From contig JABEUQ010000024.1 in assembly GCA_013044265.1 (NCBI GenBank), positions 1-42,790 of the forward strand: 42,790 nt of DNA, in the 5' to 3' direction. Made by a program: the position numbers and the translations under genes. The DNA is from Acidimicrobiaceae bacterium (GTDB lineage Bacteria; Actinomycetota; Acidimicrobiia; Acidimicrobiales; RAAP-2). Each line of letters starts with the position of its first letter. The stretch's first letter is position 1. The notes beneath the pieces are model-generated. The model worked only from the letters and a program-made list of their open reading frames with translations, did no database searches and had not been told where the DNA came from. Shown piece by piece: positions 1 through 42,790 of this stretch.

Positions 1-17
1 AGAATTTAAGGAATCCG

Positions 18-2180
18 TCAATCCACGCTGACATGAGGTAGGAGACGATCAAGCGGCTGAGGCAGCCACCAGTTCAAGTCACCGAAGAGATACATGGTGG
101 CCGGTACTAAGAGGAGACGGATGAGTGTGGCGTCGATGGCGACACTCGCGGCCAAGCCAATGGCCAATTGCTTGATGGCGACCAGGTCCGAGGACACGAA
201 GGATAAGAAAACTGCCACCATGATCAACGCTGCGGCAGTGATGACACGTCCGGTGCGTGAGAGTCCCTCGGCCACCGACTCGTGGTTGTCGTGGGTTAAC
301 TCCCAGGACTCCTTGACTCGGGACAGCAAGAAGATCTCGTAGTCCATGGAGAGACCGAAGACGACGGCGAAGAGCACCATGGGGACGTACGACTCGATGG
401 GCACGTTCTCGTTGAGGCCCAGGAGCGAACGTCCCCAGCCCCACTGGAAGACTGCCACTAACACGCCGTAGGCGGCTGCAATGCTGAACAGGTTGAGGAG
501 TGCGGCCTTGATCGCAAGCAGCAAACTACGAAATACCGTCATGATGAGTAGGAAGGCGAGCAGCACGACGACGGCGATGATGAGCGGGATTCGACTTGCG
601 ATCATCTGGTCGAACTGAATCTGAGAAGGCGTCGCGCCCGTCACGTAGCCTTGGTCGCCCAACGGGGTCAGAACTCGGGGCAGAGTGTTGTTGATAAGAC
701 GTGTGAAGAGCGTCGACGTGGCCACATTTTGCGGACCCGTTGCCGGTATCAGGGTGGCGGTGAGAATCTTGCCATTGGGACTCGCGGTGAATGGCGTCAC
801 GCGAGCTACGTCGGGTGTCGAGTGCAGAGCGTGAGAGAGTGATGATTCGAGACTCGGCACCGAGGCGCTCGAAGAGTGCAGTTGCACCACGATGGTGAAG
901 GTGCCATTCATTCCAGGGCCGAATCCGCTCGCCACTTGGTCGTAGGCGATGCGACTGGTGAAGGAACTTGGACTCGCACCGTCGCCGACGTGGCCCATCT
1001 GTAGTGAGAGCATGGGCGTGGCGATGACCACCAGGACGAGGAGTCCCGAGATCATGTAGGTCCAAGGGTGGCGTCCAATGGCGGCGGCGTACCGATGCCA
1101 CCCGTCGCCGGCGGTTCCAGACTCCGCAACCGGCTTTCGTACCCGCGCACGATCGATCCGTCGACCGAAGAGGCCGAACAGGCCGGGCATCAATGTGATG
1201 GCCCCGAGGGCGGCGGTGAACACTCCGAAAACAGCGGCCAGACCGAGTTTGCCAATGAAGACAATGCCCGAAGCGTAGAGACCCAGCATTGCGACCGATA
1301 CCGTCGATGCGGCGACCAGGACGGCTCGTCCGCTGGTACTCGTGGTGTGTCCGGCGGCCCGCACGGGGTCTACGCCGTCGATCACCTGTTGTCTAAATCT
1401 CGTAGTGGAGAAGACCGCGTAGTCGATTCCTACGCCGAGGCCAATCATGAGGGCCAGTTTGGGGGCCGACACGCTGAAAGTGGTGCGCGAGGCGACGATA
1501 TCGAGGAGCGAAACGCCGGCTGCAATACTGAGCAACGCCGTCAACAGGGGCAGAAGGGCTCCATAAACACTGCCGAAGATGAAAAGTAACACCAGGAGTG
1601 CAATGGCGAAGCCAATCTCCTCAGATCGGACGTCCTTGAGCGTGGGTTGAGTGACCTGGTCCAGCCCGCCTCCGTAGTTGACGCTCACCCCTGCCTGACG
1701 CACTGCCGCCGTTGCGCTATTGAGTTGCGTGACGACAGAACGTGGCAATGCTCGTGAGGCGACGCTGAAATTAATGGTGCTCGTGGCGGTCAGTCCGTCG
1801 CGCGACACTGATCCACTGCTCCAAGGATTACTCACCCCCGTGACGTCAATCACCTTGGTCAGTTTGCTCAAGGCCTCGACGATGCTCGACTGCTCGTTGA
1901 TCACTGGCGTCGCGGAGTGAAACACCACGAGCCCCGCTGACGCAGCGATGCCCGGAACATTGTTGGTCAGGATCACTAACCCGGTGTTCGCCTGGGTACC
2001 GCTCAGGGTTACGTTGTCGCTGAACGTAGCGTGCAAACTACCGGAGATACCAGCAATCACGATGAGTGCGGCGAGCCATGAGCCAATCACGCGCCACGGT
2101 CGTCGCGCGCACGCCTCGCCGAGTCGTGCTAGACCTCGCGCTGGTGGGTTGGTCGAGTCATCAGTATTCTCCGTGGGCAT
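18..2180 (-). CDS. MMPL/RND-family membrane transporter
   Basis: A 720-aa membrane protein of the MMPL branch of the RND superfamily, which uses the proton gradient to export lipids or hydrophobic compounds. It shows the duplicated RND layout: an N-terminal helix (about residue 35-52), a large extracytoplasmic domain, a helix bundle with GVGIDYAVF (about 249-257), a second extracytoplasmic domain, and a second bundle with LSMDYEIFLLSR (about 610-621). The acidic DY pair in each half is the expected proton-relay motif. I chose the ATG at 2180 because AGAAG lies 8 nt before it; a TTG five codons upstream lacks such a site. A divergent TetR gene is 86 bp away and probably represses it. The family call is firm; the substrate is unknown. 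Confidence 0.9.
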   Translation of the reverse strand: MPTENTDDSTNPPARGLARLGEACARRPWRVIGSWLAALIVIAGISGSLHATFSDNVTLSGTQANTGLVILTNNVPGIAASAGLVVFHSATPVINEQSSIVEALSKLTKVIDVTGVSNPWSSGSVSRDGLTATSTINFSVASRALPRSVVTQLNSATAAVRQAGVSVNYGGGLDQVTQPTLKDVRSEEIGFAIALLVLLFIFGSVYGALLPLLTALLSIAAGVSLLDIVASRTTFSVSAPKLALMIGLGVGIDYAVFSTTRFRQQVIDGVDPVRAAGHTTSTSGRAVLVAASTVSVAMLGLYASGIVFIGKLGLAAVFGVFTAALGAITLMPGLFGLFGRRIDRARVRKPVAESGTAGDGWHRYAAAIGRHPWTYMISGLLVLVVIATPMLSLQMGHVGDGASPSSFTSRIAYDQVASGFGPGMNGTFTIVVQLHSSSASVPSLESSLSHALHSTPDVARVTPFTASPNGKILTATLIPATGPQNVATSTLFTRLINNTLPRVLTPLGDQGYVTGATPSQIQFDQMIASRIPLIIAVVVLLAFLLIMTVFRSLLLAIKAALLNLFSIAAAYGVLVAVFQWGWGRSLLGLNENVPIESYVPMVLFAVVFGLSMDYEIFLLSRVKESWELTHDNHESVAEGLSRTGRVITAAALIMVAVFLSFVSSDLVAIKQLAIGLAASVAIDATLIRLLLVPATMYLFGDLNWWLPQPLDRLLPHVSVD

Positions 2181-2219
2181 TGTTATCTTCTGCAATTCTC
2201 GAGGGACACAAGTTCCTGA

Positions 2220-2232
2220 ATCTAACTTAGAT
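2220..2232. promoter_or_regulatory. Palindromic operator candidate between the MMPL gene and tetR
   Basis: ATCTAA-C-TTAGAT is a perfect 13-bp palindrome in the 86-bp divergent spacer. A second 8-bp palindrome, GAATATTC, lies at 2257-2264 over the tetR -10. TetR-family dimers usually bind such sites between themselves and a divergent target gene, so this is the likely operator. Binding is inferred. Confidence 0.5.
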
Positions 2233-2254
2233 ATTTACGCAATGTCAATTTTAG

Positions 2255-2260
2255 TAGAAT
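2255..2260 (+). promoter_or_regulatory. -10 box of tetR (leaderless arrangement)
   Basis: TAGAAT ends 6 nt before the GTG start codon. The expected transcription start therefore falls on the start codon, and there is no Shine-Dalgarno sequence. No good -35 is visible. Confidence 0.45.
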
Positions 2261-2266
2261 ATTCGG

Positions 2267-2872
2267 GTGTCGGATAGTCGAGTAACACCCGCCAAGCGGC
2301 AATACCTTTCTTGCGAATCGCGCCATGATTCGATTCTGCGTGTCGCGGATGAAGTCCTCTCCACTGAGGGCGTGGCCCATCTCAGCATCGTCGAGGTTGC
2401 GCGTCGCGCTGGGATTTCGAGACAGTTGATTTATCAGCACTTCGCTGACCTCAACACTTTGCTGAATGAAGTGATTCGCATGCGCTTCGCGCAGATGCAG
2501 CAAAACTTGAACATTGCCGAAGGGGCGAATGATCTCGAAATTCGAGCCCTCGTGGAACGTCAATTTCGTAGGCTTCTCAACCTGCCCAGTCGTGATCGCC
2601 AGTTGATGCGCAACCTATTCGGGGATATCACGGCGTTGCCGCGCGACCTGTGGTCGACCACGTCCGAGATTCGACAACTCGTGGTGACTCGATGGATGAA
2701 TTTAATTGATCCGGGCAACTCCCCCGCACCTCTCAGTTACGCCAAGGTGGGTATCATCATTCATGCGATTCTGGGATCGTGGGACCTTATCCTCGACGGT
2801 AGCCTTACTGAGGATGAAGCCATTACTCTTCTCATGAGGTTGACCGAAAGTTTCTTCGTTCTCCCGTGGTAG
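2267..2872 (+). CDS. TetR/AcrR-family transcriptional regulator
   Basis: A 201-aa regulator. The N-terminal helix-turn-helix is clear (about residues 40-65, VEVARRAGISRQLIYQHFAD), followed by an all-helical ligand/dimer domain of ordinary TetR length. The start is GTG, apparently on a leaderless transcript. It is divergent from the MMPL exporter, the classic layout of a local repressor controlling an efflux gene and itself in response to a ligand. The gene ends 13 bp before the convergent end of gltD. The ligand cannot be read from sequence. Confidence 0.88.
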   Translation: MSDSRVTPAKRQYLSCESRHDSILRVADEVLSTEGVAHLSIVEVARRAGISRQLIYQHFADLNTLLNEVIRMRFAQMQQNLNIAEGANDLEIRALVERQFRRLLNLPSRDRQLMRNLFGDITALPRDLWSTTSEIRQLVVTRWMNLIDPGNSPAPLSYAKVGIIIHAILGSWDLILDGSLTEDEAITLLMRLTESFFVLPW

Positions 2873-2885
2873 GGATTGCCGGCAT

Positions 2886-4316
2886 TTACCAGGAAAGGCT
2901 GTAGGGCTCCACTGGGGCGGGTAAGGCTGAAGGGACTCCATTCAAGAATGCATCGACCGCCGACGCCGCGGAGCGACCTTCAGCAATGGCCCAGACAATC
3001 AGGCTTTGTCCGCGCACTGCGTCGCCACAGGCAAATACTGGGGTATCTCCGGGGAGCGACTCGATGCGCCAAGTGGAATCAACCAACAAGGTGTCACGTG
3101 TGGTGAGTCGACCTGGCGAATTCAGCCCCAACTTCTCGAGTTCGGGCCCTACGAATCCCGCCGCAATGAAAACGAGGTCAGCCGGGGCGTTCGTCACGCT
3201 GCCGTCGTGGTTGTATTTGAGAACAATTTCGCTGACTGTGCCGTCCCCTTGGAACTCAAGAGTTTCAGTGGCGAAGCGTCGCTCGCCGCCTTCGTCATGG
3301 GCTGAGGTCACCTTGAAGAGCCGAGCCATCGTGGGCCACGGCTGATCCTGGGGACGCTCGTGCGGAGGCTCGTCCATGATCTCGATCTGGGTGACTGACG
3401 CCGCTCCTTGGCGGTGAGCGGTGCCCAAGCAGTCCGCTCCGGTGTCACCTCCACCCAAGATGATCACGTGCTTGGCGTGGGCATCAATCTGCGAGACGCT
3501 ATCCGTGGCGACCGCACGATTAGCTGCTTCTAGGTAGGTCATTGCCGGGTAGATGCCAGTCAATTGCGCACCGGGTACGGGTATGAGGCGCGGTCGAGTC
3601 GATCCCAGGGCTAATACGACTGCGTCGAATCCAGCTCGCAGGTTCGACAAGGGGGTACCATCGTCGGCGATGTTCGCCGAGGTGTGAAAAATAATCCCGG
3701 CGTCGGCCATTGCGCGCAGTCGTCGGTCGAGCACCTTTTTTTCTAGTTTGAACTCCGGTATGCCGTAGCGCAAGAGACCGCCAATGGCGTCGGATCGCTC
3801 GAAGACCTCGACGTGGTGGCCAGCGCTTCGTAATTGCGACGCGGCGGCTAAACCGGCCGGACCTGAACCCACGACTGCGACACGGCGGCCGCTCTCGCTC
3901 GTGCTCGTGCGTTGAACAGTGATGCCGCGCGCGAAAGCGTGCTCAATGACTTCATACTCGAGTCGCTCGATCGTGACCGGGTCCGCACCGATACCTAGTA
4001 CGCAAGCGGACTCACAAGGTGCGGGACATAGGCGACCCGTGAACTCTGGAAAGTTGTTGGTGTCGAGTAACTGCTCGGCTGCCTCGTCCCAGCGTCCGCG
4101 GTAGACCAGGTCATTGAAGACCGGAATTCGATTTCCCAGCGGACAGCCTTGCATACAAAATGGAATCCCGCAATCCATGCATCGCGCTCCCTGAACCTGG
4201 ACTGCGTCGTCGCTCTGAGGTTCGTAGACCTCGCGCCAGTCACGCAGTCGCACCGCGACTGGCCTCATCGAAGGCCCCTGGCGCGTGAATTCTAGAAATC
4301 CTGTCGGCTTACCCAT
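2886..4316 (-). CDS. gltD: Glutamate synthase (NADPH) small subunit
   Basis: A 476-aa beta subunit of GOGAT. It oxidises NADPH and passes electrons through Fe-S clusters to GltB for glutamate formation. The N-terminal Cys-rich region (about 42-110: CMDCGIPFC, CPLG, LCPAPCESAC) binds the clusters. VVGSGPAGLAAASQL (about 148) is the FAD-binding Rossmann motif and VIILGGGDTGADC (about 288) the NADPH-binding one. The N-terminus MGKPTGFLEF is typical of the family. The start overlaps the gltB stop by 8 nt, so the two genes are translationally coupled. Full length, no defects seen. Confidence 0.96.
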   Translation of the reverse strand: MGKPTGFLEFTRQGPSMRPVAVRLRDWREVYEPQSDDAVQVQGARCMDCGIPFCMQGCPLGNRIPVFNDLVYRGRWDEAAEQLLDTNNFPEFTGRLCPAPCESACVLGIGADPVTIERLEYEVIEHAFARGITVQRTSTSESGRRVAVVGSGPAGLAAASQLRSAGHHVEVFERSDAIGGLLRYGIPEFKLEKKVLDRRLRAMADAGIIFHTSANIADDGTPLSNLRAGFDAVVLALGSTRPRLIPVPGAQLTGIYPAMTYLEAANRAVATDSVSQIDAHAKHVIILGGGDTGADCLGTAHRQGAASVTQIEIMDEPPHERPQDQPWPTMARLFKVTSAHDEGGERRFATETLEFQGDGTVSEIVLKYNHDGSVTNAPADLVFIAAGFVGPELEKLGLNSPGRLTTRDTLLVDSTWRIESLPGDTPVFACGDAVRGQSLIVWAIAEGRSAASAVDAFLNGVPSALPAPVEPYSLSW

Positions 4317-7300
4317 TGCGTGTCTCGTCTCGCACTCGCTGATACTCCGACGTCTCGATTCGAATGAAATTCATTCGTTCGACACGCCAGTCCTTCAAAA
4401 TTCCCTTCGCCAATGCGGAGTTGGTCTCCGCGGCGAAACGTTCCAGCAGGGGGTGAAGGAGATCTTCGTCGAGGTATTCCAGCGGGTCGATTTCGTAGAC
4501 CCCGGCCGAGAGGTGATTATGCACGGCGTCACGGGGGTCGTAGAGGAAGAGAGTGCCACCGGACATGCCCGCCGCTAGATTGCGACCAACGCCACCGAGG
4601 ATGACAACGACGCCACCGGTCATGTACTCACAGGCGTGGTCGCCGGCACCTTCGACGACAATGGTGGCGCCCGAATTACGTACTGCGCAACGCTCTCCCA
4701 CCACCCCACTAATGAAGATCTCACCGCTCGTGGCGCCGTAACCAATCACGTTGCCAGCGATGATGTTCTCGTTACTCGCGAACGTTGCGCGGGGTGACGG
4801 AGCGATGACGATGCGTCCACCCGATAATCCCTTGCCCGCATAGTCGTTAGCGTCGCCCAAGAGTCGTAGGGTGAGTCCCGCTGGAATGAACGCACCCAGA
4901 CTCTGCCCCGAGGATCCCTCCAGGTTGATTGTCACGTGATCAGGCTTCAGAGTGCTCGCGCCGAGTGAGCGTGTGATCGCGCTGCCAGTGAGGGTGCCGA
5001 CTGCGCGGTTCACGTTGCGAATCGGCAAGGAGACACTCACTGGCACTCCCGATGTCGCCGCTTCCAGGGCTTCGTTCATGAAGCGCCAGTCCAGTGCATC
5101 GTCGAGCCCGTGTTCTTGCTTGAGACTCTGACGGCGCTGTTCAACGTCAGTGGGCACGAGCAACGTACGTAAGTCCAAGGTATTCGCATCGTCCTCGAGC
5201 GAAGTGACTTCTAGACGTGAGACATCGCCTACTAGTTCATCGATCGTTCGTACTCCGAGGATTGACAGGTACTCGCGAACCTCTTCGGCGATGAACTCAA
5301 AGAAATTCTCTACGAACTCCGGCTTTCCGGTGAATCTTTCGCGCAGCACTGGGTTTTGAGTGGCGATACCTACCGGACAGGTGTCTAAGTGACAGACCCG
5401 CATCATCACGCACCCCGAGACGACGAGTGGGGCGGTGGCGAAGCCGAATTCTTCGGCCCCGAGCATCGCGGCGATGACGACGTCGCGACCCGTCTTGAGC
5501 TGCCCATCAACTTGGACGACGACACGGCTGCGCAACCCGTTGCGCGCCAATGTCTGATGCGCCTCGGCCAGTCCCAGTTCCCAGGGCGTACCGGCGTGCT
5601 TCAACGACGTGAGCGGAGCCGCTCCTGTCCCCCCGTCGTGACCTGAAATGAGGATCACGTCCGCGTGGGCCTTGGCGACTCCAGCCGCGATAGTCCCCAC
5701 ACCTTGCTCGGAGACCAACTTGACATGGATCCTGGCTTGGTCGTTGGCATTCTTCAAGTCGTAAATCAGCTGAGCGAGATCCTCAATGGAATATATATCG
5801 TGGTGCGGCGGTGGCGAAATTAGCCCCACTCCAGGTGTCGAGTGACGAGTCGTGGCGATCCACGGGTACACCTTGGACCCGGGCAGCTGACCACCCTCGC
5901 CCGGCTTGGCACCTTGGGCCATCTTTATTTGTATGTCGTCGGCGTTGACCAGGTAACGGCTGGTGACGCCAAAGCGCCCCGACGCCACTTGTTTTATTGC
6001 GGAGCGGCGGTTGCCACGCGGATCATTCACGTCGAATCGATCTTCGTCTTCCCCACCCTCACCCGTGTTGGATTTACCGCCGATTGAGTTCATGGCGATG
6101 GCGAGGGTGGTGTGAGCCTCTTCAGAGATAGAACCGTACGACATAGCACCAGTGGAGAAGCGTCGTAGAATCGACGCCACGCTCTCAACTTCTTCCAGGG
6201 GCAGGGTCGTAGCGGCCGGCCGCAGTCTCAAGAGACTTCGCAAGGTGACAGCAGCGCCAGCTTGTTCATCGACGAGCGACGTGTACTGCTTGAAGATGTC
6301 GTAGCGCTTTTCTCGTGTCGCGTGCTGGAGTTTTTGCACGGTCCTCGGGTTAAACAAGTGAACCTCACCGTCGCGACGCCACTGATATTCTCCGTGATTC
6401 GTGACCTCTATTCGTTCAGCGGCGACTGGCCGGTAAGCGTGGGTGTGCAATTCCAACGTGGAACGCGCGATGTGGGACATGGTGATGCCGCCCACCCGTG
6501 AGGAGAATCCCGGGAAGTACTTCTCCAACACCTGCGCATCGATGCCGACCGCCTCGAAGAGCTGACTCCCGACGTAACTCGCGACCGTTGAAACGCCCAT
6601 TTTGGACATGACCTTGACGATGCCCTTCGTCAAAGCCTTGCCGTATTGATAGCGCGCCTCGGCGGCCTCGAGATGAGTGATCTCACCGGTTTCGACGAGT
6701 GAATCGATACTTTCGTAGGCGAGGTAGGGGCACACAGCAGACGCACCGAATCCCAGCAGGAGTGCGACGTGGTGTACCTCGCGTACGTCACCGGCCTCGA
6801 TCACCAGAGCGGCGCTGGTGCGCAGGTGCTCATCGACTAAGCGGTGATGGACCGCGGAGGTCAACAAGAGGCTAGGGATCGGCGCCCACTCAGGTGAGGT
6901 GTTGCGGTCCGAGAGTATGATGATGTTCGCTCCCGCACGTACCAACGCCACGGCCTCATCACACACGCTCTGGATGGCCGCTTCCAGGCGTTGGACATCA
7001 CTACCGGCCGCACTCACGGCGAAGAGACCATCGACAACCTCACTACGAAAGTCCCAGTCGGTGTGAGCTTCGTGAATGTAGCGAATCTTGGCCAGTTCAT
7101 CGATGCTCAAAACGGGCGAAGCCAGGACAATCTGATGGCAATGTTTTGCCGTCTCGTTGAGTAAATTCTCCTCGCCTCCCATGGTGACGCGGGTGGAGGT
7201 GACCAACTCCTCGCGGATAGCGTCCAGTGGTGGGTTCGTCACTTGAGCGAAAAGTTGAGTGAAGAAGTCGAAGAGTGGACGTGAGCGTTGCGAGAGCACG

Positions 7301-8754
7301 GGTAGCGCGGCGTCGGAGCCCATGGATCCAATAGGTTCCTCGCCTACTTGAGCCATGTGTCGAACAATCATGCGTAAGTCCTCTTCGCTGTAGCCAAAGA
7401 GTCGCTGGTGCAGGATCACCGAGGCAAAACTTGGAGTGAGCATGGCCCGAGGCTCGAGTTCGTCGAGTGAAACCTGTTGCTCGTCAAGCCACTCACCGTA
7501 GGGGGCTTGCGTCGCCAGTCCAGCTTTGAGTTCTTCGTCATCGATGATACGACCCTGGTCGATATCCACGAGGAATACGCGACCTGGCTGAAGGCGACCC
7601 TTGCGCTCAATGTTCGCGGGCTCAATATTGAGTACGCCCACTTCTGAAGCAAAAATCACGCGCTGATCCTTGGTGACCCAATAACGCGCAGGGCGTAGTC
7701 CGTTGCGGTCGAGGACCGCGCCAACGACCTTGCCGTCACAGAAGGTGACTGAGGCGGGGCCATCCCACGGCTCCATCAGCGCAGCGTGGTAGCGATAGAA
7801 GTCGCGTCGCTGCGGATCCATCGCCGTCGAGCGCTCCCAGGCCTCGGGGATCATCATGAGAATGGCGTGGGGCAAGGAGCGACCCGACTGCACGAGCAAC
7901 TCCACTACTTCGTCGAAGCTGGCCGAGTCGCTCATGTCGGGGGTGATGATGGGGGTCAGCTCAGCCATGGCCACTGGAAGGGAATCACTCGACAGAGTCG
8001 TCTCACGAGCGGTCATCCAGTTGCGGTTGCCGCGCACCGTGTTGATCTCACCATTGTGAGCGATATATCGAAAGGGTTGGGCGAGGTCCCAGCGGGGCAT
8101 CACGTTGGTCGAAAAACGGCTGTGCACGACGGCAATCGCCGAGGTGAGACGTTCGTCGCGCAAATCGGTGAAGTAGGAGCGCAACTGGGGAGAGGAGAGC
8201 ATGCCCTTGTAGACCAGGACGTTGGGCGAGCACGAGGCGGCGTAGACGTTGAGATCGTGTTCGACGATCTTTCGCGCGGCGTACATCGCCCGTTCGAGGT
8301 TCTTGGCGGTATCCGGGGTGACAAGCTGCTGTACGAACCTAGGTTCTGAGGCGGCCGAAGTTGGCCCTAGGAGACTCGAGGTGACTGGGACATCACGCCA
8401 GGCCAGCGTGGCGAGACCCAATTGTTGAAAGCGTTCGGCAATGCCCGCAGTGAGCTGTTCACGGTCAGCGTCACGAGGGATCATCCAGAATCCAATCCCG
8501 TATGCTCCGAGGGCTGGAACGATGTCACCAAAGACCTCACGGATGAAGACATCAGGCATCTGCAACAAGATTCCTGCACCATCGCCCGAGTCGACGTCGG
8601 CTCCGGTGGCTCCTCGGTGTTCAAGGTTCTCCAGGATGGTGAGTGCGTCACTCACGGTCGCGTGTGTAGCTTGCGCGGTCAAATCCGCGATCATGCCCAC
8701 GCCACAGGCGTCGTGCTCGAAAGCGGGGTCGTAAAGAGATGGTTTTTTTGTCAT
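4309..8754 (-). CDS. gltB: Glutamate synthase (NADPH) large subunit
   Basis: A 1481-aa alpha subunit of GOGAT, which makes two glutamates from glutamine and 2-oxoglutarate. It has an N-terminal class-II glutaminase whose nucleophile Cys17 (in DACGVGMIAD) is exposed by removal of a short propeptide, a central domain, an FMN/synthase domain (ISGHDGGTGAAP), a 3Fe-4S motif near residues 1110-1124 (CVMMRVCHLDTCPVG), and the C-terminal GXGXG beta-helix domain. I chose the ATG at 8754, preceded by GGAAGGTG at 6 nt; an in-frame start 13 codons upstream would sit next to the -10 box. It forms an operon with gltD. Confidence 0.96.
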   Translation of the reverse strand: MTKKPSLYDPAFEHDACGVGMIADLTAQATHATVSDALTILENLEHRGATGADVDSGDGAGILLQMPDVFIREVFGDIVPALGAYGIGFWMIPRDADREQLTAGIAERFQQLGLATLAWRDVPVTSSLLGPTSAASEPRFVQQLVTPDTAKNLERAMYAARKIVEHDLNVYAASCSPNVLVYKGMLSSPQLRSYFTDLRDERLTSAIAVVHSRFSTNVMPRWDLAQPFRYIAHNGEINTVRGNRNWMTARETTLSSDSLPVAMAELTPIITPDMSDSASFDEVVELLVQSGRSLPHAILMMIPEAWERSTAMDPQRRDFYRYHAALMEPWDGPASVTFCDGKVVGAVLDRNGLRPARYWVTKDQRVIFASEVGVLNIEPANIERKGRLQPGRVFLVDIDQGRIIDDEELKAGLATQAPYGEWLDEQQVSLDELEPRAMLTPSFASVILHQRLFGYSEEDLRMIVRHMAQVGEEPIGSMGSDAALPVLSQRSRPLFDFFTQLFAQVTNPPLDAIREELVTSTRVTMGGEENLLNETAKHCHQIVLASPVLSIDELAKIRYIHEAHTDWDFRSEVVDGLFAVSAAGSDVQRLEAAIQSVCDEAVALVRAGANIIILSDRNTSPEWAPIPSLLLTSAVHHRLVDEHLRTSAALVIEAGDVREVHHVALLLGFGASAVCPYLAYESIDSLVETGEITHLEAAEARYQYGKALTKGIVKVMSKMGVSTVASYVGSQLFEAVGIDAQVLEKYFPGFSSRVGGITMSHIARSTLELHTHAYRPVAAERIEVTNHGEYQWRRDGEVHLFNPRTVQKLQHATREKRYDIFKQYTSLVDEQAGAAVTLRSLLRLRPAATTLPLEEVESVASILRRFSTGAMSYGSISEEAHTTLAIAMNSIGGKSNTGEGGEDEDRFDVNDPRGNRRSAIKQVASGRFGVTSRYLVNADDIQIKMAQGAKPGEGGQLPGSKVYPWIATTRHSTPGVGLISPPPHHDIYSIEDLAQLIYDLKNANDQARIHVKLVSEQGVGTIAAGVAKAHADVILISGHDGGTGAAPLTSLKHAGTPWELGLAEAHQTLARNGLRSRVVVQVDGQLKTGRDVVIAAMLGAEEFGFATAPLVVSGCVMMRVCHLDTCPVGIATQNPVLRERFTGKPEFVENFFEFIAEEVREYLSILGVRTIDELVGDVSRLEVTSLEDDANTLDLRTLLVPTDVEQRRQSLKQEHGLDDALDWRFMNEALEAATSGVPVSVSLPIRNVNRAVGTLTGSAITRSLGASTLKPDHVTINLEGSSGQSLGAFIPAGLTLRLLGDANDYAGKGLSGGRIVIAPSPRATFASNENIIAGNVIGYGATSGEIFISGVVGERCAVRNSGATIVVEGAGDHACEYMTGGVVVILGGVGRNLAAGMSGGTLFLYDPRDAVHNHLSAGVYEIDPLEYLDEDLLHPLLERFAAETNSALAKGILKDWRVERMNFIRIETSEYQRVRDETRNG

Positions 8755-8791
8755 ATGCGTCACCTTCCGGGGCAACGCTGACCCGCAGAAC

Positions 8792-8821
8792 ATTATAGCG
8801 GCGAGGATTCAATCGGGTGAA
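8792..8821 (-). promoter_or_regulatory. Promoter of gltBD
   Basis: On the minus strand, TTCACC (plus 8816-8821) is followed after 18 bp by a perfect TATAAT (plus 8792-8797). Transcription would start near 8785, giving a leader of about 30 nt that contains the gltB ribosome site. That is too short for a riboswitch. Confidence 0.6.
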
Positions 8822-9171
8822 GTCGTCGTCTGAAACGGTGAGGTGAGAAGCATATTCTCGAGGAAAGTCGCACACCGAGTCGTTGCTATGGCATGTCCAT
8901 GTATCTAACTCGCGGCGTTCATTGCGGGCAATGTTTGAAACCTCACGCGGTAGTGGAGCGAAGTGGGCGCGCGATGTCGCGCACTCGATGATCATTCCCG
9001 GTGTAATGCTCGGATGCAGAATTGCGACGACGACTCTTGACTCGCGGTGATTGCCGACCAATGAACGAAGTGAAGTATTCAATGAGCGTACGCACCAAGG
9101 GTGGTATTAACGATTGTGGCGCGCGCGACCCCCCAGGGCTTGTGGACCGAGCGGCTAACATTGATAATTCG
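8822..9171. other. Intergenic stretch upstream of gltB and the tRNA
   Basis: About 350 bp without a convincing gene. The minus-strand open frame here has no recognisable domain or ribosome site. TTGTGG (9140-9145) and GATAAT (9163-9168), 17 bp apart, look like a promoter for the tRNA but end only 3 nt before it. I see no other structured element. Confidence 0.4.
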
Positions 9172-9250
9172 CGGGCTGTGGCTTAGTTTGGTCTAGAGCG
9201 CTCGGCTGGGGGCCGAGAGATCGGGAGTTCAAATCTCCCCAGCCCGACCA
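9172..9250 (+). tRNA. tRNA-Pro (anticodon GGG)
   Basis: The cloverleaf folds fully. The acceptor stem CGGGCTG pairs with CAGCCCG, and the C1-G72 pair is a bacterial tRNA-Pro hallmark. The D stem is GCTT/GAGC. The anticodon stem CTCGG/CCGAG encloses loop CTGGGGG with anticodon GGG. The T stem is GGGAG/CTCCC with loop TTCAAAT. The terminal CCA is encoded. It should read CCC and CCU codons. Confidence 0.95.
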
Positions 9251-9253
9251 ATG

Positions 9254-9285
9254 TCTTCTTCGATTATGGAGAAGATTCGAGTTTT
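9254..9285 (+). terminator. Possible terminator after tRNA-Pro
   Basis: TCTTCTTC (9254-9261) pairs with GGAGAAGA (9268-9275) with one G-T wobble and a 6-nt loop, followed by TTCGAGTTTT. The stem is AU-rich and the T-run short, so this is tentative. Confidence 0.35.
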
Positions 9286-9381
9286 AGTGCAGCGCTCGCC
9301 GTGACCAGTGCGGTTGAAACTTTCTCAGATTTGTCGCGGCCGCTATCGGTCTACATTGGACGCGATAGCGAAAGGAATGTT

Positions 9382-10455
9382 GTGACTCAACTCTTCAGCC
9401 CCCTCACGATTCGATCGAGTACCTTCCCCAATCGTGCCTGGGTGAGTCCCATGTGCCAGTATTCCGCCGATGATGGCGTGGTGGGTCCGTGGCACCTGGT
9501 GCACTTAGGAAGTTTCGCGACGGGTGGTGCGGGATTGATAATGGCCGAGGCGACCGCTGTGAGTCCCGAGGGGCGAATCTCCGTCGCGTGTCCGGGACTG
9601 TGGAACGACGAACAAGTGGCAGCTTGGCGCACGGTGACTGATTTCATCCACTCTCAGGATACCAAGGTGGGTATCCAACTTGCTCACGCTGGTCGCAAAG
9701 CCTCAACGATGCGTCCTTGGGACGATCACCCGATTGCTGAAGTCCAAGATGGTGGGTGGCAGAGCGTTGCTCCGAGCGCAGTCGCCTTTGAGGGCTACCC
9801 CGTTCCTCGTGCCCTGAAGTCACAAGAGATCGATGCTCTGGTCGAGGACTTCGCCGACGCTGCCCAGCGCGCTAGTAATGCAGGATTTGACGTTCTGGAG
9901 ATCCACGCCGCTCACGGCTATCTCCTGCACCAATTCTTGTCGCCGTTGTCGAACCTGCGCGATGACGAGTATGGAGGTTCTCTCGAGAACCGGGCTCGGT
10001 TCCTAGTGCGTGTGGTGACAGCAGTTCGAGATCGCGTTGGCGATGAAGTACCAATCTTTGTGCGTATTTCTGCCAGTGACTACACGCCGGCGGGCTGGGA
10101 CATCGAGGAATCTGTCGAACTTTCTGCGATGTTACGAGATGTTGGCGTTGACCTCATCGACGTCTCCTCGGGGGGAAACGTGGCCGGCGCCACTATTCCG
10201 GTGGGTCCGGGCTACCAAGTGCACTTCTCCCGAGAGATACGCGAGAAGGTGCGAATTCTCACGGCCTCAGTTGGTCTCATCACTGATCCCGCTCAGGCTG
10301 AGCAGATTCTTAAGGACGGATCTGCCGATGCGGTGCTGTTGGCTCGAGCTTTCCTGCGAAATCCTCGCTGGGCGCTGGCTGCGGCCGAAGCTCTTGATGA
10401 GGTCATAGCGTGGCCCCTGCAGTTCGACCGAGCTCGCACCGTGCGCCACAACTGA
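9382..10455 (+). CDS. NADH:flavin oxidoreductase, old-yellow-enzyme (YqjM-like) family
   Basis: A 357-aa FMN-dependent TIM-barrel ene-reductase that reduces activated C=C bonds using NAD(P)H. Seen: SPMCQYS near the N-terminus (the YqjM-type Cys by the flavin), QLAHAGRKAS, the substrate-binding HAAH in EIHAAHGYLLHQFLSP, the SNLRDDEYGGSLENR signature, and a C-terminal phosphate-binding segment (ADAVLLARAFLRNP). I moved the start to the GTG at 9382: AAAGGA lies 5 nt before it and the protein then begins at the family's usual MTQLFSP. An in-frame GTG at 9301 would add 27 atypical residues. The physiological substrate is unknown. Confidence 0.88.
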   Translation: MTQLFSPLTIRSSTFPNRAWVSPMCQYSADDGVVGPWHLVHLGSFATGGAGLIMAEATAVSPEGRISVACPGLWNDEQVAAWRTVTDFIHSQDTKVGIQLAHAGRKASTMRPWDDHPIAEVQDGGWQSVAPSAVAFEGYPVPRALKSQEIDALVEDFADAAQRASNAGFDVLEIHAAHGYLLHQFLSPLSNLRDDEYGGSLENRARFLVRVVTAVRDRVGDEVPIFVRISASDYTPAGWDIEESVELSAMLRDVGVDLIDVSSGGNVAGATIPVGPGYQVHFSREIREKVRILTASVGLITDPAQAEQILKDGSADAVLLARAFLRNPRWALAAAEALDEVIAWPLQFDRARTVRHN

Positions 10456-10464
10456 ATCTGGTGC

Positions 10465-10487
10465 CGTCTTCAGTAGAATAGAAGACG
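10465..10487. promoter_or_regulatory. -10 box inside an inverted repeat, upstream of the FAD oxidoreductase
   Basis: CGTCTTC (10465-10471) and GAAGACG (10481-10487) are perfect 7-bp arms around a 9-nt spacer. That spacer contains TAGAAT (10474-10479), a good -10 box. A protein bound here would block the promoter, so this is an operator candidate. An ATG follows directly at 10488. Confidence 0.4.
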
Positions 10488-10523
10488 ATGACACAGTGGC
10501 GTCACGAGACCACACTGCGGTAG
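10488..10523 (+). CDS. Putative 11-residue leader peptide upstream of the FAD oxidoreductase
   Basis: ATG, 8 nt after a TAGAAT -10 box, opens a short frame encoding MTQWRHETTLR and ending in TAG 9 nt before the GTG of the next gene. If transcription starts at about this ATG, as the -10 suggests, the peptide would be translated leaderlessly and could couple to the oxidoreductase. There is no homology support and short frames arise by chance. Confidence 0.25.
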   Translation: MTQWRHETTLR

Positions 10524-10532
10524 CGAGAGAAG

Positions 10533-11969
10533 GTGACCCAGCCGTTGGCTGGCTCTATGGATAAGAAGAACTCTTTTGTTCTGCGCCATTTGAGCGATCT
10601 CCAACCCGATTTATGGTGGCTGGACTCGGACCCTTTGGAGCCCGCGGCGCGATCTTCCCTGATTGGTGAAATTGGTGCAGATTTGTGTGTGGTAGGTGCG
10701 GGCTATAGCGGTCTATGGACAGCGTTGCTCGCCAAAGAACGCGACCCGAATCGAGAGGTGGTGATTCTCGAGCAATACGAGACTGGCGCCGGGGCCTCGG
10801 GGCGCAATGGCGGTTTTTGTTCGGCGTCGCTCACGCACGGCTTCGGAAATGGCATGCAACGCTTCGCCGCGGAGATGCCCCTGATTGAGGAGATGGGGCG
10901 TCAGAATCTCAACGAGATTGAGGAGACTATTCGTCGCTACGGCATCGAGTGCGATTTCGAACGTACCGGTGAGTTGCGCGTCGCGGTCGAACCATGGCAA
11001 CTCGAAGGAATGACCGAAGAAGCTCGCCTTCGTAATGAGATGGGCGACCACGTCGAAGTATTGAGTCGCGAACAGGTGCAAGCACGCATTCACTCCCCCA
11101 TATACGAAGGGGCGATCTTTGATCCTGACGGCACTGCCATGGTTGATCCCGCACGCCTGGTGTGGGGACTGGAGCGCGCATGCTTGTCGCTCGGTGTACT
11201 GATTTATGAGAATTCCAAAGTGTTGCATCTCGAGGATGTTGCGGGTGGAGTGACGGTTCACACCTCGTACGGCGCAGTCACTGCGTCACGAGTCGCCCTC
11301 GCGACCAACGTGTTTCCTTCATTGGTTCGAAAGGCGCGCAAATACGTCGTGCCAGTTTTTGACTATCAACTAGTGACCGAACCGCTGACGCCTGAACAAC
11401 GAGAGAGTATCGGTTGGTTTGGTCGCGAGGGCGTCGCAGACGCGGGTAACCAATTCCATTACTATCGCCTCACTCAAGACGGTTGCATTCTGTGGGGCGG
11501 TTATGACGCGATATATAACTTTCGGGGCAAGGTGCAGCGCGACTATGAATTCAACGCCGAGACCTATGCCACGCTGGCTGGACATTTCTTAAAGACTTTT
11601 CCACAGCTAGCCGGAATTAAGTTCACCCATGGTTGGGGTGGGGCCATTGATACCTGTACTCGGTTCTCCCCTTTTTGGGGCACGGCGCATCAAGGACGAG
11701 TGGCGTACGTGATGGGCTTCACCGGCCTTGGCGTCGGTGCCACTCGATTCGGTGCCCAGACGATGATTGATCTTCTCGACGGTGTGGATTCGCCACGAAC
11801 CCAACTGACCATGGTGCGACGTAAACCGCTGCCATTTCCACCCGAACCACTGCGATGGTTCTTCATCCGCGTGACGCAGTGGTCGATTCGGCGAGCCGAC
11901 TCGCGCCAGGGACGTCGCAATGCATGGTTGAAGTTACTGGACAGATTGGGTCTTGGTTTCGACTCCTAG
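10533..11969 (+). CDS. FAD-dependent oxidoreductase, DAO family (gamma-glutamylputrescine-oxidase-like)
   Basis: A 478-aa amine/amino-acid oxidase of the D-amino-acid-oxidase fold. The Rossmann motif CVVGAGYSGLWTAL lies near residues 51-64. GAGASGRNGGFCS (about 87-99) is the second FAD-contact motif typical of PuuB/OrdL-like enzymes. The C-terminal FTGLGVGATRFGAQTM is the closing FAD-binding strand-helix. The GTG at 10533 is used as start, but an ATG at 10557 (MDKKNSF) is possible; neither has a well-placed ribosome site. The family suggests oxidation of a primary or secondary amine. No polyamine or glutamyl-transfer genes are adjacent, so the substrate is open. Confidence 0.82.
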   Translation: MTQPLAGSMDKKNSFVLRHLSDLQPDLWWLDSDPLEPAARSSLIGEIGADLCVVGAGYSGLWTALLAKERDPNREVVILEQYETGAGASGRNGGFCSASLTHGFGNGMQRFAAEMPLIEEMGRQNLNEIEETIRRYGIECDFERTGELRVAVEPWQLEGMTEEARLRNEMGDHVEVLSREQVQARIHSPIYEGAIFDPDGTAMVDPARLVWGLERACLSLGVLIYENSKVLHLEDVAGGVTVHTSYGAVTASRVALATNVFPSLVRKARKYVVPVFDYQLVTEPLTPEQRESIGWFGREGVADAGNQFHYYRLTQDGCILWGGYDAIYNFRGKVQRDYEFNAETYATLAGHFLKTFPQLAGIKFTHGWGGAIDTCTRFSPFWGTAHQGRVAYVMGFTGLGVGATRFGAQTMIDLLDGVDSPRTQLTMVRRKPLPFPPEPLRWFFIRVTQWSIRRADSRQGRRNAWLKLLDRLGLGFDS

Positions 11970-11975
11970 GGCTCT

Positions 11976-13946
11976 TTAATCCTCGCTGGTGGCGTGCGTG
12001 TCCATCAAGCCGGCGATCATGTTCACGACTGTGGGATCGGTCAAAGTGGTCACGTCACCTAGCGAGCGATTCTCCGCCACGTCGCGCAACAGTCGACGCA
12101 TAATCTTTCCGCTTCGAGTCTTGGGGAGATCCGGCGTCAAAATAATCTGTCGAGGCTTGGCGATTGGACTAATCGTGTTGGCCACGTGCGCGCGCAACTC
12201 CTCGATCACTCGAGCGTGGTCCTGCTCTGTCTCTCCTACCGAGAGTTTCAAAGTGACGAAGGCCACGATGGCCTGTCCTGTGGTTTCGTCCGACGCACCA
12301 ACAACTGCTGCTTCTGCGACGGCGGGGTGGCCAACCAGGGCGTGTTCGACTTCGGTGGTCGAGAGCCGGTGTCCAGAGATGTTCATGACGTCGTCGACGC
12401 GTCCGAGGAGCCAGAGATCACCGTCGGCGTCGAGCTTGGCCCCGTCGCCGGCGAAGTACTTGCCCGGGAAACGGCTCCAGTACGTCTCGAGGAAGCGATC
12501 GGGATCACCCCAGATGCCACGGGTCATCGAGGGCCAGGGTGCGGTGATGACTAGATAACCACCTTCCCCGTTACCCACTTCTTTTCCGGAGTCGTCCACC
12601 ACGGCTACGGAAATTCCCGGCAACGAGCGCATTGCGGCACCTGGTTTAGTAGAAGAAATTCCTGGAAGTGGCGAACATATGATTGCCCCAGTCTCGGTCT
12701 GCCACCACGTGTCCACGATCGGGCAACGGTTGCCCCCAACATTCATTCGATACCACATCCAGGCTTCGGGGTTGATGGGTTCGCCCACGGTACCGAGTAG
12801 TCGCAACGAGGTCAGATCGAACGCTGCGGGAATCTGATGTCCCCATTTCATGAGTGTGCGGATGGTGGTTGGAGCGGTGTAGAGAATGGTCACTTGGTAC
12901 TGCGAGATGATCTTCCACCAGCGGTCCCGACCACCGGAGTCGGGCAGTCCTTCGTACATGATCTGGGTGACACCATTGATGAGCGGTCCGTAGACGATGT
13001 AGCTGTGTCCGGTGATCCAACCGATGTCGGCCGCGGTCCAACAGACGTCGGTCTCGGGCTTGACGTCAAAGACGTAGTTGTACGTGGTGGCGACCTGGGT
13101 GAGGTAACCCGCGGTCGTGTGGAAGATGCCCTTGGGCTTGGCGGTGGTGCCCGAGGTGTACATGATGAACATTGTTGTCTCGGCGGGGAAGGCCTGGGCC
13201 TCGTGGACGTCACTTTGGTGATCGACCACGTCGTGCCACCAGTGGTCGCGACCCTCGACCCAGTCGACGTCTTCGTGAGTGCGCTGCACCACGAGGACTG
13301 CCGAAACGTCAGGACAGGACTTGAGGGCCTCGTCCACCGCGGGCTTCAGTGGTGAGGCGGCGCCTCGACGGAACGCTCCATCCGCGGTGACGACGAAACG
13401 ACAGTCCGAGTCGAGAATTCGTGAGGCGAGGGCTTCGGCCGAGAATCCGCCGAAGACGACGGAGTGGATCGCGCCCAGGCGAACGACGGCCAGCATCGTG
13501 AAGATGGCCTCGGGAATCATTGGCATGTAGACCGCGACGCGATCACCCTTCTTCACGCCGAGCTCGATCAGGGCGTTAGCGGTGCGACACACTTCACCCA
13601 GTAGTTCGCGGTATGTGATGGTGCGCGACTCCCCCTCGGCGTCGCCCACCCAGTGATACGCCACGCGATCACCGCGACCCTCCTTGACGTGCACGTCAAC
13701 GCAACTCACCGAGGCGTTGAGCGTACCGTCGGCGAACCAAGTGGCGTTGGGTAGATTCCATTCGAGCGACGTGGTCGGCTCGCTGGCCCAGGTCAGGCGA
13801 TCGGCCTGGCGCCGCCACCAGGCCACCGGGTCGGCATCGGCGTCCTCGTAAATGGACGACTGGGCGTTAGCCTGCGCCGTGAACTCCGCGCTCGGTGCGA
13901 AGGCCCGGTCCTCATCGAGCCAGGCTTCGATCTTTGCTTCACTCAT
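11976..13946 (-). CDS. acs: Acetyl-CoA synthetase
   Basis: A 656-aa AMP-forming acetate-CoA ligase, which makes acetyl-CoA from acetate, ATP and CoA through acetyl-AMP. Motifs: the P-loop-like YTSGTTAKPKGIFHTT, the adenylate-binding WWQTETGA, the hinge LLGRVDDVMNISGHRLST, and a C-terminal PKTRSGKIMRR whose Lys is the usual site of regulatory acetylation. I chose the ATG at 13946 (MSEAKIEAW) because GGGGGA lies just before it; an ATG four codons upstream overlaps that site. It lies downstream of an acetate transporter on the same strand but behind a strong hairpin. Confidence 0.95.
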   Translation of the reverse strand: MSEAKIEAWLDEDRAFAPSAEFTAQANAQSSIYEDADADPVAWWRRQADRLTWASEPTTSLEWNLPNATWFADGTLNASVSCVDVHVKEGRGDRVAYHWVGDAEGESRTITYRELLGEVCRTANALIELGVKKGDRVAVYMPMIPEAIFTMLAVVRLGAIHSVVFGGFSAEALASRILDSDCRFVVTADGAFRRGAASPLKPAVDEALKSCPDVSAVLVVQRTHEDVDWVEGRDHWWHDVVDHQSDVHEAQAFPAETTMFIMYTSGTTAKPKGIFHTTAGYLTQVATTYNYVFDVKPETDVCWTAADIGWITGHSYIVYGPLINGVTQIMYEGLPDSGGRDRWWKIISQYQVTILYTAPTTIRTLMKWGHQIPAAFDLTSLRLLGTVGEPINPEAWMWYRMNVGGNRCPIVDTWWQTETGAIICSPLPGISSTKPGAAMRSLPGISVAVVDDSGKEVGNGEGGYLVITAPWPSMTRGIWGDPDRFLETYWSRFPGKYFAGDGAKLDADGDLWLLGRVDDVMNISGHRLSTTEVEHALVGHPAVAEAAVVGASDETTGQAIVAFVTLKLSVGETEQDHARVIEELRAHVANTISPIAKPRQIILTPDLPKTRSGKIMRRLLRDVAENRSLGDVTTLTDPTVVNMIAGLMDTHATSED

Positions 13947-14037
13947 GTTGTCCCCCATTGTGTGCTGTCTCGTATGTGTCGTGAGCGTCACTAGCGCCCG
14001 TATCTATTTCTATCAATTTCTACCAAGTAGTTCTCTA

Positions 14038-14089
14038 CCGAGTAATCACGACGCCCGAGTCGCGTGACCCGGGCGTCGTGATTACTCGG
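14038..14089 (-). terminator. Perfect 20-bp stem-loop between acetate transporter and acs
   Basis: Bases 14038-14057 pair perfectly with 14070-14089 (arm begins CCGAGTAATCACGACG). The 12-nt loop can form three further pairs. It starts 9 nt after the transporter stop codon. There is no T-run on the minus strand, but actinobacterial terminators often lack one. It may instead be an mRNA-processing or attenuation element setting different levels of transporter and acs. Confidence 0.65.
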
Positions 14090-14098
14090 CGTACTTCG

Positions 14099-14668
14099 TT
14101 AACTTCGCGGCCCCACCGGCAAGACCACTTTGCCGTGGGTGGCGTTGATGACGCCCGCCGCGGAGGTGTACCACGCCGCGACCGCCGTCGCCAAGCCGAA
14201 CCACCCACCAATCTTGACGATGTTGGCGTGCGCCCCGAACGATCCCCAGTTACCCCACGTCAAGAAGATGAACGTGATGACTAGTAGGACGAACACGACC
14301 AGGAGCGCGTTGTTGAGTTTGGCCGAGGCGACCATCATGTAGACGGTGAAGATCGTCCAACTCAGCAGGAACACACCCGTCGAGCCGTTCGCCCCGAGCG
14401 CCTTTTGCCAGTTGACCAGCGCGTAGAACGACAGCCAGAACGCGCCATAAGAAGTGAAGGCCACGGCAGCAAAGGTGTTCTTGCGCACGAATTCCATCAT
14501 TCCCGCGATCAACTGTGCGATGCCACCGTAGAAAAACGCCAGCGACAAAGCCGCCGCCACCCCCGCACCGTGCCACAGATTGGCGTTGGCGCTACTGAGA
14601 GCGAACGTCGTCGTTGCGAAAGCAGCGAGGCCCAGAGGCCCCGGGTCCGCGACCTTTTCATCGGCCAT
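14099..14668 (-). CDS. Acetate uptake transporter, GPR1/FUN34/YaaH (SatP) family
   Basis: A 189-aa six-helix membrane protein. The family signature near the N-terminus appears as DPGPLGLAAFATTTFALS (canonical form NPAPLGL), followed by helices with GGIAQLIAGMMEF and TSYGAFWLSF, both characteristic of this acetate/succinate channel family. The start is ATG with GGGGGG about 6 nt upstream. It sits just upstream of acs on the same strand, so import and activation of acetate are physically linked. The Asn-to-Asp and Ala-to-Gly changes in the signature are mild. Confidence 0.9.
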   Translation of the reverse strand: MADEKVADPGPLGLAAFATTTFALSSANANLWHGAGVAAALSLAFFYGGIAQLIAGMMEFVRKNTFAAVAFTSYGAFWLSFYALVNWQKALGANGSTGVFLLSWTIFTVYMMVASAKLNNALLVVFVLLVITFIFLTWGNWGSFGAHANIVKIGGWFGLATAVAAWYTSAAGVINATHGKVVLPVGPRS

Positions 14669-14817
14669 AATTACCCCCCCATGTTCTCAAGTCGGTTCAA
14701 CGCGATGTTGACCCTCCACTTGCTTAGTTCAACGTCGCTTGACGACGATGACTCTTGAGGGGAAAATCTTTGTGAATAGTTGCACAAGCGGTCTCAATTA
14801 ATCCTATTGACCAGTGA

Positions 14818-15588
14818 CTATTCATCGATGGCGCGACGAAAGGATGCGACGAATTCCTCGGTGTCGGCGGGACTCGCGCCCCGCAGAATTGTGTCAACGA
14901 GGGCCGAACCCACAATCACGCCGTCGGAGCGTTGCGACGCGTCACGGGCCTGCGCCGGTGTGGTGATGCCGATGCCCACGTAGGTGGGCACGTCGGAGGT
15001 CGCGCGTACCGCGTTCACGACTCGCGTCGCGTCACCGTCTCCCGCAGCCCGACCGGTGACGGCCATTCGCGCCGAGGCGTAGCAAAAGCCTTGTGTCGTG
15101 CTCGCCAAGGTCTTGAAACGTTCCGGCGTCGTGGAAGGTGCCACGAGAAAGATCGTTGCGATGTCAGTATCGTCACAGACCTCACGCCACGGTTCCGATT
15201 CCTCAAGCGTGAGATCAGGGACGATGGCTCCAACGATGCCACTGGCGGAAAGGCGGCCCGCGGCACGACGAAGCCCGTAGTGGTGAAACAGGTTGTAGTA
15301 AGTCATGGCGATCAATGGTGCACCACTGCTCGCTCCTGTGAGTTCCGCGCAGATCGTGTCGATTGTGGTGCCAGCGGCCAGTGAACGCTGGGCCGCTTCT
15401 TGGATCACGACTCCGTCCATCATGGGATCCGAGAACGGAATACCGATTTCTATGGCGTCGGCACCACCTAAGACAGCAGCAGCGACGTGCCGGGTCCAGT
15501 CGGGTGTGACACCGGCCATGAAGTAGGGAACGAGAGCCTTTCGACCCGTCGCGCGCAGTTCGCGCAGATGTACCTCGAGACTCTTCAT
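14818..15588 (-). CDS. trpA: Tryptophan synthase alpha subunit
   Basis: A 256-aa TIM barrel that splits indole-3-glycerol phosphate into indole and glyceraldehyde 3-phosphate. The catalytic Glu is in DAIEIGIPFSDP, and the Asp in the following DPMMDG. The phosphate-binding GIGITTPAQAR and GVIVGSALV occupy the last third. ATG start with GAGAGGA 5 nt upstream, overlapping the trpB stop as ATGA. Last gene of trpCFBA. Confidence 0.96.
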   Translation of the reverse strand: MKSLEVHLRELRATGRKALVPYFMAGVTPDWTRHVAAAVLGGADAIEIGIPFSDPMMDGVVIQEAAQRSLAAGTTIDTICAELTGASSGAPLIAMTYYNLFHHYGLRRAAGRLSASGIVGAIVPDLTLEESEPWREVCDDTDIATIFLVAPSTTPERFKTLASTTQGFCYASARMAVTGRAAGDGDATRVVNAVRATSDVPTYVGIGITTPAQARDASQRSDGVIVGSALVDTILRGASPADTEEFVASFRRAIDE

Positions 15589-16769
15589 TCGCGTCCTCTC
15601 AAGATGTCGCGGACCTGCGCCACGTCCTTGTCACCGCGTCCCGACATATTCAAGAGGACCGTCGACCCACGAGGGATCGCTTTACCGGCCTCTTGCATGA
15701 TCCAAGCGACTGCGTGCGCGGATTCGAGCGCTGGGATGATACCTTCGAGTTCAGAGAGCGTTTGCAGGGCGACGAGCACCTCTTCATCACCCATGCCGAA
15801 ATATTCTGCGCGGCCGGCTGCGGCGAGGTACGCGTGCTCGGGCCCGATACCGGGGTAGTCGAGTCCCGCTGAGATGGAGTGGGCTTCTTCGATTTGACCG
15901 TGCTCACTCTGGATAAGCATGGATTTCATCCCGTGTAACACTCCGGGTGAGCCGTTTGAGACTGCTGCTCCCCCGGCGGCTTCCACACCGACGAGACGAG
16001 CCGTAGTGTTCGCAAAGCCCGCAAAAATTCCTGCTGCGTTTGATCCTCCGCCGACGCAGGCCACGACCATATCGGGCACGCCGACTCCCCGTCGGGCCAG
16101 TTGTTCTGAAGCCTCATGTCCAATGATGCTCTGGAATTCCCGCACCATCCAGGGGAACGGGTGCGGTCCCATGACTGAACCGAGGCAGTAGTGAGTGTCT
16201 TGCACGCAGGTCACCCATTCGCGCATGGCTTCATTGACCGCATCCTTAAGAGTCTTGGAGCCCGAGGTGACGGGCACCACTTTAGAACCTAGGAGTTCCA
16301 TGCGAAAAACATTGAGAACTTGACGTTGAGTATCGACTTCGCCCATGAAGACAGTGCATTCCAGTCCTAAACGCGCCGCGGCCGTCGCCGTGGCGACACC
16401 GTGCTGTCCGGCGCCGGTCTCTGCAATGACCCGTGCCTTGCCCATGCGACGCGTCAGCAAAGTTTGCCCCACGACATTGTTGATCTTGTGAGATCCCGTA
16501 TGGGCGAGGTCTTCACGCTTCGCGAAGACTTCGACGCCGAATTTCTTGGAGAATCGTCCCAGATATGTCACCGGGGTGGGGCGGCCACCAAATTCTTGTA
16601 GCACTGTGCGATATTCGTCGATGAACACCGGGTCGGCCCAGGCGTCAATGAATGCGGCTTCGAGCTCGAGGCACGCGGGCATCAGAGCTTCGGGGACAAA
16701 ACGACCACCGAAATCGCCGAAGTGCCCGGTGGATGATGGAATGCCCATGTAGTCGGAACGTTGGCTCAC
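15585..16769 (-). CDS. trpB: Tryptophan synthase beta subunit
   Basis: A 394-aa PLP enzyme that condenses indole with serine to make tryptophan. The PLP lysine is in HTGSHKINNVVGQ, the cofactor phosphate loop is GGGSNAAGIFAGF, and ETGAGQHGVATA is the conserved indole-site stretch. GTG start at 16769 overlaps the trpF stop as GTGA, with AAAGG upstream; an ATG seven codons in is less well placed. Full length, classical TrpB1 type. Confidence 0.96.
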   Translation of the reverse strand: MSQRSDYMGIPSSTGHFGDFGGRFVPEALMPACLELEAAFIDAWADPVFIDEYRTVLQEFGGRPTPVTYLGRFSKKFGVEVFAKREDLAHTGSHKINNVVGQTLLTRRMGKARVIAETGAGQHGVATATAAARLGLECTVFMGEVDTQRQVLNVFRMELLGSKVVPVTSGSKTLKDAVNEAMREWVTCVQDTHYCLGSVMGPHPFPWMVREFQSIIGHEASEQLARRGVGVPDMVVACVGGGSNAAGIFAGFANTTARLVGVEAAGGAAVSNGSPGVLHGMKSMLIQSEHGQIEEAHSISAGLDYPGIGPEHAYLAAAGRAEYFGMGDEEVLVALQTLSELEGIIPALESAHAVAWIMQEAGKAIPRGSTVLLNMSGRGDKDVAQVRDILRGRE

Positions 16770-17404
16770 TGCGCACCTTTCTGCGTAAGAGCCGCTCGGG
16801 CTCGTGTAACGAAACTAGCGACCTTGTCGTGGTCTTTGACGCCATGGCCGCTCTCCACGCCCGAGGCAACATCCACGCCCCAGGCCGATGTCAACGAGAT
16901 GGCCCGATCGACATTCTCCGGTGTCAGTCCTCCGGCGATCAACATTGGTATCTCGAAATGCAGCGCAGCGAGTGCGGCCCAGTCGTTCGCCACCCCACTA
17001 CCGGGTTGAGCGCTGTCGACAATCACCGCGACCACCGTGCTCCGCTCGTGCGCAGTCAGTGGTGGTGATTGCAAAGTGACAGCACGCACTACCTTCACCT
17101 CGCGAACCTTCAGGGCCTCGAGCAGTGATTCACTGGCGGGCTCGTGCAATTGCACCACCCGGAGTCCGTCGCGTTCCACAACTCGCACGATCTCGGAATC
17201 CTCTTGACTTCTAAAGACGCCCACGCACCACAGGTCGCGACCATATCGAGCAACGATGTCAGAGGCCGCATTACTTGATACTTGGCGCACTGAGGCCGCG
17301 TAAATCAAGCCGATTGCGTCGGCACCGGCCTCTGCGACGACGTCCGCGTCGCCCAGAGAAGTGACACCGCAGATCTTTATCCGTGGCACCGCGACATCAA
17401 TCAC
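16766..17404 (-). CDS. trpF: Phosphoribosylanthranilate isomerase
   Basis: A TIM barrel of about 212 aa that converts phosphoribosylanthranilate to CdRP, between TrpD and TrpC. It opens with the family signature RIKICGVTSLGDA containing the catalytic Cys. GLIYAASVRQV, the conserved QLH, LIAGGLTPENV and a C-terminal GVDVASGVE follow; the Asp in VDVASG is the expected acid. The start is uncertain: I propose the GTG at 17404, overlapping the end of trpC by 8 nt. Confidence 0.92.
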   Translation of the reverse strand: MIDVAVPRIKICGVTSLGDADVVAEAGADAIGLIYAASVRQVSSNAASDIVARYGRDLWCVGVFRSQEDSEIVRVVERDGLRVVQLHEPASESLLEALKVREVKVVRAVTLQSPPLTAHERSTVVAVIVDSAQPGSGVANDWAALAALHFEIPMLIAGGLTPENVDRAISLTSAWGVDVASGVESGHGVKDHDKVASFVTRARAALTQKGAQ

Positions 17405-18197
17405 GTTGAAACCCCAGGGAGATGCTGGCGAAATTGCGAACCGTCGCGCGTGGAGAGGGAGAGGTGACGAATACCTCACCAACTAACACCGCATCAAAAC
17501 CGGCGTCCGCGGCTCTCTCGACGTCGCTCGTAGTGCGTAGCCCCGACTCGGCCACTCGGATAATCTCACCCGGCAAGTCCGCGATGATCTTGGCGGCGTG
17601 CTCTGGATGTACTTCGAAGGTGTGTAGGTCTCGTTGGTTAACTCCTATGAGTCGAGCGCCACTTTCGAGGGCCACGTGCGCCTCACGGGCATCGTGCACC
17701 TCCACAAGTGGACTGAGTCCGACTTCGAGTGCCAGGGTCACGAAGTTTGAGAGTTCGCCGGCGTCCAAGATGGCCGCAATCAGCAGTACGCCGCTAGCAC
17801 CCATGTCGGCGGCGTCGAGTACATCGTTTTCACTGACGGTGAAATCCTTGCGCAAAACTGGCACCTTAACTGCGGTGGTGACCGACTCGAGGTCCGCGCG
17901 CGAACCCGCGAAATGTGCTTCGTCGGTGAGAACTGAGATAGCGGCTGCTCCCCCGGCCACGTACTCCAGAGCCAATGAAGCGGCGTCGAGGTGTTGGCCG
18001 AGCCAACCTTTTGAGGGAGAACGCCGTTTGACCTCGGCAATGATCTTGACGTTACTTCCACTAGTTCGGGCGAGGGCGTCTTCGAGTCGGGGGCCATCGT
18101 AATGAACGTGGGCCACTCGTGAGCGCCAGTCGCGCGTGTCGCGTTGTGCGCGAGTTCGATGAAACGACTCGATTGCGTCGAGGTAGGTGGCGACCAT
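17397..18197 (-). CDS. trpC: Indole-3-glycerol phosphate synthase
   Basis: A 266-aa TIM barrel that decarboxylates and cyclises CdRP to indole-3-glycerol phosphate. Expected catalytic segments are present: IIAEVKRRSPSKG, VLRKDFTVSE, the LIGVNQRDLHTF Asn/Arg segment, and RVAESGLRT. First gene of trpC-F-B-A, with a TACGAT -10 box 6 nt before the ATG and no ribosome site, so probably leaderless. Its start faces trpD 73 bp away. trpE and trpG are not in the window. Confidence 0.95.
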   Translation of the reverse strand: MVATYLDAIESFHRTRAQRDTRDWRSRVAHVHYDGPRLEDALARTSGSNVKIIAEVKRRSPSKGWLGQHLDAASLALEYVAGGAAAISVLTDEAHFAGSRADLESVTTAVKVPVLRKDFTVSENDVLDAADMGASGVLLIAAILDAGELSNFVTLALEVGLSPLVEVHDAREAHVALESGARLIGVNQRDLHTFEVHPEHAAKIIADLPGEIIRVAESGLRTTSDVERAADAGFDAVLVGEVFVTSPSPRATVRNFASISLGFQRD

Positions 18198-18203
18198 CGC
18201 TCA

Positions 18204-18209
18204 ATCGTA
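18204..18209 (-). promoter_or_regulatory. -10 box of trpCFBA (leaderless arrangement)
   Basis: TACGAT on the minus strand ends 6 nt before the trpC ATG. No clear -35 is visible. A leaderless start leaves no room for a trp leader peptide or T-box ahead of trpC. Confidence 0.45.
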
Positions 18210-18270
18210 GTTGTCGAGTTCGAAGCCACTCCCGAGTAATTTGTAATGAAACTCCAAAGAGAGGACGAGA

Positions 18271-19290
18271 GTGTCGCACTCCTTCGCCCATGACGTACTC
18301 CAACCCCTCATTCGTGGGACCGACCTCGAGCGTGATCACGCACGTGGCGCACTTGGAGAAATACTCGCGGGGCGCATCGACGGCGTCTTGATTGCCAGCT
18401 TCCTGACCGCTCTGACGTGCAAGGGCGAGACGGTGGACGAGATGACGGGCTTCGTCGACGCAATGCTCGACGCCGCCACTTCGCTGCAGGTACCCGGTGA
18501 CGCCATCGACATCGTTGGCACCGGCGGAGATCAACTTCACACCGTCAATATCTCCACCATGGCCTCCCTGGCCGTGGCGGGCTGTGGAGTACCGGTCGCC
18601 AAGCACGGCAACCGGGCCGCCTCCTCTTCGGTGGGCTCAGCTGACGTGCTTGAAGCATTGGGAGTACGCCTCGACGTCACTCCCGAAGTCATCGCAGTAT
18701 CACTCGCAGAGGCGTCAATCGCGTTCTTGTTCGCCCCGACGTACCACCACGCATTGGGGTACTTGACACCTATCCGCCGGGCATTGAGTTTCCGTACGAT
18801 CTTCAATGTGCTGGGGCCGCTCGCTAACCCCGCACGAGTCTCGCGCAGCCTGATTGGTGTTGCTCAAGCTCATCTGCTCGACGCGATGGCGCAGGTACTC
18901 TTCGCGCACAACGTCACGCACGCATATTTAGTCCACGGTCATGATGGCCTCGACGAGTTGTCCTTGGGAACGACGTCTTCGCTCATCAGCGTCACGCCAG
19001 ATGGAGTTGAGCTCAGCGAGCTCGACGCGGGCCTCGAACTCGGGCGTCGCCACAGCGTGGATGATATTCGTGGTGGTGGCACCCAAGACAACGTGGCAGT
19101 AGTGCGACAGTTTCTCGAAGGGGCGGAAGGAGCGGTGATGGATGTGGCTTGCGCGAACGCCGCCCTGGCCCTCATGGTGGCGGGACGTGCGCGAAACCTC
19201 GAAGAAGGATTCGCGCAAGCACACGAGAGCGTGGTCAGCGGACGTGCCGGTGAGGCGCTCGAGCGCCTCGTGGCAGTCTCAAACTCCTAG
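18271..19290 (+). CDS. trpD: Anthranilate phosphoribosyltransferase
   Basis: A 339-aa enzyme that joins anthranilate to PRPP. The PRPP/Mg motif is DIVGTGGDQLHTVNIST. KHGNRAASSSVGSADVLE forms the anthranilate site, followed by the FAPTYHHAL and RTIFNVLGPLANPA segments. The GTG start at 18271 has GAGAGGA about 5 nt upstream. It is transcribed away from the other trp genes and ends 8 bp before the convergent carbonic-anhydrase-like gene. Confidence 0.95.
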   Translation: MSHSFAHDVLQPLIRGTDLERDHARGALGEILAGRIDGVLIASFLTALTCKGETVDEMTGFVDAMLDAATSLQVPGDAIDIVGTGGDQLHTVNISTMASLAVAGCGVPVAKHGNRAASSSVGSADVLEALGVRLDVTPEVIAVSLAEASIAFLFAPTYHHALGYLTPIRRALSFRTIFNVLGPLANPARVSRSLIGVAQAHLLDAMAQVLFAHNVTHAYLVHGHDGLDELSLGTTSSLISVTPDGVELSELDAGLELGRRHSVDDIRGGGTQDNVAVVRQFLEGAEGAVMDVACANAALALMVAGRARNLEEGFAQAHESVVSGRAGEALERLVAVSNS

Positions 19291-19297
19291 CTCAGCG

Positions 19298-19813
19298 TTA
19301 TAACCGTCGAAGGTCTTTTTTGTAACGATGGGCATTCTGCACGTACATTGCGGCGTTGGCCACGATGGCGTCAGGAGAACTCGCGTCGGGTCGAATTTGC
19401 CCCGGAACTCCGACGACCAGTGAATTGGCTGGCACGTGGGTCCGGTTACGCACCACAGCTCCTGCGCCAACTGTTGCGCCACTCTCGACGACCACCTCGT
19501 GCAGGACGATGGAGCCGCTGCCAATCAAGCAGCGGTCGTGCACCACGCAACCTTCAAGGTGGGCAATGTGTCCAACGACGCAGTCACTCCCAATCACTGT
19601 GGGATAGTCAGCGACGGCGTGGATGACCGCACCATCTTGAATGGAGGTTCGTTCGCCGACAATCACAGTTCCGTAATCGCCACGAAGCACCGCGCCCGGC
19701 CATATTGACGATTCTGATCCGATCTGCACGTCGCCGATGACGACCGCTTCGGGATGCACAAAGGCGTCGGGGTGGATCGAGGGGATACTGTCCCCGAGTG
19801 CGTAAATCGGCAC
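19298..19813 (-). CDS. Gamma-carbonic-anhydrase-like (LbH hexapeptide repeat) protein
   Basis: A 171-aa left-handed beta-helix of hexapeptide repeats. Metal-site positions: His in IQDGAVIHA, and His in VVGHIAHLEGC. The third canonical His (in LHGC) is Glu here, with another His two residues earlier. Family members include active zinc carbonic anhydrases and CoA-related proteins of the PaaY/CaiE type, so enzymatic activity is not certain. GTG start with AAGGAG 7 nt upstream. Last gene of DUF512-der-zinc ribbon-this gene, 16 nt behind its neighbour. Confidence 0.85.
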   Translation of the reverse strand: MPIYALGDSIPSIHPDAFVHPEAVVIGDVQIGSESSIWPGAVLRGDYGTVIVGERTSIQDGAVIHAVADYPTVIGSDCVVGHIAHLEGCVVHDRCLIGSGSIVLHEVVVESGATVGAGAVVRNRTHVPANSLVVGVPGQIRPDASSPDAIVANAAMYVQNAHRYKKDLRRL

Positions 19814-19829
19814 GTTGGACTCCTTTGGA

Positions 19830-20012
19830 CTAATGCATCAACCAAGAAATTAACTGATAGATACGCCAGATGAGATAGATAATGGTGACGACGATGAAGA
19901 ATTTCCACTTGAGCGGTACTGGTTCAAGAACTTCGTCTTGCACCGACTCGCCGCAAACCTCGCAAGTGTCGCCTTCAACGGGCCGGTCACACGTGGTACA
20001 CCATTTCGCCAT
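19830..20012 (-). CDS. 60-aa zinc-ribbon membrane protein
   Basis: A small protein with two CxxC knuckles (CTTC at 5-8 and CEVC at 17-20), which should bind one zinc, then one hydrophobic segment (about 37-58) rich in Ile, Trp and Tyr. The layout suggests a membrane-anchored zinc ribbon facing the cytoplasm. Its ATG overlaps the der stop codon (TAATG), so it is translationally coupled to der and almost certainly real. I do not recognise the family. Confidence 0.75.
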   Translation of the reverse strand: MAKWCTTCDRPVEGDTCEVCGESVQDEVLEPVPLKWKFFIVVTIIYLIWRIYQLISWLMH

Positions 20013-21307
20013 TATTCGACCCGAACGCGCACTCTGATTGGAGTGGAGCCAAGTTCAAAACGCTCACGCAAAGACCGTTCGACGTAACGCATGTACGTAG
20101 AGGGCAACTTCCCCGCCACGAAAAGAGTGAACGTTGGCGGCTCCGTGGCTCCCTGAACGGCGTAGCGAATCTTGCCCGTGGGCGCGGGTTGCTTGACCTG
20201 CAGGTCACGAATGGCTCGGTTGAGCGCTCCGGTGGGCACCCGTTTGACGTAGTCTGCGGCCGCCGTGGTGAGTGCCGGCAAGATGCGGTGCACGCCCTTA
20301 CCCGAAATCGCAGTCGTCTTCATGACCGGTGCATCACCTAAAAATGCGAGTTTGTCGCCTACGGACGCGAGCACCTTGTCACGTTCCTCGGTAGCGATGA
20401 GTTCCCATTTGTTGAGTACGACTAGGGCGGGGCATCCCGCCGCTGAAATTCTCTCAGCTAAACGCTGGTCCTGTCCCGTTGCTCCTACCGTGGCGTCGAT
20501 GACGAGTACGGCGATGTCGGCGCGATCTAGGGCGTCCAGACTGCGAAGGACCGCGTAGGTCTCGAGCCCCGCCTCAGTCTTAGCGCGACGACGCATTCCC
20601 GCGGTGTCGATGAAACGTATGAGGCCCATTTCGGTCTCGACCACGGTATCGATGGCGTCCCGAGTAGTGCCGGGCATGTCGTGCACGACCGATCGCTCTT
20701 CACCGATGAGTTGGTTGAACAGGGTTGATTTACCAACATTGGGGCGACCTACGATGGCCACGCGTAACGCGCCGTCCTCTTCGATGTTATCCATGAGGTT
20801 CTCGCTCGCGAGGTCACCTAAACGCGAAACGATCTCGTCGAGTAGGTCGCCCGCGCCACGTCCGTGCAGAGCACTGATGCAGTACGGATCGCCCGCTCCG
20901 AGACTCAGGAATTCCCAGCTACTCGCCTCGTGCAATGTGTCGTCGACCTTGTTGACCACCAAGAGCACGGGGCGCCCCGAGCGCAGCGCCCAGCGTGCGG
21001 CGTGCGTGTCTTCGTCCACCATGCCCGTAGTCACGTCGACCACCAGCAACACCAGATCGGCAGCATCCAACGCCGCATCGGCCTGTTTGGATACTTTTTC
21101 TTCGAGGTCGTCGCCGGCTTCGAGCCAGCCGCCGGTGTCCACGACGTCAAAGGCGACGCCATTCCACTCCACTTCGACCGATTTGCGGTCGCGGGTGACG
21201 CCACGGTGCTCCTCGACGACTGCGACACGTTTGGCCGCTAGTCGATTTACCAGTGAACTCTTACCGACGTTGGGGCGACCGACAATGACTACTTGGGGCT
21301 TCTTCAT
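20012..21307 (-). CDS. der: Ribosome-assembly GTPase Der (EngA)
   Basis: A 431-aa protein with two consecutive GTPase domains, needed for 50S subunit maturation. Domain 1 has GRPNVGKSSLVNRL, DTGG and NKVD. Domain 2 has GRPNVGKSTLFNQL, DTAGMRRR and NKWE, followed by the C-terminal KH-like domain. The start overlaps the DUF512 gene (ATGA) and the stop overlaps the zinc-ribbon gene. Confidence 0.96.
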   Translation of the reverse strand: MKKPQVVIVGRPNVGKSSLVNRLAAKRVAVVEEHRGVTRDRKSVEVEWNGVAFDVVDTGGWLEAGDDLEEKVSKQADAALDAADLVLLVVDVTTGMVDEDTHAARWALRSGRPVLLVVNKVDDTLHEASSWEFLSLGAGDPYCISALHGRGAGDLLDEIVSRLGDLASENLMDNIEEDGALRVAIVGRPNVGKSTLFNQLIGEERSVVHDMPGTTRDAIDTVVETEMGLIRFIDTAGMRRRAKTEAGLETYAVLRSLDALDRADIAVLVIDATVGATGQDQRLAERISAAGCPALVVLNKWELIATEERDKVLASVGDKLAFLGDAPVMKTTAISGKGVHRILPALTTAAADYVKRVPTGALNRAIRDLQVKQPAPTGKIRYAVQGATEPPTFTLFVAGKLPSTYMRYVERSLRERFELGSTPIRVRVRVE

Positions 21308-22689
21308 GAATGCACCAGTCCTTTCGTGCGCACGTGTTCTAACACGGAGCGCAAATCTTGACCGGTGGTGCGAACGATCTTCACCGGATGGGGTAGATCC
21401 TCGACACTCAGACCATCGAGGAAGCGACCCTCGGACAGACAGACGTCGGGAAGCAGGCAGGTGGTCGTGGTGGGCACGTCGGCGAGCGCACGCTGGATAT
21501 CTTGCCCAGTCATCAGTCCCGCGACCTTGATGTTGCCACCGAAATAGCGATTCTCCACGGTGATGATCCGTACGTCGTCGTAGCGATGTCGATCGAGGAG
21601 GTCTCGCAAAATAGGCGCGGCGTACTCGCCAGTGAGCAGCGCAACGTCTCGCCCCTCAGAAATGTCACTCGTTCGCACTTCAGGGGTGCGTGGTGCGCGA
21701 TATCCCAGTGCCGGAGCCCCGTCAACGGATTGGAAGAAGCCGGTGCCGAGCCGGTCCATGACTGCGTGTCCAGCGAAACTCTCGACGAATGCGGCGACGA
21801 GCCCGATGCCGTTCTCTGCTTGATCGAGAGATTCGAATTCCCCCGCGGGTTGGGGCGTGCGTCCCGCAACCAAATAGAACTCATCGGAGGCGTACACGCT
21901 GACGCGTCCGAATAGTTCTTTGGTGAGCCGTCGATATTTCTCGGCAAGTTCGATGACGCTGTTCGCCTCTTGCGAAGTGTGCGAACGCATGGTCTCTTCC
22001 ATCGTGAAGTCGCTGACCCCCACCGGTACTAGAGCGATGGTCACTAGTTCGGGGTAGAGCGTCACAACGTCTTGGAGTGTGCGTTCGAGTTCGTCGCCGT
22101 CATTGATGCCCGGACACACCACTACTTGGGCGTGCACCTCGATGCCAGCCTTGAGAAGTTCACGTAGCCAGCGCAAACTGGTGGCGCCACGGGGATTGCG
22201 CAGCATCTCGGCGCGCAGTTCAGGGTTCGTTGTATGAATCGACACGTAGAGGGGTGAAAGTTTCTCCTCGATCACTCTTTCGAGATCGAATTCGGTGAAC
22301 CGTGTCAGGGTCGTGTAATTACCGTAGAGGAAGGAGAGACGAAAATCATCGTCCTTGACGTAGAGCGAGCGCCTCATGCCCTTGGGCAGTTGGTAGATGA
22401 AGCAAAAGGTGCAGTGATTGTCACAGGTTCGAATGCGGTCAAATACAGCGGAATCGATGGAGAGTCCGAGCGGCTGTCCCACTTCTTTGGAGATCATCAC
22501 CTTGTGACGGAGAGCACGTCCTTCGCGCTGTAGCACCAGAGAAACAATCTCTCCGTCAATCAACTGCTGGTACTCGATGATGTCGGTGGGCTCGCGTCCG
22601 TTGATCGAGATCAACTCGTCACCCACCGCGACGTCGGTCCCGGCAGCGGGCGACGAGGCTGAAATGGAAGAAATACGTACACCCGACAC
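21304..22689 (-). CDS. DUF512-family radical SAM protein with PDZ domain
   Basis: A 461-aa protein: an N-terminal PDZ-like segment (about 1-70, AVGDELISINGREP), then a cluster-binding CDNHCTFCF (Cx3Cx2C) near residue 90, a radical SAM-like barrel, and the C-terminal DUF512 domain. Members are often next to der in other phyla, as here (ATGA overlap). The reaction is unknown; the association hints at ribosome or tRNA maturation. GTG start, apparently leaderless from TTGCCA-16-TAGGCT. Confidence 0.88.
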   Translation of the reverse strand: MSGVRISSISASSPAAGTDVAVGDELISINGREPTDIIEYQQLIDGEIVSLVLQREGRALRHKVMISKEVGQPLGLSIDSAVFDRIRTCDNHCTFCFIYQLPKGMRRSLYVKDDDFRLSFLYGNYTTLTRFTEFDLERVIEEKLSPLYVSIHTTNPELRAEMLRNPRGATSLRWLRELLKAGIEVHAQVVVCPGINDGDELERTLQDVVTLYPELVTIALVPVGVSDFTMEETMRSHTSQEANSVIELAEKYRRLTKELFGRVSVYASDEFYLVAGRTPQPAGEFESLDQAENGIGLVAAFVESFAGHAVMDRLGTGFFQSVDGAPALGYRAPRTPEVRTSDISEGRDVALLTGEYAAPILRDLLDRHRYDDVRIITVENRYFGGNIKVAGLMTGQDIQRALADVPTTTTCLLPDVCLSEGRFLDGLSVEDLPHPVKIVRTTGQDLRSVLEHVRTKGLVHS

Positions 22690-22695
22690 GGGTAC

Positions 22696-22723
22696 AGCCT
22701 AGGTCGACACTCAAGATTGGCAA
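22696..22723 (-). promoter_or_regulatory. Promoter of the DUF512-der operon
   Basis: On the minus strand, TTGCCA (plus 22718-22723), 16 bp, TAGGCT (plus 22696-22701), then 6 nt to the GTG. It interleaves with the ispH promoter; the two -10 boxes form an inverted repeat (AGCCTA...TAGGCT). Confidence 0.6.
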
Positions 22724-22731
22724 ACTAGGCT
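22704..22731 (+). promoter_or_regulatory. Promoter of ispH
   Basis: TCGACA (22704-22709), 16 bp, TAGGCT (22726-22731), then 7 nt to the GTG start. No Shine-Dalgarno sequence, so the message is probably leaderless. It has the same -10 box and spacer length as the opposing promoter. Confidence 0.6.
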
Positions 22732-22738
22732 GATTGTC

Positions 22739-23773
22739 GTGAGTGTCGAACGAGTAGTGCTGGCGTCACCAAGAGGCTTCTGCGCTGGAGTAGAGAAGGC
22801 GATCAAGGCTCTTGATTGGATGACTCGGGTCTTTGATCCACCGGTCTACTGCTATCACGAGATAGTTCATAATCAGGTGGTGGTTGACCATTTTCGATCC
22901 TTAGGCGTGGTTTTCATCGATGATGTCGCCGACGCCGCTCCCGGAGCACCCTTGATGTTGAGTGCGCACGGTTCGCCACCCAACGTCATTGAGGCAGCTC
23001 GTGCATCGGGTGGTGCCGTCGTCGACGCAGTCTGTCCGCTCGTTACCAAGGTGCATCACGAGCTCAAAGTACGCGCACGCAAGGGCTACACGGTTCTCTA
23101 CGTAGGTCATGAGGGTCACGAGGAAGCGGTCGGCACAATGGCGGTGGCTCCCGAGGCGGTAGAACTCATACAATCCGTGCAGGACATCGATCGCGCGGCC
23201 CAACGTCCAGGACCCTATGCTCTGCTCTCGCAGACCACGCTGAGCGAGGACGAATGGTCCCACTTGCGCGAATACGCCCTCTCTACGATTCCTGATATTT
23301 GGATGCCAAATCGAAGTGACCTATGCTTCGCAACCACCAATCGACAAGGAGCTTTGCGCGAAATTGCCTCGTCGGCCGACGCCGTCGTCGTCATTGGTTC
23401 GGCCAATTCCTCAAATACTGTTGCTCTCACTGACGTGGCCCGTTCGGTGGGCAGCCCTCGCGTGTTCCGCGTGAACGGAGCGAGTGAATTGCCTAACGAT
23501 CTCAATGGAGTGGTGGCCGTCACTGCCGGGGCTTCCGCCCCTGAGTCTTTGGTTACCCAAGTCGTCGAATACCTCAACGCCTCCCAGGGTGTGGACACCT
23601 TTGAATTCACTACCGAGGACGAGTATTTCCCACCTCCTCCGGAGTTGCGCGAGATCTTGCGCGCACTCAGTGCCACGCTGGACGTCGCATTGGGTGTGCC
23701 CAGAGCGAGCCATTTCGACGGTCAGGCTGATCGGGGATTTACTGCTGCACAAGTGTTGTCTCCAATCACGTAG
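22739..23773 (+). CDS. ispH: 4-Hydroxy-3-methylbut-2-enyl diphosphate reductase
   Basis: A 344-aa [4Fe-4S] enzyme, last step of the MEP isoprenoid pathway, yielding IPP and DMAPP from HMBPP. The three cluster cysteines are Cys15 (PRGFCAGV), Cys99 (VDAVCPLVTKVH) and Cys196 (SDLCFATTNRQ). The proton-relay Glu is in GHEGHEEAVGT, and TAGASAPE is near the C-terminus. GTG start, leaderless layout. No other MEP gene is in the window. Confidence 0.95.
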   Translation: MSVERVVLASPRGFCAGVEKAIKALDWMTRVFDPPVYCYHEIVHNQVVVDHFRSLGVVFIDDVADAAPGAPLMLSAHGSPPNVIEAARASGGAVVDAVCPLVTKVHHELKVRARKGYTVLYVGHEGHEEAVGTMAVAPEAVELIQSVQDIDRAAQRPGPYALLSQTTLSEDEWSHLREYALSTIPDIWMPNRSDLCFATTNRQGALREIASSADAVVVIGSANSSNTVALTDVARSVGSPRVFRVNGASELPNDLNGVVAVTAGASAPESLVTQVVEYLNASQGVDTFEFTTEDEYFPPPPELREILRALSATLDVALGVPRASHFDGQADRGFTAAQVLSPIT

Positions 23774-23826
23774 ACCGTATTGACGTGGTTATCTAGTGAT
23801 TTTCTGGTCCCTCGCGGTTGCCTTGC

Positions 23827-23885
23827 TAGAATTTTGCAGTGATTTCAATTGCCCGTATGGCGCGAACCTCGTGTGAGCGACGAGG
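23827..23885 (+). promoter_or_regulatory. Promoter and leader hairpin of the glycosyltransferase gene
   Basis: TAGAAT (23827-23832) is a -10 candidate; transcription from about 23839 would leave a leader of about 117 nt. It contains a hairpin CCTCGT (23867-23872)/ACGAGG (23880-23885) with a 7-nt loop. I recognise no riboswitch class. Confidence 0.3.
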
Positions 23886-23955
23886 GGCGATCACCTCCAT
23901 TCGCATCGACTTCCCCGCCGTGCGGCCATTGTCGGTGTTCAACTAAAGGATATCG

Positions 23956-24774
23956 ATGTCGAACGTGGATTTAGAGAAGATTCGAATTGCTAATTTGCGC
24001 AAGTTCGCCATTCAGCAGGCCCTGGACCGCCTCGAGAGCGAACTTCCGGGTTTTCAACCCGAGGAGATTGTGGCATCAATTTGTGCCTACGAGGAAGAGC
24101 TCAATATCGGCGGTGTGCTCGAGAAGATGCCCCCCACGATAGATGGACGCTCCTACACCACGTTGGTGGTCGTCGATGGTGGAAGTGACCGCACTGCAGA
24201 AGTGGCGCGCAAGTTCCCGGGTGTGGTCGTTATTGAGTTTCCGGTCAATTTGGGACATGGCGTGGCGCTCCAGGTCACCTATCGCTGGTGTATCGAGAAC
24301 AATGTGAAGTACGTCGTCACGCTCGACGCCGACGGTCAGAACGACCCCTCGGAGATGCCAAATCTCTTGGCCCCCTTGCTCAATGACACTGCGGATTTCG
24401 TCTTGACGAGTCGCGTGTTGGGGGAAGATAAGACATCGGACTCCATACGAAAGACTGGTGTGCGCTTCTTCTCTTTCGTCATGAATCGCATGACTGGTGC
24501 ACAACTGACTGACACGTCGACGGGATACCGAGGACTACGTGTTGCGATGCTCGCCGATGCCGTTGATCGTCTCCAGCAGAGCCAGTACCAGACAGCGGAG
24601 CTCTTGATCGTTTGCTTGAAGCGAGGATGGCGTTCCGCCGAAGTTCCCACGGTCTGGTACCCTCGCTCGTCGGGCACCACCAAAAAGGGTAAGAACTGGT
24701 TGTTTGGTTTTCGTTACACTCGCGTGGTCTTTGGGACCTACTGGCGTGAGCGCAAGGCACAGCCGAGTCGCTGA
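23956..24774 (+). CDS. Family 2 glycosyltransferase
   Basis: A 272-aa GT2 enzyme. It has VVVDGGSDRTAEVA (about 71-84) of the nucleotide-sugar site, metal-binding DADGQ (about 124-128), and TSTGYRGLR as in dolichyl-phosphate mannose synthase-like and undecaprenyl-phosphate glycosyltransferases. It lacks the C-terminal membrane helices of GtrB/ArnC types and ends in a basic tail. AAAGGA precedes the ATG. Neighbours do not suggest a sugar pathway; polyprenyl-phosphate glycosylation is plausible from family resemblance only. Confidence 0.85.
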   Translation: MSNVDLEKIRIANLRKFAIQQALDRLESELPGFQPEEIVASICAYEEELNIGGVLEKMPPTIDGRSYTTLVVVDGGSDRTAEVARKFPGVVVIEFPVNLGHGVALQVTYRWCIENNVKYVVTLDADGQNDPSEMPNLLAPLLNDTADFVLTSRVLGEDKTSDSIRKTGVRFFSFVMNRMTGAQLTDTSTGYRGLRVAMLADAVDRLQQSQYQTAELLIVCLKRGWRSAEVPTVWYPRSSGTTKKGKNWLFGFRYTRVVFGTYWRERKAQPSR

Positions 24775-24793
24775 GTCGAAGAAACACAGCGGT

Positions 24794-25453
24794 CTAGGAA
24801 CCAAGACTTTGGCGGTACACGGCTTCGAGGGAACTACGGAGTTCTTCAGTCTTCTCGGTGATTTGTGATCGAGAGGGTCGACCATCACTGACCAGTGGTG
24901 CTATTGGTTCTCCTACCACTACACGAACCTTGACCGGTCGAGGAAATTTGGCGCCGTCGGGTAATGCACGGTCAGTACCGGCGATCCCCACCGGCACGAC
25001 GGTGGCGTGTGATCGCGCGGCGATGAACATCGCTCCATCGTGCAGGGGCTCCACGTGGGGACCGTACTTGCGAGTTCCCTCGGGGAACAAGATGAGCGCG
25101 TGCCCCCCAGTGAGCACCTCTTCAGCTGATCGCATGGCCTCGCGGTCTGCGCTACCGCGCTTGACGGGAAAAGCACCGAGTGAGATGAGCGCCGATCCCA
25201 GCACCGGCACCTTGAAGAGTGAATCCTTCGCCATGAAGAAGACTTTGCGCTGAGAGATAAATAGTGTGAAGGCGAAGTCGAGATTCGACCGATGGATGGG
25301 CGCGACGAGAACCGCACCAGTGAGCGGGATGTTGGTGCGACCCTGCACACTCGGGCGAAAGAAGATTTGGGCGAGACCTCGGATGGCGATGGCCACCGCT
25401 CGGTAAAACAGCGATTTGCGGGGATCTAATTGGAGGTGGTGTTCTTGAGACAC
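24794..25453 (-). CDS. plsC: 1-Acylglycerol-3-phosphate acyltransferase (PlsC family)
   Basis: A 219-aa membrane-associated acyltransferase, probably making phosphatidic acid from lysophosphatidic acid. Block I is HRSNLDF (catalytic HX4D), block III FPEGTRK, block IV VPVGIAG. The GTG start has GAGGAG 8 nt upstream, lying inside cmk; the genes overlap by 28 nt. The cmk-plsC pairing is common in bacteria. Acyl specificity cannot be told. Confidence 0.9.
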   Translation of the reverse strand: MSQEHHLQLDPRKSLFYRAVAIAIRGLAQIFFRPSVQGRTNIPLTGAVLVAPIHRSNLDFAFTLFISQRKVFFMAKDSLFKVPVLGSALISLGAFPVKRGSADREAMRSAEEVLTGGHALILFPEGTRKYGPHVEPLHDGAMFIAARSHATVVPVGIAGTDRALPDGAKFPRPVKVRVVVGEPIAPLVSDGRPSRSQITEKTEELRSSLEAVYRQSLGS

Positions 25454-26055
25454 AGAATAATCTCCTCAACGACGTGGTCGACGCTCAGGCCCGTTGTATC
25501 CAGGGCAATCGCGTCGTCGGCTTGACGTAATGGTGATGCATCACGCGAAGAGTCTGCGTGGTCGCGCCGCGCCACTGACTCGTGACTCTCGTCGCCACGA
25601 CGTCGCGCTCGTTCATCGAGCGACGCAGTCAGATAGATCTTTACTCGGGCGTGGGGAAAGACGACCGTGGTGATATCTCGACCTTCGACCACTAGACCTC
25701 CGGGCTCTTCGCTGGCGAGTGCGCGCTGACGAAGCACCATGGCGGCGCGCACGGCCGCATTGGCGGCTACAACTGACACGGCCACGTTAACGGCATCACT
25801 GCGTATCTCGTCGTGCACGTCACGACCATTGATGCTTACGCGTGGTCGTGTGCGGATGTTGGCGGCGAGCGCCACGCCCACGACGGCGTCGCTGTCGAGA
25901 GGATCGATTCCCAGACGCAGCGCTTCAAGGGTCACGGCGCGGTACATCGCACCGGTGTCGAGCACTGACCAGCCAAGACGTTCGGCTACGGCGCGCGCCA
26001 CGGTCGACTTGCCTGAACCCGCGGGACCATCGATAGCGATGATGTCAGTGGTCAC
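25426..26055 (-). CDS. cmk: Cytidylate kinase
   Basis: A 209-aa kinase that phosphorylates CMP and dCMP. P-loop GPAGSGKST (residues 9-17), then LDTGAMYRAVT of the CMP-binding region, VVEGRDITTVVFP, and the lid segment RARRRGDE. GTG start overlaps the aroA stop (GTGA). The last 28 nt overlap plsC. Confidence 0.95.
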   Translation of the reverse strand: MTTDIIAIDGPAGSGKSTVARAVAERLGWSVLDTGAMYRAVTLEALRLGIDPLDSDAVVGVALAANIRTRPRVSINGRDVHDEIRSDAVNVAVSVVAANAAVRAAMVLRQRALASEEPGGLVVEGRDITTVVFPHARVKIYLTASLDERARRRGDESHESVARRDHADSSRDASPLRQADDAIALDTTGLSVDHVVEEIILCLKNTTSN

Positions 26056-27329
26056 CGCAGACTCGCAAGGTCATCGAAAAAGCCGGGATAACTCGAACTT
26101 ACGGTGTCGGCACCGTCGATGTCACAACCTCGACCCGCGGTACCCGCTACGGCGCTCGACATCACGATGCGGTGATCGAGCCCTGCGTTAATGGCGAAAG
26201 GGGCAAAGTGTTGTGCCCCACCTACTCCTTCGACATAGAAGTCGTCGCCCTCAGACCAGACACGACAACCCAGTAGTCGAGCCAGAGCCATCGACCCTTC
26301 GAATCGATCGGACTCCTTGAGGCGCAGCTCGCCCATGTCACGAAAGGCGCTCACGCCGTGCGCCGCGGCGGCGGCGACCGTGAGAATTGGGGCTTCGTCG
26401 ACCGAGGGAATTTCTGAGGAGTGAAGTTCGGTGCAGTGAAGCTGCGACGAACGTGCGTGCAGCGTGACGCCAGATGCTGCCTGAGATGTGGTGATATCTG
26501 CCCCCATACGCGAGAGCACGTGAACAAAACCAATCCGCTCTGGTGAATCCTCAACGTCGAGCACTTCAATATCGGCGCGAGCGTGGATGAGTCCCAATAC
26601 ACAAAAGAACGCCGCCTGTGAGGGATCCGTGGGCACGCGCCACACCTGAGGTCGGGGGCGACCTGGCGTGAGTACGACACTGCGACCAGCCGCCATATCG
26701 GTACTCACCACCGACACGCCCGCCTGACGCAACATATCTTCGGTGGTCGTGCGGGTGCGCACCGCTTCGTGCACCGTGGTGATGCTGTTGGCGCTGAGTC
26801 CCGCCAGCAGGATTGCCGACTTGACCTGGGCGCTCGGGTTCGCAACTTGATATTCGATGCCACGCAGACCCGATGTTCCATGAATCTCGAGCGGTGCAGT
26901 GATGCGCGGGCCCTCACCCGTGACCGAAGAGCCCATCAAGTTGAGCGGTACGGCGACTCGGTCCATGGGTCGACGCGAGAGGGAAGCGTCCCCCTCGAGA
27001 CGGTGCACGCCCTCGATCGAACTAACGATGCCGCTGACGAGTCGAATGGTGGTTCCGGAGTTGCCACATTGCAAGGCCTGACTACTCGCGCGCAATCCGG
27101 ATGTTGGTCCCGTGATGTGCACCGTGCCAGTCTCATCACGCCGTACGGCGCCGAGCTGCACCATGATGTGAGAGGTCGCAGAGACGTCGAGTCCGGGTGA
27201 GAGTCCTTCTATGGTGCTCTCCCCCGCCGCCAGCGCGCTCAACATCAGCGCACGGTGCGAGGCACTCTTGTCGCCCGGGACGCGCACTGTTCCATTCAGC
27301 GCGTTCTGCGATTCGACACGACGCATCAT
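26052..27329 (-). CDS. aroA: 3-Phosphoshikimate 1-carboxyvinyltransferase (EPSP synthase)
   Basis: A 425-aa shikimate-pathway enzyme joining shikimate 3-phosphate and PEP. Conserved sites: VPGDKSASHRALML (the Lys contacts substrate), CGNSGTTIRL, the VDEAPILTVAAA Asp/Glu region, LKESDR and DHRIVMS. Two adjacent ATGs (27329, 27326); the first overlaps the tyrA stop. It sits with aroH and tyrA in the scp-cmk operon. Confidence 0.95.
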   Translation of the reverse strand: MMRRVESQNALNGTVRVPGDKSASHRALMLSALAAGESTIEGLSPGLDVSATSHIMVQLGAVRRDETGTVHITGPTSGLRASSQALQCGNSGTTIRLVSGIVSSIEGVHRLEGDASLSRRPMDRVAVPLNLMGSSVTGEGPRITAPLEIHGTSGLRGIEYQVANPSAQVKSAILLAGLSANSITTVHEAVRTRTTTEDMLRQAGVSVVSTDMAAGRSVVLTPGRPRPQVWRVPTDPSQAAFFCVLGLIHARADIEVLDVEDSPERIGFVHVLSRMGADITTSQAASGVTLHARSSQLHCTELHSSEIPSVDEAPILTVAAAAAHGVSAFRDMGELRLKESDRFEGSMALARLLGCRVWSEGDDFYVEGVGGAQHFAPFAINAGLDHRIVMSSAVAGTAGRGCDIDGADTVSSSYPGFFDDLASLR

Positions 27330-28393
27330 CCTTCTCGCACCACTTCGAAATCCTGAGCGTGTAACGCACTCATAAAACGGGTGGCTTGAAGTGCGTCTAC
27401 CGCGAGTAGCAGGCTTCCCTTGTTGCCCTCGACGGAGTGCGCAATCTCAATGTCGTAGATGTTCACCAGCATCTCTGATGCGGTCATGGTGACGCGGGCC
27501 AAGGAACCGGGTCGGTCCGCAATCAATACCCGTAAGTAGGCCATGTCCTCGAACGACAGCGCTCGGCCTGGAAGCTGACGACGGGCCAGAGCCGCACTCG
27601 TGAGGCTCGCTTCGAGCGAGTCACGATCGCGAGCTTCGAGCGCGTCTCGCAGACCGCTTAGACGTGCCTCGAGCAGCTTCAACGTAGCTGAGACGGCCTC
27701 GCGATTCTCGAAGAGGATATCGGGCCAGATGGCAGGATCGCCCGCGGCGATACGGGTCATGTCGCGAAATCCACCAGCGGCCAGCTGCAAGAGCACTGCG
27801 TCTTCTTGGGCGGCATCAGCCGCTTGATTCATGAGTGCTCCCGCGAGGAGGTGAGGAACGTGGCTCGCCAAGGCTACGAGTCGGTCGTGGTCACTCGAGG
27901 ACACCGCCACAACATTGGCACCAACCTCGCGCAGATGACCATGCAGTCGTGTGTAGACGTCGGGTGAGGTCTCCAACGTGGGAGTGAGGACCCAGGTGCA
28001 GCCTTGAAAGAGGTCTGAGCGCGCCCCCTTGAGTCCGCGTAACTCAGATCCCGCCATGGGGTGCCCGCCTAGGAATCGTCGATCAGAGATACTCTGCACG
28101 ATCGCACTCTTCACTCCCGCCACGTCGGTGATGATCAGGTCAGGGTGAGAAAAGCGCTCTAAATAGTCACGTGCGACGTCGATGACCGCACCGGCGGGAG
28201 TGGCAATGGCGATAAGGGTGACGCTGGGGTCGGGCGAGTCGCCCTCGATCACACCACTGGTCGTCGCCAGTGTCACGACTTCGGGGTCGAGGTCATTTCC
28301 GGTAACACGCCAACCCGCTTCGCGCAGCGACAACGCCAGAGATGCCCCAATGAGGCCCAGACCCACGACGTGGGCGTGTCTAGCGGAGGTCAT
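27326..28393 (-). CDS. tyrA: Prephenate dehydrogenase with C-terminal ACT-like domain
   Basis: A 355-aa enzyme that oxidatively decarboxylates prephenate for tyrosine synthesis. VVGLGLIGASLALSL binds the dinucleotide, and LGGHPMAGSE holds the catalytic His. The last 75 or so residues (LRVLIADRPGSLARV...) form an ACT domain, suggesting feedback control by an amino acid. I place the start at the ATG 28393 (MTSARHAHVV), overlapping aroH by 14 nt; a longer in-frame extension to 28519 lies inside aroH and looks non-native. Confidence 0.93.
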   Translation of the reverse strand: MTSARHAHVVGLGLIGASLALSLREAGWRVTGNDLDPEVVTLATTSGVIEGDSPDPSVTLIAIATPAGAVIDVARDYLERFSHPDLIITDVAGVKSAIVQSISDRRFLGGHPMAGSELRGLKGARSDLFQGCTWVLTPTLETSPDVYTRLHGHLREVGANVVAVSSSDHDRLVALASHVPHLLAGALMNQAADAAQEDAVLLQLAAGGFRDMTRIAAGDPAIWPDILFENREAVSATLKLLEARLSGLRDALEARDRDSLEASLTSAALARRQLPGRALSFEDMAYLRVLIADRPGSLARVTMTASEMLVNIYDIEIAHSVEGNKGSLLLAVDALQATRFMSALHAQDFEVVREG

Positions 28394-28748
28394 CACGAAG
28401 GTTCTGTGCATCGTGTAGGTAGACGTGACGAATCTCGTCGCGTGTCCGCGTCGAATATGTGTGCAGCATGATACGGATGCAGAGTTTCTTGGCGCCGGGC
28501 ACGTCAATCTCGCTCGCACACATCAGGGGAACCGTATGAAATCCAATGCCTCGAGCCGCCGCCGCGGGAAAGGCTGCGGTCAGGTCAGGGCTAGTGGTGA
28601 ATAGGACGCTGATGATGTCGTCGACGTCAATCTCGTTCGCTTCCACCATCGATGTCAGGAGCTCGCGAGTCGCTTTGGCGATCTCCTCGGCGTCGTCGTG
28701 CTCGACTGTCGTTGCACCGCGCAGAGCGCGAACCAGTGAATTTGTCAT
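28380..28748 (-). CDS. aroH: Chorismate mutase, AroH class
   Basis: A 122-aa monofunctional chorismate mutase of the Bacillus-type trimeric fold, converting chorismate to prephenate. Catalytic residues align by motif: Arg10 (VRALRGATT), Cys77 and Glu80 (PLMCASEIDVPGA), Arg92 (CIRIMLH), Tyr110 (RHVYL). ATG at 28748 overlaps the rluB stop (ATGA). Product goes to TyrA, encoded next. Confidence 0.94.
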   Translation of the reverse strand: MTNSLVRALRGATTVEHDDAEEIAKATRELLTSMVEANEIDVDDIISVLFTTSPDLTAAFPAAAARGIGFHTVPLMCASEIDVPGAKKLCIRIMLHTYSTRTRDEIRHVYLHDAQNLRDDLR

Positions 28749-29485
28749 GACGGCATCGTAGATGCGATGTCGTCGGTCATTCCAACCGCCTCCATTAATC
28801 GGCGCACTTCGCCCAAACTCAGGTGGCGCGAGGAGCCCGGTGTCAAAGTGGGGTCCTGTATCGGGCCGATACGAGTACGCACCAATCGTGTCACCTCGTG
28901 TCCCACGGCGGCACACATTCGACGGACTTGGCGATTTCGACCTTCGTGGATCACGATTCGTAGCAATCCCTCGGATACTCGTGAAACCTGGGCTGGACTG
29001 GTGCGTCCATCTTCGAGCTCGACACCGTCACGTAGTCGACGAATAGCGCCCGGTGAGGGGTCACCCTCGACACGGGCCAGATACTCCTTGGCGATCCCAG
29101 AACTTGGGTGGGTGAGCAGATGCGCTAGTCGCCCGTCGTTGGTGAGAATGAGTAGACCCTCGGTGTTCATATCGAGGCGACCGACCGGAAAGATGCGTGC
29201 ACTCGAAGAAACCAACGTTAAGACGGTCGACCTCCCCTGGGGGTCCGATGCCGTAGTGACGACACCAGTGGGTTTGTTCAGCAGGAAGTACACCTTGGAT
29301 TGGGCGACCGGCGCCATCGAGCCGTCGACACAGATCATCTGTGTCTCGGGGTCGACGCGGTTGCCGAGTTCTGCGACACGCCCGTCGATAGTGACGCGAC
29401 CTTCGCTGATCAAGATCTCGCACACTCGACGGGATCCGTAACCGGTGCGCGCGAGCGTCTTCTGCAGGCGTTCTCCTTCTTCCAT
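28745..29485 (-). CDS. rluB: 23S rRNA pseudouridine synthase, RluB/RsuA family
   Basis: A 246-aa protein with an N-terminal S4 RNA-binding domain (ERLQKTLARTGYGSRR) and a catalytic domain whose nucleophilic Asp lies in VGRLDMNTEGLL; also LNKPTGVVTT and EGRNRQVRRM. The start codon follows the scpB stop directly (TAG ATG). The position next to scpB is typical of Gram-positives. Confidence 0.92.
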   Translation of the reverse strand: MEEGERLQKTLARTGYGSRRVCEILISEGRVTIDGRVAELGNRVDPETQMICVDGSMAPVAQSKVYFLLNKPTGVVTTASDPQGRSTVLTLVSSSARIFPVGRLDMNTEGLLILTNDGRLAHLLTHPSSGIAKEYLARVEGDPSPGAIRRLRDGVELEDGRTSPAQVSRVSEGLLRIVIHEGRNRQVRRMCAAVGHEVTRLVRTRIGPIQDPTLTPGSSRHLSLGEVRRLMEAVGMTDDIASTMPS

Positions 29486-30073
29486 CTACGCTCCGTCGAG
29501 ATCGTCGCTGACCGAATTCATCTCGGCCACCAGTGCTTGGGCGGTTTCAAGAGGAACGAGGAAGTCTTCGATTGGTGGCAATTCGAGAAGTGACGCTAAG
29601 CCCATCCGGTCGAGGAAGAGCTCGGTCGTGCCGTACAGGATGGATTGACCCGGTCCCGGCGCGCGCCCCACCTCGTCGATGTAGCCACGTTGCTCGAGCA
29701 GACGCACGACGCCATCAACGTTGACGCCGCGCAAAGCGGTGATTTGTGCGCGAGAGATCGGTTGGCGGTAGGCGATGATCGCGAGGGTCTCGAGGGCAGC
29801 GGAACTTAGTCGGTGCGATACGTCACGATTGGCGAAGCGCGTCACCCACTGAGCCACGTCGGGTGAGGACTGCATCACCCATCCACTAGCGAGTTCGGCG
29901 AGCTGGAATCCCCGCTTCTCTTCGATGTATTGAGTGCGAAGGTCACGCAACACAGCCGTAACCTGCGCGGCATCAGCTTCTGCGACATCGGCGAGTTCCT
30001 CGGCAGAAATTGGCTCGAGTGCCACGGTGAGCATGGCCTCGAGACGTTGCTCGAGCGAGAGGTCATCCCTCAT
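29486..30073 (-). CDS. scpB: Segregation and condensation protein B
   Basis: A 195-aa winged-helix protein that, with ScpA and Smc, forms the condensin complex. Typical stretches are LEAMLTVALEPISAEELA, and SAALETLAIIAYRQPISRAQI with the following RGVNVDGVV. The ATG at 30073 (MRDDLSLEQ) overlaps scpA by 11 nt; starts further upstream would lie inside scpA. Confidence 0.94.
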   Translation of the reverse strand: MRDDLSLEQRLEAMLTVALEPISAEELADVAEADAAQVTAVLRDLRTQYIEEKRGFQLAELASGWVMQSSPDVAQWVTRFANRDVSHRLSSAALETLAIIAYRQPISRAQITALRGVNVDGVVRLLEQRGYIDEVGRAPGPGQSILYGTTELFLDRMGLASLLELPPIEDFLVPLETAQALVAEMNSVSDDLDGA

Positions 30074-30839
30074 AAGAATCGATTCCTTCCAGGTCCAATC
30101 GTGAATCGGCATCAATCCACGCGATCTCTACGTCGCCGAAGGTGCCACCTTGTCCGAGCTCGATATGTCCGAGCTTGCACAGTTCAAGAAGCGCGAGGAA
30201 ATGCACGATGATCTCGATGCGTGTTTCGAGCTCAGCAGTGAGGTCGCGGAACGAAATACGTCCCAAGGATGGCAAGCGTTGCGCGAGAACGACGACGGTC
30301 TCGGCGACGGTAACCGCATCAACGGTAACGTGATTGAGTCGAACGACAGGAACCGGCTTCTCTTCAATGCCGCGCAAATAGGCGGCTGCGAGTTGTGCCG
30401 TGGTGACGCCGGCGAGGAGATCTGGCGGCTGAATGACGAATCCATCGTCAATTCCGCGCAGGCGTGAGAATGATTTCGCCGCGCGCTCGAAGAGTCCGAC
30501 GAAGGAATCGGCCAGGCTGGAGTAGGTACGCAACTCGAGAAGACGTGCGAGCAGCACGTCGCGCTCCTCCCAGCCAACGAATTCCTCATCGGGCTCAGTG
30601 CTGTCACGACCGGGCAGAAGGCGCTGACTCTTGAGTTCGAGCAAAATGGCGGCGATCAACAGGAATTCCGAGAGCTCGTCGACCGCGAGAACGATTGTCT
30701 CGTCGCGCAGGGTACCGACGAAGGCATCTACGACAGGGGCTAACGGGACATCGAGAATATCGAGGTCGTGGCTGCTGATGAGTTGCAGTAGGACTTCGAT
30801 GGGTCCGCTGAAAGACGGCGTCGTCACGACGTAGGTCAC
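30063..30839 (-). CDS. scpA: Segregation and condensation protein A
   Basis: A 258-aa kleisin that bridges Smc heads. The N-terminal FSGPIEVLLQLISSHDLDILDVPLAPV is the family signature (shown in part). The middle carries LLIAAILLELKSQRLLPG and the C-terminus a winged helix. GTG start, divergent from trpS across 52 bp. First gene of the scpA-to-plsC operon. Confidence 0.93.
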   Translation of the reverse strand: MTYVVTTPSFSGPIEVLLQLISSHDLDILDVPLAPVVDAFVGTLRDETIVLAVDELSEFLLIAAILLELKSQRLLPGRDSTEPDEEFVGWEERDVLLARLLELRTYSSLADSFVGLFERAAKSFSRLRGIDDGFVIQPPDLLAGVTTAQLAAAYLRGIEEKPVPVVRLNHVTVDAVTVAETVVVLAQRLPSLGRISFRDLTAELETRIEIIVHFLALLELCKLGHIELGQGGTFGDVEIAWIDADSRLDLEGIDSYEG

Positions 30840-30879
30840 GCAGCAACACTAGTAAATCCCTACCTACGCTCCCCTCCTC

Positions 30880-30885
30880 TACGAT
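30880..30885 (+). promoter_or_regulatory. -10 box of trpS (leaderless arrangement)
   Basis: TACGAT ends 6 nt before the trpS ATG; no ribosome site precedes it. The -35 is not recognisable. Confidence 0.45.
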
Positions 30886-30891
30886 TATTGG

Positions 30892-31857
30892 ATGCGTATC
30901 CTCTCAGGAATCCAGCCGTCGGGCTCAATGCACATCGGAAATTACCTCGGGGCGGTGCGTCAGTGGGTGAATTCGCAGAATCCCGACGCCTACTACTGCA
31001 TCGTCGACCTACATGCCTTAACCCTGCAAATCGAACCCGCACGCCTCCGTGAGCAAACAGTTGACTACCTGGCATCACTCCTGGCAGCGGGACTCGATCC
31101 CGAAGTCTGCACGCTATTTATTCAGAGCCAAGTCCCCTATCACGCCCAAATGAACTGGTTGCTCGAGTGTGTCGCTACCTACGGTGAGCTTTCTCGCATG
31201 ACCCAGTTCAAGGAGAAGGCCTCGCGCCAGGAGGGGTACCGGGTCGGTCTCTTGACCTACCCGGTGCTGATGGCCGGAGATATTTTGCTGTATTCAGCCC
31301 AACAGGTTCCCGTGGGCGATGACCAACGTCAGCACCTCGAACTCACCCGCGAGATTGCCGAGCGCTTTAACAATCGCTACGGCGAAGTCTTTACGGTGCC
31401 CGTAGGCGTGCAACCCAAGGCCTCGGCGCGGGTCATGGATCTCCAAGAGCCGACGCGCAAAATGTCAAAGTCATTGGCGAGCCCGCTCGGACTGATTTAT
31501 CTGAACGATACCCCTCAAGAGATTGACAAGAAGATCAAGAAGGCAGTCACCGACACCGATAACGAGGTGCGGTTCGATTGGGAGAGCAAGCCGGGCTTGT
31601 CAAATCTGCTCGAAATGTATTCGAGCTTCTCGGGTGAATCACCCGAAGTGGTAGCCGGTCGCTACGACCGATATGGCGACTTGAAGCGGGATTTGGCCGA
31701 ACTAGTTATTGCGTCCCTCGAACCTATGCAGCGTCGCTACCGCGAGTTGCGGGCTGACGAGGGTGCCCTGCGAGCTCTGGCCGCCCGCGGTGCAGAGAAG
31801 GCGTCGGCAGTTGCCGGATCGGTCTACGAGCGCGCGGCCGCGGCCATGGGCCTTTAA
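30892..31857 (+). CDS. trpS: Tryptophanyl-tRNA synthetase
   Basis: A 321-aa class-I synthetase charging tRNA-Trp. The HIGH motif appears as GSMHIGNYLGA near residue 15, the ATP-binding KMSKS as RKMSKSLASP near residue 190. VGDDQRQHLELTR and the YPVLMAGDILLY pocket are conserved. Leaderless layout. It interrupts the minus-strand operons and its stop shares TTAA with the convergent peptidase gene. Confidence 0.96.
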   Translation: MRILSGIQPSGSMHIGNYLGAVRQWVNSQNPDAYYCIVDLHALTLQIEPARLREQTVDYLASLLAAGLDPEVCTLFIQSQVPYHAQMNWLLECVATYGELSRMTQFKEKASRQEGYRVGLLTYPVLMAGDILLYSAQQVPVGDDQRQHLELTREIAERFNNRYGEVFTVPVGVQPKASARVMDLQEPTRKMSKSLASPLGLIYLNDTPQEIDKKIKKAVTDTDNEVRFDWESKPGLSNLLEMYSSFSGESPEVVAGRYDRYGDLKRDLAELVIASLEPMQRRYRELRADEGALRALAARGAEKASAVAGSVYERAAAAMGL

Positions 31858-32486
31858 TTCTGGACGAGCGTCAGCCAGTGCTGTTGAAGACTGGCGAGCC
31901 AAGTGGTGCCGATGTGCAGAGTGAGGGCGTTCAAGATCAATGCTCCCATCACAAAAGGTAGTGCGCGCGCACGCATCTGGTAGTAGCGAGGCAAGTGGCG
32001 CACGGGCACGAACCGCTCGATGATGGCCGATCCATCCAGTGGCGGGATCGGCAGCAGGTTAAACACCGCGAGGATCAAGTTGACTAGGCCGAAATAGACC
32101 ATAAAGGTAAAAAACGAGGAGTTCGAAACGAAGTTGCTCGTGCTGTGGAGCTCGTAGCGAACGAAGAAGAATGCAATGGCGGAGAGGATGATGTTAGTCA
32201 GAGGACCAGCCAGCGATACGTAGAGAGATTGCGAACGCGGCTTGCGCAGACGTCCAACGTTCACCGGCACTGGTTTGGCCCACCCAAAAGCGGGTAGGCC
32301 CGTGGCAATGAGCAAGAATGGCAGGAGAATCGTGCCAAAGGGGTCAATGTGGCGCAGCGGATTAAGGGTCAAGCGATGTGCATTCTTGGCGGTGGGATCA
32401 CCGCACAGGTTTGCAACGAAACCGTGACTGATCTCGTGCAAGATGATTGAAGGGATGATGGCGAGCAAGTAGTAGAAGGTATTCAC
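31854..32486 (-). CDS. Site-2-protease-family (M50) membrane zinc metallopeptidase
   Basis: A 210-aa polytopic membrane protein. The zinc motif HEISH (HExxH) is in the first helix near residue 17; the second metal ligand is in LLPIPPLDGS, the family's NPxxDG-type motif. This compact, PDZ-less type is common in actinobacteria between xerD and scpA; substrates are unknown. GTG start, 15 nt after xerD, without a strong ribosome site. Confidence 0.87.
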   Translation of the reverse strand: MNTFYYLLAIIPSIILHEISHGFVANLCGDPTAKNAHRLTLNPLRHIDPFGTILLPFLLIATGLPAFGWAKPVPVNVGRLRKPRSQSLYVSLAGPLTNIILSAIAFFFVRYELHSTSNFVSNSSFFTFMVYFGLVNLILAVFNLLPIPPLDGSAIIERFVPVRHLPRYYQMRARALPFVMGALILNALTLHIGTTWLASLQQHWLTLVQN

Positions 32487-32501
32487 AGAGGGAGGCTCTC
32501 G

Positions 32502-33387
32502 TCAGTCGTGGGCTCGGGGGTGGGCGTTGGAATAGACACTCTGCATTGAGGTTATCGAGACTGCCGTATAGACCTGCGTCGTGGCGATCGACGCGTGGCC
32601 CAAAAGTTCCTGTACTACGCGTATATCAGCCCCGTGAGCCAACATATGGGTAGCACAGCTATGACGAAAGACGTGTGCGCTAATGGTTGAGCGATTCACA
32701 CCAGCGATGAGAGCGCGTGAAGAGATGATGAGGTCGATTCCTTGACGTGAGAGTGATCCACCTCGAGAGTTCACAAAGACATTGGCGTGTGATCGAGGCT
32801 TCGGAAATTCAGAACGTCCGCCAGGTGAGAGATATTCACTCAGGGCCTTCTTGAGAGTCTGGCCCATGGGCACCAATCGCTGCTTGGAGCCTTTCCCAGT
32901 CACACGGATGAGTTCTTCATCGAAGTCCAGATCCTGCAGTTCGAGACCAACCACCTCCGATACCCGTGCTCCGGTGCCGTAGAGCAACTCGAGCAAGGCC
33001 CGGTCGCGTCGATCGACGGGGGTCTCACTCGGCATTGAATCGAGTAGGTGAGACAAGACTTCTTCGGGTAGTGGCTTGGGTAACGTCCGACCGCGTCGCG
33101 ACGGCGTGACGTGTTCACTCGGGTCGGCATCGAGCACGCCTTCATCCAGCAAAAATCCCCACCATCCACGCAATGATGAAAGAATCCGGGCTAGCGAACT
33201 CGCAGCACGGGTGGCGCGCAATTGATTCAGATAACTCTCGAGGTCCGCACTCGTCACTTCGGAGAGAGGTCGTGCACTCCCCCACCAGGTGAGAAATGCT
33301 TGGATGTCGCGCTGATAGGCCTCGATTGTGGCTCGACTACGGCCTTTCTCGACGGTGAGCCACTGCAGATATCCGCTAACTAGGGCG

Positions 33388-33401
<14 letters not shown>
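32502..33401 (-). CDS. xerD: Tyrosine recombinase XerD
   Basis: A 299-aa site-specific recombinase that resolves chromosome dimers at dif with XerC. N-terminal SAM-like core-binding domain (1-90), then the catalytic domain with Arg in GTGARVSEVV, Lys in TGKGSKQR, HxxR in HVFRHSCATHML, and LLGHASIATTQVYT with the nucleophilic Tyr. The core-operon setting and no phage context argue for the housekeeping enzyme. ATG at 33401 overlaps the Nudix gene by 14 nt. Confidence 0.92.
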
Positions 33402-35606
<2,205 letters not shown>

Positions 35607-35641
35607 CTACATACTAGTCCCGGGGTTCATCGAATGATGGA

Positions 35642-37231
35642 CTACTCAGCTGATTCGAGCAATCTGCGTGCCAGAGCATGGGCTTCCTCACTCATAGCGT
35701 CGCCAGCGAGCATTCGGGCAATCTCGCGCACCCGGTCCTCACCCGTGACTTCTCGGACTGTGGTGGTGGTCGCGCCACCTGCAACGACCTTTTCTATGAC
35801 ATAGTGATGGGTCGCCTTGGCCGCGACCGACGCTAAGTGGGTGACGGCGATCACTTGTTGATGTGCGCCGACTTCTCGCAGGCACTCACCAATCTGCTGG
35901 GCAACTTGGCCACCCACGCCAGCGTCCACCTCGTCGAACACCGCCGCGACACCTTCGTGCGCGGTCTCGAGAGAAAGAGCGAGGAGAACTCGGCTGAGCT
36001 CTCCACCACTCGCTAACGACTGCAGGGGACCTTCGGGCCAGCCGGGATTAGGAGTAAAAAGAATCTGGACATCGCTGCCGTCGGCGCCCTCGACTATGAA
36101 TCTCAATGTGGCGTGAGGTAGGGCGACACGTGGTAACTGTTTTTGCACTCGCGCCCCGAGAGATCGGGCAGCCAACTCACGTTCTAGTCGAACCTTGGTC
36201 GCCAATCGTTGGTGTTCGAGGTTCAATTCACTCAGTCGTTCATCCAAAGAGGCCAAGCGACTTTCGGCCCGGGTCAGTACCTCGAGTCGTTCCAATATCT
36301 CGTCGCGCTGTGTCAACGCGGACTCCAACGTTCCTCCGTATTTACGAGCTACTTGCTGAAGCTGGGTTGCCCGCGCCTCGAGGGTGGCTAGGGTCTGCGC
36401 ATCATATTGATCCGGCTGGACTCGTGTGTGGAGCTCGTGTACGTCGGCCCGTGCACCTTCGAGCAGACCTGACAAGTCATCTTTCAGGTCGTCCACACCA
36501 ACGCCACGGGGCAGGCGCGCGATCGCTTGGGCCAAGAGTGCGAGCACCGCTTCATCAGAATCACCGTCAAGCTCCTCTATGACAGCCAGGAGTTCACCCT
36601 GGGCGTCACGTAGAGAACTCAGACGAGTCAACTCATCGAGCACCAGGTCGAGTTCGAGAGGATCGGACAATTCGGCGTTGTTCAACTCTTGGCCTTGAAA
36701 GGTTAAGTAGTCATATTCTCTCTCGCGACTAGACGCGTCGCCACCGAGCACCAACTGTTCACTCAGTAGGCCACTGATTTCACCGCGGACTTGGTCGAGC
36801 TCGTCGGTATGAATACCGCCGGCGGTGTCGATGATGCGAAGAATCTCCAGTCGCGACTTGAGAGCGAGTGAGTCGTGCTGTCCATGGATGACCATGACTC
36901 GCCCAGCAGTTTGACGCAGCAAATCGGCGCTAGAAGGTACACCGTCAAGAATGGCACGCAGGCGGCCAGCGGGCGAAGCCTCTCGAGCTAAATGGGCTTC
37001 GCTTCCGTCATCGAAGGCAAATAGGGCGACGGCACGGGTATCGGGACTTACGGCGTAGCGAGATGCTGAAGCCTCTCCGCCGAGACATAGTTCTAGGGCA
37101 CCCAAAAGCAAGGTTTTACCTGCTCCGGTTTCTCCCGTCAGGACATTGAACGCTGGACCGAATTCGATATGGGCCTCTTCGATGACACCGAGGCCTCGAG
37201 CGTAAAGTTCAACCAGTTGGACCTTAGGCAT
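35642..37231 (-). CDS. recN: DNA repair protein RecN
   Basis: A 529-aa SMC-like ATPase for double-strand break repair. Walker A GETGAGKT near residue 30, a long coiled-coil middle (about 150-340), ABC signature LASGGELSRVLLAL, and Walker B VAAVFDEVDAGVGG. I chose the ATG at 37231 (MPKVQLVEL), with GAGAGG upstream, overlapping nadK by 8 nt. Follows nadK in an operon, as in many Gram-positives. Confidence 0.94.
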   Translation of the reverse strand: MPKVQLVELYARGLGVIEEAHIEFGPAFNVLTGETGAGKTLLLGALELCLGGEASASRYAVSPDTRAVALFAFDDGSEAHLAREASPAGRLRAILDGVPSSADLLRQTAGRVMVIHGQHDSLALKSRLEILRIIDTAGGIHTDELDQVRGEISGLLSEQLVLGGDASSREREYDYLTFQGQELNNAELSDPLELDLVLDELTRLSSLRDAQGELLAVIEELDGDSDEAVLALLAQAIARLPRGVGVDDLKDDLSGLLEGARADVHELHTRVQPDQYDAQTLATLEARATQLQQVARKYGGTLESALTQRDEILERLEVLTRAESRLASLDERLSELNLEHQRLATKVRLERELAARSLGARVQKQLPRVALPHATLRFIVEGADGSDVQILFTPNPGWPEGPLQSLASGGELSRVLLALSLETAHEGVAAVFDEVDAGVGGQVAQQIGECLREVGAHQQVIAVTHLASVAAKATHHYVIEKVVAGGATTTTVREVTGEDRVREIARMLAGDAMSEEAHALARRLLESAE

Positions 37232-38033
37232 GGCCCTCTCGGAGGCTCTGACGTAGGCGTACGCCGAGCTCGAAGGCACCCGACGACACCACTTTGACGG
37301 GGGTGGGACTCTTTTGGACGAGCACTGTTTGGCCTGGTTCCAGGACGCCGATTTCGGTTCCGTCGGCTACCACTGCCGCCATCTTTTTGTGGGCTACCAG
37401 GCGCACCGTCTTATCGGCATCCACCACAATGGAGCGGTCAATGGTGAAGTGCGGCGCAATTGGTGTGATGATCATCACTGATAATGAAGCGTCGACGACG
37501 GGGCCCCCCGCGGAAAAGTTGTAGCCAGTGCTACCGGTGGGTGTTGATACTAGGACTCCATCGGCGGAATAGGTCAAGTACTCGTCGTCGCCGACGTACG
37601 TGCGAACTCGGACCATATGTCCAACACGTTGTCGTTCGATTACGACATCATTCAAAGCGAATTCACTCGCGCTGGAACCCTCGACTGAGATCGCGAGAGC
37701 CAGACGCTCTACTACTCGAGCAGAATTGAGCGACTCTTTCACTGACGCCACGATCTGGTCCGAGGGCACGTCGAGCAGGAATCCCATCGTGCCGAGATTC
37801 ACGGGCAACACCATGGCGTCGTGTTCGTGGGCTAATCGTGCGGCGCGCAGAAACGTGCCATCGCCCCCCAGGCTGACGACCAAGGTCGATGCGTCGATGT
37901 GGGGAGCGTCGCGTTGGTCGAGGAAGTGCGTGGAGGATTGGATTCCTAGATCTCCCAGTCCCAGCACCGCTTCACTCGCAAGTTCGAGCGCGTCGGTGCG
38001 ATTTGAGAACGCTGTAAAAATGATGTTGGTCAC
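37224..38033 (-). CDS. nadK: NAD kinase
   Basis: A 269-aa enzyme phosphorylating NAD to NADP. The signature GGDGT is in SLGGDGTFLRAARL near residue 55. NDVVIER and TPTGSTGYNFSAGGP are the NAD-binding segments. GTG start with GAGGT 6 nt upstream. First gene of nadK-recN. No tlyA upstream, unlike in mycobacteria. Confidence 0.95.
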   Translation of the reverse strand: MTNIIFTAFSNRTDALELASEAVLGLGDLGIQSSTHFLDQRDAPHIDASTLVVSLGGDGTFLRAARLAHEHDAMVLPVNLGTMGFLLDVPSDQIVASVKESLNSARVVERLALAISVEGSSASEFALNDVVIERQRVGHMVRVRTYVGDDEYLTYSADGVLVSTPTGSTGYNFSAGGPVVDASLSVMIITPIAPHFTIDRSIVVDADKTVRLVAHKKMAAVVADGTEIGVLEPGQTVLVQKSPTPVKVVSSGAFELGVRLRQSLREGHA

Positions 38034-38326
38034 GTGTTACCTCGTGGCTAATGGTAGCGACTGGGGCTTCGAGTCCCCCAACGGCTCTGGTCGGTCTTGA
38101 TATCGCAGCCTCGAATTACATCTCCAGAAGGCATGAGCAAGACGTTTCGTATCAATTGTTGCCATACGTACTGGTGGGAGTCACGATTACGTCACCGATG
38201 AAAATATTCTATGGATATACACAAACGAGTCTCCACTCAAGCAGAAGTTTTCGTCACCTCTTCGCAACACGTGCTCATAGTCTGCGGTTGTACCTCGAGT
38301 ACCCACGCTTGGTAGGAGGAGTGCCC
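38034..38326. other. Divergent spacer between nadK and the DapB-like gene
   Basis: A 293-bp intergenic region. It contains a short GGGG/CCCC hairpin at 38063-38078 and the GGAGGA ribosome site (38315-38320) of the downstream gene. I see no lysine riboswitch or other named RNA. Confidence 0.4.
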
Positions 38327-39118
38327 ATGAGAATTGGACTTTTTGGTTTTGGCAAGACGGGTCGCAACGTGGCCCGCTCTATCCTCAATAGTGACGGTAG
38401 TTCTCTCGAATGGGTGGTTCGTAAGTCTGAACACCCTTCGAGAGGATCATTGTCAGACGCTATCGAACGCAGTGACAGCGGAATGAATCGAATTTTCTCG
38501 AGTGCATCGATGCCCGTCGAGAAATTACTCGATTCCTATCCGGTGGACGCCATTGTCGACTTCTCCAGCGCCCAGGGCCTTCGGTATTACGGCGGAGCTG
38601 CGGCCGCGCGTGGAGTGCGTATCGTAACGGCGGTTTCGAACTACCCCGGTGAGGATCAAGAGACGTTGCGCTCGTTGAGTACCGAAACCGCGGTCTTGTG
38701 GTCACCCAATATCACCGTGGGGGTGAATCTAATGATCCTCGCGGCCAATCTGTTGCAAATGATTGCACCACTGGCCGACGTGGAAATTGTCGAAGAGCAT
38801 TTTCGAATGAAGAAGGGGGTCTCGAGCACCGCCAAGATCATCGCCAAATCTCTGGGTGTCGTGGAATGCGATGTCAAATCACTTCGAGCGGGTGGCATTA
38901 TTGGTACTCACGAAGTAGTCTTCGGATTCCCGTCGCAGACCGTGCGTCTCCGACACGAGTCCGTTAGTGCCGAGGCTTTCGGAGAGGGTGCCCTTTTCGC
39001 CGCGCAACAGATGGAATTTCTCTCACCGGGGTTCTACACAATGGAGGACTTGTTGATTCCAGCCTTCATTGAAAATGCTCGGAAATTGCAACCGCGAGTC
39101 CTGGCCATCAATTCCTGA
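38327..39118 (+). CDS. Dihydrodipicolinate-reductase-like (DapB-fold) protein
   Basis: A 263-aa protein with DapB architecture. It has an N-terminal dinucleotide-binding GFGKTG (7-12), AIVDFSS (about 75-81), SPNITVGVNLM (about 126-136), EEHFRMKK (156-163), RAGGIIGTHEVVF and the closing RHESVSAEAFGEGAL. His158 and Lys162 match the catalytic pair. The second His is Phe, the Asp is Gly, and the PSGT substrate loop has become SST, one residue shorter. It may be a divergent DapB or a reductase with another substrate. The ATG at 38327 has GGAGGA 6 nt before it. It is monocistronic, with no lysine genes nearby. Confidence 0.75.
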   Translation: MRIGLFGFGKTGRNVARSILNSDGSSLEWVVRKSEHPSRGSLSDAIERSDSGMNRIFSSASMPVEKLLDSYPVDAIVDFSSAQGLRYYGGAAAARGVRIVTAVSNYPGEDQETLRSLSTETAVLWSPNITVGVNLMILAANLLQMIAPLADVEIVEEHFRMKKGVSSTAKIIAKSLGVVECDVKSLRAGGIIGTHEVVFGFPSQTVRLRHESVSAEAFGEGALFAAQQMEFLSPGFYTMEDLLIPAFIENARKLQPRVLAINS

Positions 39119-39248
39119 AGCGTTCAACTTTCTCCAAGAAAGAGCGGTGGACCCTTACCGGCGCGCAAGATGAGAGTTGGGCCATGACAGTTAGATAGCG
39201 TGGGTCGCACACTGAGCAACTCCTAGGATCCTCTGAAATTGCGCCAAT

Positions 39249-40481
39249 TCATCCGGCGTATGTTCCGGCGGTGTCGGGAAACATGGCGCGAGCAATCTTG
39301 AAGTTCGACACGTCAGTGGTGCCATCTGAGTGGAGGTTGATGAGGGCGTCACGCATGGCTTTTTCGATACCCACTTCGAGCATCGCACCGTAGCCACCGT
39401 GCAACTCCATCGCGTTCTGACACACCTGGACAATCTCGTGTGAAGCAAAGACTTTCACCATGTTGCATAGCGCATCGGCATCGGGCGAACGCTCATCCAC
39501 GGCGAGTGCCGCGTGGCGCAATAGAGCGGCGACGGCCTCTAACTTCGTGGCCATCTCAGCAATGCGCACCGCAACCGCTTGGTGCTGGATGATGGGTCTG
39601 CCTCCTTGAACTCGTTCGTGAACGAACGTGACGGTCTCTTCGTACGCGCCAATGCCGATTCCCAGACTCTTGGCGGCCACCAGGACCTTGCCGGGACGGA
39701 AATAGATTCCGGCTTTACCGAGTGCATCGTTGAGGACGAGCAGATGATCAGCCGGCACGCGCACATTGTCGAAGACGATCTCACCATTGTTCATGAAACG
39801 TCCACCCATTGTTTCATTGCAACGAGTGACTTCGAGTCCGGGTGTATCGCGGGGCACCAAGAAGCTTGATGTCCCCTGGGCCATACCAACGGAGTCGTCG
39901 GTGTTGGCGTAGACCACGTAGAGAGACGCGTCGTAACCATTCGAGATGAATTGCTTTCGTCCGTTAATGACCCAAGTGCCCGCTTCGAGAACAGCTCGGG
40001 TGTCCATATTGACCTCGGGCACGTTGTAGGGCAACCATCGGTCTGAGGCACCCCGAGGCTCGGTCAGGCAGTGGGCCATCAGGAATTGTGGTTCGGACAT
40101 ATAGCGTCCGAACCAGTGCTCCTGCAAGTGTGCCGGAGCAAATTGTGCAATAAGTACCGATATTTTCCAATTTTGGACGAGTTTGTCGGCTAGGCCTGAC
40201 TCCCCGCGAGCTATTTCTGTGGCGATGATTGCAAGGGTCTGGGACAACGTCGCCGGGTCAAGATCAACACCACCGAATTGTTCCGGGACGCCAAGAGAAC
40301 GCAGCCCTGCGGCGTCGGCTTGTTCGAGAATATTGGGGTCCAATCGGGCCAGGGGGTCCATATCCCACTCTCGCGTCCGATTGAGTTGGATGAAAGGAAT
40401 GACGACGGTGTCGACATATTGTCTCGTAGTGTCGCGCATCATGCGCTGCTCGTCGGTTAGATACCGGTCCTGAAAGTACAT
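39249..40481 (-). CDS. Acyl-CoA dehydrogenase family protein
   Basis: A 410-aa flavoprotein of the acyl-CoA dehydrogenase fold. Seen: LTEPRGASDR (flavin-binding TEP..SD segment), WVINGRKQFISNG, FDNVRVPADHLL, the C-terminal MELHGGYGAMLEVGIEKAMRDA with the candidate catalytic Glu, and the closing LINLHSDGTTDVSNFKIAR. FAD-dependent alpha,beta-dehydrogenation of an acyl-CoA is expected; chain specificity is unclear. ATG at 40481 with GGGGGG upstream. It stands alone, without other beta-oxidation genes. Confidence 0.9.
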   Translation of the reverse strand: MYFQDRYLTDEQRMMRDTTRQYVDTVVIPFIQLNRTREWDMDPLARLDPNILEQADAAGLRSLGVPEQFGGVDLDPATLSQTLAIIATEIARGESGLADKLVQNWKISVLIAQFAPAHLQEHWFGRYMSEPQFLMAHCLTEPRGASDRWLPYNVPEVNMDTRAVLEAGTWVINGRKQFISNGYDASLYVVYANTDDSVGMAQGTSSFLVPRDTPGLEVTRCNETMGGRFMNNGEIVFDNVRVPADHLLVLNDALGKAGIYFRPGKVLVAAKSLGIGIGAYEETVTFVHERVQGGRPIIQHQAVAVRIAEMATKLEAVAALLRHAALAVDERSPDADALCNMVKVFASHEIVQVCQNAMELHGGYGAMLEVGIEKAMRDALINLHSDGTTDVSNFKIARAMFPDTAGTYAG

Positions 40482-40773
40482 GGTTCCCCCCACGTCGCGA
40501 AATTCCTTGAATTGGCGAAGTATCCTTCTCGCCTCCGTTGAATCTACAGAGGTCCCCTAGGTCGAGGTGAGGCTCTGAGAAGATTTAAGGTGCCTCTACT
40601 GGCGTGGCCCGTCACCGAGCTGGTTGACGTGATCCATAGATATCGGGCCATGAGCGCCACGGTTGAATTGCCAAGTGACAATGGGTGGCGAAGGGCCGGC
40701 CTGCACCGTCTGGGGGTGGAGTACCAATCTAAATTCGGACTTCACCTGACCGCTACAGAAACGTCGGTCGAGG
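40482..40773. other. Intergenic region between acyl-CoA dehydrogenase and the broken GNAT gene
   Basis: About 290 bp. A 67-codon plus-strand frame at 40590-40793 has no ribosome site or recognisable domain and overlaps the GNAT remnant. I see no repeat or RNA structure. Confidence 0.35.
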
Positions 40774-40962
40774 TCACTTCAATCGTTGGTTAGGATTCGC
40801 CGATACCAGATCCCTGGGTGACACCGGGCTGCGCGGGCCATCGGGAATAAACCCAGACTTGGCGAGTACCTTGCGCGAAGCGATATTTTCAATGGCGACC
40901 GCCGCACTGAGCTTTTGAAGTCCGTACTTCCTAGCCGCGAGCTGGCATAGTTCTTGCACGGC

Positions 40963-40971
40963 GGCGGTTGC
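40963..40971. repeat. Target-site duplication, left copy (GGCGGTTGC)
   Basis: A 9-bp direct repeat immediately outside the left inverted repeat, identical to 41923-41931. It belongs to the GNAT coding sequence (Ala-Thr-Ala codons on the minus strand). Confidence 0.85.
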
Positions 40972-40996
40972 CGCCCCTACTCCTGAGGTGAGATGG
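40972..40996 (+). repeat. Left terminal inverted repeat of the cassette
   Basis: Reads CG then CCCCTACTCCTGAGGTGAG and ends ATGG. The inner 23 bases equal the reverse complement of 41898-41920; only the two outermost bases differ. Confidence 0.85.
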
Positions 40997-41008
40997 CCGG
41001 GTTAGGGT

Positions 41009-41314
41009 TCACTCAGGAAGCCAAGAGCGGTAGCGAGTACGACTGACAGACCGAACTGTCCGCGTCAAGGCCACGAACTGCAGCGGGTCGTTCGCGACGG
41101 CATCCAACACAGTGACCTCCGACCTCGCCAGCGTTGGCGTTGCTGTGCTCTCGACGGGAGCTTTCACAGGTTCCGCGGTGCCCTCAGCATTACGAGGATC
41201 GAAGACGGGGTGTGCCCTACCTGTGAGCGACAGATAGGGCATAGCAAGCTCATCCGTGACCATCTCAATGCCCCCAAGGGAAAGCCAGTCAGCCACCGCA
41301 AACAGTGGGACCAT
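41009..41314 (-). CDS. Hypothetical 101-aa protein, cassette cargo
   Basis: An open frame of 101 codons starting 15 nt after the stop of the membrane-protein gene on the same strand, possibly co-transcribed. The N-terminus is moderately hydrophobic (MVPLFAVADWLSLGG); the middle is Pro/Thr/Ala-rich and the C-terminus Arg-rich. No family recognised and no good ribosome site. It could be a remnant or a chance frame. Confidence 0.35.
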   Translation of the reverse strand: MVPLFAVADWLSLGGIEMVTDELAMPYLSLTGRAHPVFDPRNAEGTAEPVKAPVESTATPTLARSEVTVLDAVANDPLQFVALTRTVRSVSRTRYRSWLPE

Positions 41315-41329
41315 CGAAGGACTTCGTCG

Positions 41330-41734
41330 CTACGGCGTTAGACGTTCTTGGCGAGTCTTCGCTACGAAGACGACGATGCTGATGACGAAGAGGATCACGC
41401 CGATGCCCAACCAGATGAAGAGGCTCGACTCCTGGGAGTGACTCTCGCCGCCGTTTGCGAAGTGGATGATGACGTATCCCGGCCCCTGGCGGTTCAGGTA
41501 GGCGATGTAGAAGAATGGCAGGCTAGCGGTGGCGATCAGTCCGGGTAGGCCCCTATGAGAACCCTTGCGCTGGGCCAAGAACCAGGTGGCAACATAAGTC
41601 AGCGGAAGCGTGAGGAGGTTGAATACGCCAATGAACGCCAAACTCGCCAAAGTGAAGGCCCACATCAACCCGACGAGCGTCCAGCCGATGAACAGCAACC
41701 ACGGACGATGCACTGAAGCCGCCGTATCAGCCAT
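41330..41734 (-). CDS. Small four-helix membrane protein, cassette cargo
   Basis: A 134-aa protein with four predicted transmembrane segments: about 12-34, 36-54, 62-80 and 103-126. The loop between helices 2 and 3 is basic (AQRKGSHRG). GLPGLIATASLPFFYIAYLNRQGPG resembles, from memory, a small actinobacterial membrane-protein family of unknown function. It lies wholly inside the inverted repeats, so it moves with the cassette. The ribosome site is weak. Function unknown; no antibiotic-resistance family recognised. Confidence 0.65.
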   Translation of the reverse strand: MADTAASVHRPWLLFIGWTLVGLMWAFTLASLAFIGVFNLLTLPLTYVATWFLAQRKGSHRGLPGLIATASLPFFYIAYLNRQGPGYVIIHFANGGESHSQESSLFIWLGIGVILFVISIVVFVAKTRQERLTP

Positions 41735-41897
41735 CAGGACTCGCTCTCTAGCTCGTCGGTCGAAGTGGGCGACTGAGCGTCAGTCGTGACACGCCCCAGC
41801 GTAGGTGCAAACGCATCTGAAGGGGCGTGGGTCACAGCCAATACCGTGTCGATGGCGAGCCGTTGTGTACTCAGACCCGGCCAGTTCCTGTGTACTT

Positions 41898-41922
41898 CCA
41901 TCTCACCTCAGGAGTAGGGGGA
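41898..41922 (-). repeat. Right terminal inverted repeat of the cassette
   Basis: Plus strand reads CCATCTCACCTCAGGAGTAG and then GGGGA. Inverted copy of the left end with two mismatches at the outermost positions. Confidence 0.85.
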
Positions 41923-41931
41923 GGCGGTTGC
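41923..41931. repeat. Target-site duplication, right copy (GGCGGTTGC)
   Basis: A 9-bp direct repeat outside the right inverted repeat, identical to 40963-40971. It is the last GNAT-derived sequence before the insertion. Confidence 0.85.
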
Positions 41932-42377
41932 AATACCGCGTCCGGCGACTTTGTGCGCAATCCGGTACCCGACATTGGCAGAACCATCATGTATCTCATA
42001 AGGATTAAATCGGCCGAATATCGTGTCATCGTCGTCGGCAAGTACGTGATAGATGCAGGTACCAGTCTCTTGTTCAGCTGCTTGGACGTTGTGTTGTCTG
42101 GAGAAGTTGTGGAAGTAATCGTCGCCACGATCAGAAATTGACATGCCAAAAAACGAGCGATTCGCCAATTCGAAGCCTAAGACTGCTGATGCATGATCGG
42201 CACGCAGACTGTAATTCCGGCACGCGCTCATCGTAGCCAGACGACCTAAAGCGACCGCGCAAATCGAACTGCGAATTGGAATGAGGACCGTTGGCTGGGT
42301 AAGGCCATGCCTTTGTGTCGCGATCCACTGCACTGCGTAGCTCACGGTCCCTGGATGTATGGACTTAAGGTATCGAC

Positions 42378-42790
42378 ATGAACTTTCAGCCACGTTACTC
42401 AGAGACCGAGCTGCACCAGATTGCCGAACAGGTCGGTGAGCGCGTGGGCTGGGATTTCTCGACTATGCGTACCCTCCGTGAACCGGTGCCATGGGACTAC
42501 ATCACGGTCGTCAGAGATTATCTTCAGCCAACCGACTCCGTAGTCGATCTAGGGACTGGAGGCGGCGAGAGACTCCTGGAACTGCAAAACGATGCTTCAG
42601 CACTGCTGGGCATTGATCTCGATGAAGAGATGATTGGTCGTGCACGAATACTCGCGGGGGAAAAATGCCCATCCCATGTTCAATTTGAAGTGGGAACGGA
42701 CATGAACCTCAATCGCGAATTCGATGTGGTCCTCAATCGCCATGCGCCATTTGATCCTCAGGTAGTTAAGGAACTCCTAGTTGATGGTGG
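42378..42790 (+). CDS. Class I SAM-dependent methyltransferase (partial, cut by window end)
   Basis: An open frame from the ATG at 42378 to the window end (137 codons), starting MNFQPRYSETELHQIAEQ with AAGG 7 nt upstream. Motif I of class I methyltransferases is clear: SVVDLGTGGGERLLEL (about residues 54-69), followed by an acidic end of strand 2 in LLGIDLDEEMI and a motif IV-like FDVVLNRH. The C-terminus is missing. Divergent from the broken GNAT gene. Substrate unknown. Confidence 0.82.
   Translation, partial: MNFQPRYSETELHQIAEQVGERVGWDFSTMRTLREPVPWDYITVVRDYLQPTDSVVDLGTGGGERLLELQNDASALLGIDLDEEMIGRARILAGEKCPSHVQFEVGTDMNLNREFDVVLNRHAPFDPQVVKELLVDG

Follow-up and report, generated by a model that had tools for sequence, protein, structure and literature searches.

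In M. tuberculosis, promoters carry a TANNNT −10 element without a conserved −35 element, leaderless genes make up 26% of those with a primary start site, and divergent promoters in close juxtaposition are described as common (PMC3898074); a figure legend of the same paper presents prpD and its regulator as a divergent pair in which both mRNAs are leaderless. In E. coli, the basal activity of five bidirectional promoters was too low for competition between the two directions, and competition was seen on activation (PMC12825309). As described there, such promoters share one −10 element, the commonest distances between their start sites are 18, 10 and 23 bp, and separate divergent promoters fall outside the category. 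In the CrtR/crt region of C. glutamicum, crtR is reported to be leaderless, the spacer is 200 bp in length and control is exerted by a MarR-type repressor (PMC5401885). Our searches of the open-licence PMC literature found no paper joining leaderless, Acidimicrobi and promoter, and nothing on the ispH/DUF512 pair was met in the titles and abstract openings of related papers.

We analyzed the junction between ispH and a DUF512 gene within a window of 42,790 nucleotides (the whole stretch of DNA that was analyzed), which comes from a source genome of 2.8 Mb in 246 contigs. The features of the junction and of its flanking genes are as follows.

20012-21307, minus strand: der (EngA GTPase)
21304-22689, minus strand: PDZ / radical SAM-like / DUF512 gene; its GTG (22689-22687) is the predicted transcription start
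22690-22738, 49 bp: divergent promoter region of DUF512 and ispH, kept in relatives
22696-22701, minus strand: TAGGCT, −10 box of DUF512-der, 6 nt from the DUF512 GTG
22702-22703, minus strand: CC directly upstream of the DUF512 −10 box, near-invariant where the boxes are 24-25 bp apart
22704-22709, plus strand: TCGACA, previously proposed −35 of ispH, 16 bp from its −10 box; 5 of 6 positions match TTGACA; not conserved
22718-22723, minus strand: TTGCCA, previously proposed −35 of DUF512, 16 bp from its −10 box; 5 of 6 positions match TTGACA; not conserved
22724-22725, plus strand: AC directly upstream of the ispH −10 box, near-invariant where the boxes are 24-25 bp apart
22726-22731, plus strand: TAGGCT, −10 box of ispH, 7 nt from the ispH GTG
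22739-23773, plus strand: ispH (LytB, PF02401); its GTG (22739-22741) is the predicted transcription start

The initial annotation of this DNA had placed the two starts 49 bp apart, with a TAGGCT −10 box 6-7 nt before each GTG, and a base-by-base reading agreed with it at every coordinate, the two boxes being separated by 24 bp. It had also spoken of two operons, a description that fits the minus strand, where the DUF512 frame shares 4 nt with that of der, but not the plus strand, where ispH looks like a single gene and the next plus-strand gene begins 182 bp downstream. By Pfam, the neighbours of ispH are DUF512 and a glycosyltransferase, neither of which is a regulator. A perfect 10-bp inverted repeat (TCGACACTCA at 22704-22713 and TGAGTGTCGA at 22740-22749) was considered as an operator and dropped as a chance match, since its right arm lies in the start of ispH and its left arm, over the supposed −35, is absent from the spacers of the closest relatives (L010-L013, compared by eye).

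For the comparison with relatives, IspH was searched against 61 genomes of the genus, 58 of which had a match, the junctions were fetched, and these were supplemented with named genomes and with subsets of the samples for family, order and class. The family, order and class samples comprise best-scoring or hand-picked matches only (35, 56 and 23 new loci, respectively), the class search having yielded the loci of its best 30 places from 75 genomes with a match; the named relatives matched by IspH are MAGs titled mostly Acidimicrobiaceae, Acidimicrobiales, Actinomycetes or uncultured actinobacterium. The two genes were divergent in 256 of 280 loci, a count in which some junctions were fetched twice and which takes in a few gaps of 849-1737 bp (L261, L266, L267, L277 with its duplicate L292, and L285). 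Among the remaining loci, DUF512 was absent from the fetched stretch in 21 and the arrangement was unresolvable in three, and same-strand genes were found in none. Nine loci of the class search belong to orders other than that of the window, and all nine were divergent, while two of the 59 genus loci (L023 and L052) had no DUF512 upstream of ispH. With these two and the two junctions that offered no usable spacer (L020 and L065) dropped, 55 of the 59 genus junctions were retained. Merging identical spacers and excluding those that contained N or were shorter than 20 nt left 186 distinct spacers, 185 of which fall into sets of 68 genus-level (the window's own included), 95 family/order/class and 22 named-only spacers; the genus-level set includes L053, a highly divergent row (spacing of 8 bp, branch of 3.4 on the tree) that probably does not belong to the genus. 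A further IspH-like sequence was matched in several relatives, at about 39-46% identity; the open frames that contain it span approximately 400-1300 codons, and some carry an in-frame stop within the matched stretch. Four loci titled Acidobacteria, Acidobacteriota or Candidatus Saccharibacteria (L068, L080, L096 and L131) have an actinobacterial ispH, 74-88% identical, and these titles may be wrong.

Alignment of the spacer among relatives, which had been proposed as a check, showed that the boxes are conserved. TANNNT stood 6 or 7 nt from both starts in all 68 distinct genus-level spacers, and the box was TAGGCT in 65 of the 68 on the DUF512 side and in 58 on the ispH side. When a single start choice was used for the 95 spacers from outside the genus, the ispH box was present in 79, the DUF512 box in 71 and the two together in 63; some of the 32 that lacked one or both boxes look like wrong start calls. 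A permissive scan (in-frame starts within 12 codons, boxes 6-8 nt away) detected both boxes in 91 of 117 spacers, i.e., the 95 outside spacers plus the 22 named-only ones, some of which may lie within the genus. Outside the genus the commonest boxes were TAGCCT, TACCCT and TAACCT for ispH and TAGCCT, TATCCT and TAGACT for DUF512. At the junction, TAGGCT is the box of the genus, and the other genera of the order mostly have TAGCCT; whole-genome tallies of the box followed by a start, raw and unnormalized, show this tendency in many genomes but not in all, with the reverse in G069, G175 and G178. The close relative L058, whose IspH N-terminus is 90% identical, has a spacer of 71 bp with an ACTAGG remnant near the old box position and TAGGCT before a moved ispH start.

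The same signature was then sought in the source genome itself, using a 424-kb sample (the window and 20 further stretches, with 371 predicted ORFs and 1888 candidate starts). TANNNT occurrences before candidate starts numbered 50 at a distance of 6 nt and 23 at 7 nt, whereas distances of 14-40 nt gave 8.7 each on average. TAGGCT was the top box at 6-7 nt, with 13 of its 40 sampled copies sitting there, and the whole genome contains 158 copies of TAGGCT and 44 matches of TAGGCT-N6-7-RTG (ATG or GTG). The TANNNT peak and the TAGGCT counts indicate that this genome routinely uses putative leaderless −10 promoters and favours TAGGCT as their box. Both boxes of the junction lie at the distance of 6-7 nt from the start that is typical of TANNNT-type leaderless actinobacterial promoters. 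Conservation and the genome-wide −10 signature support the two facing leaderless promoters of the initial annotation; with the starts placed by box position, both transcripts are predicted to be leaderless and to begin at or beside the GTG.

The −35 elements fared differently. The two promoters had been described as interleaved, each −35 lying between the two −10 boxes, and both hexamers are indeed in the sequence, but they are not conserved. When the best match to TTGACA at a spacing of 15-19 bp was scored and compared with shuffled sequence, the genus-level spacers did no better than the shuffles (ispH, 2.50 vs 2.65; DUF512, 2.82 vs 2.73 of 6), and spacers from outside the genus equalled them (ispH, 2.52 vs 2.52; DUF512, 2.51 vs 2.51 of 6). 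The window's spacer is the only one that scores 5 of 6 on both sides; the six close or named relatives compared with it score 2-4. Moreover, where the boxes are 7-18 bp apart, a normally spaced −35 hexamer does not fit between them. Over the 73 leaderless candidates of the own-genome sample there was no enriched column at −35 positions, and at least five TTGACA matches occurred in five of the 73 (two being the focal pair), compared to 1.6 in shuffles. The window's two hexamers may work in the source species, and a few promoters of its genome may use a −35; across the genus, outside and named sets the junction lacks a conserved −35, as does the leaderless actinobacterial class. In a genome of this kind, a −35 identified by visual inspection should be checked in relatives before it is accepted.

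Both boxes were also present in nine of 69 divergent neighbour pairs of the own-genome sample, and in six of these nine, the focal pair included, the gap is 43-58 bp. Two others of these pairs served as controls, each searched in 61 genomes with the best 30 loci measured.

30840-30891 of the same window, 52 bp: scpA/trpS spacer; starts at 30839 (scpA, minus strand, TAGTGT) and 30892 (trpS, plus strand, TACGAT)
17086-17128 of locus L160, 43 bp between starts: ctaB/ctaA spacer; the boxes of its two sides are TAGACT and TAGGCT

For scpA/trpS, both boxes were found in 29 of 29 measured genus loci (L354, which has no trpS start, was left out), and for ctaB/ctaA in 29 of 30, with the boxes 15-18 bp apart in 28 of the 29. 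The matching first 30 genus loci of ispH/DUF512 gave 28 of 28, two rows having been left out (one without DUF512 and one without a start). Within the genus, box separations are mostly 24-25 bp for ispH/DUF512, 17-18 bp for ctaB/ctaA and 28-33 bp for scpA/trpS. Since scpA/trpS and ctaB/ctaA have the same layout, the focal pair is one of several, and because other gene pairs use it too, the layout probably reflects economical packing of genes and not a dedicated switch.

The orientation of ispH was followed across the phylum by searching the DUF512 protein against 100 genomes, of which 38 had a match and the loci of 30 were fetched. In all eight Acidimicrobiia loci of this sample ispH was divergent from DUF512. 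Among the 22 loci from other classes, 12 had ispH just upstream of DUF512 in the same direction (der also ran that way in 10 of these, and had no match in two), and 10 had no ispH within the fetched flank. Because the other classes with an adjoining ispH run both genes one way, ispH was probably turned round in an ancestor of Acidimicrobiia within an older ispH-DUF512-der tandem, a direction of change deduced from a small sample, and this flip would have created the shared promoter region.

The distance between the boxes is 20-26 bp in 50 of the 68 genus-level spacers and at least 30 bp in 17, and it ranges from 7 to 128 bp (one of 825 bp) in the 63 outside spacers that have both boxes. On a DUF512 tree of 66 of the 68 rows (two DUF512 sequences were too short), the box centres are 30-31 bp apart in 41 rows. 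In these 41 rows (the 24-25 bp class), the CC flank of the DUF512 box showed two and one tree changes and the AC flank of the ispH box one and one, compared to 7-20 at the other 22 columns counted from the DUF512 side. Both flanks mostly carry other bases in lineages with longer box spacing. Each flank was also considered as a possible −35 of the opposite promoter, by contrasting short with long spacings and by means of independent pairs on the tree. The direction fitted: among three pairs from well-supported branches (five on all branches), an average of 2.0 and 1.6 agreed and 0.0 opposed it. These pairs are too few for significance, and the CC and AC flanks are not alike. A bare −10 account leaves the conserved two-base flanks unexplained. 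Spacing itself changed 13 times among the 48 short-spacing rows, and most single columns changed 7-20 times. The idea that selection locks the spacing was set aside, as 13 changes are, in our judgement, not far from ordinary indel rates. It is doubtful, though it deserves some weight, that selection holds the separation in Acidimicrobiia divergent pairs of essential genes on −10-only leaderless promoters, with two co-adapted upstream bases, such that a polymerase at one promoter either reads the second promoter or excludes it, thereby setting a fixed expression ratio without a regulator.

Taken together, we hold with good confidence that the junction consists of back-to-back leaderless promoters with probable exclusion by geometry and largely independent output, and that it probably originated by the flip of ispH. 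Two ordinary housekeeping-sigma promoters (the sigma factor being a presumption) would each be recognized mainly via the −10 box and would start transcription at or beside the GTG, giving leaderless mRNAs. RNA polymerase has a footprint of about −55 to +20. With footprints of this commonly assumed size and the predicted starts, the two promoters overlap by geometry: a polymerase bound for one gene would cover the −10 box and the start of the other, so that only one initiation could occur at a time. From this geometry alone, one polymerase at a time is likely. Most likely, each promoter would be transcribed at a steady level and largely independently of the other, any coupling being weak in the absence of strong activation on one side, and the layout would persist as compact packing. 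We infer both the exclusion and the independence of output.

The initial annotation went further and proposed that mutual exclusion links isoprenoid synthesis to ribosome assembly, i.e., a selected switch in which the promoters exclude each other via interleaved −35s and the two processes are opposed. We regard this as improbable, even though footprints on boxes 24 bp apart would overlap almost wholly, most genus-level spacers fall at 20-26 bp, and the E. coli promoters did compete when one direction was activated (PMC12825309). The −35 hexamers on which it depends are not conserved, the distance between the boxes reaches 30 bp or more within the genus and varies widely outside it, unrelated gene pairs share the layout, and basal competition was absent from the E. 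coli tests as described in that paper. A slightly poorer candidate still is that the two boxes and their flanks form an inverted repeat serving as the operator of a regulator that controls both genes. The recurrent 30-31 bp between box centres and the conserved bases beyond the hexamer would suit an operator, but no other leaderless box is as frequent as TAGGCT in the own-genome sample, any two similar −10 boxes that point away from each other give an inverted repeat anyway, and outside the genus other TANNNT boxes, often unlike between the two sides, stand at other distances. That TAGGCT lies near the starts by chance, with no promoter function, is barely credible: TANNNT is a loose motif, but it stands at two fixed distances in every one of the genus-level spacers while most columns between the boxes changed repeatedly on the tree. 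Overall, these results favour the back-to-back leaderless promoters, and the junction is an ordinary but well-conserved case of a known promoter type.

The pair offers a clean, well-conserved example of divergent leaderless promoters within Acidimicrobiia, on whose leaderless promoters our search of the open-licence PMC literature found no paper, and its natural variants, with 7-128 bp between the boxes and the same two genes, suit the measurement of polymerase exclusion versus distance. Like the CrtR/crt pair of Corynebacterium glutamicum (PMC5401885), it is an actinobacterial divergent pair around isoprenoid metabolism, but unlike the MarR-type control described there, no regulator adjoins ispH here by Pfam. 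It resembles the E. coli bidirectional promoters of PMC12825309 in that facing transcription would arise from a short stretch where one polymerase orientation excludes the other. In contrast to their single shared −10 with starts about 10-23 bp apart, the junction has two separate boxes and predicted starts about 50 bp apart, and because the E. coli promoters share one −10 and have closer starts, the two are comparable in behaviour but do not belong to the same category. The pair also resembles the leaderless pairs of M. tuberculosis, which, as reported in PMC3898074, likewise have a TANNNT −10, no conserved −35 and transcription from the start codon, the latter being predicted here. That species belongs to another class of Actinomycetota and its starts were mapped, whereas those of the ispH/DUF512 pair are deduced from the boxes, and here one such pair has been followed across its relatives.
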